Shown: piece by piece, positions 1 to 57,788 of the stretch
How positions within the stretch are numbered: the first letter of the stretch is position 1
How the letters are laid out: the number at the start of each line of letters is the position of its first letter
Assembly (NCBI GenBank): GCA_017938315.1
Contig: JAGBBV010000040.1
Span: forward strand, 1 to 57,788
Origin: Lachnospiraceae bacterium
GTDB taxonomy: Bacteria > Bacillota > Clostridia > Lachnospirales > Lachnospiraceae
Reading direction: 5' to 3'
DNA length: 57,788 bases
Translations under genes and position numbers: made by a program
Notes under the pieces: generated by a model
What the model was told of the DNA's origin: nothing
Database searches by the model: none
The model's input: the letters and a program-made list of their open reading frames with translations, nothing else

Positions 1-1
1 A

Positions 2-127
2 TGGCTGCTAATCAGCGAACTTAAAATGAGCGAACCGGATGCTCATCGCTATGTAGAAAAACAGGCAATGGACCGCTGTGTTTCCAGAAGATGCATCGCG
101 GAAGAAATTATCAAGACTTACACTTAA
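2..127 (+). CDS. ANTAR-domain response regulator, C-terminal end (partial)
   Basis: The window opens inside a plus-strand reading frame that gives 41 residues before a TAA stop. The peptide contains the string MSEPDAHRYVEKQAMDR followed by SRRCIAEEII, which is the typical second and third helix of an ANTAR RNA-binding domain. Proteins of this family bind paired hairpins in nascent mRNA and prevent premature termination, usually after phosphorylation of an N-terminal receiver domain that would lie upstream of the window. In Clostridia such regulators are often next to nitrogen-assimilation genes, but no such neighbour is visible here. A hairpin 20 bp after the stop probably ends the transcript. 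The domain call is secure; the target is unknown. Confidence 0.8.
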   Translation, partial: WLLISELKMSEPDAHRYVEKQAMDRCVSRRCIAEEIIKTYT

Positions 128-146
128 TCCCCTTTACATAATACAC

Positions 147-176
147 AAAGAGGCTGTCCTCATGGACAACCTCTTT
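147..176. terminator. Hairpin between convergent genes
   Basis: AAAGAGG-C-TGTCC and GGACA-A-CCTCTTT pair around a TCAT loop. It lies between the end of the ANTAR gene (plus) and the end of the SH3 lipoprotein gene (minus), so it can serve both. The U-tract is only the three T of the stem end, so efficiency is uncertain. Confidence 0.55.
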
Positions 177-214
177 ATAAACAATAATATGCTGATTTTT
201 CTGTCTTAAAACTC

Positions 215-1237
215 TCAATTACGAGCTATACATTCTTGTATGCTCCAACTGCCACCATTCACATCATCCACATAAACACGGCCATCTTTCGTGCCCAAAC
301 GATTTCCCCAGTCATATCCATTAAAGTTATAAAAAACATACTTATCAAAATCTGCTTCATGATTTCCCTTGTTCGTTGGACCGAAGACATGACAAATAAT
401 TGCATAACACCAGCGGGTACCATTTTCTTCATGGGTTACCCACGGTTCGATACCTACTGCTTTAAAAGCTGCAACTGCTTCATCATAAGAGGAAACAGTG
501 GTACTTACATATGAATATCCGCTTTTTGTAATAATACCGAGTCCACCGGAAGCTGTCTGGTTGTTTTCCTGTTCCGGTTCTGGTGCCTGTGTAACCTCAA
601 CCTTTTCATCCACTAAATAATCATTGCTTACATAAGCAATGCCATCAGCATACGCAATGCGATACCAGTTTGTTTCGTTACACTTACCGGTTACCTTAAC
701 CTCATCATTTATTGATAAGCTGCCAAGCTTCTCACCGTCAGCTGTAGGGAGAGAACGTACATTTACTGTTGACTTCGCATACTTTGTTGCATCCATATCT
801 TCGAATGAGTAAGTGAGCATAGAACCCTCAGCAACTCTGGTATCGGTCTCACCACATGTAGAACAAGTTGCTGTCTCTGTTCCGTCCGCTTCATAAGTTG
901 CATCTTCGTTTGATACATAGTCGGAAAAATCATGACCTGCTACAGGTATTGTCTCCGTGTAGGTGTCCCCACAATCACATGCAAAAGACTTTTCCCCCGT
1001 TTCAAGACAAGTAGCCGGCGTTGTGATTACTTCTTCATAGATATGCTCGTGAACTTCTTCCGCCACATCAGGAGTGGTCTCGTCAGATACCGTCTCTGGT
1101 ACAGTTTCTGTTTCAGTTTCTGTTTCAGTAGTTATGTTATCTGCACTTATCGTTTCCCTCTTATCACAGCCGGCAAGTGTTGCAATTGCGAGCAAGCTTG
1201 CAAACATTATTGTTAAAAATCTTTTGTTCATTGTCAT
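215..1237 (-). CDS. Lipoprotein with cysteine-motif region and bacterial SH3 domain
   Basis: The protein starts with a lipoprotein signal (lipobox LAGC, Cys at about residue 24), followed by a Thr/Glu linker (TETETETETV). Next comes a repeat-like region with HEHIYEEV, FACDCGDTY and ATCSTCGET, a pattern of paired CxCG/CxxCG motifs common in secreted proteins of gut Firmicutes. A bacterial SH3 domain follows at about 155-210 (STVNVRSLPTADGEKLG). The C-terminal 100 residues match nothing I recognise. It should be anchored to the outer face of the membrane and may bind peptidoglycan. The ATG at 1237 has GAAGGA 8 nt upstream, 25 bp after rsgA, so it is probably the last gene of the murE-rsgA operon. 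The exact function is unknown. Confidence 0.75.
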   Translation of the reverse strand: MTMNKRFLTIMFASLLAIATLAGCDKRETISADNITTETETETETVPETVSDETTPDVAEEVHEHIYEEVITTPATCLETGEKSFACDCGDTYTETIPVAGHDFSDYVSNEDATYEADGTETATCSTCGETDTRVAEGSMLTYSFEDMDATKYAKSTVNVRSLPTADGEKLGSLSINDEVKVTGKCNETNWYRIAYADGIAYVSNDYLVDEKVEVTQAPEPEQENNQTASGGLGIITKSGYSYVSTTVSSYDEAVAAFKAVGIEPWVTHEENGTRWCYAIICHVFGPTNKGNHEADFDKYVFYNFNGYDWGNRLGTKDGRVYVDDVNGGSWSIQECIARN

Positions 1238-1261
1238 TATTACATCCTTCGTCTTTATATT

Positions 1262-2140
1262 TTAATATTTTTTTCTGTCTTTCAATTCATTATATAACAC
1301 CACATAATTCTCATAACGCACTTTACTGATTTTCCCATCCTGCAAAGCTGCTTTCACCCCACATACCGGCTCACTGATATGGGCGCAGCCACCAAACTTG
1401 CACTCTGCTTCATACTCCGCAAATTCCGGATAATAGGTCTGCAACTCTTCCTTTTCCATCTCTCCCAGACTAAGGGAGGTAAAACCGGGTGTATCACATA
1501 TGTAAGTATTCTCTTGCGTAAGTGCAAACAGTTCTGCGTGTCTTGTGGTGTGTTTGCCCCTTTCAATTTTACGGCTGATTTCTCCCGTTTCCATATTGGC
1601 CTGTGGACAAAGAGCATTAATGATTGTAGATTTTCCGACACCGCTTGGCCCCGCCACTACCGTTGTTTTTCCTTTTAAATGCATGCGGATTTCATCAATT
1701 CCCTGATCTTCCTTGCCGCTGACAAACATTACCTCATAGCCGCAATTTCCGTATGCTTTTATCAGTTCTTCTTTCTCTTCCTCAGTCGCAATATCCTTCT
1801 TATTAAAGCAAATAATGCAGGGCAGATTCTGTTTTTCCATCATAATTAAAAACCGGTCCAATAAATTGTAATTGGGACTCGGCTTTACAATGGCAAAAAT
1901 CACAAGTGCCTGATCAACATTGGCTGACGCAGGCCTGATAAGTACATTTTTTCTGGGGAATATATCAATGATATTCCCCAATTTTTTTTCTTCATCCGTA
2001 AGTTCTATTTCTACCATATCACCTACAAGAGGTTTGATTTGCTTATTTCTGAAAATCCCTTTTGCTTTACATTCTATTAGGCCGGCAGGCGTATGCACAT
2101 AATAAAATCCTGCTATTCCTTTGATTATTTTCCCTTGCAT
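1262..2140 (-). CDS. rsgA: Ribosome small-subunit GTPase RsgA
   Basis: RsgA is a circularly permuted GTPase that helps mature the 30S subunit and is activated by it. The motif order is the permuted one: G4 (FNKKD, about residue 113) comes before G1 (GPSGVGKST, about 165) and G3 (DTPG, about 210). An N-terminal OB-fold precedes it, and the C-terminal zinc knuckle has CKFGGCAHISEPVC. The start chosen is the ATG at 2140, preceded by AGGAG at 4-5 nt. A longer frame starting at 2161 would overlap prkC and has no such site. The prkC stop lies inside this ribosome-binding site, so the two are probably translationally coupled. The rpe and thiN genes that often follow rsgA in Firmicutes are absent here. 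Confidence 0.96.
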   Translation of the reverse strand: MQGKIIKGIAGFYYVHTPAGLIECKAKGIFRNKQIKPLVGDMVEIELTDEEKKLGNIIDIFPRKNVLIRPASANVDQALVIFAIVKPSPNYNLLDRFLIMMEKQNLPCIICFNKKDIATEEEKEELIKAYGNCGYEVMFVSGKEDQGIDEIRMHLKGKTTVVAGPSGVGKSTIINALCPQANMETGEISRKIERGKHTTRHAELFALTQENTYICDTPGFTSLSLGEMEKEELQTYYPEFAEYEAECKFGGCAHISEPVCGVKAALQDGKISKVRYENYVVLYNELKDRKKY

Positions 2141-2147
2141 ACTTCTC

Positions 2148-4280
2148 CTATTCCTGAACAAACGTAATGGGACGATGAACTTCCTTATTTTTCGCAGTTC
2201 CCTCTATGGTGGTAACACTGCCGTCTGCGTTGGTAACTGTGGTTGTTTCTGTAGTATTTACATACTGGAATAAAACAAATCCTGTGTTAACCGGTATTCC
2301 CGTAATATTTTGTGCCGGAATCGGAAAAGAATTAGTCTGCGTACTAAGCAACTGTGTTCCGTCATCTGCCATTACGGTTACCGTAACCATGGTGCCGGAT
2401 CTAAAGTCCGGATCCTCATCCGGTGTGGGTGCATGAATCGCTTCTGTAAAGCTGTAAGTTGCTGATACCGGTCCCACACTGACACTCACATCTACAATGG
2501 TTCCTGCATCCACATACGCCCCTACAGAATAGCTTTGATAGCATACCTTACCTGTCAATGCTGCATCATCATGGTTTACATTCGATACCACACCTAATTG
2601 TAAGCCTGCTTCTACCAGCATGCTCATAGCTTCCATTTCATCTCTACCGAGTAAATCCGGTACCTGCACCTTAGAATTTTCGCTACCCTTACTAATACAA
2701 ATGGTAACCGTTGTTCCTGCCGGCACCTTTTCTCCTTCTTCCGGAGACTGGCTTAAAATATTGCCTGCTTTAATATATTGGTCAAATGCTTCTGTTTTGC
2801 TAACCGTAAATCCTTTCTGTTCCAAGCCGGAAACAGCTTCCGCTTCCGTAAGTCCCACTACATCAGGCACCTCAATGCCCTCTGAGCCTGCACTGACAGT
2901 CAAGATGATGTTGGTTCCCTCTTCTACCATGGTTCCCGCACTGACACTGGCATTCATTACAATGCCTTCCGCATACTGCGTACTTTCCTCATACTCAATC
3001 TCCGGTGTTAAACCCACTTGTAAAAGCTGCACTTTTACATCGTCAATATCTTTACCGATTACGGAAATCATTTCCACTAACTCTTTATCCGTATTTTCCT
3101 GTGTAATCTCTTCATTTTCTTTTCCGGAACCGAATTGGAATAACCCAAATGCTTTTCCCACCAGGAACAGAACAATACATCCGATGATGACGGCTGCAAC
3201 AATGGCAAGTGCTGTTGTCAGGCGTTCCATCTTGGGATTATAGGAATTATTATCATATTCGTAATCATCATATTCTTCCGGTTCATCTACATACTGTCTT
3301 CTGACACTGCGCTTTACTTCTCTTTCTGTGCGCATGTGCATGGCATCCTCCATAGAATCCCTTCTACCGGACTGTCTTTTAATCTGTGCAATTTCCCTAT
3401 CCGTAATGGCTCTGGTGGACGCTTCTTCTTCAGAACTAATCACTTTTACAAATTCCTCATCCGGATTCATCAATGATCTTTTAAGGTCGGTAATCAGTTC
3501 TTCCATAGACTGGTATCTTCTGTCCGGACTTTTCTGGCAACACTTGGCTACAATCTGCTCTACACTAACCGGCACTTCAGGTACATAATCCCTTGGAGAC
3601 GGCATTTCTTCCTGAATATGCTTAATTGCAATCGCAACAGTCGTTTCTCCATTAAAAGGAACCCTGCCTGTAAGCATTTCAAACAAGGTGACACCTAAAG
3701 AATAAATATCGCTCTTTTCATCGGAATAACCACCTCTGGCCTGTTCCGGCGAAGTATAATGTACAGACCCCATTACATTGGACGTAATGGTATTACTGGT
3801 GGCTGCCTTAGCGATACCGAAATCGGTTACTTTTACTTTTCCTTCCTTGGATATAATAATATTCTGCGGCTTAATATCCCTGTGGATAATATGATTATTG
3901 TGAGCCGCTTCTATTCCCATACTCACCTGAATAGCGATGCTAATCGCTTCTTTTACGGAAAGTCTTGCTTTCTTTTCAATATATTTCTTAAGCGTGATGC
4001 CCTCTACCAATTCCATGACAAAATAGTAGATGCCATCTTCCTCACCTACATCATAAACATTTACAATATTCGGATGCATAAGTCCTGCTGCCGCCTGTGC
4101 CTCAATCCTGAACTTCGAAACAAAATTTGCATTTTCGCTGAATTCCTGTTTCAAAACCTTAACTGCCACAAAACGGTTCAACTTATGATCCTTTGCTTTA
4201 TACACGTCAGACATACCGCCTGTACCAATTTTTTCCAGTATTTCGTATCTGTCTCCGATTAATATTCCTATCTTAACCAT
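2148..4280 (-). CDS. prkC: Membrane Ser/Thr kinase with PASTA domains (PrkC/Stk)
   Basis: This Hanks-type kinase senses peptidoglycan fragments or lipid II and phosphorylates cell-wall and division proteins. The cytoplasmic kinase domain (about 10-275) has the G-loop GTGGMSDV, Lys41, HRDIKPQN with Asp135 and TDFG with Asp153, so it should be active. A single membrane segment lies near 355-377. Three PASTA repeats follow outside the cell, with signatures such as VPDVVGLTEAEA and VPDLLGRDEMEA. The last 100 residues (from about 607) are not PASTA: a beta-rich Thr-rich tail ending HRPITFVQE. Its ATG is 2 bp after the stop of the cognate phosphatase gene, a standard pairing that lets the phosphorylation state be balanced. 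Confidence 0.96.
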   Translation of the reverse strand: MVKIGILIGDRYEILEKIGTGGMSDVYKAKDHKLNRFVAVKVLKQEFSENANFVSKFRIEAQAAAGLMHPNIVNVYDVGEEDGIYYFVMELVEGITLKKYIEKKARLSVKEAISIAIQVSMGIEAAHNNHIIHRDIKPQNIIISKEGKVKVTDFGIAKAATSNTITSNVMGSVHYTSPEQARGGYSDEKSDIYSLGVTLFEMLTGRVPFNGETTVAIAIKHIQEEMPSPRDYVPEVPVSVEQIVAKCCQKSPDRRYQSMEELITDLKRSLMNPDEEFVKVISSEEEASTRAITDREIAQIKRQSGRRDSMEDAMHMRTEREVKRSVRRQYVDEPEEYDDYEYDNNSYNPKMERLTTALAIVAAVIIGCIVLFLVGKAFGLFQFGSGKENEEITQENTDKELVEMISVIGKDIDDVKVQLLQVGLTPEIEYEESTQYAEGIVMNASVSAGTMVEEGTNIILTVSAGSEGIEVPDVVGLTEAEAVSGLEQKGFTVSKTEAFDQYIKAGNILSQSPEEGEKVPAGTTVTICISKGSENSKVQVPDLLGRDEMEAMSMLVEAGLQLGVVSNVNHDDAALTGKVCYQSYSVGAYVDAGTIVDVSVSVGPVSATYSFTEAIHAPTPDEDPDFRSGTMVTVTVMADDGTQLLSTQTNSFPIPAQNITGIPVNTGFVLFQYVNTTETTTVTNADGSVTTIEGTAKNKEVHRPITFVQE

Positions 4281-4282
4281 TC

Positions 4283-5020
4283 CTAAACCTCTCTTGCAAA
4301 CATGTCAATAATAATGACCGCAATATTGTCTCTTCCCCCATTGTTATTGGCTGCCTCAACTAACTTCTCCGCTCTCTCCTTTAGTGTTCCTGCCCCCTTA
4401 AGAATCGCGTTTATTTCCTCGTCCTGCAACATGTTTGTCAATCCATCGGAACACATCAGTACAATATCCCCACTTTTTAATTCTTCATTAAAAAAGTCAA
4501 TTTCTATTGTATCCTTTGCTCCGATTGCTCTTGTGATAATATTCTTATCCGGATGATTGCGGGCTGCTTCCCTGTCAAGTCCACCCATACGGATCATTTC
4601 CTCCACAAGAGAATGATCTCTGGTAATCTGTCTGATTTCATCGTTAATAATATAAAGTCTGCTATCACCTACGTTGGCAACCTGTAAATACTTCCCCATG
4701 CAGGTAGCTGCCACCACGGTAGTTCCCATCCCCGTCAAATTCACATCACTACGGGCTTTCCTTCTGACTTTATCATTGGCCTCCCGGATTGCTTTACTCA
4801 AAATACGGATGGGGCTTTTCTCAAAGCTGTTCTGTACTTCTCTTACAATTGTCTCTACAGTACATTTTGACGCATAATCACCTGCGTTATGTCCTCCCAT
4901 CCCGTCAGCTACAATGTAAATATTGGGAAGATTCCCAATCGGCTCATCCGATGCATACACAAAGTCCTGATTCAATTTTCGTTTTTTGCCGATATCCGTT
5001 ATCGAAAAAGATGTTATCAC
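4283..5020 (-). CDS. prpC: PP2C-family protein phosphatase (PrpC/Stp)
   Basis: This metal-dependent phosphatase removes phosphate from Ser/Thr residues modified by PrkC. All the metal-binding motifs are visible: DGMGGHNAGD (about 39-48), GDSRLY (about 118), SDGLTNML (about 192) and GGRDNIAV near the end. At 245 aa it is a bare catalytic domain without membrane segments, as usual for this family. It sits between rlmN (13 bp upstream) and prkC (2 bp downstream) in the large operon. Confidence 0.96.
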   Translation of the reverse strand: MITSFSITDIGKKRKLNQDFVYASDEPIGNLPNIYIVADGMGGHNAGDYASKCTVETIVREVQNSFEKSPIRILSKAIREANDKVRRKARSDVNLTGMGTTVVAATCMGKYLQVANVGDSRLYIINDEIRQITRDHSLVEEMIRMGGLDREAARNHPDKNIITRAIGAKDTIEIDFFNEELKSGDIVLMCSDGLTNMLQDEEINAILKGAGTLKERAEKLVEAANNNGGRDNIAVIIIDMFAREV

Positions 5021-5033
5021 CTTTTTATACCTC

Positions 5034-6071
5034 CTATTGTAGCGACTGCTCTTTATGTCTACGCCTTAGTTGTCCGCAGGCACCATCAATATCTCTTCCC
5101 ATTTCCCTTCTTATAGTAACATTTATTCTGTTTTTTTCAAGTTTATTTTTAAATGCCTGGATTGCTTCATTCTCCGACTGTACAAAATCACGTTCCTTAA
5201 TTGGATTAACCGGAATTAAATTCACATGACAGTTGAGTTCATTTACAAGTGCTATCAGCTCTGCCGCATCTTCGTTCGTGTCATTCACGCCCCCAACAAG
5301 GCTGTACTCAAAAGTAATTCTTCTGCCTGTCTTTTCAAAATAATACCGGCAGGCTTCCATAAGTTCCTTTATCGAATACTTATTTGCTATAGGCATTAGT
5401 TTTTTTCTTTTTTCATCTGTAGTTGCATGAAGGGAAAGTGCCAGTGTAATCTGCAGTTTTTCCTCTGCCAATTCCCTCATCTTAGGGACAATTCCACAGG
5501 TGGATACGGTAATGTTTCTCTGACTGATATGTAAGCCTTCCTCCGCTGTAAGGAGCCTTAAGAATTTAAGTAAATTCTCATAGTTATCCATAGGTTCACC
5601 GGTTCCCATGACTACTACGTTAGAGACTCTTTCCCCTGTATGCAGGCTAATACTGTATATCTGATCAAGCATCTCTGACGCAGTCAGATTTCTTTCCAGT
5701 CCGTCCAAGGTTGATGCGCAAAACGCACATCCCATTCTGCAACCAACCTGTGAGGAAATGCATACGGAATTACCATGCTTATATTTCATCCACACACTCT
5801 CCACTACATTTCCGTCATGAAGTTCAAATAAATATTTTCTGGTTCCGTCTATTTTTGACTCCTGCATTCTTACTATCTTCAAAGTTGTATACTGATACCG
5901 CTCTTTACACTTTTCCTTTAAGGCAGAAGAAATATTACTCATATCATCAAAGCTTCTCACCAATTTCTGATGCATCCAGCCATAAATCTGTGTTGCCCGG
6001 AAAGCTTTTTCACCTAGCTTCTCCATATCCTCTTTTAGTTCCTGCAGTGTCATTGACTTAATATCAATCAT
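5034..6071 (-). CDS. rlmN: 23S rRNA/tRNA adenine-C2 methyltransferase RlmN
   Basis: RlmN is a radical-SAM enzyme that methylates C2 of A2503 in 23S rRNA and A37 in some tRNAs, tuning the peptide exit tunnel and decoding. The radical-SAM cluster motif CRMGCAFC is near residue 112, the SAM-binding MGTGEPMDNYENL near 155, and the C-terminal cysteine needed for turnover is in GACGQLRRRH near 333. The length (345 aa) is standard. It follows rsmB by 15 bp, so two rRNA methyltransferases are expressed together. Confidence 0.96.
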   Translation of the reverse strand: MIDIKSMTLQELKEDMEKLGEKAFRATQIYGWMHQKLVRSFDDMSNISSALKEKCKERYQYTTLKIVRMQESKIDGTRKYLFELHDGNVVESVWMKYKHGNSVCISSQVGCRMGCAFCASTLDGLERNLTASEMLDQIYSISLHTGERVSNVVVMGTGEPMDNYENLLKFLRLLTAEEGLHISQRNITVSTCGIVPKMRELAEEKLQITLALSLHATTDEKRKKLMPIANKYSIKELMEACRYYFEKTGRRITFEYSLVGGVNDTNEDAAELIALVNELNCHVNLIPVNPIKERDFVQSENEAIQAFKNKLEKNRINVTIRREMGRDIDGACGQLRRRHKEQSLQ

Positions 6072-6086
6072 AAACTATTCCTATTA

Positions 6087-7430
6087 TTACGCTTTCTTTC
6101 TAAGTCTTGCTATGAAAAATCCATCTGTCTCATGTATCCCGGGAAGCAACTGCATCACACCATCTTCCCCTGCCTTTAACTCATCCGGCAAATACGCACT
6201 TAAGCTTTCTGTTTCAAAAGGATAATTTTCTGTAAGCCATTTTACATTATCCTCATTTTCCTGCTTATTAATGGTACATGTACTATATAATAAAATGCCA
6301 CCGGGTTTTACATATTGATAAACCGTATCTAAAATTTCCCTTTGCAGTTTCACAAGACTGTCAAGACTTTCCTTGGATACCCGGTACTTAATGTCTTTTT
6401 TCTTTCCCATCACTCCAAGACCGGAGCAGGGCAAATCCGCAATCACTACATCTGCTGTTCCTATATCTTCTTCTCTTACTTCTCTTGCATCCCATATAAG
6501 CACTTCGCAGTTTTCTATTTTCATTCTTTCTATATTTTCTTCAATATAGGAAGTTTTATATTCTGTTAAATCTCTTGCAGATACAATACCTTCTTTTCCT
6601 ACTTTCTGTGCCGCGTGTATGGCTTTTCCTCCGGGTGCTGCACACACATCAATCACCTTATCGCCTTTTTTTAGTCCGGCGGCTTCACACACAAGCATAC
6701 TGCTCACATCCTGCACCGTATATAGACCATCCTCAAATCCGGGCAAGTTACGTACTCCGTCAATTCCTTTCAGGCAATAGGCATAAGAAAGATACGGATG
6801 TTTCCCTACCTCCACCTTGCACTTCTTCCATTCATTAACAAGGCTTTCCACACTCTCTTCATCCGCATTTTCATTCATCCTTATTGTAACAGGTTCTATT
6901 TCCATAAAGCCTGCCAATATTTTCTCCGTAATTTCTTCGCCCTGTTCCTCTATGAACTTCTCTACAATCCACGTAGGCATGGAATACTCAACGGAAAGAA
7001 ACTCTACTATATCTTTTTCCCTATCCGGATATTCAATTTGTTCTTTTTTTCTGGCAATATTGCGAAGCACTCCGTTCACAAAGCCCTGCAAATTTTGAAA
7101 TCCTCTCTTTTTGCACAGTTTTACAGCTTCATTGCAAACTGCGCTGTCCGGTATGTTGTCCATGAACATCAGCTGATATACACTCATGCAGAGAATGGTT
7201 CTGATAAGCGGTTTTTGCCGTTCTACCTTCACTTTCGAAAATTGATTAATGATATAATCAATCTTTATTTTCCATTCCACGCATCCATCTGCAACACGCT
7301 TAATAAATGCCTTGTCCCTGCTATCCAGATAGTCATATTTTTGCAAAACATCTCTGATAACCAAATGACTGTATTTCTCTTTTTCCAGAATTTCAAGCAG
7401 TATCTCTACGATTAGTTCTCTTGTATTCAA
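6087..7430 (-). CDS. rsmB: 16S rRNA m5C967 methyltransferase RsmB
   Basis: The N-terminal 130 residues form a NusB-like helical RNA-binding domain. The rest is a Rossmann methyltransferase of the NOL1/NOP2/Sun family. SAM-binding is seen in DVCAAPGGKAIH (about 262), and the two cysteines of the m5C mechanism are in DLPCSGLG (about 330) and STCTINKQEN (about 387). The length (447 aa) fits. It lies between the zinc peptidase and rlmN in the operon, with 15 bp gaps. Confidence 0.95.
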   Translation of the reverse strand: MNTRELIVEILLEILEKEKYSHLVIRDVLQKYDYLDSRDKAFIKRVADGCVEWKIKIDYIINQFSKVKVERQKPLIRTILCMSVYQLMFMDNIPDSAVCNEAVKLCKKRGFQNLQGFVNGVLRNIARKKEQIEYPDREKDIVEFLSVEYSMPTWIVEKFIEEQGEEITEKILAGFMEIEPVTIRMNENADEESVESLVNEWKKCKVEVGKHPYLSYAYCLKGIDGVRNLPGFEDGLYTVQDVSSMLVCEAAGLKKGDKVIDVCAAPGGKAIHAAQKVGKEGIVSARDLTEYKTSYIEENIERMKIENCEVLIWDAREVREEDIGTADVVIADLPCSGLGVMGKKKDIKYRVSKESLDSLVKLQREILDTVYQYVKPGGILLYSTCTINKQENEDNVKWLTENYPFETESLSAYLPDELKAGEDGVMQLLPGIHETDGFFIARLRKKA

Positions 7431-7445
7431 ACCATTGTCACCTTT

Positions 7446-8165
7446 CTAATCCCTGCGTCTGCGATTGCTAAGCAGGATAAGCCTAAAGAGTTGTAAAACA
7501 GAAGATGCTGCCGCTGCCACATAAGTGAGCGCTGCCGCTCCAAGTACTCTCTTACAATCATCTGTCTCATCGTCGCTTACGATACCATATTCTCCCAACA
7601 ATTTCAAAGCTCTTCTTGACGCATTAAATTCCACCGGTAAGGTTACCACTTGGAATAATACCGCAAAAGAAAAAATCCACACTCCAAGCTGTGCCAGTGA
7701 AAAGTAACCACCACTTGGCAGTTCGAAAGAAAGGCCAAGTGCCAGTCCCAAAATCACCAGAGGAAGTCCCAGTCTGGAACCGATGTTAGCTACAGGCACT
7801 AAAAAAGAACGGAGCTTTAAGGGCAAATATCCTTCCTTGTGTTGAAGTGCATGACCACATTCGTGGGCCGCCACTCCGATTGCCGCAACAGAAGTAGAAT
7901 CATACACTGTATCAGAAAGACGAAGTACCTTTGTTCGCGGATCATAATGGTCTGTCAAATCTCCCCTTACATGCTGTATCTGTACCTCGCTTAAGCCTGA
8001 CATACGAAGTATCCTCTCTGCTGCCTGAGCACCGGTCATACCACCTCTGCTTCTTACTCTTTCATATTTTGCATAGGTGCTTTTTACATTGGAGCTCGCC
8101 CACATGCAGATTACTGCACCTATAACGACAAATATATATGTGGGATCAAAATAAAATCCGAACAT
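7446..8165 (-). CDS. Neutral zinc metallopeptidase, YugP family, membrane-bound
   Basis: The protein has an N-terminal membrane segment (FDPTYIFVVIGAVICMW), a catalytic HECGH motif in AAHECGHALQH (about residue 100), and further hydrophobic segments after it (about 125-180 and near the C-terminus). This matches the YugP-type zinc peptidase family (Zn_peptidase_2), whose substrates are not well defined. Its stop region overlaps the fmt frame by one base and it precedes rsmB. The same placement next to fmt and rsmB is usual in Clostridia, so it appears to be a conserved member of this cluster rather than a new arrival. Confidence 0.9.
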   Translation of the reverse strand: MFGFYFDPTYIFVVIGAVICMWASSNVKSTYAKYERVRSRGGMTGAQAAERILRMSGLSEVQIQHVRGDLTDHYDPRTKVLRLSDTVYDSTSVAAIGVAAHECGHALQHKEGYLPLKLRSFLVPVANIGSRLGLPLVILGLALGLSFELPSGGYFSLAQLGVWIFSFAVLFQVVTLPVEFNASRRALKLLGEYGIVSDDETDDCKRVLGAAALTYVAAAASSVLQLFRLILLSNRRRRD

Positions 8166-9118
8166 TATGCAATTCCTCCTGCTTTTGCATCTTCAAATAC
8201 CATTCCTTCTTTCACTTCATACCCCAGAAGAAAATCTTTTACTGCTACTTTCTTTTTCCCTTCCAACTGTACCTCTTTCAGTAAAAGGGTTCCCTTTCCT
8301 GTTGCCACTTCAACGGCATCCTTTGTTACACGGAGCACTGTTCCGGGTTTTTGATCGGTTTCTGCATCCGTCACATCTGCATCCCATATTTTCAAAGTTT
8401 TTCCACGATAAAAGGTATAAGCACTGGGCCAGGAATTGAGACCACGGATTAGTCTTTCAATCACTACCGCATCCTTAGAAAAGTCAATTTTTCCCATGTC
8501 CTTGGTAAGACGGGATGCATAGCATGACAAAGCATCATCCTGCTTCTTGGGGTGGACATCACCTTTTTCGATTGACGCAAGTGCTTCTACGATTAAGTCT
8601 GCCCCAACATGGGTCAATTTATCATAAAGACTTTCCCCTGTTTCCTTTTTATCCAAAGCTACTTCTTTCACAAAAAGGATATCTCCGGTATCAAGTCCTT
8701 TTTCCATCTGCTGGATGGTAACGCCGGTTTTTTCTTCCCCGTCAATCACAGCCCACTGAATCGGTGCTGCTCCCCGGTATTTCGGAAGCAGGGATGCATG
8801 GATATTTACACAGCCGTACTTTGGCATCTGCAGGATCTCTTCTGAGAGAAGTTGTCCGAAAGCTGCCACTACAAAAATATCTGCAGAATACTTTTTCAGT
8901 TCCTCTAAGGCTTCCTTCTCTTTAATCTTTACCGGTTGCAAAACAGGAATTCCATGGGAAAGTGCACATTCCTTGACAGGCGTCATCTGTACTTCCTTTC
9001 CTCTTCCTCTCTGTTTATCCGGTTGAGTCACCACTGCTATAACTTCATGTCCTGCTTTTATGATTGCTTCAAGAGGTGCCACCGCAAAATCCGGCGTCCC
9101 CATATAAACTACTTTCAT
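8165..9118 (-). CDS. fmt: Methionyl-tRNA formyltransferase
   Basis: Fmt adds a formyl group from 10-formyl-tetrahydrofolate to initiator Met-tRNA. The N-terminal catalytic domain begins MKVVYMGTPDFAVAPLE and has the Asn-His pair in NIHASLLPKYRGAAPIQ (about 103-119) and the catalytic Asp in GLDTGDIL (about 140). An OB-like C-terminal domain follows from about 200. The start at 9118 has GAGGAG 7 nt upstream and lies 4 nt after the def stop, so I prefer it to the longer frame from 9139. With def immediately upstream, formylation and deformylation are co-expressed. Confidence 0.96.
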   Translation of the reverse strand: MKVVYMGTPDFAVAPLEAIIKAGHEVIAVVTQPDKQRGRGKEVQMTPVKECALSHGIPVLQPVKIKEKEALEELKKYSADIFVVAAFGQLLSEEILQMPKYGCVNIHASLLPKYRGAAPIQWAVIDGEEKTGVTIQQMEKGLDTGDILFVKEVALDKKETGESLYDKLTHVGADLIVEALASIEKGDVHPKKQDDALSCYASRLTKDMGKIDFSKDAVVIERLIRGLNSWPSAYTFYRGKTLKIWDADVTDAETDQKPGTVLRVTKDAVEVATGKGTLLLKEVQLEGKKKVAVKDFLLGYEVKEGMVFEDAKAGGIA

Positions 9119-9122
9119 CTGA

Positions 9123-9602
9123 TTACTCCTCGTCTTCATCCATTACAACATCCATCAAATCACCCTCTACCTTTTCCACATAAAGGTGTCCGTCAAGATG
9201 ATCAATCTCATGGCAAAAAGCTCTCGCCAGAAGTTCTGTTCCTTCTATAATAAAAGGCTCCATATTCTCATCATAAGCTTTCACCTTCACATAATTAGGG
9301 CGGGTCACTACTCCTGATTTGCCGGGCACACTAAGACATCCTTCCTGGCCGGTCTGTTCGCCGCTTGTTTCCATAATAACCGGATTAATTAACAAAATCG
9401 GGTCTTCCCCTGTCACATCCACCACGACGATTCTTTTTAAAATACCTACCTGTGGTGCTGCCAGTCCTACGCCATTTGCTTCATACATGGTTTCAAACAT
9501 ATCATCTATTAAATCTCTTGTACGCTCTGTTATTTCCACAACCTCTTTGCAGCGCTTATTTAATACGGGTTCTCCCATTTCTCTTATGTTTCTGATTGCC
9601 AT
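9123..9602 (-). CDS. def: Peptide deformylase
   Basis: Def removes the N-formyl group from nascent proteins. The three conserved motifs are present: GVGLAAPQVG (about 43), EGCLSVPG (about 88, with the metal Cys) and the metal-binding HEIDHLDG (about 130). At 159 aa it is close to the usual length. It sits between priA and fmt. Confidence 0.97.
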   Translation of the reverse strand: MAIRNIREMGEPVLNKRCKEVVEITERTRDLIDDMFETMYEANGVGLAAPQVGILKRIVVVDVTGEDPILLINPVIMETSGEQTGQEGCLSVPGKSGVVTRPNYVKVKAYDENMEPFIIEGTELLARAFCHEIDHLDGHLYVEKVEGDLMDVVMDEDEE

Positions 9603-9620
9603 TTTATTTTTCCTTTCTTT

Positions 9621-11882
9621 TTAAAAACTGTCAATGGGGTCAAGGTCAAATTGAACCCCCTCATTTCTGCATTCTTTTTTATCCAAAAAGACTTCTATTT
9701 CTCCTCTGATATTCTGAAGATTCGTATCGTCCTTATGTTTTAAATAAATCACAAACCGGTAGATATCATTTATCTTTCCGATTCTGGCTTTGGCCGGTCC
9801 GATCATTTTTACCTTATCACAAACCTCTGACGCCTCTTGCAGCCCTTTTACATATGCTGCAATTTCATTTGCAAATACACTTCCCGCTTCTTCATTTTTA
9901 GCCGTAATCATAATGCTAAGCATATGTTCTGCAGGAGGATAACCTGCCAATTCCCTATATAAAATTTCTTCCTCGTAAAAGGCTTCATAATCCTGCTGTG
10001 CTGCCCTGATTACGCTGTAATGGTCCGGCCTGTAAGTTTGAATAACAGCATCGCCTTCCCTTTCTCCCCTTCCGGCTCTTCCTGCCGCCTGGGTTAAAAG
10101 CTGGAAGGTTCTTTCGCCACAGCGGTAGTCACTGTCATTAAGGGAAAGATCTGCCGCCAATATACCAACCAGTGTCACTTTGGGGAAATCATGTCCTTTT
10201 ACAATCATTTGGGTTCCCACTAGAATATCTGCCTTTTCCTCAGCAAAGGCAGAAAGAATTTCTTCATAACTGTTCTTTTTCTTCGTGGTATCCCCATCCA
10301 TGCGAAGTACCCTTGCCGTGGGGAACCTCATATGAATTTGTTCCTCTATCTGCTGGGTGCCTGCCTTAAATCCCAATATATACGGTGATGTGCAAGAGGG
10401 ACACTTGGTAACCGATGCCCTCTCATATCCGCAATAATGGCATACCAGTTTTCCTCCCATGTGCTGTGATAAAGAAACATCACAGTGGGGGCATTTCATC
10501 ACATATCCACAGGAACGGCAGGAAATAAACCCTGCGTAGCCTCTTCTGTTTAGGAACAATATGATTTGTTCTTTTTTATTTAGCCTATCTTCTATCAGTT
10601 CCTGCAGTTTCTTGCTGAAGATGGAACGGTTACCCTCTCTAAGTTCCTGTCTTAAATCTACGATATGGGTCCTTGCGAGATTTCCTCCCGTAAGACGTTT
10701 GGTCAGTTTAAATAACCCATATTCCCCTTTCTGAGCTCTGTTATAAGCTTCCAGAGAAGGAGTAGCTGAGCCAAGTATCAGGCTTGCCCCTTTTATTTTT
10801 GCTAAATACTCTGCTGTTTCTCTTGCATGATACCTAGGCGTTAATTCACTTTTGTAACTCCCCTCATGCTCCTCGTCCATCACAATCAATCCCAAATTTG
10901 CAAAGGGAACAAATAACGCTGACCTGGGTCCTATGATTACATCTATTTCCCCCTTTTGCGCTCTTATACATTGATCGTACTTTTCTCCTGCCGACAAAGT
11001 AGAGTTCATCACCGATACCCTGTCTCCAAATCTCTTATAAAAACGGAGAAGTGTCTGATAAGTCAGTGCAATCTCAGGAATTAAAACAATTGCCTGCTTT
11101 CCCTGTTTTATCACTGCTTCAATTAATGCTAAATAGACTTCTGTTTTTCCGCTTCCGGTAATACCGTGAATCAGGTATGTTTTCCGGATTCCTTTTTCAT
11201 AATCAGAAAGAATACTGTCTCTGACAGCTTGCTGCTCATGGCTTAATTCCTTTTTTGTTTCCCATGCTGCTTCCATCTGCACCGGATTGCGGTAGTAGTT
11301 TTCGGCTTCCACCTTTATAATCCCTTGACTTTCCAGACTTCTGACAGTCGCTGCAGCCACATGCAGCTTACCGGTTACCAGTTCATAGGGAAGCACCGGT
11401 TCTTTTAACAGTTCAGCAAGAATCCTGACCTTTGCATGCTGATGCTTTCTTAAACTTTCTCCATAAGCAGAAGTTAATTCTTCCTTTGTTGCAATACAAA
11501 CTATTTTTTTCTTTTCTTTTAATTTTACAGTTTGCTTTACAGGCAATACTGTTTTTAAGGCTGCAATCATAGTGGAACCATAGGTTTCCCTCATCCATGC
11601 TGCCAGCTTAATGGCATCTGCTTCCACAGAAACGCCATCTTTTACGATAGTTGCAATTTCCTTCATCTTTTCCGGTGGAAACTCTGCAATATCCGTGGTT
11701 TCTATGACATATCCCTTACGCATATGATTTCCGGTTCCAAAGGGTACCTGCACGCACATACCGGGCTCCAGAAATCCTTTCATCGCTTCAGGAATCTTAT
11801 ATTGAAAGGTTTTATCCACTTTTTCATGGGAAATATCAATAATGATATTGGCATATCTGCCCGGCAAGGTTGCCTTTTCCAT
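9621..11882 (-). CDS. priA: Primosomal replication-restart helicase PriA
   Basis: PriA recognises stalled forks and reloads the replicative helicase. Helicase motifs are in order: GITGSGKTEVY (Walker A, about 245), DEEHEGSYKSE (Walker B), LGSATPSLEA, FLNRRGYAGF and AAGRAGRG. Between helicase lobes lie eight zinc-binding cysteines (CRSCG, CPHC, CHYCG, CPSC). The N-terminal 110 residues form the fork-binding domain. It follows murE by 1 bp. Confidence 0.96.
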   Translation of the reverse strand: MEKATLPGRYANIIIDISHEKVDKTFQYKIPEAMKGFLEPGMCVQVPFGTGNHMRKGYVIETTDIAEFPPEKMKEIATIVKDGVSVEADAIKLAAWMRETYGSTMIAALKTVLPVKQTVKLKEKKKIVCIATKEELTSAYGESLRKHQHAKVRILAELLKEPVLPYELVTGKLHVAAATVRSLESQGIIKVEAENYYRNPVQMEAAWETKKELSHEQQAVRDSILSDYEKGIRKTYLIHGITGSGKTEVYLALIEAVIKQGKQAIVLIPEIALTYQTLLRFYKRFGDRVSVMNSTLSAGEKYDQCIRAQKGEIDVIIGPRSALFVPFANLGLIVMDEEHEGSYKSELTPRYHARETAEYLAKIKGASLILGSATPSLEAYNRAQKGEYGLFKLTKRLTGGNLARTHIVDLRQELREGNRSIFSKKLQELIEDRLNKKEQIILFLNRRGYAGFISCRSCGYVMKCPHCDVSLSQHMGGKLVCHYCGYERASVTKCPSCTSPYILGFKAGTQQIEEQIHMRFPTARVLRMDGDTTKKKNSYEEILSAFAEEKADILVGTQMIVKGHDFPKVTLVGILAADLSLNDSDYRCGERTFQLLTQAAGRAGRGEREGDAVIQTYRPDHYSVIRAAQQDYEAFYEEEILYRELAGYPPAEHMLSIMITAKNEEAGSVFANEIAAYVKGLQEASEVCDKVKMIGPAKARIGKINDIYRFVIYLKHKDDTNLQNIRGEIEVFLDKKECRNEGVQFDLDPIDSF

Positions 11883-11883
11883 G

Positions 11884-13353
11884 TTATTCCTCCGTACTTA
11901 AAATCTCTGCAATCAGGACTCTTTCGTCCATTGGGTATTTTACCCCTTTAATCTCCTGATAATCCTCATGTCCCTTTCCGGCAAGCACAATAATATCCCC
12001 CGGTTGACCGTTTGCAATGGCGTAGGCAATGGCTTCCTTGCGGTCGCAAATCTCCACATAAGCGCCCTCCGTCTTAGATATACCGGTTTTGATATCTTCC
12101 ATAATCGCAAGAGGCTCCTCAAACCTGGGGTTATCAGATGTAATAATGGTAAGGTCTGCTAATCTGCCGCTCACCTCTCCCATTTCAAAACGCCTGAGTT
12201 TGGAACGGTTACCTCCACAGCCAAAGACACAAACAAGTCTACCCGGATTATATTCCCTAAGGGTAGAAAGGAGACTTTCAAGGCTCATGGCATTATGGGC
12301 ATAATCAATTAAGAGTGTAAATTCATCCGATACCGGCACCATTTCAATTCTGCCCTTCACATGGGCAGACAAAAGAGCTTTTTGTATCTTGGAAGCTTCT
12401 ACATCAAAATGACGGCATACCGCTATGGCAGTAAGTGCATTGTAAACGCTAAATCTACCCGGTGTAGGTACTTCCACCCTGAAATCCATTTTTCCCTTTA
12501 CGCTAAAATCAATACCCAGCTCTCCGGGCTTATTGACTAACTGCAAATCTTCCGCATAAAGGTCTGCCGTTTTATCAAATCCGTAGGTTTCCACTTTACA
12601 GGTATGTCCCTTTAACACATCCCCCATATGCACATCATCTTTATTAACGATACCCAAACGGCACTGTTTAAACAACAGCCCCTTGCACATCTGATATTCT
12701 TCAAAATCTGCATGCTCGTTAGGTCCGATATGATCCGGCTCTAAATTAGTAAAAATACCGATTTCAAAAATAAACCCTTGGGTTCTGTGAAGCTTCAGTC
12801 CCTGGGATGCCACTTCCATTACTGCAATGTCACATCCTGCATCTACCATCTTTCTAAAATACTGCTGTAACAGGAACGATTCCGGTGTCGTGTTATTAGC
12901 CGGAATGTGTTCATCCCCTATAATGGTTTCAATGGTTCCGATTAATCCCACCTTATATCCTGCACTTTCCAAAATCGATTTTACAAGATAGGTGGTTGTA
13001 GTCTTTCCCTTAGTTCCGGTGATACCGATTACTTTCAGTTTATCTGCAGGGTTACCAAAATAAGCAGCGGAGATAAATGCCATGGCATATCTGGTATCTT
13101 CCACCTTGACAACTGTCACCTCGCTTCCATCCGGAACTTCTATGTCCTTTTGCACCACTAATACAGCAGCACCTTTTTCTATAGCCTCTTTCGCAAAATC
13201 ATGGCCATCTACCACATATCCGCAAATACAAATGAACAGGCAGTCCTTCGTAATCTTTCTGGAGTCGTATACCACTTCACTTACCAGTCTGTCTGTATTT
13301 CCTTTAACACATTCATATTTTAATTCTTTTAATAAGTCTTTACATAAATACAT
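11884..13353 (-). CDS. murE: UDP-MurNAc-tripeptide synthetase MurE (meso-DAP type)
   Basis: MurE adds the third residue of the peptidoglycan stem peptide using ATP. The central ATPase motif is GTKGKTTTTYLV (about 112). The substrate-choice motif reads SDNPRFEEP; DNPR is the form seen in enzymes that add meso-diaminopimelate rather than lysine, so this organism probably has DAP-type peptidoglycan. It is the first gene of the long minus-strand operon, with a good promoter 26-54 bp upstream of its ATG. Confidence 0.95.
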   Translation of the reverse strand: MYLCKDLLKELKYECVKGNTDRLVSEVVYDSRKITKDCLFICICGYVVDGHDFAKEAIEKGAAVLVVQKDIEVPDGSEVTVVKVEDTRYAMAFISAAYFGNPADKLKVIGITGTKGKTTTTYLVKSILESAGYKVGLIGTIETIIGDEHIPANNTTPESFLLQQYFRKMVDAGCDIAVMEVASQGLKLHRTQGFIFEIGIFTNLEPDHIGPNEHADFEEYQMCKGLLFKQCRLGIVNKDDVHMGDVLKGHTCKVETYGFDKTADLYAEDLQLVNKPGELGIDFSVKGKMDFRVEVPTPGRFSVYNALTAIAVCRHFDVEASKIQKALLSAHVKGRIEMVPVSDEFTLLIDYAHNAMSLESLLSTLREYNPGRLVCVFGCGGNRSKLRRFEMGEVSGRLADLTIITSDNPRFEEPLAIMEDIKTGISKTEGAYVEICDRKEAIAYAIANGQPGDIIVLAGKGHEDYQEIKGVKYPMDERVLIAEILSTEE

Positions 13354-13378
13354 AAAGTCACCCTCTTTTCCTTACAAT

Positions 13379-13407
13379 AAGATAGCACGATTACGCACTT
13401 TTTTCAA
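13379..13407 (-). promoter_or_regulatory. Promoter of the murE-rsgA operon
   Basis: On the minus strand TTGAAA (13402-13407) and TATCTT (13379-13384) are separated by exactly 17 bp, and TGC directly precedes the -10 (an extended -10). It sits just upstream of the murE ribosome-binding region and is the only clear promoter for the next ten genes. Confidence 0.75.
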
Positions 13408-13544
13408 CTTTCCCAAGGTGAAATCTGCCATTACTAATATATGTTTGCCATATTTTTCGATATGATTTATTTTTTCTTAATAGGATTTTAGATTTTCATA
13501 ATGAAGTGGACACATTTTGTACACATTTTTCCTTTATGATAAAT

Positions 13545-13622
13545 ATAAGATAGTTGAACAACTCACTATCTCCCCCCTCATAAGAAGCAAAGCCTCCGGT
13601 GTCCCCGGAGGCTTTTGCTTTA
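13545..13622 (+). ncRNA. Candidate small RNA with C-rich loop and intrinsic terminator
   Basis: Between the divergently placed murE promoter and the end of pfkB there is no reading frame, but the plus strand carries the layout of a small RNA. There is a 5' hairpin (GATAGT 13549-13554 with ACTATC 13565-13570), a single-stranded C-rich run (TCTCCCCCCTC, 13569-13579) complementary to Shine-Dalgarno sequences, and a GC-rich terminator ending in T4. Upstream, ACACATTTT occurs twice at 11-bp spacing (13510, 13521) ahead of a TATGAT -10-like box (13535-13540). No good -35 is present, so the start site is a guess. It could instead be just the terminator of pfkB. Confidence 0.4.
13585..13620 (+). terminator. 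Strong intrinsic terminator
   Basis: GCCTCCGG (13592-13599) pairs perfectly with CCGGAGGC (13605-13612) around a 5-nt loop, extended by AGCAAA/TTTTGCT. On the plus strand it is followed by TTTT, while the minus strand has only TTT, so plus is the better direction. It may also stop transcripts leaving pfkB. Confidence 0.8.
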
Positions 13623-13628
13623 TCTTAT

Positions 13629-14555
13629 CTAAATAGATTGTACTTCTATCACTTCATATAACTGCCCTGCTGTTTCTTTTGGAATCACAGCACTGTCAAA
13701 AGTTGTAGCATTTGCCGCTGAAATTGCCACCGCTTTTTTCAAGCATTCTTCCCCGTCATCTCCCCTAATAAGCGACATCACGAAGGAGGAAACTACACTG
13801 TCCCCGCAGGCAACGGTATTTACTGCCTGCACGTTTGGTGCTTTTGCAAACAATACCTGCTTTTTATTTGCATAGAGAAGGCCATCATTTCCCATAGATA
13901 CCAGCACATGGTCAATCCCTGCTCTCACAAGTTTTGACGCCTTATCTTTAAGCATCGCCAAAGTTTCTATTTTTTCATTAAGCAGTGCTTCCAATTCTCT
14001 TTTATTGGGCTTTATCATAAAAGGGTTCGCGGCAATGCCTTCCTTTAATGGTTCGCCGCTGGTATCCAAACATACCTTTACGCCTTTTTCTTTTGCCAAT
14101 CGGATCAAATCTGCATAAATGGTGACCGGTACACCCTCCGGTATACTTCCTGATATCACAATTACTTCACTGTCTGTAAGTGCTTCTTCATACTTTCCTA
14201 AAAAATCATTCAACTCTTCTTTTGAAACAATGGGGCCCGGCTCTAAGAGTTCTGTCACACTGCCATCACCTGAAAGCACATTTGTATTACATCTGGTTTC
14301 TCCGTTTACATAGGTAAAACAGCATTCAGCCCCTATACTTTTTAGATAATCTTCAATAAACCGTCCGTTATATCCGCCCAAAAAGCCAAGTGCCCTTACC
14401 GGGTAATCATACTGACGCAAAATCTTTGTCACATTGATGCCTTTTCCGCCTGCAATGTTTTTCACATCTTCCATGCGGTTTACAGCCCCCGGTATCAGCT
14501 CTTTTAAAGTGCACGTCTTATCAACGGCAGGGTTTAATGTAATGGTTGTAATCAT
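13629..14555 (-). CDS. PfkB-family sugar-phosphate kinase (1-phosphofructokinase/LacC type)
   Basis: This is a ribokinase-fold ATP-dependent kinase of the FruK/LacC subgroup. The N-terminus ITTITLNPAVDKT and the glycine-rich AGGKGINVT (about 38) bind the sugar phosphate. The C-terminal signature ACGDSVVSSFV (about 250) holds the catalytic Asp and anion hole. It could phosphorylate fructose-1-phosphate or tagatose-6-phosphate; with no PTS or tagatose genes nearby the substrate stays open. The start is preceded by GTGAGGG, 15 bp after recJ, so it probably ends the scf-sec-recJ transcript. Confidence 0.85.
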   Translation of the reverse strand: MITTITLNPAVDKTCTLKELIPGAVNRMEDVKNIAGGKGINVTKILRQYDYPVRALGFLGGYNGRFIEDYLKSIGAECCFTYVNGETRCNTNVLSGDGSVTELLEPGPIVSKEELNDFLGKYEEALTDSEVIVISGSIPEGVPVTIYADLIRLAKEKGVKVCLDTSGEPLKEGIAANPFMIKPNKRELEALLNEKIETLAMLKDKASKLVRAGIDHVLVSMGNDGLLYANKKQVLFAKAPNVQAVNTVACGDSVVSSFVMSLIRGDDGEECLKKAVAISAANATTFDSAVIPKETAGQLYEVIEVQSI

Positions 14556-14570
14556 AAGCCCTCACATTTT

Positions 14571-16352
14571 TTAGCAATAATATTGCATGACCATCTGCAC
14601 GCTCTCTCTTCCGGCAAAATAATTAATATCCGGATAATAAGCCATGTTAAAAGACATCGGCTTATTTTCTTTCACTCCGCTATAAAGCGATGTTACTTTT
14701 TCTTTTCCAAACTTCTCTGTAAGAAAATCATGCCACTTTTCCATATCGCCAAAATAAATCATTTCATAAGTATATCCTGTTTCATCTGCGATAACATACT
14801 TTCCTACATTTTTATTTTTTCCCATCACTTTGCCGCTAAGAAGCTTCACATCCTTCTGTGCAAACAAGGGTTTTTTATTTCCAACACCGAAAGGCTCAAG
14901 CAAAGACAATTCTTTGATAAACTCTTTCTTTACATAGCTAAGGGGCATAGGAACATCAATATGGACCACTTCTTCAAAATCTGCTTCCGTCAAGGTACAT
15001 CGTTGATTGATTGCTATCCTAAACTTCTTTAACTGTTCTTCGTCAGCAATAGAAAGACCTGCGGCCATGGGATGTCCGCCATACTTGGTGAAAAACTCCT
15101 TGCAACCTGTCATTTCTTCATACATGGAATAAGCTTCTATGGAGCGTCCGCTGCCTTTAATTCCCTCTTCTCCTTTGGTTAGGACAAAAGCAGGCTTTCC
15201 GAATTTTTCACGCACTTTTCCGGCAATAATTCCGGCAAGGCTTTCATGACAGTCCGGCAAAAATACAACCAATACTCTGTCATCCTTCAGCTCGCTTTCT
15301 TCTACTTTTTGAATTGCCAGTTTTACACCGTCTTCCGTCATTTTTTTACGGCTGTCATTTAAATTCTTTAAATCGGCGGCAATCACTACCGCTTCATTCC
15401 ATTTTTCTGCCTCAAATAAACTTAGGGCTCTTGTTGCTGTATCCAGCCTTCCTGTAGCATTCAGGCAGGGGCCTATAATAAACCCTGCATGATAGGGCGT
15501 AATCTCTTTTTCTTCAATTCCGTTTGCCTGCATCAGGGCCTTTAAGCCTTTATTTGTGGTATGCCCCATCATCTGCAATCCGTATTTTACAATGATACGG
15601 TTTTCATCACGCAGTTCCATTACATCGCAGACGGTAGCAAGGGCCGCAAAGGGTAATAATCCGTCACGTATGGCATCTGTTTCTTTGCTGCTTTTCCCAA
15701 TCTTTTCACAGAGTGCCAAAATCAGTTTCATAGCCACTACCGCACCGCAAATAGAAGAAAATGGATATTTGCAGTCCTCCTGCTTGGGGTCAATCACTGC
15801 TGCTGCCTGGGGTACAATATATCTTCTGCCATCCTCTGTATCTTCATAAGGCACTTCATGATGGTCTGTAACAACAACCGTCATACCAAGCTTGCTTGCC
15901 AGGGCAATCTGACTTGCCGCTGCAATCCCGTTATCGCAGGTAACAATGGTATCGATTCCTTCACTTGCTGCCTCTTCTATCAGATTGTCATTAAGACCAT
16001 ACCCATCCTTCATGCGATGAGGAATCACCCGGTCCACCTTTGCTCCCAAAAGAGAAAGCCCATGAACCAAAATATAGGTAGAACAAATGCCGTCCACATC
16101 ATAATCTCCAATGACTCTGATTGCAGACTGATTATTTATCTTATCAAGAATGAGGTCTGTTGCTTTGTCCATATCTTTTAATAAAAAGGGACTATGTAAA
16201 TCCTGAAGGTTTCCCTTCAAGAATTTTCTGATATCCTCATCCTCTGTCAAATCCCTATTCCGGATAATTCTGGCAAGGACCGGCGTAATGCCGTAATCAT
16301 TTGCTATTTTATTAAAATCAGCCTTTTTGGCGGCCACCATCCATTTTGCCAT
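14571..16352 (-). CDS. recJ: Single-stranded-DNA exonuclease RecJ
   Basis: RecJ degrades single-stranded DNA 5' to 3' in recombination and mismatch repair. The DHH catalytic motifs are visible: GDYDVDGICSTY (about 81), CDNGIAA, VVTDHHEVP (about 160) and the DHHA1 motif YGGHPMAAGLS (about 425). The length (593 aa) fits the compact Firmicute form. It lies 3 bp after secDF, an order often seen in Clostridia. Confidence 0.95.
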   Translation of the reverse strand: MAKWMVAAKKADFNKIANDYGITPVLARIIRNRDLTEDEDIRKFLKGNLQDLHSPFLLKDMDKATDLILDKINNQSAIRVIGDYDVDGICSTYILVHGLSLLGAKVDRVIPHRMKDGYGLNDNLIEEAASEGIDTIVTCDNGIAAASQIALASKLGMTVVVTDHHEVPYEDTEDGRRYIVPQAAAVIDPKQEDCKYPFSSICGAVVAMKLILALCEKIGKSSKETDAIRDGLLPFAALATVCDVMELRDENRIIVKYGLQMMGHTTNKGLKALMQANGIEEKEITPYHAGFIIGPCLNATGRLDTATRALSLFEAEKWNEAVVIAADLKNLNDSRKKMTEDGVKLAIQKVEESELKDDRVLVVFLPDCHESLAGIIAGKVREKFGKPAFVLTKGEEGIKGSGRSIEAYSMYEEMTGCKEFFTKYGGHPMAAGLSIADEEQLKKFRIAINQRCTLTEADFEEVVHIDVPMPLSYVKKEFIKELSLLEPFGVGNKKPLFAQKDVKLLSGKVMGKNKNVGKYVIADETGYTYEMIYFGDMEKWHDFLTEKFGKEKVTSLYSGVKENKPMSFNMAYYPDINYFAGRESVQMVMQYYC

Positions 16353-16355
16353 TGA

Positions 16356-18608
16356 TTACTCTTCCACTTTCTGGGGAAAAACCTTTCTAAGTACCAGCCA
16401 CAGTGCTCCTGTAATGCATACGGAAGAATACGTACCGCAAAGAATACCAACCATCAAAGGAAGGGCAAATTCTTTTACAGAGGATACCCCGAAGATATAC
16501 AGTGCTGCTACCATAACAAAGGTTGTCAGGGAAGTAAAGATACTTCTTGATAAAGTCTGTGTAATACTCTTATTTACTACATCATCAAGAGTATCCTTCC
16601 GCTTCATCTCAGCCAGGTTCTCACGAACACGGTCAAAAATTACTATGGTCGCATTAATGGAGTAACCTACTATGGTCAGCATACAAGCAATAAAGGTTGT
16701 TCCCACGGAAACCTTCACAATTGCATAAAATGCAAGTACTACCAAAACGTCATGGATTAATGCCACTACAGAACTTGCGCCAAAACGGATATCCTTAAAT
16801 CTAAACCAAATATAAATCAGCATACATAAGGTTGCCACTGCCACCGCAATAACAGATTCCTTTTTCATTTCTCCACTGATAGTAGAACTAATGGTTTCCG
16901 CTGTAATTTTCTCTGTATCTACAGCGAAATTATCAGCCATAACACTGCTGAATGTTTCCCTCTCTTCCACAGATAAAGAACGGGTCTTAAAGATGACTTC
17001 ATTGGTTCCGTCAATCTTCTGTGTCTGCACATTACCGTCCCCTGTAATGCCTTCAATAAGGGGCACTACCTTGGAGTCAATATCTGCAAGGCTCATATCT
17101 TCATTAAAGGTTACATTGGTAGAAGTTCCACCAACAAATTCAAGACCATAATTTAAGATATTGCCGGTCTGTGCTTTGTTGACACCCATAAATACAAATC
17201 CTGCTACCACAAGTGCAATAGAAATTCCAAAGAATACTGCTTTCTTTGAAACAAAAGAAATTGCCTTCTTTTCCTTTGCAATGCCATAAAATTTTGCATC
17301 CTTAAGTCCAAGACCAAACAACGCATTCATAATCAGTCTGGTAATAACCAGTGCTGTAAACATGGATAATACAATACCAAGGGCAAGTGTTGCCGCAAAT
17401 CCCTTAATGGTACCGGAGCCCATAATGCCAAGCACTGCTGCTGCAATCAATGTGGTAATGTTTCCATCCCAAATAGCCGACTGCGCTTTCTTATATCCTG
17501 CATCTATTGCAGACTTCACTGTCTTACCTGTTGCAAGTTCTTCCCTGATTCTGGCAAAGATAATTACATTGGCATCTACTGCCATACCTATAGAAAGAAT
17601 AATACCTGCAATACCCGGCAGGGTTAATGTAATTTCAAATGCAGCAAGTAAAATAACAATTAATTCCACATACAATGCCAGTGCCAATGATGCCGCAAAG
17701 CCTGATACATAGTAAACAGCTATCATAAAAATAACAATGATTACAAAGCCAACAGCTGCTGCTTTGATACTGGTAGCAATTGCTTCCTCACCAAGCTGTG
17801 CACCCACTACTTTTGAATGAAGTTCTTCCAGTTCCAATTTCAGTCCACCGATACGGATGGTAGATGCAAGTTGCTCTGCTTTTTCAAAATCAAAATTACC
17901 CGTAATCTGGGCATTACCATCTGCAATTACCGCTCTTACGGTAGGTGCACTGATGATTTCGCCGTCATAATAAATACCAAGAGTTTCTCCCTTTTGGTAT
18001 GCATTCTGGGTTGCCGCCTTAAACTTTTCAGCACCTTCACTTGTCATCACAAGATCAACACCGATTTCACTGTTTCCCATCTGATCCTTAAAAGAAACAG
18101 CCTGTGCATCCTTTACATCTGTTCCGGAAAGACGGGCACTTCCCTCTGCCACAATTGTCTCAATATCCTTTGTCAAAATGTGAACCGGTTCACCGGTTGC
18201 ATCAAAGGTAGTCTGATAATTTAAATTTCCTTCTGCGTCTGTTTCTGAAACAAAGTATAAAGAACCGGGTTTTCCAAGTTCTTCCAAGATAGCATTTGCA
18301 TCGGAAACACCGGGAATTTCAATATTAATTCTGTCATTCCCTTCCTGATATACTACTGACTCTGTACTATATACTTCCACACGCTTTTGAAGTTTACGGA
18401 TGGTATCTGCCATATCTGCCGCATCCGGCTCTTTCTCGCCTACTACCTGATAAGTAATACTTACACCACCGGCAAGATCAAGGCCAAGCTTGATGTCCGA
18501 AGCGGAACCTGCAGAACTGCTTCCTACGCCCACTGCTGCGGTATATCCAAAAAATCCAAGTAATACTACGAGCACCAGCATCACTACAATTGCTTTACTC
18601 TTTTTCAT
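16356..18608 (-). CDS. secDF: Fused protein-export subunit SecDF
   Basis: SecD and SecF, which use the proton gradient to pull exported proteins through SecYEG, are joined in one 750-aa chain. The SecD half (about 1-445) starts with a membrane anchor, has the LGLDLAGGVSITYQV motif and a large outer domain, then membrane segments with GMAVDANVIIFARIREE (about 340-360). The SecF half (about 455-750) has GLEFVGGTSTNVTF and a second set of segments ending near GYSINATIVIFDRVREN. Twelve membrane segments are expected. It follows scfB by 23 bp, an arrangement typical of SCIFF loci. Confidence 0.95.
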   Translation of the reverse strand: MKKSKAIVVMLVLVVLLGFFGYTAAVGVGSSSAGSASDIKLGLDLAGGVSITYQVVGEKEPDAADMADTIRKLQKRVEVYSTESVVYQEGNDRINIEIPGVSDANAILEELGKPGSLYFVSETDAEGNLNYQTTFDATGEPVHILTKDIETIVAEGSARLSGTDVKDAQAVSFKDQMGNSEIGVDLVMTSEGAEKFKAATQNAYQKGETLGIYYDGEIISAPTVRAVIADGNAQITGNFDFEKAEQLASTIRIGGLKLELEELHSKVVGAQLGEEAIATSIKAAAVGFVIIVIFMIAVYYVSGFAASLALALYVELIVILLAAFEITLTLPGIAGIILSIGMAVDANVIIFARIREELATGKTVKSAIDAGYKKAQSAIWDGNITTLIAAAVLGIMGSGTIKGFAATLALGIVLSMFTALVITRLIMNALFGLGLKDAKFYGIAKEKKAISFVSKKAVFFGISIALVVAGFVFMGVNKAQTGNILNYGLEFVGGTSTNVTFNEDMSLADIDSKVVPLIEGITGDGNVQTQKIDGTNEVIFKTRSLSVEERETFSSVMADNFAVDTEKITAETISSTISGEMKKESVIAVAVATLCMLIYIWFRFKDIRFGASSVVALIHDVLVVLAFYAIVKVSVGTTFIACMLTIVGYSINATIVIFDRVRENLAEMKRKDTLDDVVNKSITQTLSRSIFTSLTTFVMVAALYIFGVSSVKEFALPLMVGILCGTYSSVCITGALWLVLRKVFPQKVEE

Positions 18609-18631
18609 CGTTTAATCCCTCTTCCTTTTGT

Positions 18632-20017
18632 TTATTCTTCGTCGGCCAATGCCGCCTTTATCATAATCGCACATTCAATGCGTTTTCTTTGCAATTCGCA
18701 TCCCACGTCATAAGCATCGTTAATACTTCCGTGGAAATTATAAGAGTTAGCAGCACAACCACCGCTGCAATAGAACTTTGCGAAACAGTTTCTGCACTTT
18801 TCTTTGGCATAAACATTACAGGTTTTAAATTCATCCCTAATATCAGTCCTGGTAATTCCTTCATCCACATTTCCCATCAGGAATTCTTCCTGTCCAACAA
18901 ACTGATGACAAGGATATAAATCACCCCAAGGAGTCACTGCCAAATATTCTGTACCGCTTCCGCATCCGGAAAGACGCTTTGCCACACAAGGTCCGCCCTG
19001 CAAGTCAATCATAAAGTGGAAGAAGTTCACGCCCTTTCCTTCCCTGCGGCGCTTTAAGAGTTCTAGTGCCAAATTATCATACTCCTCCAAAATACGGGGA
19101 ATATCTTCCTCGGTAATAGCATAGCTTTCCTCCGGCTTTGCCACAACAGGCTCTACCGAAATCTGCTTAAATCCAAGATCTGCCAAATGCTTTACATCCT
19201 CTGCGAAATCAAGATTATTGTGGGTAAAAGTCCCCCGGACATAATAATCCATCTGATTTCTGCTCTCAGCAACCTTCTGGAACTTCGGTACAATGGTATC
19301 ATAGCTTCCAAAGCCACCACGGTTTGGACGCATCAGGTCATGAATTTCTTTACGTCCGTCAATACTTAGGACCACATTGGACATTTCCTTATTTGCAAAC
19401 TCAAGTACTTCGTCATCAAGAAGCACCCCGTTTGTGGTTAAGGTAAACCGGAACTTTTTATTGTGAGGCTCTTCAAGACTTCTTCCGTAAGCCACCAGGT
19501 CTTTTACCACCTGCCAGTTCATCAGCGGCTCACCGCCAAAAAAATCCACTTCCAGATTCACTCTGTTTCCGGAATTGGCAACCAGAAAATCCAGTGCCTT
19601 TTTACCCACTTCGTAGCTCATGATGGCCCTTCTGCCGTGGTATTCTCCTTCTTCTGCAAAACAGTATTTGCAGGCCAGGTTACAGTCATGGGCTATGTGA
19701 AGACAAAGGGCCTTAACTACCGTCTGTCTCTTCTTAAAATCTATAATATAATTTTCGTATACATCCTCTGTAAAAAGCATACCGGCTTCTTTTAATTCCA
19801 TAACCTCTTCTACTGCTTCCGCAATATCTTCTTTAGTATAAGAAGCATCTAATTTATCGGATACCTTTGTCTTTATCTCATTTTCCAAAAGGCCTTCCGA
19901 CAATCCCTCTTCCACTACCGGTATCACATCATACACAAGGTCATCGACTACATGTACAGAACCGCTGTTTACGTCAAGCACAATATTGTAGCCATTGTTT
20001 TTATATTGATGAACCAC
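18632..20017 (-). CDS. scfB: SCIFF peptide radical-SAM maturase
   Basis: This radical-SAM/SPASM enzyme forms thioether cross-links between cysteines and other residues of the SCIFF peptide (a ranthipeptide). The N-terminal 90 residues form a peptide-recognition domain starting VHQYKNNGYNIV. The radical-SAM motif is CNLACKYCFAEEG (about 106), and the SPASM region has the multi-cysteine pattern CGSGTEYLAVTPWGDLYPC, CRNCFAKFYCSGGC. The start is GTG at 20017, with GAGGG 8 nt upstream. The precursor gene lies 96 bp upstream. Identification is strong because enzyme and six-Cys peptide occur together. Confidence 0.95.
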   Translation of the reverse strand: MVHQYKNNGYNIVLDVNSGSVHVVDDLVYDVIPVVEEGLSEGLLENEIKTKVSDKLDASYTKEDIAEAVEEVMELKEAGMLFTEDVYENYIIDFKKRQTVVKALCLHIAHDCNLACKYCFAEEGEYHGRRAIMSYEVGKKALDFLVANSGNRVNLEVDFFGGEPLMNWQVVKDLVAYGRSLEEPHNKKFRFTLTTNGVLLDDEVLEFANKEMSNVVLSIDGRKEIHDLMRPNRGGFGSYDTIVPKFQKVAESRNQMDYYVRGTFTHNNLDFAEDVKHLADLGFKQISVEPVVAKPEESYAITEEDIPRILEEYDNLALELLKRRREGKGVNFFHFMIDLQGGPCVAKRLSGCGSGTEYLAVTPWGDLYPCHQFVGQEEFLMGNVDEGITRTDIRDEFKTCNVYAKEKCRNCFAKFYCSGGCAANSYNFHGSINDAYDVGCELQRKRIECAIMIKAALADEE

Positions 20018-20056
20018 TTACTTATCCCTCTTTCTTATTTCCATTTAAACGCATAA

Positions 20057-20083
20057 TAAGCAGCGACTGTTTGTCGCTGCTTA
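20057..20083 (-). terminator. Hairpin between scfA and scfB (possible attenuator)
   Basis: An 11-bp perfect stem (TAAGCAGCGAC with GTCGCTGCTTA, loop 5 nt) lies in the 96-bp gap downstream of scfA. There is no long U-tract, so it would be a leaky stop or a 3'-stabilising hairpin. Either would give more precursor peptide than enzyme. Confidence 0.55.
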
Positions 20084-20113
20084 CAATCACTGATGTGATT
20101 ATTTACAATCAAC

Positions 20114-20257
20114 TTATTTTACCTTTTCACAGCTCTGGTTTCCTACTGTACAGGAAGTCTTACAAGCTGACTGGCAAGAAGTCTGGCATTCACCGCATCC
20201 GCCCTTTTTCATGGATTCTTTTAAGTCTCTGGTTGTTAATGTTTTGATACGTTTCAT
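20114..20257 (-). CDS. scfA: SCIFF ranthipeptide precursor (six cysteines in forty-five)
   Basis: This 47-residue peptide has the leader MKRIKTLTTRDLKESMKKG and then six cysteines (positions 21, 24, 28, 32, 36 and 43), the hallmark of the SCIFF family that is nearly universal in Clostridia. AGGAG lies 7 nt upstream of the ATG. The neighbouring radical-SAM enzyme is expected to install Cys thioether links; reported roles of SCIFF products are in cell-density signalling and metabolism, not killing. No dedicated protease-exporter is visible beside it. Confidence 0.96.
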   Translation of the reverse strand: MKRIKTLTTRDLKESMKKGGCGECQTSCQSACKTSCTVGNQSCEKVK

Positions 20258-20325
20258 AATCAAATCTCCTTTATTTTCATCTATATCTTATGATACAAAT
20301 ATTTTATTACTGTTTTTCCTCATAC

Positions 20326-20334
20326 AGTATATCA
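20326..20334 (-). promoter_or_regulatory. Extended -10 promoter of scfA
   Basis: On the minus strand TGA-TATACT forms an extended -10, about 70 bp upstream of the scfA ATG. The -35 position is a poor match. It is the only good candidate in the 104-bp gap between the CNNM gene and scfA. Confidence 0.5.
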
Positions 20335-20361
20335 TACATCTTTCAATTGGAAAAGGATTTT

Positions 20362-21672
20362 TTATTCTTCCTGCATCTTTTCTTCTGCTATTTCCTCTTC
20401 CTCATGGCAGTCTGCCTGCGCCTCTTCCGGCAAAGTCATGAGCACTTTTACGATTCTGTTCTGGTTAATGCCCTGCACTTTCAAGACAATACCTGCCTCT
20501 GTAGTAATTTCTTCTTCGTCTTCCGGAAGTCTGTCCAGATTCTCTATCATAAGTCCACCGATGGAGTCATAATCCTCTGAATCAAGAGTGGTTCCCAGTT
20601 CATCGTTGATATCCGCAAGTTTCATGCTTCCCTCAACAAGATATGTCCTTTCATCTACTTCCTGAATCAGTTCTTCTTCATCCTCGTCGTACTCATCACG
20701 GATTTCACCAACTATTTCTTCCAGCAAATCTTCCAGCGTAATCATACCCACTGTAGCACCATATTCATTTAAGACAAAGGCAACATTAATTCTGTTCTGC
20801 CTCATTTCATAGAGCAAATCCGCTGTCTTTTTAAACTCGTATGTATAATATGCCTCACGCATAATCTTGCTGATTTTAAAGCTTCTCTTATCCGTAACCA
20901 AAATAAAATCTTTGATATTGATAAGGCCGATTACATTATCTTTATCCTCACGGTAAACCGGAATTCTGGTATACATACAATCCCTGAAAAGTTCCATCAC
21001 TTCCTGGTAAGTAGCATCTTCGTTAATCGTAGCCATATCAATTCTGGGAATCATGATATCCTTTGCCACCGCATCTGAAAAATCAAACACATTGTATATA
21101 ATTTCTCTCTCTTCGGACTCGATTACACCATCCTCATGACTGACTTCCACATAGGTACGGAGTTCATTTTCCGTCATCGCTGTACGCTTGCTTGCATCCA
21201 CATGCAACAGTAACATAATACCGCTTGCAAGTTTATCCACAAGGAAAATCACCGGTGTCATCAGTTTCATAAGTCCACCGATAATTCCTGCATAAAATAA
21301 TGCCAATTTCTCCGAATAAACCATGGCCATATTTTTGGGAATAATCTCACCCATAATTAAAATAACAACTGTTAATACGCCAGTCGCTATTCCTGTTGCC
21401 AGATTAATTTTTAACGCTAAAGTTGTTGCCAGAGAAGACGCATATAAATTTACGATATTGTTACCAATCAAAATAGCACTAAGCATCTTACCATATTTGT
21501 CAAGTACATTAAGTGCTGTCTTTGCCCTCTTGTTTCCTTCGTCAGCCAAAGTTTTAATTCTCACCCTGTTGACAGTGGAAAGTGCTGTCTCTGCTGATGA
21601 GAAAAAAGCAGACAAAAGCACCAAAACTAAAATAACTACTAATTGTATGACACCTTCGGTATCCAAAATCAT
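20362..21672 (-). CDS. CNNM/CorC-HlyC family membrane protein with CBS pair
   Basis: The N-terminal DUF21 domain (about 1-200) has four membrane segments and the typical SAFFSSAETALSTVNRVR motif. A CBS-domain pair follows (about 205-330; MIPRIDMATI is the usual hinge), then a CorC_HlyC domain (about 345-425) and an acidic tail. The family is linked to Mg2+/Co2+ efflux or homeostasis; 'hemolysin' in older names is misleading. It is transcribed from its own promoter (TTGACA), probably alone, toward scfA. Confidence 0.9.
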   Translation of the reverse strand: MILDTEGVIQLVVILVLVLLSAFFSSAETALSTVNRVRIKTLADEGNKRAKTALNVLDKYGKMLSAILIGNNIVNLYASSLATTLALKINLATGIATGVLTVVILIMGEIIPKNMAMVYSEKLALFYAGIIGGLMKLMTPVIFLVDKLASGIMLLLHVDASKRTAMTENELRTYVEVSHEDGVIESEEREIIYNVFDFSDAVAKDIMIPRIDMATINEDATYQEVMELFRDCMYTRIPVYREDKDNVIGLINIKDFILVTDKRSFKISKIMREAYYTYEFKKTADLLYEMRQNRINVAFVLNEYGATVGMITLEDLLEEIVGEIRDEYDEDEEELIQEVDERTYLVEGSMKLADINDELGTTLDSEDYDSIGGLMIENLDRLPEDEEEITTEAGIVLKVQGINQNRIVKVLMTLPEEAQADCHEEEEIAEEKMQEE

Positions 21673-21708
21673 ATCACTCCTTTTATGTGTTTAAAATATA
21701 ATAAGCAA

Positions 21709-21738
21709 ATATTACAATACTGTGGTATTCTCTGTCAA
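21709..21738 (-). promoter_or_regulatory. Promoter of the CNNM-family gene
   Basis: A perfect TTGACA (21733-21738) and TAATAT (21709-21714) are 18 bp apart on the minus strand, 37 bp upstream of the ATG, which has AAAAGGAG before it. Confidence 0.75.
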
Positions 21739-21801
21739 GTTCAGTCATAGAAATATAAATAAAGAAAACGTAAACATTTTATAAATTTCCGGAGGCTTCA
21801 C

Positions 21802-22176
21802 ATGACTCAAAAATTGGCTGTTAATACCAAACTATCCTTTTTATTAAAAAACCTTTTCCTGTCCTATTTACTCACAACAATTCTTCTTCTTTTGCTATCC
21901 TTGTTTCTTTATCGTTTCAGTTTATCTGAAAAAACAGTTTCCATGGGAATTACCCTTATTTATGTAATCACCACATTCCTCGCCGGTTTTCTTGCAGGGA
22001 AAAAAGAACAGTCCCGCCGTTTTTTGTGGGGACTGCTGATGGGATTTCTGTATTTTATTGTGCTCACCGTCATTTCTGTTATTATTCATAAAAGTTTTGG
22101 CGGATTCGGGTCAGATTTCTTCTCCACACTGGCAGTATGCTGTGCCAGCGGCATGCTGGGCGGCATGGTCAGTTAA
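21802..22176 (+). CDS. Four-TM membrane protein, TIGR04086-like
   Basis: This small (124 aa) and very hydrophobic protein has four predicted membrane segments (about 17-38, 45-62, 70-92 and 103-123) and short basic loops (GKKEQSRRF). The shape and the FLAGKK / GGFGSDFF stretches resemble the TIGR04086 family, a widespread clostridial protein of unknown role. CGGAGG lies 7 nt upstream of the ATG. It is the only plus-strand gene between 0.1 and 37 kb. Its stop codon overlaps the stop of the convergent VanZ-like gene: both TAA codons share the TTAA at 22173-22176. Confidence 0.75.
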   Translation: MTQKLAVNTKLSFLLKNLFLSYLLTTILLLLLSLFLYRFSLSEKTVSMGITLIYVITTFLAGFLAGKKEQSRRFLWGLLMGFLYFIVLTVISVIIHKSFGGFGSDFFSTLAVCCASGMLGGMVS

Positions 22177-22691
22177 CTCCTTGCCATCATACACTTGATG
22201 GCTCTTAAAACAGATCCTAAAAAAGTAATAAAACTTACAAAGAAAAAGCCCAAAATAACTGCTGCAATGCTAAGAAGCATTTCCTCTCTGCTAAAATGTC
22301 TGGTGGGAAGGTATTCCTTTACTTTTTCCGTAAAATAGGCAATTGCCACCAGGCATACAGAGGTAATGCATGTTTTGGTAAGCCAGTTCATTTTCCGGAA
22401 AGTCATATGCACGGAAAGTGTGCCCAGTATTCCCAAAAGAAAGAATGCAACTGCTCTCCCGCCTTGTCTTAATAAGTAAGCAATTTGATCCCTGTCAGCC
22501 GATTCCATCCCCAGCCTGTCCTTCAAATCAATTTCCGTATACTTTTGCAAATATTCAACTATTTTATACATCTGTTCTTTGGCGGTAATACCATCCTGCA
22601 ACGACAGATAAACAATTGCACCTGTAAGCAGCAAAAACGCACTCCACAAAAGAAACAACCATACTCCATGGATTTTATTTTGTTGTCTCAT
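22173..22691 (-). CDS. VanZ-like membrane protein
   Basis: The 172-aa protein has four membrane segments. The pattern LRQGGRAVAFFLLGILG in the middle and KEYLPTRHFSREEMLLS before the last segment matches the VanZ fold. VanZ raises teicoplanin resistance in enterococci, but most relatives have no assigned function. It is the last gene of a packed operon (3 bp after the second chromate transporter half), so it may act with those membrane proteins. No other van genes are present. Confidence 0.75.
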   Translation of the reverse strand: MRQQNKIHGVWLFLLWSAFLLLTGAIVYLSLQDGITAKEQMYKIVEYLQKYTEIDLKDRLGMESADRDQIAYLLRQGGRAVAFFLLGILGTLSVHMTFRKMNWLTKTCITSVCLVAIAYFTEKVKEYLPTRHFSREEMLLSIAAVILGFFFVSFITFLGSVLRAIKCMMARS

Positions 22692-22694
22692 TAT

Positions 22695-23252
22695 TTAAAA
22701 CCTAAACAATATCCCTACAACTGCTGCCCCCAAAAGCCACATGGCAGGATGCATTTTACTTAGTTTCTTAATCCTCATTAAGAAAAATACAATCAACGCC
22801 AAAACAATCGTCTTAATCGCCGGTTCGTATTTTCCGTTCATTTCAACAAACAGGGAAACCTTACAAAGATTATATACCGCCATGGCAATCAGCGCTGTCA
22901 CTGCCGGTCTGATTCCAAAAAAAGCAGCTTTTACATACTTATTATCACTAAAGTTCTTCATGAATTTTGCAATAATAATAATCACTACAATACTGGGAAT
23001 CACTAGTCCAAGGCTGGCAATTAATCCGCCAAACATTCCCACCGTGGAAACCCCCGCATAAGTTGCCATATTAAGACCAACCGGTCCGGGTGTTGATTCA
23101 CTGATGGCAATCATATTGGTTAACTCTTCCATGGTAAACCAATCCTTTGTCACCGTCAGGTCCATCAGATACGGGATAGTGGCAGGTCCTCCGCCTACTG
23201 CAAATAATCCAATTTTAAAGAAGCTGATAAAAAGATCAAGAACTCTATCCAT
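22695..23252 (-). CDS. Chromate transporter half protein (ChrA family), second copy
   Basis: This 185-aa member of the short-chain CHR family has about six membrane segments, the N-terminal FFKIGLFAVGGGPATIPY motif and the PGPVGLNMATYAG stretch that characterise these proteins. Half-size ChrA proteins work as heterodimers encoded by adjacent genes, and the partner overlaps it by 8 bp. The known family members export chromate; in gut anaerobes the natural substrate is unclear. Confidence 0.9.
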   Translation of the reverse strand: MDRVLDLFISFFKIGLFAVGGGPATIPYLMDLTVTKDWFTMEELTNMIAISESTPGPVGLNMATYAGVSTVGMFGGLIASLGLVIPSIVVIIIIAKFMKNFSDNKYVKAAFFGIRPAVTALIAMAVYNLCKVSLFVEMNGKYEPAIKTIVLALIVFFLMRIKKLSKMHPAMWLLGAAVVGILFRF

Positions 23253-23793
23253 TTACTTTCTCCTTTTTTCCCTTTTCTATCATAATACCGGCAAATCCCG
23301 CGCAAAGTACAATCACAATAAGGGGAATATTGGTAAACATTGCCGCAATAAATGCCACACCGCAAATGATATATGTAACCGGGGATACAAGGCTTTTCTT
23401 CGCCAGTGTAATTACCGTATTAAGCATCAGTGCACAGACAACACCACGGACACCCATCAGTGCATGTTGTAGCCATACATTATCCATAAAATTCTCAAGG
23501 CACATTGCTATGATTGTAATGATAAGTACAGAGGGACTCACCATACCTAATGTAGCCATTATGCCTCCTGCAACGCCTTTTCGCAAATATCCCACGTAGG
23601 TCGCTGTATTTACTGCAATGATTCCCGGTGTGCACTGTCCGATTGCATAGCAATCAAGTAATTGCTCTTCCGATATCCAATCTCTCTTTTCTACCAATTC
23701 ATATTTTAACATGGGAAGCATAGTGAGTCCGCCTCCGAAGGTCAATCCCCCTATACGGAAAAAAGCCCAATATAACGCAAATAATTCCTTCAT
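23245..23793 (-). CDS. Chromate transporter half protein (ChrA family), first copy
   Basis: This 182-aa partner begins KELFALYWAFFRIGGLTFGGG and has the matching CTPGIIAVNTATYVGY stretch. Six membrane segments are expected. The gene lies 12 bp after a 116-aa protein of unknown role and its end overlaps the second half gene, so the pair is made together. The two halves are clearly homologous and arose by an old duplication. Confidence 0.9.
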   Translation of the reverse strand: MKELFALYWAFFRIGGLTFGGGLTMLPMLKYELVEKRDWISEEQLLDCYAIGQCTPGIIAVNTATYVGYLRKGVAGGIMATLGMVSPSVLIITIIAMCLENFMDNVWLQHALMGVRGVVCALMLNTVITLAKKSLVSPVTYIICGVAFIAAMFTNIPLIVIVLCAGFAGIMIEKGKKEKVNG

Positions 23794-23805
23794 AACTTTA
23801 TCCTT

Positions 23806-24156
23806 TTATAAAATATCTTTGTATAAACGCAGTTTCACAGATGTCTCTTTAATATCAATTTCTGCTTTTTCAATCATCATACCGATGAGTAAGAGCTGGC
23901 TTGTCTCTCCCGGATCACCGCTTCCTGCAAGTTCCCAATAAAAGTCTTCCATCCCTTCATTCTTTTCCTCATTTAAGTACTGGTTCAGATACTGTACCTT
24001 ATCAGAAAACTCCGGGCTGTAATCGGCCTCAAAATTGATAATTACCTGTTTTTCTGCCCTCTCAATTTCTGATTTTATTTTGGTAGCTTCCAATGAGAAG
24101 AAAAACATATTCAATTCTTCTACGATTTTAGCTACTTTCTTTTCCTCGTGCATCAT
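23806..24156 (-). CDS. Conserved-looking 116-aa protein, unknown
   Basis: This is a small, acidic, soluble protein without signal or membrane segment. The first 60 residues look helical (VAKIVEELNMFFFSLEATK), with a Gly-rich GSGDPGE turn in the middle. I do not recognise the family. The ATG overlaps the end of the DUF1576 gene by 4 bp and the chromate transporter gene follows after 12 bp, so it is translationally coupled. A regulatory or accessory role for the DUF1576 transporter-like protein is plausible but unproven. Confidence 0.7.
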   Translation of the reverse strand: MMHEEKKVAKIVEELNMFFFSLEATKIKSEIERAEKQVIINFEADYSPEFSDKVQYLNQYLNEEKNEGMEDFYWELAGSGDPGETSQLLLIGMMIEKAEIDIKETSVKLRLYKDIL

Positions 24157-25445
24157 AATTTATTTTCCTCTTTTCCCCTCATCTTTTTTTGTTTTCTCAG
24201 TTCAAAATTTTTCATAAAGCTTTCAATCATGGGAACCATGACAATCGCCACAAGTCCTGTACTAAATCCGTTATTATATAAGTTCAGGCCTCCGTATAAA
24301 GCTCCGGAACACATAACAACTGCTGCATGGAGCATACCTGCAATAATACCCGGGATAAGGCCAAACTGTCCTGCAATAGGTGCAAGCCCTGATGCAAAAA
24401 TTGCCGCAAGCTGAATCCCCGGTGTATCCGGCGTATAGTTATTAATAAAGGTTGACAAAAAAACACCTAACAGAACCGGCGGATAGTTTTTAATGTGCAC
24501 ACCAAATGCAGCAAACCCATAGGCTGTCAAAATCGCACCGATAACCGGTCCTGACAAATCCCCCTTTATCAGGAGAATATAGGTGACAGAAAAAATGCCC
24601 ACAAGTCCCATATTAATCAGCGTTACACCTTCGCCGTCCATCATCACAAAATCGGCTACCGCACGGCCCGGATGCTTCAGCAAATGTTTCAATCCATGAA
24701 AACTTTTTTTATTAAACCAAACTCCCAATAGTAATGTCAATAGAAAATATGCATATAATCCTACCACGAACTCAATGGGTCTTCCCTCTTTCCAAATATG
24801 CACACTGTTGCACGCAAGTCCTATGGAAGAAAGTACACATACAATCACGAAGGCTAGAAGTCCTGCTGCGAATCCCATATTGAGCAAATTATAACCCATG
24901 TGCATGGACGCAGTGTGCTGTGCCAGGGGCGGCAAAATAAATCCCACAAAAATACCGATTACAACTGCCAGCAGAAAATTCAGTCCCGCAGAATAAGGGA
25001 GCAAATATCCCATCTCTGTTACTAACGGTGATAAGCAGGACCCAAACAGTGCCGTGTAAATGTAACGGCTCATGGGTGCCTTATGCACTTTGGCATAGAG
25101 CCAGGTTCCTATCACAATAGGAAGGACATTAACGGGATTCTTTCCAAAAAGGGCAAAACCTACATTAATAAAAATCACTGCCATAGAAAGTCCCGTAAAA
25201 GGCATTTTCAGGCGGTGTAACATCCAGATGGCCATGCCCATAACAAGTGCTGCATTAAAAAATGCTGCCCCGTAGGATGTCAGTTCAAAATAATCCGTAA
25301 TCAGCGTATCTCTTGATAAAACAATGGTTATCATTCCCTCCGCAATTTCTGCCGGAGAGTTCAATATGAAACTGCTTGCAAACAATAACAACATTGTAAA
25401 GATACAAAATGCTTTCAGTTCATTTCCTTTTAACTTATTTGCCAT
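24153..25445 (-). CDS. DUF1576-family integral membrane protein
   Basis: This protein of about 430 residues has ten or more membrane segments spread along its length and little else. The pattern (for example GKNPVNVLPIVIGTWLYA and FINNYTPDTPGIQLAA) fits the DUF1576 family, which looks like a transporter with inverted halves but has no known substrate. The ATG at 25445 is preferred; the longer frame from 25466 depends on a TTG inside the ribosome-binding region. It heads a five-gene operon running to the VanZ-like gene. Confidence 0.8.
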   Translation of the reverse strand: MANKLKGNELKAFCIFTMLLLFASSFILNSPAEIAEGMITIVLSRDTLITDYFELTSYGAAFFNAALVMGMAIWMLHRLKMPFTGLSMAVIFINVGFALFGKNPVNVLPIVIGTWLYAKVHKAPMSRYIYTALFGSCLSPLVTEMGYLLPYSAGLNFLLAVVIGIFVGFILPPLAQHTASMHMGYNLLNMGFAAGLLAFVIVCVLSSIGLACNSVHIWKEGRPIEFVVGLYAYFLLTLLLGVWFNKKSFHGLKHLLKHPGRAVADFVMMDGEGVTLINMGLVGIFSVTYILLIKGDLSGPVIGAILTAYGFAAFGVHIKNYPPVLLGVFLSTFINNYTPDTPGIQLAAIFASGLAPIAGQFGLIPGIIAGMLHAAVVMCSGALYGGLNLYNNGFSTGLVAIVMVPMIESFMKNFELRKQKKMRGKEENKL

Positions 25446-25500
25446 TTCTAAACACCTTCCTATCAATAAAAGAAGATTTTTGCCCTTTATTCTATCCTAT

Positions 25501-26790
25501 TTACAAATTATTGATTGCATATAATGGCAAATTTACCATCCATTCCTGCTCTCTATAATTTGACATAGATGTTCTCACTGCATATTGTGGTTTATATTTT
25601 TCACAATAAACCTTCAAACTTTGTGAACGCAGATTATCCTCTGCTTTTACCTCAATAGGAACAACTTCCTTTCCCTTTTGAACCAAAAAATCTACTTCAT
25701 ACGTTGACTTCTCACCCGAATAATAATATGGTATATATTCTGTATCTGAAACAAGCTGCTGCATCACATACTGTTCCGTTAACGCTCCCTTAAACTCTAT
25801 AAAGATTTCATTTCCTTCCAAAATCGACTCTGCATCCAACTCACTGAGTGCACCTAATAAACCTACATCCAGCAAGTACAATTTAAACGATGTAAAATCA
25901 ACATATGCTTTTAGCGGCACTGCCGGCTTACTTACTTTATGCACTTTTTTAATCAGCCCGCAATCCTGCAGCCACTCTATCGCCACTTCAAATTCTTTTG
26001 CTCTTGCACCTTCCTTTATTTTTCCAAAAAAGAACTTTTTGTTTTCCTTTGCCAATTGCAAAGGTATTGAATTCCAGACCATTCTTATTCTGGGCAGTTC
26101 ACCTGACCCTGTGTGTTTCCCAAAATCATTTTCGTATTGTTCCAAAATTGCATTCTGCAAATTGCGCACTTCATCGTAATCCTTGTGTTCACTGTAAAAC
26201 TGCACTACTTCCGGCATTCCGCCTACATAATAATAATTTTTTAATGCAAAAGCATATTTTTCTTTAAAGTCTCCAATGAGTGCAAAATCACCTTTTACTA
26301 ATAATTCTTCTAATTTCACTTCGCCTATTGCCAACAAAAATTCTCTAAAATTCATAGGATGAAGTTCTAAAATATCCACCTTCCCAACCGGAAAGGAAAT
26401 ACCTGCATGAATCGCCACTCCGAGCAAAGAACCTGCCACAATAACAGCATACTCCGGGGCGTTTTCACAAAAATATTTTAGAGATTCCAATGCTTTAGGT
26501 GCTTCCTGAATCTCATCAAGTATAATAAGGGTATTTCCCGGCGTCACTTCTACATGGGTTTCAATATTGATATTGGTAATAATTCTTTGAATGTCATAGT
26601 CTTCTTCAAATACCCTTTTCATTCTCTGATTATTATAAAAAGATACATATGCACACTTTTCAAAATGCAACTTACCAAATTCTTTCATCAACCATGTTTT
26701 TCCAACCTGTCTTGCACCTTTTATAATTAATGGTTTTCTATTATATTTATCTTTCCATTTTACTAACTCTTCCATTAAAAAACGTTGCAT
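25501..26790 (-). CDS. AAA ATPase with DUF4143 domain
   Basis: The ATPase domain (about 1-200) has Walker A GARQVGKTW and Walker B LIILDEIQEAPKAL. The C-terminal DUF4143 region (about 200-410) ends with a nuclease-like strand pattern YEVDFLVQKGKEVVPIEVKA (D-x12-ExK), which resembles a PD-(D/E)XK fold. These proteins are very common in gut bacteria and archaea, often in several copies; their role is unknown. The ATG at 26790 has AGGAG 5 nt upstream. It has its own promoter with three upstream repeats, and lies next to the 3' end of hemZ. Confidence 0.88.
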   Translation of the reverse strand: MQRFLMEELVKWKDKYNRKPLIIKGARQVGKTWLMKEFGKLHFEKCAYVSFYNNQRMKRVFEEDYDIQRIITNINIETHVEVTPGNTLIILDEIQEAPKALESLKYFCENAPEYAVIVAGSLLGVAIHAGISFPVGKVDILELHPMNFREFLLAIGEVKLEELLVKGDFALIGDFKEKYAFALKNYYYVGGMPEVVQFYSEHKDYDEVRNLQNAILEQYENDFGKHTGSGELPRIRMVWNSIPLQLAKENKKFFFGKIKEGARAKEFEVAIEWLQDCGLIKKVHKVSKPAVPLKAYVDFTSFKLYLLDVGLLGALSELDAESILEGNEIFIEFKGALTEQYVMQQLVSDTEYIPYYYSGEKSTYEVDFLVQKGKEVVPIEVKAEDNLRSQSLKVYCEKYKPQYAVRTSMSNYREQEWMVNLPLYAINNL

Positions 26791-26841
26791 TTTCTCTCCT
26801 TTTGGTGTCATTCATTCATGATACAATTGTTTAATATCTTT

Positions 26842-26870
26842 ATTATATGCACACAAAGAAATAATATCAA
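26842..26870 (-). promoter_or_regulatory. Promoter of the AAA/DUF4143 gene
   Basis: TTGATA (26865-26870) and a perfect TATAAT (26842-26847) are exactly 17 bp apart on the minus strand, about 50 bp upstream of the ATG. The -35 touches the first of three repeats. Confidence 0.8.
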
Positions 26871-26945
26871 CACTTTTTCTGACCATTGTGCGTGTTTTAT
26901 ACACACTTTTTCCGATCATTTCTATTATTATGCTAACACTTTTTC
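26870..26945 (-). repeat. Three exact 10-bp direct repeats at 33-bp period
   Basis: ACACTTTTTC (GAAAAAGTGT on the minus strand) occurs at 26870-26879, 26903-26912 and 26936-26945: identical copies 33 bp apart, which is about three helical turns. The first abuts the -35 of the AAA/DUF4143 gene. They look like binding sites lying on one face of the DNA. In one minus-strand frame they would also read as three 11-residue units with a KSV core. Confidence 0.8.
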
Positions 26946-26950
26946 GCCCC

Positions 26951-28450
26951 TTATCCAAAAATGTTGTACTCTTCCAAAAGTTTTCTCTTTCTCTCAATCA
27001 TTTCATCAATTTTTTCTATATAAAGAGCAACATCTTTCACATTATCACAGCGTTCAATGCGACCATCCTCATATACACGCTTGGTGATAGAGCCTGCTCC
27101 CAACGCAACAATTGTTTGCTTCTCTTCCATGATTAAAATATTATAGATGCCAAACTTCCCTTCTTTTGCATATCCCACGTTCTCAAAGTTGCCGGACATA
27201 TTTTTCTGACGGTACAAATAATACGGCACCATATCTAAGTCAGCCGCGCCCTTTGCGGCAATTTCCATGGTTTTATCGGTATTATTTAATGCTGTGATTC
27301 CGTGCTCGTCTATCCACTGATAGAGTTTTGACCCTCTCTTTATGGCAAGGGAATGTACGGTCAGTGAATCGGGAGCAAGTTCTTTTACCTGCTCTATGGT
27401 AGAAGCAACCTCCTCTTCTCCTTCACCGGGAAGTCCCAAAATTAAGTCCATGTTTATATTATCAAATCCCACTTCCCGCGCAAGTCTGTAGGCTTCCTTT
27501 GCCTGCTCTACCGTGTGCTGTCTTCCGATTAGCTTTAAAGTTTCATCATGCATGGTCTGGGGATTTACAGAAATCCTTGTAACGCCCCACTTTTTCAGAA
27601 CTTCCAGTTTTTCTTTTGTGATACTGTCAGCTCTTCCCGCCTCCACGGTAAATTCTTTCACATGACTAAAATCAAGTTTCTCTTTCAAATAACCAAGAAG
27701 CCGGTCAAGTTCCTCGGCTTCCAGAGTGGTGGGCGTACCACCTCCGATATAAACCGTATCCAATATTTTGTCTTTATAGATTTCTGCCGTAAAATCAATT
27801 TCTTTTTCTAATGCAGAAAGATATTCCTCCATTCTCTTCTTCCAGGAAACAATGGGATAGGAAGTAAAGGAGCAATAAAGGCATGTGGTCGGGCAAAAGG
27901 GAATGCCGATATACAGGCTGTATCCGTCCTTATAATGGAGCGTGGATAACAGTTCTTTTTCCCGCTGTGCTATCTCAATGGACAGTACGCCCTTCTCGTC
28001 ACTTACCAGGTAAGTTTCTTTCATATAATCAAGAATTTCTTCTTTGTCTTTTCCTTCTTCCAAAAGCATCATGGGAATTTTGGTAGGGCGGATTCCGGTC
28101 AGGGTCCCCCAGGGAAGCGTTTTTTCTGTATGTCCGGACAAACCGGTATACAAAAGTTGCTTTAGGGAGTTCTTCACTTCCGGTCTTTCCATTTGCTCCG
28201 AAATCTCAATTTTCATACCCTGAAAAGCCGATGTGTTTTTCTCTTCTCCCACCTGCATGATGCCCAGCATTATGCAATCCTCTTCAAAGTGAAGTGAAAT
28301 ATCCGGTAGTCCCTCTGTAGAACTGTACTGCTTTTCTCCTTCCACAAACACTTTCACATCACATTCTGGGTAAAAGGCTTTTACCAAAGAATGAATGTCA
28401 TATTCAAATCCTGCCTTACTGCACATTACTGCAATTATCTTTTCTTCCAT
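26951..28450 (-). CDS. hemZ: Oxygen-independent coproporphyrinogen dehydrogenase-like protein HemZ
   Basis: This radical-SAM protein of the HemN/HemW group (499 aa) has the cluster motif CPTTCLYCSF (about 178), then YIGGGTPTTL and the downstream INPQTMHDETLKLIGRQH typical of the family. An N-terminal region of about 160 residues, not found in HemN, identifies the Firmicute HemZ form. Roles proposed are anaerobic coproporphyrinogen III oxidation or heme handling. No other heme genes are nearby. The AAGGA site is 8 nt before the ATG, and the glmS terminator separates it from glmS. Confidence 0.88.
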   Translation of the reverse strand: MEEKIIAVMCSKAGFEYDIHSLVKAFYPECDVKVFVEGEKQYSSTEGLPDISLHFEEDCIMLGIMQVGEEKNTSAFQGMKIEISEQMERPEVKNSLKQLLYTGLSGHTEKTLPWGTLTGIRPTKIPMMLLEEGKDKEEILDYMKETYLVSDEKGVLSIEIAQREKELLSTLHYKDGYSLYIGIPFCPTTCLYCSFTSYPIVSWKKRMEEYLSALEKEIDFTAEIYKDKILDTVYIGGGTPTTLEAEELDRLLGYLKEKLDFSHVKEFTVEAGRADSITKEKLEVLKKWGVTRISVNPQTMHDETLKLIGRQHTVEQAKEAYRLAREVGFDNINMDLILGLPGEGEEEVASTIEQVKELAPDSLTVHSLAIKRGSKLYQWIDEHGITALNNTDKTMEIAAKGAADLDMVPYYLYRQKNMSGNFENVGYAKEGKFGIYNILIMEEKQTIVALGAGSITKRVYEDGRIERCDNVKDVALYIEKIDEMIERKRKLLEEYNIFG

Positions 28451-28461
28451 GTCCGCTTCCT

Positions 28462-28501
28462 TTTAAAAACATCGGTTGCCTTTTCGTACAACCGATGTTT
28501 T
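28462..28501 (-). terminator. Terminator of glmS
   Basis: AAAACATCGGTTG (28467-28479) pairs perfectly over 13 bp with CAACCGATGTTTT (28489-28501), loop 9 nt. On the minus strand the stem ends in a T5 run. It lies between glmS and hemZ. Confidence 0.85.
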
Positions 28502-28562
28502 CTTTTGTTTTTATCATGTAAACCTTATAACTCTTACTATCATTGTTTTCCTTATTTTAATT

Positions 28563-30386
28563 TTATTCCACCGTTACTACCTTTGCAAGGTTTCTCGGCT
28601 TATCCACATCCAATCCTTTATCAGCAGATACATAATATGCAATTAGCTGAAGAACAACAGATGCAGGCATTACCATAAACTCATCTGCCATCACGGGCAA
28701 TCTGAAAATACTGTTCCATATCTTCTCCTGCTCCGGTATCTCTTCGCCTTTTATCAGCAGAATTACCTTTGCACCTCTCGACTGCACTTCATTAATATTG
28801 GAAAGCTCTTTGCTCTTTAATTTATCCTGGGTCACCACTGCAATAACCGGTGTTTCCTCTGTTATCAAAGCAATGGTTCCGTGCTTTAATTCTCCGGAAG
28901 CATATGCTTCTGAGTGAATATAGGACACTTCTTTTAACTTGAGTGAGCCTTCCAGCAAAATGGAATAATCAAGTCCTCTGCCTATCATGAACACATCTTT
29001 TGCGTTTAACATGGTGTCAGCAATATGATGAATTTCATCTTTCCGTGCTATTACTTCTCTCATCACATCCGGTACACGCATCAGTTCCTTCATATAAGCA
29101 TTAAGTTTTTCATCATTCCAAAGACCTCTCGCCATAGCCATCCTTGCCGTGAGCAAATATAACACCGCAAGCTGTGTGGTGTACGCCTTAGTACTTGCCA
29201 CAGCAATTTCCGGACCTGCACAGGTATAAATCACATGCTCGCTTTCCCTTGCAATGGATGCTCCTTTTACATTTACAATAGAAATACTGGGAGAACCACA
29301 CTTCCTTGCAAACTTTAAGGCCTCTAAGGTATCAATGGTTTCTCCTGACTGGGAAATGGCAATCACCAAGGTATCCTTATCTACCACCGGGTCATTGTAC
29401 ATAAACTCCGATGCCATCACCACATCCACATGAATTCCTATCATAGCCTGTATCAGGCTCTTACCTACAAGTCCCGCATGCATAGCGGTTCCGCAGGCAA
29501 TGACGCAGATTCTTTTACAATCTGAAAGAGTACTGTCCTTGATGCCTTCTGCTGTAAAATCAGGCTTTCCGTCCTTAATTCTGGGCAAAATGGTATCACC
29601 AACAACTTGTGGCTGTTCCATAATTTCTTTTTCCATGTAAAACGGATAGCCGCCCTTGTCACTGCGGCTTACATCCCAATCTACGGTAAGCCAGTCAATG
29701 TTTGCTTTATCTCCGGATAAATCAAACATCTCTATGCCTTCCTTTGATAAGCATATCACATGAAATTCCGGCACCACAAAATACTGACTGGTAAAAGGCA
29801 CGATTGCTGCCACATCGGAAGAAAGAATGGCTCCGTCCCGGGTACTTGCTGCCACTATGGGACTTACGTTGCGCACTGCAAAGATTTTGCCCGGAATATC
29901 ATCAAATAAAATCGCAAGAGCAAAGGTTCCTTTTAATTTTAGGACTGTCTTGCGGATCGCTGCATATGGATCACCTTCGTAAAAGTGTGACAATACCGCT
30001 GCCACCACTTCGCTGTCTGTCTGGGAGTAAAGTTTTTGCTCTAAGCCATATTTTTCAATCAGCTCACCATAGTTTTCAATGATACCGTTATGAATAATCG
30101 TTACTTTGCCAAAGCGGTGGGGATGGGCATTTTCATCACACACGCCGCCATGGGTCGCCCATCTGGTATGTCCGATACCGCAATCACCTGTCACATCTGC
30201 TTCTTTACAGCGTTTACGAAGATCGCTTACCCTTCCGGCACACTTAATAAGCTTACAAGAACTTTTATCTTCTGCTGACAGGGCAATCCCTGCACTGTCA
30301 TATCCCCGATATTCCAAAAGTTCCAAAGCATCTAACAGTATTTTGCTTGCTTCTTTCTTACCTACATATCCTATAATTCCGCACAT
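28563..30386 (-). CDS. glmS: Glucosamine-6-phosphate synthase (isomerizing)
   Basis: GlmS makes glucosamine-6-phosphate from fructose-6-phosphate and glutamine, the first step toward cell-wall amino sugars. The N-terminal glutaminase domain starts MCGIIGYVG with Cys2 as the nucleophile and has GHTRWATHG (about 75). Two SIS sugar-isomerase domains follow, with CGTAMHAG (about 300), SQSGETIDT, and the C-terminus DKPRNLAKVVTVE. The length (607 aa) is standard. Its leader contains the glmS ribozyme, so expression falls when glucosamine-6-phosphate is high. Confidence 0.97.
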   Translation of the reverse strand: MCGIIGYVGKKEASKILLDALELLEYRGYDSAGIALSAEDKSSCKLIKCAGRVSDLRKRCKEADVTGDCGIGHTRWATHGGVCDENAHPHRFGKVTIIHNGIIENYGELIEKYGLEQKLYSQTDSEVVAAVLSHFYEGDPYAAIRKTVLKLKGTFALAILFDDIPGKIFAVRNVSPIVAASTRDGAILSSDVAAIVPFTSQYFVVPEFHVICLSKEGIEMFDLSGDKANIDWLTVDWDVSRSDKGGYPFYMEKEIMEQPQVVGDTILPRIKDGKPDFTAEGIKDSTLSDCKRICVIACGTAMHAGLVGKSLIQAMIGIHVDVVMASEFMYNDPVVDKDTLVIAISQSGETIDTLEALKFARKCGSPSISIVNVKGASIARESEHVIYTCAGPEIAVASTKAYTTQLAVLYLLTARMAMARGLWNDEKLNAYMKELMRVPDVMREVIARKDEIHHIADTMLNAKDVFMIGRGLDYSILLEGSLKLKEVSYIHSEAYASGELKHGTIALITEETPVIAVVTQDKLKSKELSNINEVQSRGAKVILLIKGEEIPEQEKIWNSIFRLPVMADEFMVMPASVVLQLIAYYVSADKGLDVDKPRNLAKVVTVE

Positions 30387-30445
30387 ATATTATTTTCCTC
30401 ATCTTTCTATCTGAAATTTCAATCTTATAATCTTATTATTCTCAT

Positions 30446-30618
30446 TTCCGTTATATCGTATTTGTTTTGCAGTCACCTGCATATTTGCCGATATATCACG
30501 CAGCGGAAAAACTACGGAAGGGCATCCGCCGAATTTTCGATCACCCTCCACCTCGTCGTCCTTTCAACGGTTATACATTTATATTAGTATATGCAAAACC
30601 GCAAAGGCTCATGGCGCT
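30446..30618 (-). ncRNA. glmS ribozyme
   Basis: The minus strand upstream of glmS carries the self-cleaving riboswitch activated by glucosamine-6-phosphate. The cleavage-site segment AGCGCC is at 30614-30619. It is followed by P1 (GCCTTTGCGGTT with AACCGTTGAAAGG), the invariant core GACGAGGTGGAGGGT, ATCGAA, TCGGCGGATGCC, and the 3' domain with GCAGGTGACTGC. Cleavage exposes a 5'-OH end that leads to mRNA decay. Exact 5' and 3' limits are approximate. Confidence 0.93.
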
Positions 30619-30682
30619 AAATGAGGAAAACAATAACAGTAATAAATCTGCCGATATCAAATTATCAAGGTTCACAAAAAAT

Positions 30683-30711
30683 ATTATACACAACCCCTAT
30701 ATCCTTGTAAA
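30683..30711 (-). promoter_or_regulatory. Promoter of the glmS ribozyme-glmS transcript
   Basis: TTTACA (30706-30711) and a perfect TATAAT (30683-30688) with 17 bp between them lie about 65 bp upstream of the ribozyme cleavage site and directly after the terminator of the DUF3048 gene. Confidence 0.8.
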
Positions 30712-30746
30712 GAAAAAGACCGAACGGAAAAAGTTTCCGTCCGGTC
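30709..30746 (-). terminator. Terminator after the DUF3048 lipoprotein gene
   Basis: GACCGGACGGAAA pairs with TTTCCGTTCGGTC around a short loop (30718-30746), followed on the minus strand by TTTTTCTTT. It ends the relA-hydrolase-lipoprotein transcript just before the glmS promoter. Confidence 0.88.
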
Positions 30747-30753
30747 CACTATT

Positions 30754-31929
30754 TTATTCGTATAATACGTGTTCGCCGTATTCCTGCCAGATATTACATA
30801 CCCATGTTTTACCCTGATTAAAGATAATTTCTTCATCATTTTCATCATAGAACTTGGCAGGTGTTGCATCACCGTCATATCTCTTCCATGTTCCCTTAAT
30901 TACCTTACCACCGGTAAAGACAATGGCATCTCCTTCGCCGTGAACACCAAACGCAAGATAATCATGATCATCTCTTACTTCACCATGGCAATACTGGAAT
31001 ACTACGTTAGAAACAGCAAGCTGACTGCCATCAAATTCATCAATCTGCTTGTCACCATCCTGATAACGGTAATATAAATTATCATCCTCATGATATTCAA
31101 AGTAAGGATTGTATGCTCCATATCCGCCCTGATTACCTTCTTTTCCTCCGGGGTAAATCATGGTAGCTGCAGGTGCATCCGGGTAATTTTCCTGGGCAAG
31201 CACTTCATCTGCCGCAAAGGTATAAGGGGGAACAAATGCATCGTCATACTCCCACTCATATCCAAGACGCTCTGCCGCTTCAAACATACCGTCAATGAAT
31301 AAATATCCCGTAAATTCTTTGGCATATCCGGGACGGCTGTATCTGCCAAATGCTTCATGGGCAGGCTTATAAATGCCTTCTACCGCCGCACTGATATTCT
31401 GTACCGTATCCCTGTTAATCAGTTCCTCTACATAAGGTCTTGCAAGACCCCAGTTACAGTAGATTGCCTGATATCCCATAGCCTGATAAATAAAATAATC
31501 ACGGCTGCTACGCACAGGACCCACTCTTTCCAAATCGTCAAAGTCTTCTATCACTGCCATAAGTCTGGTGATACGTCCTTCCACCGGTGCTTCATAAATA
31601 ATGGCTGCCTTGGAGAGACCATGTTGTGGCATTGCAGGACTGTTATTGGGAATCATAACAGCAATGGGTCTTCTGGTTGCTTTTGCTTCATCTATCCACT
31701 CACCTGTCAGATAACTCTGTATCTGTCCGTTTACTGTCTCACGCTCTTTAATTACGGCAAATTCAGGCTCCGGTGTGGGTGTCGGTGCCTCGGTCGGAAT
31801 CGGTTGCGGTGTAGGTACTACCACTTCCTCCACAATTTGTTCCGGTTGTTCTTCTTTCTTTCCGCAGCCGGCCAATAACATTGTCACTGTCATGGAAGCT
31901 ACTAATCCCATCCACAATTTTCTTTTCAT
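30754..31929 (-). CDS. DUF3048-family lipoprotein (YerB-like)
   Basis: The N-terminus has a lipoprotein signal (TMLLAGCGKKE, Cys near 22) and a Pro/Thr/Glu linker (PTPQPIPTEAPTPTPEPE). The rest is a DUF3048 domain: RPIAVMIPNNSPAMPQHGLS, VEGRITRLMAVIED and the GPVRSSRDYF motif are characteristic. YerB-type proteins are anchored on the outer face of the membrane and have no settled function. It is 47 bp after the metallo-hydrolase gene and followed by a strong terminator. Confidence 0.88.
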   Translation of the reverse strand: MKRKLWMGLVASMTVTMLLAGCGKKEEQPEQIVEEVVVPTPQPIPTEAPTPTPEPEFAVIKERETVNGQIQSYLTGEWIDEAKATRRPIAVMIPNNSPAMPQHGLSKAAIIYEAPVEGRITRLMAVIEDFDDLERVGPVRSSRDYFIYQAMGYQAIYCNWGLARPYVEELINRDTVQNISAAVEGIYKPAHEAFGRYSRPGYAKEFTGYLFIDGMFEAAERLGYEWEYDDAFVPPYTFAADEVLAQENYPDAPAATMIYPGGKEGNQGGYGAYNPYFEYHEDDNLYYRYQDGDKQIDEFDGSQLAVSNVVFQYCHGEVRDDHDYLAFGVHGEGDAIVFTGGKVIKGTWKRYDGDATPAKFYDENDEEIIFNQGKTWVCNIWQEYGEHVLYE

Positions 31930-31976
31930 CTGTAGTCCTCTCTTCTCAGTTTTAATAAAGTCTTATATTTAACCCT

Positions 31977-32606
31977 CTATAAAAAAGGATTATATTCTCT
32001 TTCGTGTCCGATGGACGTGGCATCCCCGTGTCCCGGATATACCTTCACATCATCGGGAAGTACCAATAATTTTTCCTTGATGGAGCGCACCAGCGTGCTC
32101 ATGCTACCGGTAGGAAAATCTGTGCGTCCTACGGACTCTTCAAATAAAGTATCTCCGCTTATGAGTATCTTATCCTCTTCAAAATAATAGCAGGCACCTC
32201 CCGCCGTATGTCCCGGCGTAGCAATCACTTTCAAGTGATATCCATCCAAAGTAAGCTCCTGTCCATCAGAAAGCAATTCATCCGGTGTAATGCTGCAAGC
32301 TCTTCCTGCCATAGCAGAAATGTTAAAAGACGGTTCTTCACACAATTCTTTCTCCGCTTCCATGGCATATACCTTTGCACCGGAAAGTTCTTTCAGGCGT
32401 TCCACGCCCCAAATATGGTCAAAATGACCATGGGTAAGAAGAATTGCTTTTACTGAAAATCCTTTCTCCTTCAGGGCTTCGTATAAATAATCCCCTCTGT
32501 CTGCAGGATCAAAGAAAAGCACATCGCCTCTTCCCTCTTCATACACAAAATAACAATTTGTCTGGCACGAACCAAGTGTTATTTTTCCAATTTTTAGATT
32601 CCCCAT
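31977..32606 (-). CDS. Metallo-beta-lactamase-fold hydrolase (glyoxalase II-like)
   Basis: The 209-aa protein has the metal motif THGHFDHIWGV (HxHxDH, about 56) plus later ligands in TPGHTAGGACYY, SGDTLF and YPGHGDAT. The short form, without the C-terminal glyoxalase II domain, is the one usually found downstream of relA in Clostridia. The likely activity is thioester hydrolysis, but the substrate is not known. It is 25 bp after relA and is part of that operon. Confidence 0.88.
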   Translation of the reverse strand: MGNLKIGKITLGSCQTNCYFVYEEGRGDVLFFDPADRGDYLYEALKEKGFSVKAILLTHGHFDHIWGVERLKELSGAKVYAMEAEKELCEEPSFNISAMAGRACSITPDELLSDGQELTLDGYHLKVIATPGHTAGGACYYFEEDKILISGDTLFEESVGRTDFPTGSMSTLVRSIKEKLLVLPDDVKVYPGHGDATSIGHEREYNPFL

Positions 32607-32631
32607 TTCCTGTTACCTTTCTTTTATATTC

Positions 32632-34947
32632 TTAACCTGTTGTTCTCTCAATATCTATGATGCTTTCGATTGTCCGAAGTTTATCAATGATACGGGTAAG
32701 TTCTTCCCTGTTTCTGATTTCAAAGGAAGTGGATAAGGTTGCATATCCCTGCTTGTTGATTCTGGTATTCATGGAAAGAATATCAATGTCCTTTTCCGTA
32801 AGTGCTTTTGAAATATCTGCCAGTAAACCATTTCTGTTGTTTGCAAAAATCCTGATTTCCGCAAGATATTTTTCGCTGCCTGTTCCGCTAAGGTCTCCTT
32901 CCCACTCTGCATCTATCAGTCTCTCCCTTTCTATTTCCGGAAGGTTGATAATATTAATGCAGTCTGTACGATGAATAGACACACCGCGCCCTCTGGTTAC
33001 AAAGCCTAATATTTCATCTCCCGGTACGGGGGAACAGCATTTGGAAAAGCGGACTGCAAGGTCATGGATTCCTTTTACTACAATACCACTCTTAGGTTTC
33101 ATTCTCACAGGTCTGTTACTTGCATTCTGGGCATTTTCAGCTACCGCCGCAAGTACCTGTTCATTGGTAAGCTGTACCTTATGATCCCTGTCATAAAGCT
33201 CTACCATCTTATTGACAATCTGGCCTTCCTTAAGACCGCCGTGGCCTAATGCAGCCAGCACAGACTCCCAGTCCCTAAAGCCATACTTTGCCATAATCGG
33301 TCCCATATATTCCGGCTTCATCAAATCGGGAAGATTAATTGCTTTTGCACGGCAATATGCGTTTAAAAGTTCTTTTCCTTTTATGATATTTTCTTCTTTA
33401 AATTCATTTTTAAACCACTGGTTAATTTTATTCTTGGCCTGTGTGCTCTTTACAACATTTAGCCAATCACGGCTGGGACCTTTAGAGTTCTGTGATGTCA
33501 GAATTTCAATCCGGTCACCGTTTTTAATCACATAATCAATAGTTACCAGTTTTCCGTTTACTCTTGCCCCAATCATCTTGTTACCTACGGCACTGTGAAT
33601 ACTGTAGGCAAAATCAATGGGCGTAGAACCGGCAGGCAGGTTTTTTACTTCTCCCGTAGGCGTAAAGCAGTAAACACTGTCTGAGAACAAATCCAGGTCG
33701 CTTTTTAGCAGGTTCATAAATTCCCTGTTATCAGACATATCCCGCTGCCACTCTAGAATCTGGCGGAGCCACGTAAGCTTCTCCTCTTCGGATTTTTCAA
33801 CCTTTTTACCGTCGGAAGCTTCCTTGTATTTCCAGTGGGCAGCAATACCGTACTCAGCTGCCTTATGCATCTCATAGGTTCTGATTTGGATTTCAAAAGG
33901 TTGTCCACTGTTTCCAATGAGCGTGGTATGAAGGGATTGGTACATATTTTGCTTAGGCATGGCAATATAATCCTTGAAACGTCCCGGAATGGGTTTATAC
34001 ATTTCATGGATCACACCCAGTGCTGCGTAACAGTCTTTTACGCTGTCTACAATAATACGGACCGCAAACAAATCATAAATCTGGTCAATGGTCTTGTTCT
34101 GATTCTTCATTTTCTTATAGATACTGAAGAAATGTTTTACACGGCCATCGATTTTTGCTTTGATTCCTGCTGATTTTATGTGTTCGCCAACTTCATCTAC
34201 AATTCCCTGAATGTAGGATTCACGGACACTCTTACGGATAGCAATTTTATCTACCAAATCATAATAAGCATCCGGCTCTAAATATTTAAGTGATAAATCA
34301 TCTAACTCAACTTTAATTTTGGAAATACCAAGTCTCTGCGCTATAGGGGAATAAATTTCCATAGTTTCCCTTGCAATTCTCTGCTGGCTTTCCGGCTTCT
34401 GGTACTTTAGCGTACGCATATTATGCAGTCTGTCGGCGAGTTTAATCAAAATAACACGGATATCCTTTGCCATGGCAAGGAACATCTTACGCAGGTTCTC
34501 TGCCTGCATTTCAAGTCTGTCCGGTTTATCACCGTTACTTGCAAACTGTAACTGCTGCAACTTGGTAACACCGTCAACAAGAAGTGCCACTTCCTCACCG
34601 AACTGGGTACGGATCTCCTCATCAGTCATAATGGTGTCTTCTACTACATCATGTAAAAGACCGGCAGCAATGGTTTCCTTATCCATTTCAAGGTCCGCCA
34701 AAATAATCGCCACACACAAGGGATGAATAATATAGGGTTCCCCTGACTTTCTTACCTGTTCTTTATGAGCAAGATAAGCCACATGGTACGCCTTTTCTAT
34801 GAGCGTAATGTCATCGGAAGGATGATATTTTTTTACACGCAAAATAAGGTCCCTGTACAGCTGCTCGGGACTTTGAAACTCCTGAATTGGTTTGATTCTG
34901 CCGTCATCAATAACGACTTCTGTTCTTCCGGTTGTTTCTTCTGTCAT
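32632..34947 (-). CDS. relA: Bifunctional (p)ppGpp synthetase/hydrolase
   Basis: This Rel protein makes and degrades the stringent-response alarmone. The domain order is HD hydrolase (about 50-200, with GLLHDVVEDT), synthetase (about 240-370, with GRFKDYIAMPKQNMYQS), TGS (about 400-465), a zinc-finger region (FSKCCSPVPGD) and a C-terminal ACT domain. At 771 aa it is full length with both catalytic halves apparently intact. The ATG has AAGGTG 6 nt upstream and a near-consensus promoter. Confidence 0.96.
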   Translation of the reverse strand: MTEETTGRTEVVIDDGRIKPIQEFQSPEQLYRDLILRVKKYHPSDDITLIEKAYHVAYLAHKEQVRKSGEPYIIHPLCVAIILADLEMDKETIAAGLLHDVVEDTIMTDEEIRTQFGEEVALLVDGVTKLQQLQFASNGDKPDRLEMQAENLRKMFLAMAKDIRVILIKLADRLHNMRTLKYQKPESQQRIARETMEIYSPIAQRLGISKIKVELDDLSLKYLEPDAYYDLVDKIAIRKSVRESYIQGIVDEVGEHIKSAGIKAKIDGRVKHFFSIYKKMKNQNKTIDQIYDLFAVRIIVDSVKDCYAALGVIHEMYKPIPGRFKDYIAMPKQNMYQSLHTTLIGNSGQPFEIQIRTYEMHKAAEYGIAAHWKYKEASDGKKVEKSEEEKLTWLRQILEWQRDMSDNREFMNLLKSDLDLFSDSVYCFTPTGEVKNLPAGSTPIDFAYSIHSAVGNKMIGARVNGKLVTIDYVIKNGDRIEILTSQNSKGPSRDWLNVVKSTQAKNKINQWFKNEFKEENIIKGKELLNAYCRAKAINLPDLMKPEYMGPIMAKYGFRDWESVLAALGHGGLKEGQIVNKMVELYDRDHKVQLTNEQVLAAVAENAQNASNRPVRMKPKSGIVVKGIHDLAVRFSKCCSPVPGDEILGFVTRGRGVSIHRTDCINIINLPEIERERLIDAEWEGDLSGTGSEKYLAEIRIFANNRNGLLADISKALTEKDIDILSMNTRINKQGYATLSTSFEIRNREELTRIIDKLRTIESIIDIERTTG

Positions 34948-34994
34948 AGCTTCACCTTTGATTGCTTCCTATGTTTTAACAGCACATTAGATTT

Positions 34995-35023
34995 ATTATA
35001 TATTTTTTTGGAAAGTTCGTCAA
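34995..35023 (-). promoter_or_regulatory. Promoter of the relA operon
   Basis: TTGACG (35018-35023) and a perfect TATAAT (34995-35000), 17 bp apart on the minus strand, lie about 50 bp before the relA ATG. The intergenic repeat copy A begins 16 bp upstream of the -35. Confidence 0.85.
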
Positions 35024-35038
35024 CGATGCGATTTTCTG

Positions 35039-35182
35039 AGGTCAATTGCAGCTCGAGATTCCCGTCTTTCCTGCCGTTTCTGTGCTATAATTACACTTGA
35101 ACAGGGAAAAAATGAGCACAAAAAACGGACGTCAGTTCCCGCTTACAAATTTTGTAAGCCGAAATTCACTTCCTTTTTCTAT
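35039..35182. repeat. Intergenic repeat, copy A (with internal hairpin module)
   Basis: The left block AGGTCAATTGCAGCTCGAG to ATTCCCG (35039-35064) and the right block TTCCCGCTTACA to TTTTTCTAT (35136-35182) match the compact copy at 37304-37368. The right block holds a hairpin GCTTACAA-ATT-TTGTAAGC. Between the blocks copy A has about 72 extra bases bounded by TTCCCG on each side; their ends CCGTTTCTGTGCT and AGCACAAAAAACGG form an inverted repeat. Confidence 0.75.
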
Positions 35183-35330
35183 TGACATTATTCTCTTAAG
35201 CGGGAGATTTTTTTCTTATTTAAGAATTCCTCTGTCTTCTTCTAATAATGATTGATTAGCTACTTGAATTAAGCTCATAGAATTAAGTCTGTTTGACTTA
35301 TGTATGATTATCATTTGTTAAAAGACAGTA
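35183..35330. other. Non-coding gap, nothing recognised
   Basis: This is AT-rich sequence downstream of the Rpn-type nuclease gene. GAATTAAG occurs twice 14 bp apart near 35264-35285, but I see no clear terminator, promoter or reading frame. Confidence 0.5.
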
Positions 35331-36173
35331 CTATAGATTTGAAATTTGTTCCTCAAACTCTTCTATGGATTTGGCTTTGTTGGCCTCCTTTAACATTCCC
35401 TTTAAAATACTCATCCGATTTTCAAATAGAATAGTCTCTTCCATACTTTCAGAAATTTGTCCTAATTCTTCTAAAAGCAAGAAAATGCTCTCCTTTATTC
35501 CTTCTGCCTTACTTTCCTGACGAATATCTTCCCATGTCATAAAGCTACTCTCCAATTCTCTGTTTTCTTTCACGCTACGAATCGTTTCCTGTAGTTTCCT
35601 CACATATGCATCATCTGTCCCTGTATTATTCTCAGGTGTATCTTCCTTTACAAACTTCAAAAATGCTTTCAGTTCCTTTGGAATACTTTCTTCATCTTTC
35701 CCCACTGTGCTTAAGAATATACTTCTGCATTCATCTCCCATATCCAAAGAAAAATCCTGCAAGCATCTGTTTTCAAAGGTATAGCAATACTTCTCTTCAC
35801 CAAAAGGATCAAAATCACAAATAAAGATAACATATGCACCGGGCAACTCATTGTATTCATGTCCGCTGCCTAACGCATCCATGTCCATCTGGCTGTGATA
35901 GTATCTGGCTCTCTTTCCCAGTTTCTGTTTCGCTACCTGCATTTCAATGTCATATCTGGTATTCTTCTCATCATTCGCATATACATCCAGACGAACGCCC
36001 TTACACTCAGGATTATAAATCAGGCTTTTTTCGTAGCTGATTACTACCTCCCGGATTTCTATCCCAAGCAGCATCTCCAAAAGCCTCTTGCAGTTATCTT
36101 CCTGCATCATCACTGCTGCAAAGATAAAATTATCCCGGATTGTTAAGTCTTGAAATCTTCTCTTGTTACTCAT
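35331..36173 (-). CDS. Rpn-family PD-(D/E)XK nuclease / transposase-like protein
   Basis: The protein (280 aa from the ATG at 36173, GGAGG 8 nt upstream) begins RFQDLTIRDNFIFAAVM and has the nuclease core VRLDVYANDEKNTRYDIEMQ (about 67-86: Asp, then Glu-x-Gln). This matches the PD-(D/E)XK 'Rpn/PDDEXK_2' family, long annotated as putative transposases. Members promote RecA-independent recombination or act in phage defence. The C-terminal half is helical and variable, as usual for the family. It is flanked by copies of an intergenic repeat, so it may be recently gained. Confidence 0.85.
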   Translation of the reverse strand: MSNKRRFQDLTIRDNFIFAAVMMQEDNCKRLLEMLLGIEIREVVISYEKSLIYNPECKGVRLDVYANDEKNTRYDIEMQVAKQKLGKRARYYHSQMDMDALGSGHEYNELPGAYVIFICDFDPFGEEKYCYTFENRCLQDFSLDMGDECRSIFLSTVGKDEESIPKELKAFLKFVKEDTPENNTGTDDAYVRKLQETIRSVKENRELESSFMTWEDIRQESKAEGIKESIFLLLEELGQISESMEETILFENRMSILKGMLKEANKAKSIEEFEEQISNL

Positions 36174-36209
36174 AGTCACTTCCTCCATGACAGAGGAAAT
36201 CTCAAGAAA

Positions 36210-36238
36210 ATATTATCACTATTTCATCACCATTTCAA
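36210..36238 (-). promoter_or_regulatory. Promoter of the Rpn-type nuclease gene
   Basis: TTGAAA (36233-36238) and TAATAT (36210-36215) with 17 bp spacing on the minus strand, about 40 bp upstream of the ATG. The 175-bp gap to the next gene holds nothing else recognisable. Confidence 0.7.
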
Positions 36239-36363
36239 TCGGCACATTTACCAAAAGCACTAAAAAAGGTAACAGCTTACGCCATCACCCTTTCTTCGTA
36301 TTTCCGCAGTTTCCCACGGTATCTTATTCAAAATCCCCTGTTACGTTCTGATATACTTACTGA

Positions 36364-37149
36364 TTACTGATTTGCAACTCCAAAGAACTGATTTAAATAC
36401 AGTACTCCGTACCAGTCAGCTTCTTCCAGCACAGACATATCATATCCGGCAGGAATGGATAAAGGATATTCCTTGTTCTGATACGTTAATGTCAGATTTA
36501 CCGTCAAATCTCTTCTTTCTTTTATGGCATCCATGACTGATTTGGGAAGCGCACTCCATATCTCGGTTTCCATTTCAACTGTTGCATTTTCTGCAGCTTT
36601 ACTTATCTTATCTGCTGTGGCATTACAAAACATTCCATAGGCAGAGTTTGCAATCTTCCTGGTTTCTCCCTGTTGTCCGCACTCTGTGCAGCACATGACT
36701 TCCACACCATCCTGCGCATCTGTTGCCGCCTGTATCTGTATCCATTCCCAATTGTGTTCATGCTTGTCTTCTTTTTCCGGAGCATTTGAAGCATTTGTGT
36801 TATTGTCCGGGGTTGATGAAGTAGGAGTGTAAGTGGCGAGTCGAAACACATATACTATATGACCCGCATCGCCACGCAAACTTTCTTCTTTCTCTTTCAC
36901 TTCAAACTGTTCCCCTTGTTCGACCGTAAATACTTTATTCACAATGCGATCGTCTCTATCAACATTATCAATATAGATTACAAGGCCTGAATGACCATTT
37001 ACTGTTATTGTATCCCCCGGATATAAGATTTGCCCCACCGTAAGATGACTGTCATACCCGGTAGCAGCCTGTACACTCATTCCCGGCATCACAGAAAGTA
37101 ACAGTGACAGTGTAACTAACAGGCTTCCCAATTTCATCAATTTTTTCAT
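36364..37149 (-). CDS. Secreted protein of unknown function with HEHNW/CxxCG motif
   Basis: A signal peptide (MKKLMKLGSLLVTLSLLLS, probable cleavage after VQA-A near 29) is followed by a beta-rich domain (about 30-105), a Ser/Thr/Asn linker and then KHEHNWEWIQI with VMCCTECGQQGETRK (about 132-170), a pattern also seen in the SH3 lipoprotein at the start of the window. The last 90 residues (WSALPKSVMDAIKERRDLTV onward) form a separate domain. It is exported but has no lipobox or sortase signal. The family is not known to me. A decayed partial copy lies at 38.2 kb. Its promoter has tandem upstream boxes, so it is probably switched by a regulator. Confidence 0.72.
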   Translation of the reverse strand: MKKLMKLGSLLVTLSLLLSVMPGMSVQAATGYDSHLTVGQILYPGDTITVNGHSGLVIYIDNVDRDDRIVNKVFTVEQGEQFEVKEKEESLRGDAGHIVYVFRLATYTPTSSTPDNNTNASNAPEKEDKHEHNWEWIQIQAATDAQDGVEVMCCTECGQQGETRKIANSAYGMFCNATADKISKAAENATVEMETEIWSALPKSVMDAIKERRDLTVNLTLTYQNKEYPLSIPAGYDMSVLEEADWYGVLYLNQFFGVANQ

Positions 37150-37208
37150 TTCGAATTCCCTCCGATTATTATATTAAGATAAAATACGTTGCAAAAAATA
37201 TCTGTAAT

Positions 37209-37237
37209 AGATTAGCATCCTTCCGTGAAATTTCCAA
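37209..37237 (-). promoter_or_regulatory. Promoter of the secreted-protein gene
   Basis: TTGGAA (37232-37237), 17 bp spacer ending in TGC, and TAATCT (37209-37214) on the minus strand. The tandem boxes at 37245-37277 start 7 bp upstream of the -35. Confidence 0.6.
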
Positions 37238-37244
37238 CCTTCTC

Positions 37245-37277
37245 TGCATAATCCGCAGATTTTTTGCACAATCCGCA
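37245..37277 (-). promoter_or_regulatory. Tandem 13-bp boxes upstream of the -35
   Basis: TGCATAATCCGCA (37245-37257) and TGCACAATCCGCA (37265-37277) differ at one base and have a 20-bp period, about two helical turns. Position and spacing suit an activator that binds direct repeats, such as a LytTR-type regulator, but the regulator is not identified. Confidence 0.6.
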
Positions 37278-37303
37278 AGTTTTTCCTCAAAAAAGGGGTT
37301 GAC

Positions 37304-37368
37304 AGGTCAATTGCAGCTCGAGATTCCCGCTTACATATTTTGTAAGCCGAAATTCACGCCTTTTTCTA
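37304..37368. repeat. Intergenic repeat, copy B (compact)
   Basis: Same orientation as copy A at 35039-35182 but without the internal 72-bp module: AGGTCAATTGCAGCTCGAG runs straight into ATTCCCGCTTACATA and a hairpin GCTTACA-TATTT-TGTAAGC. The two copies bracket the Rpn-nuclease and secreted-protein genes. Confidence 0.8.
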
Positions 37369-37452
37369 TCGGTATTCAAACGCCGGTGGTGTACTTATTA
37401 TATGTTTCGAATACAATTACAAAAACTGACATACAATATTCCCAAATCCCCA

Positions 37453-37489
37453 TTGACCATATAACAAAATTTGTGTATAATTTTGTTAT
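37453..37489 (+). promoter_or_regulatory. Promoter and palindromic operator of the toxin-antitoxin pair
   Basis: TTGACC (37453-37458) and TATAAT (37476-37481) have a 17-bp spacer. A perfect 11-bp inverted repeat, ATAACAAAATT (37461-37471) and AATTTTGTTAT (37479-37489), covers the spacer and -10. This is where an antitoxin or toxin-antitoxin complex would bind to repress its own operon. Confidence 0.85.
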
Positions 37490-37509
37490 CAAATAAGGAG
37501 GTGTTCCCA

Positions 37510-37773
37510 ATGCCAGCAATAAAATCAAGTGCTGATTTAAGAAATAACTACAACGAAATATCTTCGTTTTGTCATAGTTATCCTGAACCGGTTTTTATTA
37601 CAAAGAATGGAAAGGGCGACCTTGCTGTTATGAGCATTGAAGCCTATGAAGAATTAACCAGTCGCTTTGAACTATATAGCCAAATTAAAGAAGGTATGGA
37701 TGATATTGCATCCGGCAATACCCGACCTTTCTCTGAAGCAATGGCTGATATCCGGAGCAGACGTCGCGGATGA
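37510..37773 (+). CDS. Phd/YefM-family antitoxin
   Basis: The 87-aa protein from the ATG at 37510 (AGGAGG about 7 nt upstream) begins PAIKSSADLRNNYNEIS, with PVFITKNGKGDLAVMSIEAYEEL following, the classic Phd/YefM DNA-binding fold. The C-terminal 30 residues, including a basic end IRSRRRG, would wrap the toxin. It overlaps the toxin gene by 4 bp (ATGA) and has a palindromic operator in its promoter, consistent with autorepression. Confidence 0.93.
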   Translation: MPAIKSSADLRNNYNEISSFCHSYPEPVFITKNGKGDLAVMSIEAYEELTSRFELYSQIKEGMDDIASGNTRPFSEAMADIRSRRRG

Positions 37774-38102
37774 GTTATATAATCCACATCGCTGCAACTG
37801 CTGAACGTGATATTATGCGTGCTGCGGACCATATTGAATTTAATCTAAAAAACCCTACTGCCGCAGACCACCTGCTTGATGTAACTACCGAACAAATCAA
37901 CTCCCTCTCCGATATGCCGCAAAAGTTCCGTCTTGTAGATGACCCTGTTTTGGCAAGCTGGGGAATTAGATTTGTTATAGTCAATAATTACCTTGCTTTC
38001 TACACGATTGATGAAGAAAAGCAAATGATAATTATAGTAAGATTTCTCTTTCAAAAAAGCAACTGGAATGCCATTCTTCGTCAGGGGTTTTCCCTTACTT
38101 AA
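37770..38102 (+). CDS. RelE/ParE-superfamily toxin
   Basis: The 110-aa protein has the RelE/ParE fold pattern: an N-terminal strand (YIIHIAATAERDIMRAADHI), a helical hairpin, and a C-terminal sheet (GIRFVIVNNYLAFYTIDEE and IIIVRFLFQKSNW). The helix AAADHLLDV and the R-x-L/F pattern look more ParE-like (gyrase target) than mRNA-cleaving RelE, but sequence alone does not settle it. It is coupled to the antitoxin by ATGA overlap. Confidence 0.88.
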   Translation: MSYIIHIAATAERDIMRAADHIEFNLKNPTAADHLLDVTTEQINSLSDMPQKFRLVDDPVLASWGIRFVIVNNYLAFYTIDEEKQMIIIVRFLFQKSNWNAILRQGFSLT

Positions 38103-38211
38103 GGAATCTGTCGCACAGGTTCCTTTATTAATCTCAATAATGTAACTTCACTTTTACAATTCTGGAATATTCTCTCACGGTCTTTTGAAATTTAGTCTTA
38201 TTTTAATAACG

Positions 38212-38291
38212 CAAGTCTCTTCTTTCTTTTATAGCATCCATGACTGATTTCGGAAGAGCACTCCATAGGCAGGACTGACAATTGTTCCGGG
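38212..38291 (-). pseudogene. Decayed fragment of a second secreted-protein gene
   Basis: This 80-bp stretch closely matches two separate pieces of the secreted-protein gene: 36505-36560 (TCTTCTTTCTTTTAT, GCATCCATGACTGATTT) and 36635-36663 (CCATAGGCAG onward). The 75-odd bases between are missing, with the joint at a CCATA present at both breakpoints. It is too short to code and appears to be what remains of a paralogous copy. Confidence 0.7.
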
Positions 38292-38447
38292 TACTATCCT
38301 CAATCCTTTTAACATTTTTCAATCTCAATTGCATTTGCTGTTAATTTGGGCGTATATATTTATATTTATTTGAAAATATAGATGAAATAGGATGTTTGCA
38401 AGAAAAACAAATGCCGCTTCGCGTCGCTTATATACTACGGCTCGCTT

Positions 38448-38494
38448 AGCCTGTAAACTCCTACGGAGTCCACAGGCTACCGCTTACAGCGGTA
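38448..38494. repeat. Two adjacent hairpins next to the groEL terminator
   Basis: AGCCTGT/ACAGGCT with inner ACTCC/GGAGT (38448-38478) is followed directly by TACCGCT-TAC-AGCGGTA (38478-38494). No reading frame covers them. From about 38292 to 38447 I see only AT-rich sequence and no other feature. Confidence 0.6.
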
Positions 38495-38495
38495 T

Positions 38496-38559
38496 GTCAG
38501 AAATAAAAAAGGCGCTTGGCTTCAAGTAAACTTGAGCCAAGTGCCTTTTTATTTCTGAC
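38496..38559 (-). terminator. Long near-perfect terminator hairpin of groEL
   Basis: The arms 38496-38526 and 38531-38559 pair over about 29 bp (GTCAGAAATAAAAA, GGCGCTTGGCTTCAAG against its partner) with a 4-nt loop and only a few bulges. A/T runs on both sides of the GC-rich core make it a terminator in either direction. It starts 20 bp after the groEL stop. Confidence 0.85.
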
Positions 38560-38578
38560 GCATCGCCTGTTTATACGC

Positions 38579-40213
<1,635 letters not shown>

Positions 40214-40239
40214 TTATATTTTCTTAAATTATGTTCCTA

Positions 40240-40524
40240 TTACTGAATAACTGCGAGAATATCACTCTGTCTTACGATGATATATTCTTCTTCATCAATC
40301 TTTACATCAGTTCCTGCATACTTGGAGTAAATTACCTGGTCTCCCACTTTTACTTCCATCTTTACTTCCTTGCCGTCTACCATTCCACCGGGGCCTACCG
40401 CAAGTACTTCTGCCTGCTGGGGTTTTTCTTTGTTCTGTCCGGGTAATACGATACCGGATTTTGTTGTTTCTTCTGCAACTAACTGTTTTAATACTACTCT
40501 GTCTCCTAAAGGTACTAACTTCAT
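40240..40524 (-). CDS. groES: Co-chaperonin GroES
   Basis: The 94-aa lid of the GroEL chamber starts KLVPLGDRVVLKQLVAEE, with a mobile loop ETTKSGIVLPGQ (about 18-30) and the C-terminal YIIVRQSDILAVI. AAGGAGG precedes the ATG. It is the first gene of the groESL operon. Confidence 0.97.
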   Translation of the reverse strand: MKLVPLGDRVVLKQLVAEETTKSGIVLPGQNKEKPQQAEVLAVGPGGMVDGKEVKMEVKVGDQVIYSKYAGTDVKIDEEEYIIVRQSDILAVIQ

Positions 40525-40572
40525 GGATACTGCCTCCTTTATAATAGTTAAAATTATTTACTTTTTCTTTTG

Positions 40573-40599
40573 TTAGCACTCTTTCAATCCGAGTGCTAA
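40573..40599 (-). promoter_or_regulatory. CIRCE operator (HrcA site)
   Basis: A perfect TTAGCACTC-N9-GAGTGCTAA inverted repeat lies between the groES start and its promoter. This is the consensus binding site of the HrcA heat-shock repressor, so groESL should be heat-inducible. The hrcA gene is not in the window. Confidence 0.97.
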
Positions 40600-40611
40600 T
40601 CGCTAAAACTT

Positions 40612-40640
40612 ATATTAATTTTATATGCAACTGTTTGCAA
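40612..40640 (-). promoter_or_regulatory. Promoter of groESL
   Basis: TTGCAA (40635-40640) and TAATAT (40612-40617) with 17 bp spacing on the minus strand, immediately upstream of the CIRCE element so that HrcA would cover the start site. Confidence 0.65.
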
Positions 40641-40783
40641 ATGCTATCACAGCCGTATTTTAATTTGTTTTCTTTCATTTTCTCTTTATTTCTTTCATTT
40701 TCTTTCATTATCTCACGTTTGGCTAATTCTTGATTTTTAATAAATAGTTTATTTTTATAAATATTTCCTATCACATACCGTTA

Positions 40784-40792
40784 TGCTATAAT
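40784..40792 (+). promoter_or_regulatory. Extended -10 promoter of the acyltransferase gene
   Basis: TGC-TATAAT on the plus strand, about 35 bp upstream of the TTG start; the -35 (TTTCCT) is poor. It is back-to-back with the groESL promoter. Confidence 0.55.
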
Positions 40793-40826
40793 AACTATAA
40801 TTATAATTTATGCAAAGGGTACTCTA

Positions 40827-42134
40827 TTGAAAAAACAAAAAGACCAATCCCAACAGCATATCGACAGAAAAGTGTGGTACAAACTGGATTTGTCAGCCAT
40901 TGTCTATCCCACCTTGCAGCGGAAGGATTTTTCCTCTGTATACCGTTTGTCGGTTCTCTTAAAGGAACCCGTTAAACCGGATATTCTCCAGCAGGCTGTA
41001 GACATGACGCTTCCCCGTTTTCCAACTTATAAAACAGCCATACGAAAAGGGCTGTTTTGGCGCTATCTGGAAACAAACCACCGTCCTGGACCATTCGTGC
41101 AAAAGGATATCCGCAATTTCTGTATGCCTATGCCATTCAAAGCGGGAAACAGATATTTGCTCCGTGTATATTATCACGGTTGCAGGATTTCTTTGGAAGC
41201 ACACCACAGTTTAGGAGACGGTACGGGATGTATGCATGTTCTCAACACCATCACTGCCGTTTACCTAAGGTTACTTGGCCACGAAATATCTGACGGATAC
41301 TATGTAAAAGACATTCATGAAGCACCACATCCGGAAGAGCTTGAGGATGCATACATGCGTTACGCCAACGCCAAGGTAAGTCCCAAGCGTCCGGGGGAGA
41401 AAACCTATCGCGTCCGTGGTACCAAAGAACCTTTTTATACATTTAATGTCATTGACGGCATATTATCTGTAAAAGACGTATCCGCAGCTGCTGCCAAGTA
41501 TCAGGTCAGCATTACAGAATATTTGAACGCCGTTTTGCTTTATGCATTACTGAAAAAACAGGAGCACGAATGGCACATCCGCCTAAAACCTGTACGGATT
41601 GCCATGCCTGTTAATTTGAGACGCTTTTTCCCTTCCAAAACACTGCGTAATTTTATTACCATGATATATCCCGGGATTGATCCCAGGCTTGGTGACTATA
41701 CCTTTGAGGAAATTGTAACTCAGGTGCATCACTACATGCGTTATTACATCAATAATAAATTTTTAAAAGGTGACATCACCACCAATGCCAATACACAAAG
41801 GCATCCTTTAATCCGCATTGTCCCGCTGTTTTTAAAGGACTTTGTGGTACGCCAGTTTTATACCAAAGTCCAAGATAAAAATTCATCTGCAGGACTTACC
41901 AATATGGGGATGTTAAAAGTCCCGGAAAATATGGAACCGCATATTGAACGTTTTGATATCTATATGGGGCAGCCATTCTCCTCCCGGACCAATTGTGCAA
42001 TTATCAGTTTTAAAGATACCATGACCATAAACTTTGCCAGCAACATTGTAGAAAGTGATGTGGAACGATACTTTTTCCAGAAACTGGTTCAGGATGGTGT
42101 TCACGTTAAAATAGAAAGTAATCGAAATTTATAA
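40827..42134 (+). CDS. Condensation-fold acyltransferase (alcohol acetyltransferase-like)
   Basis: The 435-aa protein has the HHxxxDG-type active site HHSLGDGTG (about residue 130), as in chloramphenicol acetyltransferase-fold acyltransferases, NRPS condensation domains and alcohol acetyltransferases. The N-terminal part (VWYKLDLSAIVYPTL, then AVDMTLPRFPTYKTAIRKG) is typical of a clostridial subgroup with no known substrate. There is no carrier-protein or adenylation gene nearby, so a lipid, sugar or alcohol acceptor is more likely than a peptide. The start is TTG with AAAGGG upstream. The next gene, a zinc-ribbon membrane protein, follows after 16 bp and is probably a functional partner. Confidence 0.78.
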   Translation: MKKQKDQSQQHIDRKVWYKLDLSAIVYPTLQRKDFSSVYRLSVLLKEPVKPDILQQAVDMTLPRFPTYKTAIRKGLFWRYLETNHRPGPFVQKDIRNFCMPMPFKAGNRYLLRVYYHGCRISLEAHHSLGDGTGCMHVLNTITAVYLRLLGHEISDGYYVKDIHEAPHPEELEDAYMRYANAKVSPKRPGEKTYRVRGTKEPFYTFNVIDGILSVKDVSAAAAKYQVSITEYLNAVLLYALLKKQEHEWHIRLKPVRIAMPVNLRRFFPSKTLRNFITMIYPGIDPRLGDYTFEEIVTQVHHYMRYYINNKFLKGDITTNANTQRHPLIRIVPLFLKDFVVRQFYTKVQDKNSSAGLTNMGMLKVPENMEPHIERFDIYMGQPFSSRTNCAIISFKDTMTINFASNIVESDVERYFFQKLVQDGVHVKIESNRNL

Positions 42135-42150
42135 CAGAAAGGAATTTCCT

Positions 42151-42855
42151 ATGTCTTATTGTGTAAATTGCGGCGTCGAGTTGGAATCCTCCCTTGATTC
42201 CTGCCCCCTTTGCCATACACCTGTCATCAATCCAAACGATATTCCCAGAAAAAAAGAGGCCGGACCTTATCCTGTAGAAAAAGGACAGGTAGATAAAGTG
42301 CGACGTAAGGATTTAGCCATTCTGACAACAGTCGTTCTTGGTGCCACAGCTCTAAGCTGCCTGCTTCTTAATTTATTTGTTTTTCCGGGTACTATGTGGT
42401 CTTTATATGTAATCGGCATCTGTATCATTCTTCTTGTGCTTATGACACCGGTGATTATTTACTCAAAATTCCCGATTTACATTTACCTTCTTTTTGATGG
42501 GATTGCAGTGGGTTTCTTCCTATATTTAATTACGTTTAATACCCCGGGCAGTGACTGGTTTTTTAAACTGGCTCTTCCGATTATCGTACTCATTACCATT
42601 TTGGTAGAAATATTAGCTATGCTCCTTCACGCACTTCCTATTTCTTTTATCAGCACCGGACTGTACATCTTTGTAGAAATTGCCGTTTTCTGTATCGGTC
42701 TTGAACTGTTGATTGAGCATTATATAGGCTCTCCCAAACACCTCGTATGGTCAGCTGTGGTTTTGACAGTGTGCGGAGTCATCTCTATTTTGCTTGCTAC
42801 TATTTTATGTACCCGAAGGCTTCGCGAAGCAGTCCGCCGCAGACTTCACTTTTAA
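42151..42855 (+). CDS. Zinc-ribbon membrane protein (DUF6320-like)
   Basis: The N-terminus is a zinc ribbon (YCVNCGVELESSLDSCPLC, two CxxC pairs). A short basic linker is followed by five to six membrane segments (about 52-75, 80-100, 105-122, 132-155, 160-180 and 195-218) and a basic C-terminus REAVRRRLHF. This layout resembles DUF6320 proteins, often coded beside the acyltransferase-like protein upstream. It could anchor or regulate that enzyme at the membrane. A strong terminator lies 14 bp downstream. Confidence 0.75.
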   Translation: MSYCVNCGVELESSLDSCPLCHTPVINPNDIPRKKEAGPYPVEKGQVDKVRRKDLAILTTVVLGATALSCLLLNLFVFPGTMWSLYVIGICIILLVLMTPVIIYSKFPIYIYLLFDGIAVGFFLYLITFNTPGSDWFFKLALPIIVLITILVEILAMLLHALPISFISTGLYIFVEIAVFCIGLELLIEHYIGSPKHLVWSAVVLTVCGVISILLATILCTRRLREAVRRRLHF

Positions 42856-42869
42856 CAAAGAATACGCAA

Positions 42870-42900
42870 AAAACGTGTGTCAATTGCTGACACACGTTTT
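42870..42900. terminator. Bidirectional terminator between convergent genes
   Basis: AAAACGTGTGTCA and TGACACACGTTTT form a perfect 13-bp stem with a 5-nt loop, A- and T-rich at both ends. It serves the zinc-ribbon gene (plus) and the GGDEF-like gene (minus). Confidence 0.9.
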
Positions 42901-42901
42901 C

Positions 42902-43834
42902 TTATTTTGAAATTCCTTTTTCAAGTCTTTCCCGATACCCGGAAGTATTCTTTACCTCAAATTTGTTGTTAAACATTTCATACTCTGCATCGGACATTCT
43001 ATCTTCCAATTTTTCTTCCACATTCGTCTTATATACATACCCCACTGCAACAGAAGGTGCCAAAACGGGGTCTACGTATGCGTTACACCTCTGCTGTACC
43101 CGGAACGTAAACTCTTCCGCTTCTCCATCAGCAGCCATGGGAATTAAAACGCCAAATACATCTCCGTCAATTCTTCCGATTACAAACTCCGGTTTTCCTT
43201 CTTCTTTTAAAATTCCGGCTACAATCTTAATTAATCTGTCACTTTCCTCATCACCGAAATGGTCATTAACGAATTTCCAATCATTAATGTTAACATTAAT
43301 CACTGCAACCGGCACTACCTCTGATCGGTCAATGACTGACATCCTACTCTCAAAATAAGTTTTGTTAAATACACCTGTAAGCACATCTTCTTTTTCCTGC
43401 TGATTGCTTACGCGTCTCTTTTCCTGAAGCTTCGCTTCCAGCTCTTCCAGATAAATATTACTTTCCCTGTGAAGATAAGTTTCTTCTCCCAGTCTTTCAA
43501 GTATAATTAAGGCTTTATCTATCACACTGTTTAATAGCTGTCCGTTCTTACCCGGTTCTAATTCTTTTATGTATAAATGTCCTACTGTACGGTTCTGCAC
43601 CCTGAGTTTTCTTCCCGGTTCATTTACTACATCAGGATGAAATCCCAAAAAGCTGTCACCTACTACAATCTCTTTCTCCCCATGTCTATCTGTAAGCAAA
43701 ATATTAATTTGAAGCAGTTCTGCCAAATCCTCAAAATATTCTTTCAGCATTCCGCTGTCATATAGGTTCGATAGTGCATAGTTCTTGATATTGTCTTTCA
43801 ATCTTTTCTCGTAAGGTACTGTCTGATAGATCAT
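42902..43834 (-). CDS. GGDEF-domain protein with degenerate active site
   Basis: The N-terminal 130 residues look like a small sensory domain (LLTDRHGEKEIVVGDSFLG), followed by a helix/coiled coil (about 118-148) and a GGDEF fold: DVLTGVFNKTYFESR (about 150) and NINDWKFVNDHFGDEESDR (about 180). The signature motif reads RIDGDVFGVLIP where active diguanylate cyclases have GGDEF, so Gly1 and the catalytic acidic residue are changed. It is probably not a c-di-GMP synthase; it may bind nucleotide or act only as a sensor. No membrane segment. It is transcribed alone. Confidence 0.8.
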   Translation of the reverse strand: MIYQTVPYEKRLKDNIKNYALSNLYDSGMLKEYFEDLAELLQINILLTDRHGEKEIVVGDSFLGFHPDVVNEPGRKLRVQNRTVGHLYIKELEPGKNGQLLNSVIDKALIILERLGEETYLHRESNIYLEELEAKLQEKRRVSNQQEKEDVLTGVFNKTYFESRMSVIDRSEVVPVAVINVNINDWKFVNDHFGDEESDRLIKIVAGILKEEGKPEFVIGRIDGDVFGVLIPMAADGEAEEFTFRVQQRCNAYVDPVLAPSVAVGYVYKTNVEEKLEDRMSDAEYEMFNNKFEVKNTSGYRERLEKGISK

Positions 43835-43918
43835 AGAATAACCTCTCTTATTAGCAGTCTTTTCTTCTCTATAAGTATAACTTTTTTGACTATTTTTATC
43901 AAGTGATACCGCCCAATT

Positions 43919-44452
43919 TTACTGCTCAGCTTCTCTTTTTTCCACGGCTGTTTTTGTTTTAGGCTTTTGGTATGTCAAATTATCCTGTATCTGGCAATAT
44001 CTACCTGATTTATTATAGGAATCTGTCAAATGAGCATTATCCGGAAGCATGGTTTCTATTTCCTCATGTTTACCTTTTTTCTTTTCCTCTTTTCCGCTAT
44101 GTGAGAACCCCGGTCCTTCCCTCGTAAGGGATGTAAAGGCTTCTTTTCCTTTGTTAAATTTCCTTATAAATTCAGTGGGTATAGTTTTTATTTTGTTTTT
44201 CGCAGCTGTCATCGGTTTTACAATCTTATCTGCCCATAAATCCCGGATATATGCAAGGACTCCCATGGCTCCGTTTTCCAGACTTCTACGAATGTCAAAC
44301 ATTTCGGTTTTCTCTTTATTTTGATTTGATTCTCCCACCGAAAAAGAAGCAACCTGTTCCATCTTTGCTTGGGAGGTATCTTTCTTTTGTTTTACTTTAT
44401 TCTGTTGCCTGAAATCATCTTTATAAAAATGATACTCATTTTGAATTCTCAT
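43919..44452 (-). CDS. Hypothetical basic protein, 177 aa
   Basis: This is a Lys-, Glu- and Gln-rich, mostly disordered-looking protein without signal peptide or membrane segment. A short hydrophobic patch (MGVLAYIRDLWADKIVKPM, about 63-81) is the only ordered-looking part; the end is very polar (KTKTAVEKREAEQ). I do not recognise a family. The ATG has a GGGAGAAGGG site upstream, and the gene is divergent from the KdpD-like kinase gene. Confidence 0.6.
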   Translation of the reverse strand: MRIQNEYHFYKDDFRQQNKVKQKKDTSQAKMEQVASFSVGESNQNKEKTEMFDIRRSLENGAMGVLAYIRDLWADKIVKPMTAAKNKIKTIPTEFIRKFNKGKEAFTSLTREGPGFSHSGKEEKKKGKHEEIETMLPDNAHLTDSYNKSGRYCQIQDNLTYQKPKTKTAVEKREAEQ

Positions 44453-44532
44453 AACCCTTCTCCCTTTTTGCTGCCACCCATCTCCACAATATGTGTATCG
44501 ACATATATCATTTTAAAGTAAAGCCCTTTAAA

Positions 44533-44552
44533 TCTTTACGTTTTCTTTACGT
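44533..44552 (+). promoter_or_regulatory. Direct repeats TCTTTACGT, probable response-regulator site
   Basis: TCTTTACGT occurs at 44533-44541 and 44544-44552, an 11-bp period, ending 7 bp before the -35 of the two-component operon. This is the layout bound by OmpR/PhoB-type dimers, so the KdpE-like regulator may control its own operon. Confidence 0.6.
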
Positions 44553-44559
44553 CAAATAA

Positions 44560-44588
44560 TTGCTCCCTTTTTAAGAAAAAGGTATAAT
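44560..44588 (+). promoter_or_regulatory. Promoter of the two-component operon
   Basis: TTGCTC (44560-44565) and a perfect TATAAT (44583-44588) with 17 bp between. The spacer itself is a perfect palindrome, CCTTTTT-AAG-AAAAAGG. Confidence 0.75.
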
Positions 44589-44619
44589 CATGTTGATGCA
44601 TGTATAAAGGTGGAATTTT

Positions 44620-45720
44620 ATGAAAACATTACCGAAGAAATTTTTCAAAAGAAAATCCAAGCCTCAGGATGTGGCAAAAAATATACTGATTACATCCTGC
44701 TTTACCATTCTTGCAACTATCGTTGCGTTTTGGTTTTTTTATACGGTACCGGAGCAATCAGCCAATATTGTATTGGTTTATATCACTACTTTAGTACTGG
44801 TTTCCCGTTTTACTACCGGTTATATCTATGGAATTACTTTTTCACTTATCGGTGTTATATGTGTTAACTATTTATTTACCTATCCTTATTTTAACTTGAA
44901 TTTTACTTTGACCGGATATCCCATTACTTTTTTGTTCATGCTGATTATTTCCATTACCATCAGCACTATGACCAGCCAGATTATTGAACAAAACGAAATA
45001 ATTTTAGAACGTGAGAAGTTACTTATGGAAGCTGAAAAAGAAAAGATGCGGGCAAACCTGCTCCGTTCTGTTTCCCATGACCTTCGCACCCCCCTTACCG
45101 GTATCATCGGAAACACTTCTACATATATAGATAATGCGGAAACATTATCGGAACATGAAAAAACAGACATCGTAAAGCAGATTAACGACGACTCCAACTG
45201 GCTGTTGCATATGGTGGAAAATCTTCTCTCCGTTACCAGAATAGAAGAAACATCCATGAAAATTGCAACTTCTATGGAATCCGTTGAAGAAGTAATTGCC
45301 GAAGCTATCATGCGTCTTCGCAAACGTATCCCCGATGTTGCTTTAAATGTACAGGTTCCCGAAACATTTTTGATGATTCCTATGGACGCCATGTTGATAG
45401 AACAAGTTATCATCAATTTGGTTGAAAATGCAGTGGACCATGCAAAAAGTACACTCCCGATTGATTTAACCGTAATCGAACACCAAGACAGCGTTGCTTT
45501 TCACGTCAAAGATTACGGAATCGGAATTGCTCCGGAACGTCTATCTTCCATATTTGACGGTTCTCCCTATACCCCGCAAACCCCTTCTGATATTCATAAA
45601 GGGATGGGCATAGGACTTTCCATCTGTAAAACCATCATCACCGCACACAACGGTTCCATTACAGCCGCCAATCATGAAAATGGCTGTCTGTTTACATTTA
45701 TTTTACCAAAGGAGAATTAG
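44620..45720 (+). CDS. KdpD-like sensor histidine kinase (short form)
   Basis: Four membrane segments (about 20-42, 48-63, 68-88 and 97-117) form a DUF4118 domain as in KdpD. A linker helix leads to the HisKA domain (SVSHDLRTPLTGI, phospho-acceptor His near 152) and the ATPase domain with NLVENAVDHA, DYGIGIAPE and GMGIGLSIC. At 366 aa it lacks the large N-terminal KdpD sensor and Usp domains. It pairs with the response regulator 3 bp downstream. No kdpFABC pump genes are nearby, so the signal and the target may not be potassium. Confidence 0.9.
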   Translation: MKTLPKKFFKRKSKPQDVAKNILITSCFTILATIVAFWFFYTVPEQSANIVLVYITTLVLVSRFTTGYIYGITFSLIGVICVNYLFTYPYFNLNFTLTGYPITFLFMLIISITISTMTSQIIEQNEIILEREKLLMEAEKEKMRANLLRSVSHDLRTPLTGIIGNTSTYIDNAETLSEHEKTDIVKQINDDSNWLLHMVENLLSVTRIEETSMKIATSMESVEEVIAEAIMRLRKRIPDVALNVQVPETFLMIPMDAMLIEQVIINLVENAVDHAKSTLPIDLTVIEHQDSVAFHVKDYGIGIAPERLSSIFDGSPYTPQTPSDIHKGMGIGLSICKTIITAHNGSITAANHENGCLFTFILPKEN

Positions 45721-45723
45721 TGT

Positions 45724-46431
45724 ATGAATCCGAAATACTCTGTTTTATTAATTGAAGATGAAGAAAGTATCCGTTCTTTTATTTCAACTACATTAAAAAG
45801 CCAGGGATACAAAATAACCACCGCAGCTTGCGGGCAGGAGGGACTTCATCTGTGTGCTTCTCTTTGTCCGGATATTATTTTGCTGGATTTAGGACTTCCT
45901 GACATTGATGGAATGACCATTATCGCAAAGCTGAGGGAATGGTCCTCCACTCCCATTATTGTTATTTCTGCCAGAAGTCATGAACAGGAAAAAGCAAAAG
46001 CATTGGACCTCGGTGCCGATGATTACATTACCAAACCCTTTGGGACAGTAGAGCTTCTTGCCAGAATCCGCACTTCCCTAAGACACGGAAATCAATTTGC
46101 AGTGGGCAATACACCATATGCTCCCATTTATCGTCATAAAGAACTCATGATTGATTATGACAAGCATCTGGTTACTTTAGCAGGTGAAATGATTCACTTA
46201 ACACAGATTGAATATAAATTAATCACCTTACTTGCCCAGAACAGTGGAAAGGTTTTGACCTACTCCTATATCATGGAAAAGATTTGGGGGCCTTACATTG
46301 ATAACAATAACCAAATACTTCGTGTAAACATGGCAAACATCAGAAGAAAAATAGAAAAAAATCCTGCCACCCCCGAGCACGTATTTACGGAAATAGGGAT
46401 TGGATACCGGATGGCAGAATGTGAACAATGA
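45724..46431 (+). CDS. KdpE-like OmpR-family response regulator
   Basis: The receiver domain (about 1-120) has acidic residues in LLIEDEES and the phospho-acceptor Asp55 in LLDLGLPDIDG, with Lys in DDYITKPFG. The C-terminal winged helix (about 135-232) has TQIEYKLITLLAQNSGK and RVNMANIRRKIE. It is full length (235 aa). It follows the kinase gene by 3 bp and a strong terminator is directly after. Confidence 0.93.
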   Translation: MNPKYSVLLIEDEESIRSFISTTLKSQGYKITTAACGQEGLHLCASLCPDIILLDLGLPDIDGMTIIAKLREWSSTPIIVISARSHEQEKAKALDLGADDYITKPFGTVELLARIRTSLRHGNQFAVGNTPYAPIYRHKELMIDYDKHLVTLAGEMIHLTQIEYKLITLLAQNSGKVLTYSYIMEKIWGPYIDNNNQILRVNMANIRRKIEKNPATPEHVFTEIGIGYRMAECEQ

Positions 46432-46433
46432 GA

Positions 46434-46462
46434 AAAACCGCACTATTATAAAGTGCGGTTTT
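46434..46462. terminator. Bidirectional terminator
   Basis: AAAACCGCACT and AGTGCGGTTTT form a perfect 11-bp stem with a 7-nt loop, T- and A-rich on either side. It separates the two-component operon (plus) from uxuB (minus). Confidence 0.9.
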
Positions 46463-46473
46463 CCTATATCTAT

Positions 46474-48084
46474 CTACACATACTTTTCAAGGGTTCTACG
46501 TACGCTACCGGGTGCTGCAATCATTTCTTTAAAGTAACTGCATACCAAATCAGCCATACCAACCTCATACAAATCTACGCCGAAAATCTTACTGTTTTGA
46601 AGAATCGGTTTGATTTTTTCTTCTACATCTGCATTTTCTCCCAGTTTGATACCTTCCACATAAGGACAAACTTCAGAAAGAAGCGGATCGGGACTTAATT
46701 CAAAAGCATTTCCCTCATCATCCACTGCCATCAGATATCTGAGCCAGCCTGCAAATACAAGAGGAATCAGCTTTAATGAGGATACATTAAGTTTATCGGA
46801 AGCTGCATAAGCCTTAATGGTTTCCCCGAAACGGATGGCAAGCTTCTGGGATGTATCTGTAGCAATTCTCTGGGGAGTATCCGGCATAAAAGGATTGGGA
46901 ATACGCACATTTACTACTGTGTCAATAAATTCCTTGGGATCAAGAATACCGGGATTAATTACCACGGGAAGGCCTTCCACATAGCCCACACCTTCTACCA
47001 GTTTCTTTAAGGTTTCATCCTTCATTTCCTTGGAAATCAAATCATATCCAAGGAGACAGCCGTACACGGCAAGGGAAGTATGAAGAGGATTTAAACAGGT
47101 ACAAACCTTCATCTTCTCAACTTTGTCAACAGTTTCCCTTTCTGTAAACATGATACCGCCTTTTTCCAGCTGCGGTCTGCCGTTCGGGAATGCATCTTCA
47201 ATTACCAAATATTCACACTCTTCTGCATTGACAAAGGGTGCCACATAGGTATTCTTAGACGTAATGACGGGCTCTAACTGCTCAACACCGTCTTTCATTA
47301 ACATCTCTTCTACGGAGGCATCGGGTCTTGGGGTGATTTTGTCAATCATGCTCCAAGGGAAGGATACCTTGTTTTTATCATTTACATAAGCGGTAAAGCC
47401 TTTCTCTGCAAGTCCTTTTTCTTCCCATGTTTTTGCAAAAGCATGGATCGCATCATAAAGTTTGTCCCCGTTATGGGAGCAGTTATCCATGCTGACCATG
47501 GCTACAGGCTTTGCACCTGCGAGAAAACGGGTATATAAAAGGGATGCCACCTTGCCAATATAGCTGACAGGCTTTTTGGGACCTTTCGCAAAATCTTCTT
47601 CCACAGAAGAAAGAAGGGCTCCTTTTCCGTCTACCAGACTGTATCCCTTCTCGGTAATGGTAAAGCTAACCATCTGCAGGGAATCCTGCTCAAAAATTTC
47701 TTTTAAGCGGCCATAATGGGTATCATTTTCAGAGTCAAGCACCAAGGATTCCACCACACTGCCGATGACTGTCTTTTCAATATTTCCGTCTGCCTTCAAT
47801 GTGGCAAGGATAGAATAACTGTCATGGGGAAGATACATTTTTTCTATAATTTCATAATCATAGCCTTCTGTTACGATAAGTCCTCTGTCAAGTACACCTT
47901 CATTCAAAAGATTCTGTACCACATTGGCCTGAAAAGCACGGAAAATATTTCCCGCTCCAAAATGAATCCAAAAGGGCGCTTCCTTTGTTTTCTTTGTCAC
48001 TGCTTCTCTGTCATACTCAGGAAGTTTATAACCGGCATCCAGCCACTCTTTTGCATTTTGCACACCTGCATTGTTTAACTTCAC
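46474..48084 (-). CDS. uxuB: Fructuronate reductase (mannitol dehydrogenase family)
   Basis: This polyol-dehydrogenase-family NAD enzyme of 536 aa has the Rossmann start WIHFGAGNIFRAFQ (about 38-51), VSMDNCSHNG (about 200) and the core CLNPLHTSLAVYG (about 335), in which the catalytic Lys/His region lies. As it is directly downstream of mannonate dehydratase, the likely reaction is D-fructuronate to D-mannonate in glucuronate breakdown. The start is GTG at 48084 with AGGAGG upstream, 24 bp after uxuA. Kinase and aldolase genes for the later steps are not here. Confidence 0.88.
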   Translation of the reverse strand: MKLNNAGVQNAKEWLDAGYKLPEYDREAVTKKTKEAPFWIHFGAGNIFRAFQANVVQNLLNEGVLDRGLIVTEGYDYEIIEKMYLPHDSYSILATLKADGNIEKTVIGSVVESLVLDSENDTHYGRLKEIFEQDSLQMVSFTITEKGYSLVDGKGALLSSVEEDFAKGPKKPVSYIGKVASLLYTRFLAGAKPVAMVSMDNCSHNGDKLYDAIHAFAKTWEEKGLAEKGFTAYVNDKNKVSFPWSMIDKITPRPDASVEEMLMKDGVEQLEPVITSKNTYVAPFVNAEECEYLVIEDAFPNGRPQLEKGGIMFTERETVDKVEKMKVCTCLNPLHTSLAVYGCLLGYDLISKEMKDETLKKLVEGVGYVEGLPVVINPGILDPKEFIDTVVNVRIPNPFMPDTPQRIATDTSQKLAIRFGETIKAYAASDKLNVSSLKLIPLVFAGWLRYLMAVDDEGNAFELSPDPLLSEVCPYVEGIKLGENADVEEKIKPILQNSKIFGVDLYEVGMADLVCSYFKEMIAAPGSVRRTLEKYV

Positions 48085-48107
48085 GATCTCTTCCTCCTAC
48101 CTGCTTC

Positions 48108-49172
48108 CTAGTTACTCTTCTCGATTGCTTCCCAAAGTCCGTTTAAGTAAGCTGCACCAAGTGCTCTGTCATAAAGACCGTAACCGGGCATTGCCACTTC
48201 ATCCCAAATCATACGTCCATGGTCGGGACGAATGGGACCTGTAAAGCCGATATCATAAAGTGCTTTCATAATCTCATACATATCAAAGCTTCCGTCAGCA
48301 GACAAATGTGCTGCCTCTTCGAAGTCTGTGGGAGAATTAAACTTTAAGTTTCTTACATGTGCAAAATGAATTCTTCCTTTTAAAGAACGGATCATATCAG
48401 GAAGATCATTTTCTAAGTTGGTACCGTAGGAACCGGAACAGAAGGTGACACCGTTATGAGGGTTGTCTACCATGCTCATCATACGCAAAATGTTCTTCTT
48501 ATTAATAATAATTCTGGGAAGTCCAAATACGCTCCATGCCGGGTCATCCGGGTGAATTGCCATGTTAATGTCATATTTATCGCAGACAGGCATAATTCTT
48601 TCAAGGAAGTATTTCAGATTTTCAAATAACTTTTCATCATCTACATCCTTATACATTTCAAATAACTCTTTGACACGTGCCATACGTTCAGGCTCCCAAC
48701 CGGGCATTACCGTACCGTTGGTATCTCCTGCTATGGATTCAAACATTTTTTCAGGGTCAAGTGCATCCACTGCTTCCTGTGTATAGGCAAGCACTGTAGA
48801 ACCATCAGGACGCATTCTGGCAAGCTCAGTTCTTGTCCAGTCAAATACCGGCATGAAATTGTAGCATACCATATGAATATCTTCTTTTCCTAAATTTTCA
48901 AGTGTTTCAATATAATTTTCAATATACTGTTCCCTGTCGGGAGAACCGATTTTGATAGCGTCGTGTATATTGACACTTTCAATCCCTGCAATGGTAAGAC
49001 CTGCTGCCTCTACTTCATCCTTCATCGCACGGATGCGTTCCCTGCTCCAAACTTCACCGGGTGCTGTATCATATAAAGTGGTAATAACCGCTTTCACACC
49101 GGGAATCTGGCGGATTTGTTTTAAGGTAACTGTATCAAATTTAGAACCGTACCATCTTAATGTCATCTGCAT
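48108..49172 (-). CDS. uxuA: Mannonate dehydratase
   Basis: This TIM-barrel enzyme dehydrates D-mannonate to 2-keto-3-deoxygluconate. It has the N-terminus MTLRWYGSKFDTVTL, AIHPDDPAW (metal ligands, about 200), NGVTFCSGSYGT and the C-terminal RPDHGRMIWDE typical of UxuA. The start is placed at the ATG at 49172; the longer frame would use a TTG. It leads a two-gene operon with uxuB and faces an AraC-type regulator across 190 bp. Confidence 0.93.
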   Translation of the reverse strand: MQMTLRWYGSKFDTVTLKQIRQIPGVKAVITTLYDTAPGEVWSRERIRAMKDEVEAAGLTIAGIESVNIHDAIKIGSPDREQYIENYIETLENLGKEDIHMVCYNFMPVFDWTRTELARMRPDGSTVLAYTQEAVDALDPEKMFESIAGDTNGTVMPGWEPERMARVKELFEMYKDVDDEKLFENLKYFLERIMPVCDKYDINMAIHPDDPAWSVFGLPRIIINKKNILRMMSMVDNPHNGVTFCSGSYGTNLENDLPDMIRSLKGRIHFAHVRNLKFNSPTDFEEAAHLSADGSFDMYEIMKALYDIGFTGPIRPDHGRMIWDEVAMPGYGLYDRALGAAYLNGLWEAIEKSN

Positions 49173-49237
49173 AACTATATACCTGCCCTTCTTCAAATTA
49201 AATATCGTAATTTTCTCTCATAATTCTTTACATTAGC

Positions 49238-49266
49238 ATTATAATGAAATGCCACTTTAAATGCCA
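49238..49266 (-). promoter_or_regulatory. uxuAB promoter with overlapping direct repeats
   Basis: A perfect TATAAT (49238-49243) lies on the minus strand with a weak -35 (TGGCAT, 49261-49266) 17 bp upstream. AAATGCCA occurs twice on the plus strand (49247-49254 and 49259-49266, period 12), covering the spacer and the -35. This looks like a regulator site, probably for the divergent AraC-type protein. The rest of the 190-bp gap holds the araC-side promoter, roughly TTGTGC-N18-TATGAT. Confidence 0.6.
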
Positions 49267-49362
49267 TTGACGCTTTTGTTGTATACATTGCAAAAGTTGC
49301 GATTTTGTGCTATTTTATATACATACTATATGATATTATTGGTAATTATACGGAGATTTATT

Positions 49363-50271
49363 ATGCAAAAAAAATTACAAACCAGTTTCAGTACCCGTCA
49401 ATATATGCTTTCCAAAGATTACGAGCTGTATTACTATAACGATTCTACTTTAAATATGGTAGACCGCCACACCCACGACTATTATGAATTTTATTTCTTT
49501 TTGGAAGGAAATGTAAGTATTGAAATCGGAAAAGATATCTACCGCATCACACCGGGAGACATCATTATCATACCTCCCGCTGTTTCACACAGACCCATTA
49601 TTCACAATGTGGATGTTCCCTACCGTCGCTTTGTTTTTTGGATCAGCCGGGACTTTTGCAACCATCTGTTAAATCTCTCCTCTGACTACGGCTATATTAT
49701 GCAGCTTGTAGAAACCAAAAAAACTTATCTTTTCCATAATGACAGAATTACCTTTAATGCCATACAGTCCAAGCTTCTTCTTTTACTTGAAGAAATGCAT
49801 GGAAACCGTTTCGGAAAACGGCCCCAGCTCTCCCTATATGTGAGCGATTTAGTGCTCCATTTAAACCGTCTTGTCTATGAAAAGGAGCACCCTTCTGCAC
49901 CGGGAGAAATCCAGGCACTTTACCGGAAAATTTGCAGTTTTATCGAAAGCCATTTAGACGAGGATTTATCCTTAGACCGGCTTGCAGGAGAATTCTTTGT
50001 AAGCAAATACCATATTGCCCATATTTTCAAGGAAAACCTGGGGCTTTCCATTCATCAGTATATTACAAAAAAAAGACTGGCTCATTGTCGCCAGTCTATT
50101 ACAGGTGGTATGAATATTACTGAAGCTTATCACAGCTTCGGTTTCGGAGATTACTCCAGCTTCTATCGCGCTTTCAAAAAGGAATACGGCATTTCTCCCA
50201 AGGATTATGTTGCATCCACCCAGAATTCCGAGATGCTCAAACAAAATCCCGAGGAACAACCTACCCATTAA
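49363..50271 (+). CDS. AraC-family transcriptional regulator
   Basis: The 302-aa protein from the ATG at 49363 (GGAG 8 nt upstream) has an N-terminal cupin-type sugar-sensing domain (VDRHTHDYYEFYFFLEGNVS, then PGDIIIIPP) and a C-terminal pair of helix-turn-helix motifs (LAGEFFVSKYHIAHIFKEN and the signature FGFGDYSSFYRAFKKEYGIS). Its divergent position suggests it controls uxuAB. The end overlaps the convergent DHH gene by 11 bp. Confidence 0.9.
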   Translation: MQKKLQTSFSTRQYMLSKDYELYYYNDSTLNMVDRHTHDYYEFYFFLEGNVSIEIGKDIYRITPGDIIIIPPAVSHRPIIHNVDVPYRRFVFWISRDFCNHLLNLSSDYGYIMQLVETKKTYLFHNDRITFNAIQSKLLLLLEEMHGNRFGKRPQLSLYVSDLVLHLNRLVYEKEHPSAPGEIQALYRKICSFIESHLDEDLSLDRLAGEFFVSKYHIAHIFKENLGLSIHQYITKKRLAHCRQSITGGMNITEAYHSFGFGDYSSFYRAFKKEYGISPKDYVASTQNSEMLKQNPEEQPTH

Positions 50272-51769
50272 CCGGTTCATAGGACTTCATAAAGATATTT
50301 TTTTCAATCACATAAATATCATGCAAATCATCCTTGCGAGCCGCCAGATAGTCTCCGTCTCTGCCCAGCATATAGCTGTCAGGATCCCACTCCGTAAATA
50401 TCTTTACCCTATGATCTAATTCCTTCACATAAATATAATTTTCTCCGGTGGCAACACATGCTTTTGCATAAGGAATTAAGGATATATTATGTCCCTCTGT
50501 CACATCCTTTACCACAGGCGCATATTCCCCGTCAAAGTTGTATGCTTCCTCTAATATCTTATAACTCTTTTCAAACTTTTCCTTTTTATTGGGATAAATT
50601 TCACCTTTAATCCCTATCATAATGTAGGTATCTTCCTGTACCTCTACGTCCATATCCCCTTCCAGTGTACGTACAGACACCATGGTACCGGGCTCAAAAA
50701 TTTCTGCTGCCTTCACAAAACCAACAGGTATATTTTTCTTTTTGTAGAGGGTCATTTCAGCTAAGTCCACATGATACTCCTTGGGATGTATAATCACAAT
50801 ATCATCAAAATAGTCAATCATCCGCCAATCAAGGAAAGCGGCAACGTCTTTTTCTTTGTGATACTTTTCATATGCCTTTTCCAAAAGACCTGCCTGAATA
50901 AAGCCACCGGCCTTTTCCAAATGTCCGCCGCCGGAGCCAATGCCGTCTGTAATGAATTCTGCCAATTCATATGCCTTCACTTCTTTGACACAACTGCGCA
51001 CAGATATCTTTACGCCAAAAGGCAGGATACTGTACACAAGACAGGTATCCACAGAATCCACCTCAAGCATCATATCACTGATAATCCCCAAAATATTAGG
51101 GTCACAGGGATTTGCCCGGACAATGGCATACCGGTACATTTCATTATAATGATAACCAAGCAAGGCATTTCCCGCTATTTCCAATTCCTTTAAGGAAAGG
51201 TTTGCATTTTTAAATCTGGTAATTAAGCTCTTATCAAACTTTGCATCATCCCGTAAATCCTTATCAAGGGGATGAAAGATTTCCGCAAAATTATTGGTAT
51301 CTGTCATCAGCCCGTAATAGAATGCCGTAGCAAGTCTTTTCTCAGTGGCGGCATCAATTCCTTCTAAAAGCAGCAATTCCCTTACCACCGTAGAGCAGGC
51401 ACCGATATTACTTCTCACTTCATTTAATTTCGGCAGTTCCCCAGCCAGCTGATGGTGGTCAATGACAGCTACCTCTTTCGCCGGAAAACAGGTAACATTT
51501 CCCTGTCCATACTGGCAATCTACCGTCACAAGCATATCCGGTTCCTCTAAAGTTTCTACATATTCAATGGGAATATCCAGTTCCTCTATCATCAGCAGTA
51601 AATTGGTTTTTTGAACCTTAAATTTACCGCCATAAATAAGGCGCACCTGTTTTCCCTTATCTTTCAGATAGCAGTATACACCAAGACCACTTGCCATGGC
51701 ATCCGCGTCCGGATTATCATGACATTGGATTACAATATTGTCATACTCTAAAAGTTCTTTTAACCGCAT
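50261..51769 (-). CDS. DHH-family phosphoesterase with extra C-terminal domain
   Basis: The N-terminal 310 residues form a DHH/DHHA1 phosphoesterase: CHDNPDADAMASG (about 17), TVDCQYGQGN, VIDHHQLAGE (about 105) and the substrate loop GIGSGGGHLEKAGGF (about 275). Relatives cut oligoribonucleotides, pAp or cyclic dinucleotides. The last 150 residues are an addition with two similar units (IKGEIYPNKKEKFEKSY and, later, GRDGDYLAARKD with IFMKSYE), reminiscent of PGDYG-type domains. It starts 24 bp after the TIR protein stop with AGGGA upstream, so both are probably on one transcript. Confidence 0.85.
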   Translation of the reverse strand: MRLKELLEYDNIVIQCHDNPDADAMASGLGVYCYLKDKGKQVRLIYGGKFKVQKTNLLLMIEELDIPIEYVETLEEPDMLVTVDCQYGQGNVTCFPAKEVAVIDHHQLAGELPKLNEVRSNIGACSTVVRELLLLEGIDAATEKRLATAFYYGLMTDTNNFAEIFHPLDKDLRDDAKFDKSLITRFKNANLSLKELEIAGNALLGYHYNEMYRYAIVRANPCDPNILGIISDMMLEVDSVDTCLVYSILPFGVKISVRSCVKEVKAYELAEFITDGIGSGGGHLEKAGGFIQAGLLEKAYEKYHKEKDVAAFLDWRMIDYFDDIVIIHPKEYHVDLAEMTLYKKKNIPVGFVKAAEIFEPGTMVSVRTLEGDMDVEVQEDTYIMIGIKGEIYPNKKEKFEKSYKILEEAYNFDGEYAPVVKDVTEGHNISLIPYAKACVATGENYIYVKELDHRVKIFTEWDPDSYMLGRDGDYLAARKDDLHDIYVIEKNIFMKSYEPVNG

Positions 51770-51793
51770 ATTGGTCCCTTTCTATAGTTTCCC

Positions 51794-54700
51794 CTACTGT
51801 ACACGATACTTTATTCTCTCTGCTTCTGTCAACCGTTCTAACCCAAATTGTTCTATTGCTTCCTGCTTTAACATTTCCAGTGTCATATAGGGGAACTGAT
51901 ACAGGGTTCCATAGTATCCGCTTAATATCACACCATGTTTTGGCAAGTAGATTTTTCCATCTTCAATTCTGGCCGTCATTTCATAGCTGTCTGCATTCAG
52001 TATGAGCATATCTGCCAGTGTAATCAGACTGATGGTTCCGGTTTTTTCATCTGTCACGGCCTTCTCTATTTCATAATACTGATTCAGTGCAATATAGGTA
52101 AACTTTTCTTCCTCTAAGCTATAAACCTTAAAGTAATAGTCATCCCCCTGCAGCATAATCTCTAAGTCATCTGCACTAAACTGGATGAACCTGCGGTTAA
52201 TGCCGGTAAAGGGAATTTCCGCTATGGTTTCTTTCTTTTTGGTATCAAAAACCCGGAGCATGCCATCGCCGCAGCTGACCGCAAGTAATTCCCCGTTGTT
52301 TGAGGACTTGAAAAGTTCCTGTGCCTCGAAGCCGTTTAGCACAATGTATTCTTCTCCAAGAGGCGTAAGCTCTCCCGTTTCCATATCTACTATGTTAACA
52401 CCCTTGTCTTCTATATTGCAGTACGCATATTTTCCGTCATTTGATATGATTGCGGAGCGGATGAAATCCTCGGTTTCCTGTGAAGATATTATTTCACGTT
52501 TTTGTAAGTCAATGACCATAAGGCGGTGTCCGCTGTAGGCAAGGAGAAGGGACATGTCTTTATTGGCATCGTATTCAAGGGAAAGGAAGTCTTCTTCTAA
52601 AAGCATGGTTTGCTTTTCACCGGTTTCTAAATCAAAAAAGAGAATACTTCCGTCACTTCTTGCAAGCATATAAACGCTATCACTGATAAATCCCTCAAAC
52701 AAAGCATGCTTTTCTTCCACCCATTCGTGGATAAGTTCATGATCCGATGTCCGATAAAAACAGAGCCTTTTACCCACATCAAAATCATATAAATCTACCG
52801 CATAGTAAGTCTCCTCTTTTGACGATGTAATCTCTGCAATACTGTCATCATGCTCTGCCAAGCAATTTACTTGTGCTTCCTGCGGGTACTTCATAACCGT
52901 AAGTTCCGGAGATGCATAGGAACGGAACAATATTTTACCGTTACGAATGGACAAATCTTTTATTTCTTTGCCTGTTTCAATTGCTGCTCCACTGTATTTG
53001 ACGCCGGTAGTCATATTTACAATCTCTATAACGCCATTGTTTTGAGCCAAATATATATTTCCTGAATTAACTGAAATCAACAGGTTTGTAATCCCGTTAC
53101 TTACTTCCAGTTCATTAATTTTTTCCCCGGTTTGTCCGTTCCATGCCCGCACAGTATTATCTACTGACATAATGACTTCATCATGTACCTCTCCTGTAGA
53201 TGCATCCGTATAACACCTACATTTTATCTCGGAACCGGCTGCTTCATATCCCACTTCCTGATACTCATATGTATCACACCATAGTTCAGAATTACTCTTT
53301 ATATCCAGTTTTTGGACAAGAGCCTGTCCTTTGTTTTCACCGGAATTCATGATGTCAGCATACATAGTCTGTGTTGCAACAATACAATTATCTGTTGTAA
53401 ATACCATGTCTGTGATATACGTTGCTTTTGTCTCAATATCCGTAATAGTTCCTGTTTGAAAATCATACACACTGATATAACCATTTGTGGCTTCATCTTC
53501 AGTATTTATGTGGGATATTGCAAACTTACTTTTATCATCGCTATATACCATCACTCTTGAGTAGGAAAATTCCAAATTATTGGGTAGTGTTGCTATCACA
53601 TCCCCGTTGGTTATATCATAAATCACAACTTCCTCATTGCAGGCACATGCTACCATCTTTGCAGTCTCATCAAATTCACAGTATGTGGTTCCCAACGGTC
53701 TTTCAATATTCCAAAGCACTTCCCCATCAAAGGTAAATGCCTGCAACTGCTCATCTTTACAGATAATCAGGCTATCCTCATAAACCATAGCTGCAATAGG
53801 CATGTCCAGATATCCAAATGAATCTATTTGGGGTGCAATCTGTGCCAATTTTTGACCGTGTGTTATATCCCATGCATACACGGTTCCGCTCTGGTCTATG
53901 GATATCGCATACGCTCCATCCTGATTAAAATAAAAATCTGTAACCGGCAACTCATGTGATAAAACGCGGTCCATCTTCATTGCATTTCCGGTATCATAAC
54001 TGTACAGAGCCTGGCTAAGTGCGTACTGTGCCTCTGCTACATAGGGTCTGTCATTTTCCTCAGAAGGAAGTGCCTCAAGCGCTACAAGTACTGCCGCCCG
54101 CCTGTCACCTTCTTCCAACAAAGTAAGTGAGGTATCTGCAAGGTACTTGGACTGATTGCGCTGTTTACCTTCCAAGTTCTGCCTGATAAGTGCTGCATTA
54201 TAAGTGCTGTATGCACCAAATGCCAGTGCACCTGCTGTCACCACAGCCGCTATAGCTGCCAGACGTTTCATCTTACGCTCTCTGTGACGCTGCTTTAAAT
54301 CGTCATAGGTGCATCCTAAAAGCGGTGCTGCAAGTCTCATCACTTCTGTTCTTAACTTCCGTTTTGTTTCCCTTTTTGATATGCCTCTAACATCTGCTGC
54401 CAATGGCTCTACGGGATTCCCTTCATCATCAGACAGCAAAAGAGACGGAAAAGACTCATCCGGCTCTCCCTCAATTAAAACAGCCAAAACCTTGTCTCTT
54501 CCGTGCCTTCCGATAAATGTTTCGATTTCCTTCTGTACCCAGTAAGACTGTGGTGTCCTGGGTGAGCAGATTACTAAAAGATATTCGGACTCCCGAAGTG
54601 CATTTTCAATATTATCGCCAAGGTCACTTCCAATGGGAAGTTCCTCCTGATCACGAAATACTCTTTTAATATTCTTTTTCCCTGTTTTCTTTGCAACTGC

Positions 54701-54799
54701 TTTCGGTACTTTAAAGGTCTCTAAAGCTTTATGTAATTTCTTAGCTATGTATAAGTCCAATTCCGCATGGCGGTAGCTGATGAAGGCATCGTATCTCAT
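51794..54799 (-). CDS. TIR-transmembrane-WD40-like propeller protein
   Basis: A TIR domain (about 1-140) begins RYDAFISYRHAELD, has box 2 RDQEELPIGSD, and the helix SYWVQKEIE, where Glu91 occupies the place of the catalytic Glu of NAD-cleaving TIR enzymes. A basic stretch leads to one membrane segment (about 180-200). Then a helical region (SLTLLEEGDRRAAVLVALEA) resembles the linker before beta-propellers in STAND ATPases, but no NTPase is present. Residues 275-990 are strand-rich repeats (TVYAWDI, VRAWNGQTGEK, LRVFDTKKKE) of WD40 type, probably two propellers. So TIR would be inside, and the propeller outside, the cell if the topology is N-in. It is followed closely by the DHH gene. Confidence 0.88.
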   Translation of the reverse strand: MRYDAFISYRHAELDLYIAKKLHKALETFKVPKAVAKKTGKKNIKRVFRDQEELPIGSDLGDNIENALRESEYLLVICSPRTPQSYWVQKEIETFIGRHGRDKVLAVLIEGEPDESFPSLLLSDDEGNPVEPLAADVRGISKRETKRKLRTEVMRLAAPLLGCTYDDLKQRHRERKMKRLAAIAAVVTAGALAFGAYSTYNAALIRQNLEGKQRNQSKYLADTSLTLLEEGDRRAAVLVALEALPSEENDRPYVAEAQYALSQALYSYDTGNAMKMDRVLSHELPVTDFYFNQDGAYAISIDQSGTVYAWDITHGQKLAQIAPQIDSFGYLDMPIAAMVYEDSLIICKDEQLQAFTFDGEVLWNIERPLGTTYCEFDETAKMVACACNEEVVIYDITNGDVIATLPNNLEFSYSRVMVYSDDKSKFAISHINTEDEATNGYISVYDFQTGTITDIETKATYITDMVFTTDNCIVATQTMYADIMNSGENKGQALVQKLDIKSNSELWCDTYEYQEVGYEAAGSEIKCRCYTDASTGEVHDEVIMSVDNTVRAWNGQTGEKINELEVSNGITNLLISVNSGNIYLAQNNGVIEIVNMTTGVKYSGAAIETGKEIKDLSIRNGKILFRSYASPELTVMKYPQEAQVNCLAEHDDSIAEITSSKEETYYAVDLYDFDVGKRLCFYRTSDHELIHEWVEEKHALFEGFISDSVYMLARSDGSILFFDLETGEKQTMLLEEDFLSLEYDANKDMSLLLAYSGHRLMVIDLQKREIISSQETEDFIRSAIISNDGKYAYCNIEDKGVNIVDMETGELTPLGEEYIVLNGFEAQELFKSSNNGELLAVSCGDGMLRVFDTKKKETIAEIPFTGINRRFIQFSADDLEIMLQGDDYYFKVYSLEEEKFTYIALNQYYEIEKAVTDEKTGTISLITLADMLILNADSYEMTARIEDGKIYLPKHGVILSGYYGTLYQFPYMTLEMLKQEAIEQFGLERLTEAERIKYRVQ

Positions 54800-54838
54800 T
54801 TTATATCTTTATGTCCTTTTTATTATATTCATACGATA

Positions 54839-54868
54839 ATATTACTTACTTTATTGTTGTTTTTCCAA
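54839..54868 (-). promoter_or_regulatory. Possible promoter of the TIR-propeller gene
   Basis: TTGGAA (54863-54868) and TAATAT (54839-54844) with 18 bp between, about 40 bp before the ATG. An alternative, TTGTAA-N17-TAAGAT, lies a little upstream. The ribosome-binding site (AAAGGA, about 13 nt before ATG) is weak. Confidence 0.4.
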
Positions 54869-54934
54869 TATTTTATTAACACTTATATCTTACAAGTTTC
54901 CTCATTTATTTACAACAAAAAACTAAAAAACATA

Positions 54935-56467
54935 TTAATTCTGTATCATTATTTCTTCCAATGAACCAAATTTCAAAACAAGTCCTGTCATTTCTTCTAC
55001 TTCCTGTTCTGTGAAATGATTAGACCCACTATATTCCATTTTTATCTTTTCATCATCTTTATAATAATAGTAATATTTATATGTCAGTTCTCCGCCTTCA
55101 CACACAGCTTCGCGGAAGTCATAAGACATTTCATAAACCGCCCCGTCTACGCCGGTAAAATTATAATGCCAACTATCTCCCTTAACCTCACTTCCTTCTC
55201 TTTTCAATATTTCATATAAAGTCCCGAAACTAACACCGGAACCAGAACGTGATGTACATAAGTCTTTATAGCAATCAAATGTTTTACCTTCACCATCAGA
55301 CTTAAGAATTGCCACTCTGCGACCCGAATCAGCAATTGCACTTTCCAATTCTTGTTGCGTAAAATCTGCAAGTAATTCCTCGTATCGGTAATCCATACAC
55401 ACTTTTATATATTTTTTCATTGCTTCTTCATATACTTCATCTGTATAAACCATTAGATTTTCAAGGTAATCTCCATCATCTATTTGGTATTCTGTCTGGC
55501 ATCTTAACTTATGTGCAAAATCCATATCTATGCAAACTGTAACATTATCAGTATATTTTTCTTTATATTCCAGAAAATCTTTTACTTCCTCCAATGCCGC
55601 TTCCAGTTCAGCTCTATTCGAAAAAGTTGTATGTAATCGTGCACTCTTCCATTGTCCATCCTCATTTACTTCCAGGGTAAATATATCATTTTTCCCATAT
55701 GCCTCGTATAGCTTAATCAACGCATTCGACGAATAATCATCATGCAAATGTCTACTGCTAAACATTCCCCCAAAACCATCACTATAATAATCTTCTACAT
55801 GAAAAGTACAACCATAGTCCCCTTCAACCGTCACTGTCCAGTAATAATCACCGTTAATTTCCTTCGATTCTTTGCTTAAACTATAGTCATCAAAATTATA
55901 GTTTTGTTTGATGTACCTTTTTACATCACCTCTACTATGTATTTTGGCACCACCATTACATGCGGATAGTAGTGTCGATAATAGAAATAGACATATTGCC
56001 ATTTCTATTATCATCTTTATTGCTATTGTCCCGGCTATTGCTGACAATACAAGCAACACATCTTTGGTTTTTTTCTTTATCTTTTGTTTTCCAGGAATAT
56101 GCTCTGCTTCTTTTCCCCTTGATTGTTCTGACCATTTTAAGTATTCTCTATTTTCATGTCCCAATAAAATTATTAGAAGCATTGATATTGTCCATATAAA
56201 TTCTATTGGGTTCATAACAGATAGTGCAATCTGCATTATTAACATTCCCACACTCAATGCATAATCTCTATCATTAATAGCCATAAACAGCGTTACCATT
56301 GCACCTAATGAAAGCACTCTTCGTCCCATACCTAGCACTCTGACATAAAAAGAGTCTGCTATTAGCATCTCCACTCCTTGTTTGAATTCATTACTTTCCG
56401 GCATTGCTGCCACTACTATAAGAAAGACTACCGGTATCAAAGTTATCGCCAGTTTCAAAGCATTCAT
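54935..56467 (-). CDS. Membrane protein with large outer domain, unknown; 5' end possibly truncated
   Basis: About 510 residues. The N-terminal part has three to four membrane segments (about 5-25, 52-68, 75-92 and 95-107) and a further one near 150-172 that ends in a lipobox-like LLSAC-NGG. The rest (about 175-510) is a polar domain rich in Tyr and Asp (YSDGFGGMFSSRHLHDDYSS, YKYYYYYKDDEK) probably outside the cell. I do not recognise it. The ATG at 56467 has no ribosome-binding site, and the frame stays open up to the IS element junction, so the true start may have been cut off. It lies 136 bp upstream of, and co-directional with, the TIR-propeller gene. Confidence 0.65.
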   Translation of the reverse strand: MNALKLAITLIPVVFLIVVAAMPESNEFKQGVEMLIADSFYVRVLGMGRRVLSLGAMVTLFMAINDRDYALSVGMLIMQIALSVMNPIEFIWTISMLLIILLGHENREYLKWSEQSRGKEAEHIPGKQKIKKKTKDVLLVLSAIAGTIAIKMIIEMAICLFLLSTLLSACNGGAKIHSRGDVKRYIKQNYNFDDYSLSKESKEINGDYYWTVTVEGDYGCTFHVEDYYSDGFGGMFSSRHLHDDYSSNALIKLYEAYGKNDIFTLEVNEDGQWKSARLHTTFSNRAELEAALEEVKDFLEYKEKYTDNVTVCIDMDFAHKLRCQTEYQIDDGDYLENLMVYTDEVYEEAMKKYIKVCMDYRYEELLADFTQQELESAIADSGRRVAILKSDGEGKTFDCYKDLCTSRSGSGVSFGTLYEILKREGSEVKGDSWHYNFTGVDGAVYEMSYDFREAVCEGGELTYKYYYYYKDDEKIKMEYSGSNHFTEQEVEEMTGLVLKFGSLEEIMIQN

Positions 56468-56515
56468 TATCAATACAATTATAATTCCAATCGGTTTTTG
56501 GATCTATATTATAAA

Positions 56516-56525
56516 AGTGGACACG
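56516..56525 (+). repeat. IS left inverted-repeat core
   Basis: AGTGGACACG, matching the reverse complement of 57762-57771. Confidence 0.85.
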
Positions 56526-56578
56526 ATAAGTAACTATGCATTACAATAAATTAGACACCAAAAAGGAGGTATCTGAAC

Positions 56579-56872
56579 ATGTCCACAAACAAACGCGGAA
56601 ACCGTTACGACGAGGAGTTCAAGCGAACTCTCGTCAATCTTTATCAAAATGGGAACAAGTCCCAAGCTGCACTCTGCGAAGAGTACGGCGTTTCAATAAA
56701 CGCCCTCGGCCGCTGGATTAAACAATATTCCACCGTCGAAACCGATGATGGCGAAGTACTAACCGCTCTACAGGTAAAAGAACTTCAAAAACGAATGGCT
56801 CAACTCGAAGAGGAGAACCTCATACTAAAAAAAGCGATTGCCATCTTCACGCCACACTCAAACAACGATTAG
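56579..56872 (+). CDS. IS3-family transposase OrfA
   Basis: The 97-aa protein starts STNKRGNRYDEEFKRTLVNL and has a helix-turn-helix (KSQAALCEEYGVSINALGRW, about 24-43) followed by a leucine-zipper-like helix (about 65-90) for multimerisation. AGGAGG lies upstream of the ATG. It ends shortly after a run of seven A where ribosomes can slip into the OrfB frame. Confidence 0.93.
   Translation: MSTNKRGNRYDEEFKRTLVNLYQNGNKSQAALCEEYGVSINALGRWIKQYSTVETDDGEVLTALQVKELQKRMAQLEEENLILKKAIAIFTPHSNND
56827..56834 (+). other. Programmed -1 frameshift site
   Basis: A-AAA-AAA-G in the OrfA frame, the standard IS3 slippery heptamer. A -1 shift continues the protein directly into OrfB, giving the OrfAB transposase. 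Confidence 0.8.
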
Positions 56873-57729
56873 AAGCTGTTCATAAACTAAGACTCCAGCA
56901 CGACATCAAAACATTATGCCGTGTTCTGGGTGTTAATCGCAGCACATACTACAAGCATTACAATTCAGAACCAGCTAACCGTACCAAAGAAAACCAAGAG
57001 ATTGCAAAGATGATTCTTCAAATCTATGCATATTATAATAAGCGTCTTGGTGCATATAAAATCACTTACGTTCTCAAGCGTGATTATGGCATTAACATCA
57101 GCGTCGGACGAGTGTACCGACTGATGAAAAACCTACAGTTACCAAGAATGTCAACTGACAAGCCACATCACCGTGGCAATCATTCTGATAATGGTGATTA
57201 TACCAATCATCTTCACCAAGAGTTCAATCAAAAGGCTCCAAACATTGTCTGGACCAGCGATTTTACATACATCAAAGTAAATGGTAAGTGGTATTATCTC
57301 TGTATTGTAATGGATTTATTTTCTCGCAAGGTTATCTCCTGGCACATTTCAGGGAAACCGGATGTTGACCTTGTCATGACTGCCTTTAAAAAAGCTTATG
57401 CTAAGCGGAACACACCCTCCGGCTTGATGTTCCATTCTGATCGGGGATCTCAGTACACTGCCTTTGCATTTCGGCAGTTATTGGATTCTCTTAATGTCGT
57501 GCAATCCTTCTCCAAGAAAGGATATCCCTTTGACAATGCTTGCTGTGAATGTTTCTTCAAATACCTCAAAAAGGAAGAAGTTAACCGAAGAACATATCAC
57601 ACCTTACAAGAATTGCACCTTTCTGTATTTGAATATATTGAAGGATTCTACAACTCTAAGAGACCTCATGGCTCTCTTGCAATGATGACACCTAATGAAA
57701 AAGAAGAACTATACTGGGAACAGGCCTAG
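56833..57729 (+). CDS. IS3-family transposase OrfB (DDE catalytic part)
   Basis: Read after the frameshift, OrfB begins SDCHLHATLKQRLEAVHKL, the usual IS3 OrfB entry with the HTH_21 region (CRVLGVNRSTYYKHY). The rve integrase core carries the DDE acids in WTSDFTYIK, HSDRGSQYTA and DNACCECFFKYLKKE. All three are present, so the enzyme may be active. An internal ATG at 57010 exists, but the upstream 60 residues are conserved family sequence, so frameshift entry is more likely. Confidence 0.92.
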   Translation, partial: SDCHLHATLKQRLEAVHKLRLQHDIKTLCRVLGVNRSTYYKHYNSEPANRTKENQEIAKMILQIYAYYNKRLGAYKITYVLKRDYGINISVGRVYRLMKNLQLPRMSTDKPHHRGNHSDNGDYTNHLHQEFNQKAPNIVWTSDFTYIKVNGKWYYLCIVMDLFSRKVISWHISGKPDVDLVMTAFKKAYAKRNTPSGLMFHSDRGSQYTAFAFRQLLDSLNVVQSFSKKGYPFDNACCECFFKYLKKEEVNRRTYHTLQELHLSVFEYIEGFYNSKRPHGSLAMMTPNEKEELYWEQA

Positions 57730-57761
57730 GCAACTGTTCTCAGATATTTTTCTTTAAAAAA

Positions 57762-57771
57762 CGTGTCCACT
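57762..57771 (-). repeat. IS right inverted-repeat core
   Basis: CGTGTCCACT, the reverse complement of the left core at 56516-56525. Confidence 0.85.
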
Positions 57772-57788
57772 CTCTTGACTATAGTGCA

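Follow-up and report, generated by a model that had tools for sequence, protein, structure and literature searches.

Why should a gene for a putative membrane-bound TIR protein lie directly in front of one for a DHH-type phosphoesterase? This question is raised by a locus of a Lachnospiraceae bacterium, in which the whole stretch of 57,788 nucleotides (contig JAGBBV010000040.1), called here the window, was analysed. On the reverse strand, open reading frames starting with ATG place the TIR gene (51794..54799, 1001 residues) ahead of the DHH gene (50261..51769, 502 residues) with a spacer of 24 bp (51770..51793), exactly as noticed in the first-pass annotation, which had gone on to propose that the two products might be maker and breaker of a signal, in signalling or in defence. 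Bacterial TIR proteins have mostly been studied as parts of phage defence, and the pair described here may serve ordinary sensing. No description of such a TIR and DHH pair was found in the open-licence literature of PubMed Central, as judged mostly from listing entries; papers dealing with TIR in combination with WD40 include PMC10907252 and PMC7159879.

The TIR domain itself (residues 2-165; 54305..54796, reverse strand), as delimited by Pfam and a local profile, is well supported: TIR_2 (PF13676) matches residues 6-113 with 45.5 bits against a cut-off of 28, and ThsB_TIR is also above its cut-off (35.3 vs 21.2). Glu91 (codon 54527..54529, reverse strand), the predicted catalytic residue for NAD cleavage, is conserved as Glu in 35/35 and 60/60 aligned TIR domains of two partly overlapping sets; a TIR gene with an internal stop (G022) was kept in the linkage count described below and left out of the alignment A2. 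A catalytic glutamate of Thoeris TIR proteins is named in PMC10022894. The TIR domain is followed by a single membrane segment (residues 180-200; 54200..54262, reverse strand) recognized by hydropathy and then by a tandem propeller predicted to be extracytoplasmic (residues ~270-970; 51890..53992, reverse strand). Indeed, the AlphaFold model (pLDDT 85.9) is composed of the TIR domain, a helix at residues 165-229 spanning the membrane segment, and blades at residues ~275-970. Many beta-propeller families of Pfam were matched, among which ANAPC4_WD40 (36 vs 22.9 bits) and the NUP159/214 propeller (30.6 vs 29.6) exceeded their cut-offs and the WD40 repeat model PF00400 stayed below it (21.9 vs 27); the 50 rows returned by Foldseek contained tandem WD40 proteins including Utp21 and Apaf-1, with whole-chain TM-scores of 0.2-0.3, and such low scores establish the propeller at the level of the repeat class only. 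No NTPase family was present among the best 25 of the 26 Pfam matches. The intact-looking Glu, the single membrane segment, the WD40-like propeller and the lack of an NTPase, all of which had been proposed for this protein before, are therefore borne out.

Lys and Arg residues flanking the membrane segment number seven before and two after it, from which the TIR side is predicted to face the inside of the cell. The same excess before the best membrane segment was found in 28 of the 31 TIR proteins linked to a DHH gene of the window's type, while the charge rule gave no decision for three (L074, L078, and L085); by hydropathy, no segment passed the threshold in five of the 31 (L067, L075, L085, L119, and L122). 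The C-terminal parts of these partner TIR proteins vary, namely as a tandem propeller, DUF6273, MORN, or a short membrane form, and the ectodomains have diverged faster than the TIR domains. The earlier proposal of a membrane receptor with an outward-facing sensor thus mostly holds, given the charge distribution and the faster ectodomains.

The product of the DHH gene, with a model of pLDDT 90.4, is composed of three parts, and the last one, termed here ct, had been overlooked in the first-pass annotation. In the DHH domain (residues 11-153; 51311..51739, reverse strand), which matches PF01368 at 1.7e-14 and with 54.6 bits against a cut-off of 28.1, the metal site is intact: H17, D21, D23, D84, D104-H105-H106, and D157 are invariant in 32/32 proteins and kept in 77/77 of a larger set except for one gap at D21. 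The DHHA1 domain (PF02272; residues 216-302; 50864..51124, reverse strand) is slightly below the cut-off (23.8 vs 25.9 bits), and its GGGH motif is kept in all 77 DHH-ct proteins. The tree of DHH proteins was built without G089, in which the DHH gene is partial. Identity with the NrnA equivalog was rejected on a score of 18.1 bits against the curated NCBIfam cut-off of 350. Identity with GdpP, in which membrane, PAS, and degenerate GGDEF domains precede the DHH domain at the N-terminus, was rejected on layout because the DHH domain here already begins at residue 11.

The ct domain (~190 residues, 312-498; 50276..50836, reverse strand) contains two PGDYG-like units, of which the second is the weaker, as seen with PHROGs and hhalign, and is related by sequence to phage PGDYG-type proteins, which PHROGs annotates as of unknown function. 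The ct of the window matches phrog_419 at 8.1e-9, and also phrogs 4502, 36774, and 1810, while the homologue at L063 matches phrog_419 at 1.1e-10; in hhalign against a phage PGDYG protein, the first unit reached 97.7% and the second 71.8%. When the two units were aligned with each other (6.4%, E 0.0016; 0.058 to 0.2 in three column shuffles), a division of ct into two equal repeats was only weakly supported. This region has no match in Pfam, a comparison of its sequence with solved structures gave nothing convincing, and the fold match of the protein covers residues 1-326, the list of the fold search being filled by the DHH part. A phage origin was also considered on account of two gut records labelled "Bacteriophage sp." that carry DHH-ct; the remaining genes in them look bacterial by eye, and these records were hence not counted as phage copies.

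Is the pairing then conserved? In two genome samples, a TIR gene was located within 2 kb of DHH-ct at 31/58 loci in four arrangements, and in a named sample, mostly of Lachnospiraceae and partly overlapping with the 58 loci, a TIR gene lay beside DHH-ct at 57/77. As a control, none of 40 plain DHH genes (i.e., without ct), namely those among the matches listed, had a listed TIR gene less than 10 kb away, where the TIR list comprised 150 matches from 84 genomes among the matches listed (88 genomes matched). The linkage expected was 0.26%, a figure that, like the observed fractions, is uncorrected for kinship. Left out of the linkage counts was a DHH gene cut at a contig end (G128); also left out were three of the 80 loci in the named sample without a DHH-ct frame, a gene with a weak ct match and an internal stop (G343), and one pair (G592) from the loci of the window's genus, and L175, with a propeller frame cut at a contig end, was counted as lacking TIR. 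These counts demonstrate conservation of the pairing between the predicted TIR and DHH-ct genes, which occur in numerous Clostridia of gut and rumen, across several clostridial families. Same-strand neighbours elsewhere are mostly spaced by -38 to +83 bp when the first start codon is taken as the start. In the window, no terminator-like site was detected by our scan between the two genes on their strand, and a promoter-like site (51832-51803, 10/12 matches) is present directly before the DHH gene, but 38 such sites were counted in the stretch, compared with 25.8 (sd 5.2) in shuffled sequences.

The linkage is nonetheless incomplete. No TIR gene was found in the fetched stretch at 27 of the 58 DHH-ct loci or at 20 of the 77 in the named sample, where six of those 20 had little flank; at L138, a DHH protein 74% identical to that of the window has no TIR gene beside it, and 9 of the 32 carrier genomes lack a TIR_2 match. 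Conversely, relatives of the TIR-propeller protein occur without DHH-ct in 7 of the 24 genomes having a match of at least 150 bits, and also in G613, where the match is limited to the TIR part. The coupling that the first-pass annotation had proposed from gene order only has comparative support in the linked loci, in contrast to the plain DHH genes; the refuting case named there, a DHH gene widespread without the TIR gene, partly applies, and some of the TIR-less DHH-ct genes lie with enzymes of c-di-GMP metabolism instead. The interpretation as a whole is partly supported.

We consider, with a probability of roughly 50%, that the pair represents a conserved signalling module in which NAD is turned by a TIR receptor at the membrane into a nucleotide, and this nucleotide is read or destroyed by DHH-ct. 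A TIR protein, usually with one membrane span and with an exchangeable, faster-evolving C-terminal domain predicted outside, is encoded beside DHH-ct; sensing of an outside cue would cluster the TIR domains, which would then convert NAD to a signalling nucleotide, in all likelihood one resembling cyclic ADP-ribose. This signal might be read by ct, or DHH-ct might be held in check by it, and cleavage of the TIR signal, or of a nucleotide made downstream, by DHH-ct would keep the response short-lived. The notion of a maker and a breaker of a signal fits such a scheme, the chemistry of which we infer. A receptor-type TIR protein with a dedicated nucleotide-cleaving partner would mean that TIR signalling has an off-switch here, and the pair is a concrete place to seek a cellular enzyme ending TIR signals.

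Four genomes from the genus of the window, furthermore, have DHH-ct and a TIR-MORN-type gene beside a gene for a membrane protein ending in an RyR domain, which has the four cADPR-binding residues of phage RyDEP with identical spacing. This protein is the likely effector binding the signal in these relatives. RyDEP are phage RyR-domain proteins cleaving or sequestering 2'/3'cADPR (PMC13232231); the cleaving enzyme in that paper belongs to the glycosidases and not to the DHH family, and until then, the paper states, hydrolysis of 2'cADPR or 3'cADPR had been known for no protein. The RyR proteins belong to relatives with TIR-MORN-type genes and not to the window locus, and no RyR match was found in the window's own genome. 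A broader and distinctly speculative extension, which we regard as doubtful, is that PGDYG-type domains would read TIR signals: a cADPR-like messenger, made by membrane TIR receptors of gut Clostridia, would be bound by ct on DHH proteins and on or beside a class III cyclase, would have the RyR protein of the genus as a target, and would be intercepted by phage PGDYG decoys. If so, messenger and RyR membrane protein would together parallel in bacteria the cADPR-ryanodine receptor axis, and the many small phage PGDYG proteins would soak up the TIR messenger. In three phage PGDYG gene neighbourhoods, where many annotations are "hypothetical", none of the genes is conspicuous as an anti-TIR or NAD gene, and the decoy idea is thus based on the sequence relation alone. 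The TIR and DHH-ct pair also suggests a function, open to experiment, for PGDYG-type proteins and for bacterial RyR domains.

Alternatively, and with a likelihood clearly lower than that of the receptor module, DHH-ct might be a dinucleotide phosphodiesterase in the turnover of c-di-GMP or c-di-AMP, converting pGpG or pApA to mononucleotides, with TIR as a non-enzymatic or separate input that recruits or switches it; the signal would then be a classic cyclic dinucleotide instead of a product of TIR. GGDEF-EAL genes immediately precede DHH-ct at six loci (L084, L139, L140, L142, L146, and L217), an EAL gene adjoins it at L079 and an HD-GYP gene at L087, and such neighbours point to turnover of pGpG or of dinucleotides in general. 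Plain DHH genes also occur with GGDEF-EAL at 4/4 genus loci (L150-L153), and the fold neighbours of the DHH protein are, to judge from entry titles and general knowledge, presumably cleavers of pApA or c-di-AMP. NrnA-type DHH enzymes act on pGpG, furthermore, according to PMC6256023. On the other hand, the DHH genes adjoining TIR all bear ct, with plain ones at 0/40 and 0/4 genus loci, which suggests that the TIR-linked form is special; a pure scaffold would not need the catalytic Glu kept in all 60 TIR domains, the RyR partner has cADPR-binding residues, and EAL and TIR genes both adjoin DHH-ct at L079.

Less probable again, and in our estimation unlikely, is a Thoeris-related anti-phage system, in which infection would lead TIR to make a cADPR isomer, with the DHH protein as an effector or a safety valve. 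The similarity of the TIR domain to ThsB_TIR and SAVED-TIR models, the resemblance of ct to phage proteins, and a sister operon with TIR and a cyclase matching Pycsar PycC models (4.7e-22) would be consistent with this idea. Against PADLOC and NCBIfam system models, however, the window proteins match over the TIR domain only or not at all (ThsB, 0.005; NCBIfam Thoeris, 13.4 of 220 bits), as do the scanned TIR, RyR, and PGDY proteins of relatives, and an outward position is predicted for the sensor domain. Neighbouring genes look housekeeping or signalling, mostly by eye. In the window, the neighbours are DHH, an AraC regulator, and a 512-residue protein with no significant family match, and no ThsA-type effector is among them. 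Membership in Thoeris was therefore rejected, and the defence reading of the first-pass annotation found no support, the window proteins matching no known system over their length; a role of the pair in phage defence is possible but unsupported. That the two genes have unrelated roles and are neighbours by mere chance, as a possible separate promoter ahead of the DHH gene and the occurrence of each gene without the other might suggest, is scarcely credible and was rejected given the linkage at 31/58 and 57/77 loci, where gene order and type of TIR vary, compared with the empty control and the 0.26% expected.

The receptor module that we favour can be compared with several known systems. With Thoeris it shares a bacterial TIR of the TIR_2/ThsB_TIR type with the catalytic Glu and a partner gene possibly handling the TIR product; it differs in the fusion of TIR with a membrane span and a predicted outward-facing ectodomain and in that the partner is a DHH-DHHA1-PGDYG protein instead of a ThsA-type effector. 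Compared with NrnA, TM1595, Rv2837c, DhhP, and GdpP, the DHH protein of the window has the additional ct domain and the linkage to TIR. Animal Toll-like receptors are composed of an ectodomain, one membrane span, and a cytoplasmic TIR domain; the likeness is in layout only and implies no common descent, and the window protein has the reversed order, with TIR at the N-terminus, and a propeller in place of leucine-rich repeats. Finally, the RyR protein of the genus is like RyDEP in its four ligand residues with the same spacing but is a cellular protein with two N-terminal hydrophobic stretches, as seen by eye.

The TIR gene of the window (51794-54799, minus strand) ends 24 bp before a DHH gene (50261-51769) whose product carries a PGDYG-like C-terminal domain (residues 312-498; hereafter ct), and the first-pass annotation had linked the two from gene order at this single locus. 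When co-occurrence was searched in relatives, the link was borne out. We took 33 ct-DHH genes in 32 genomes of a family sample (one genome per genus of the window's family, 200 in all) and fetched 25 further loci from a class-wide sample, in which the ct profile matched 27 of 391 genomes; the total, with the window itself, was 58 ct-DHH loci. In the fetched neighbourhoods, a TIR gene was located within 2 kb of ct-DHH at 31 of the 58 loci, namely upstream on the same strand in 8, downstream on the same strand in 11, convergent in 11, and divergent in 1. A named-genome sample (the best 80 loci, mostly labelled Lachnospiraceae), which includes the closest relatives and partly coincides with the earlier samples, yielded a DHH-ct frame at 77 loci; TIR was within 2 kb in 57 of these, 54 on the same strand, and such same-strand genes often abut or overlap with starts put at the first start codon. 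A DHH gene occurring widely without TIR had been expected to speak against the link, and this was partly the case: the fetched stretch had no TIR gene at 27 of the 58 loci, yet the others were linked, and plain DHH genes (i.e., without ct) were not found beside TIR in the family sample (0/40) or in the window's genus (0/4). TIR was also lacking at 20 of the 77 loci, 6 of which have little flank. Among the matches listed for the family sample, 17 of 33 ct-DHH versus 0 of 40 plain DHH genes were within 5 kb of a TIR_2 match (Fisher 6.6e-8, uncorrected for kinship), and 19 versus 0 within 10 kb; proximity expected by chance is ~0.26% per gene, and TIR among the matches listed was present in 25 of the 39 genomes carrying the plain DHH genes. 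A TIR_2 gene, again among the matches listed, was found in 23/32 carrier genomes versus 65/168 others (p = 8e-4, uncorrected for kinship). Explaining how the propeller-TIR label is distributed over the DHH tree takes six changes, of which starred branches force at least five. In the window's genus, the DHH query matched in 27 of 37 genomes at 1e-20 or better (plain DHH counted too), and the 16 ct-bearing loci fetched comprised four with TIR-propeller, four with TIR-MORN-type, and eight with no TIR. We consider the pair of TIR and DHH-ct to be a conserved, recurrent module with a probability of roughly 0.9, and did not find it described in open-licence PubMed Central papers.

Judging from these neighbourhoods, ct marks the TIR-linked form of DHH. 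The DHH metal site and the GGGH motif of DHHA1 are kept in 77/77 proteins, save one gap at the metal-site residue D21. The four ct-less DHH genes of the window's genus (L150-L153), with a DHH core 49-60% identical to that of the window, adjoin GGDEF-EAL genes and lie downstream of them; at these loci, DHH is followed by a gene that by eye resembles a glutaminyl-tRNA synthetase, and the DNA match in L153 also contains two stop codons. Among the matches listed, ct without DHH was found in four genomes (G014, G125, G177, and G188), all with a class III cyclase near ct (fused in G014, assigned by likeness in G125) and also a TIR gene, which in G125 is immediately upstream of the fetched stretch; in G014, G177, and G188, a GGDEF gene adjoins ct, cyclase, and TIR. 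An operon of GAF-GGDEF, TIR with a zinc ribbon (by eye), receiver plus class III cyclase, and ct protein (L098:6986-11506; also L099, L097, and L091) has a PycC-like cyclase (4.7e-22), and cyclase and ct are fused in L097. Being on DHH and also fused to or near class III cyclase, the same domain is thus found on a predicted breaker of nucleotides and on or beside a predicted maker, with TIR near both.

In most linked loci, the protein paired with DHH-ct joins TIR to a tandem propeller. The partner is instead of the TIR-TM-DUF6273 type in L074, L078, and L107; L088 encodes a short membrane TIR, and L144 and L149 encode TIR-MORN proteins (by Pfam). The partners in L148 and L145 closely resemble the last two and are called MORN-type by likeness. 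The predicted NADase catalytic Glu (Glu91 in the window) is kept in 35/35 and 60/60 aligned TIRs. As to the membrane-receptor layout proposed in the first-pass annotation, Lys/Arg counts predict TIR to be inside in 28 of 31 linked TIRs, but 5 of the 31 have no membrane segment over the hydropathy threshold. Identity in five close pairs is 79-85% for TIR, 45-53% for the ectodomain, 71-76% for the DHH core, and 62-69% for ct; the ectodomain diverges more than TIR, which is the pattern of a receptor whose sensor varies. TIR-propeller relatives without DHH-ct occur in 7 of 24 genomes with a match of at least 150 bits, and G613 has such a relative, matched by its TIR part, without DHH-ct. In G022 (L061:8578-11679), an in-frame stop splits the TIR-propeller gene into two frames, and an intact DHH-ct follows.

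Around the module, a 135-bp gap separates the TIR gene from an upstream gene (54935-56473) for a 512-aa protein, which contains three hydrophobic stretches and matched no family significantly. Two ORFs resembling by eye an IS3-type transposase pair (56579-57729) adjoin the upstream end. The neighbouring genes at 46474-50271 probably serve hexuronate use: one of the mannitol-dehydrogenase family, uxuA (D-mannonate dehydratase, 2.9e-149), and an AraC regulator gene, the 3' end of which shares 11 bp with the DHH gene. In a gut record labelled Bacteriophage sp. (MT836910.1), TIR overlaps DHH-ct; its flanking genes look bacterial by eye, and the record is hence probably not a phage.

Whether TIR produces a nucleotide signal that DHH-ct would read or destroy is, in our estimate, evenly balanced. 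A DHH-DHHA1 nuclease that degrades a messenger of type III CRISPR has been described (title cited as reference 164 in PMC7824862), which provides a precedent for a breaker of this fold. Alternatively, the substrate of DHH-ct may be a plain dinucleotide, given that some DHH-ct genes adjoin EAL, GGDEF-EAL, or HD-GYP genes and that NrnA-type DHH enzymes are described to cleave pGpG (PMC6256023). Against the coupling with TIR, the DHH-ct of L138, a close relative of that in the window, has no TIR. Defence against phage, also raised in the first-pass annotation, is improbable as the role of the pair.

For a signal made by TIR, its kind is suggested by RyR-domain genes. In G584 and G615 of the window's genus, a four-gene run encodes an RyR-ending membrane protein, a small PGDY protein, DHH-ct, and a TIR-MORN-type protein (L144:3062-8932 and L145:5486-10531; related loci, L148, L149, L147, and L215); by eye, the membrane protein has two N-terminal hydrophobic stretches and a Rossmann-like middle. 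RyR, TIR-MORN-type, and DHH-ct are together on differing strands in G583 and G616, only RyR and DHH-ct are in G611, and in L215 of the named-genome sample, DHH-ct and TIR of the MORN type accompany an RyR fragment located at the end of the contig. PF02026 exceeds the cut-off at all five RyR places in the window's genus (9.9e-9 for L147). RyR domains were found in 10 of 71 genomes searched; in G013, an RyR gene is ~3 kb from a TIR gene, with DHH-ct on a different contig. Because the genome search found the domain in relatives and not in the window's own genome, it bears on the kind of signal, not on the identity of the window's effector. The linkage supports a cADPR-like signal, and the RyR membrane protein is a candidate cADPR-responsive membrane effector in the window's genus. 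As described in a 2026 preprint (PMC13232231), 2'cADPR and 3'cADPR are products of TIR enzymes, and phage RyR-domain proteins cleave or sequester them via H75, W78, H100, and D117. The motif H-x2-W-x21-H-x16-D is carried by 5 of 1034 ORFs examined and is present in all five RyR proteins of the window's genus, which thus have the four ligand residues at the same spacing as the phage proteins.
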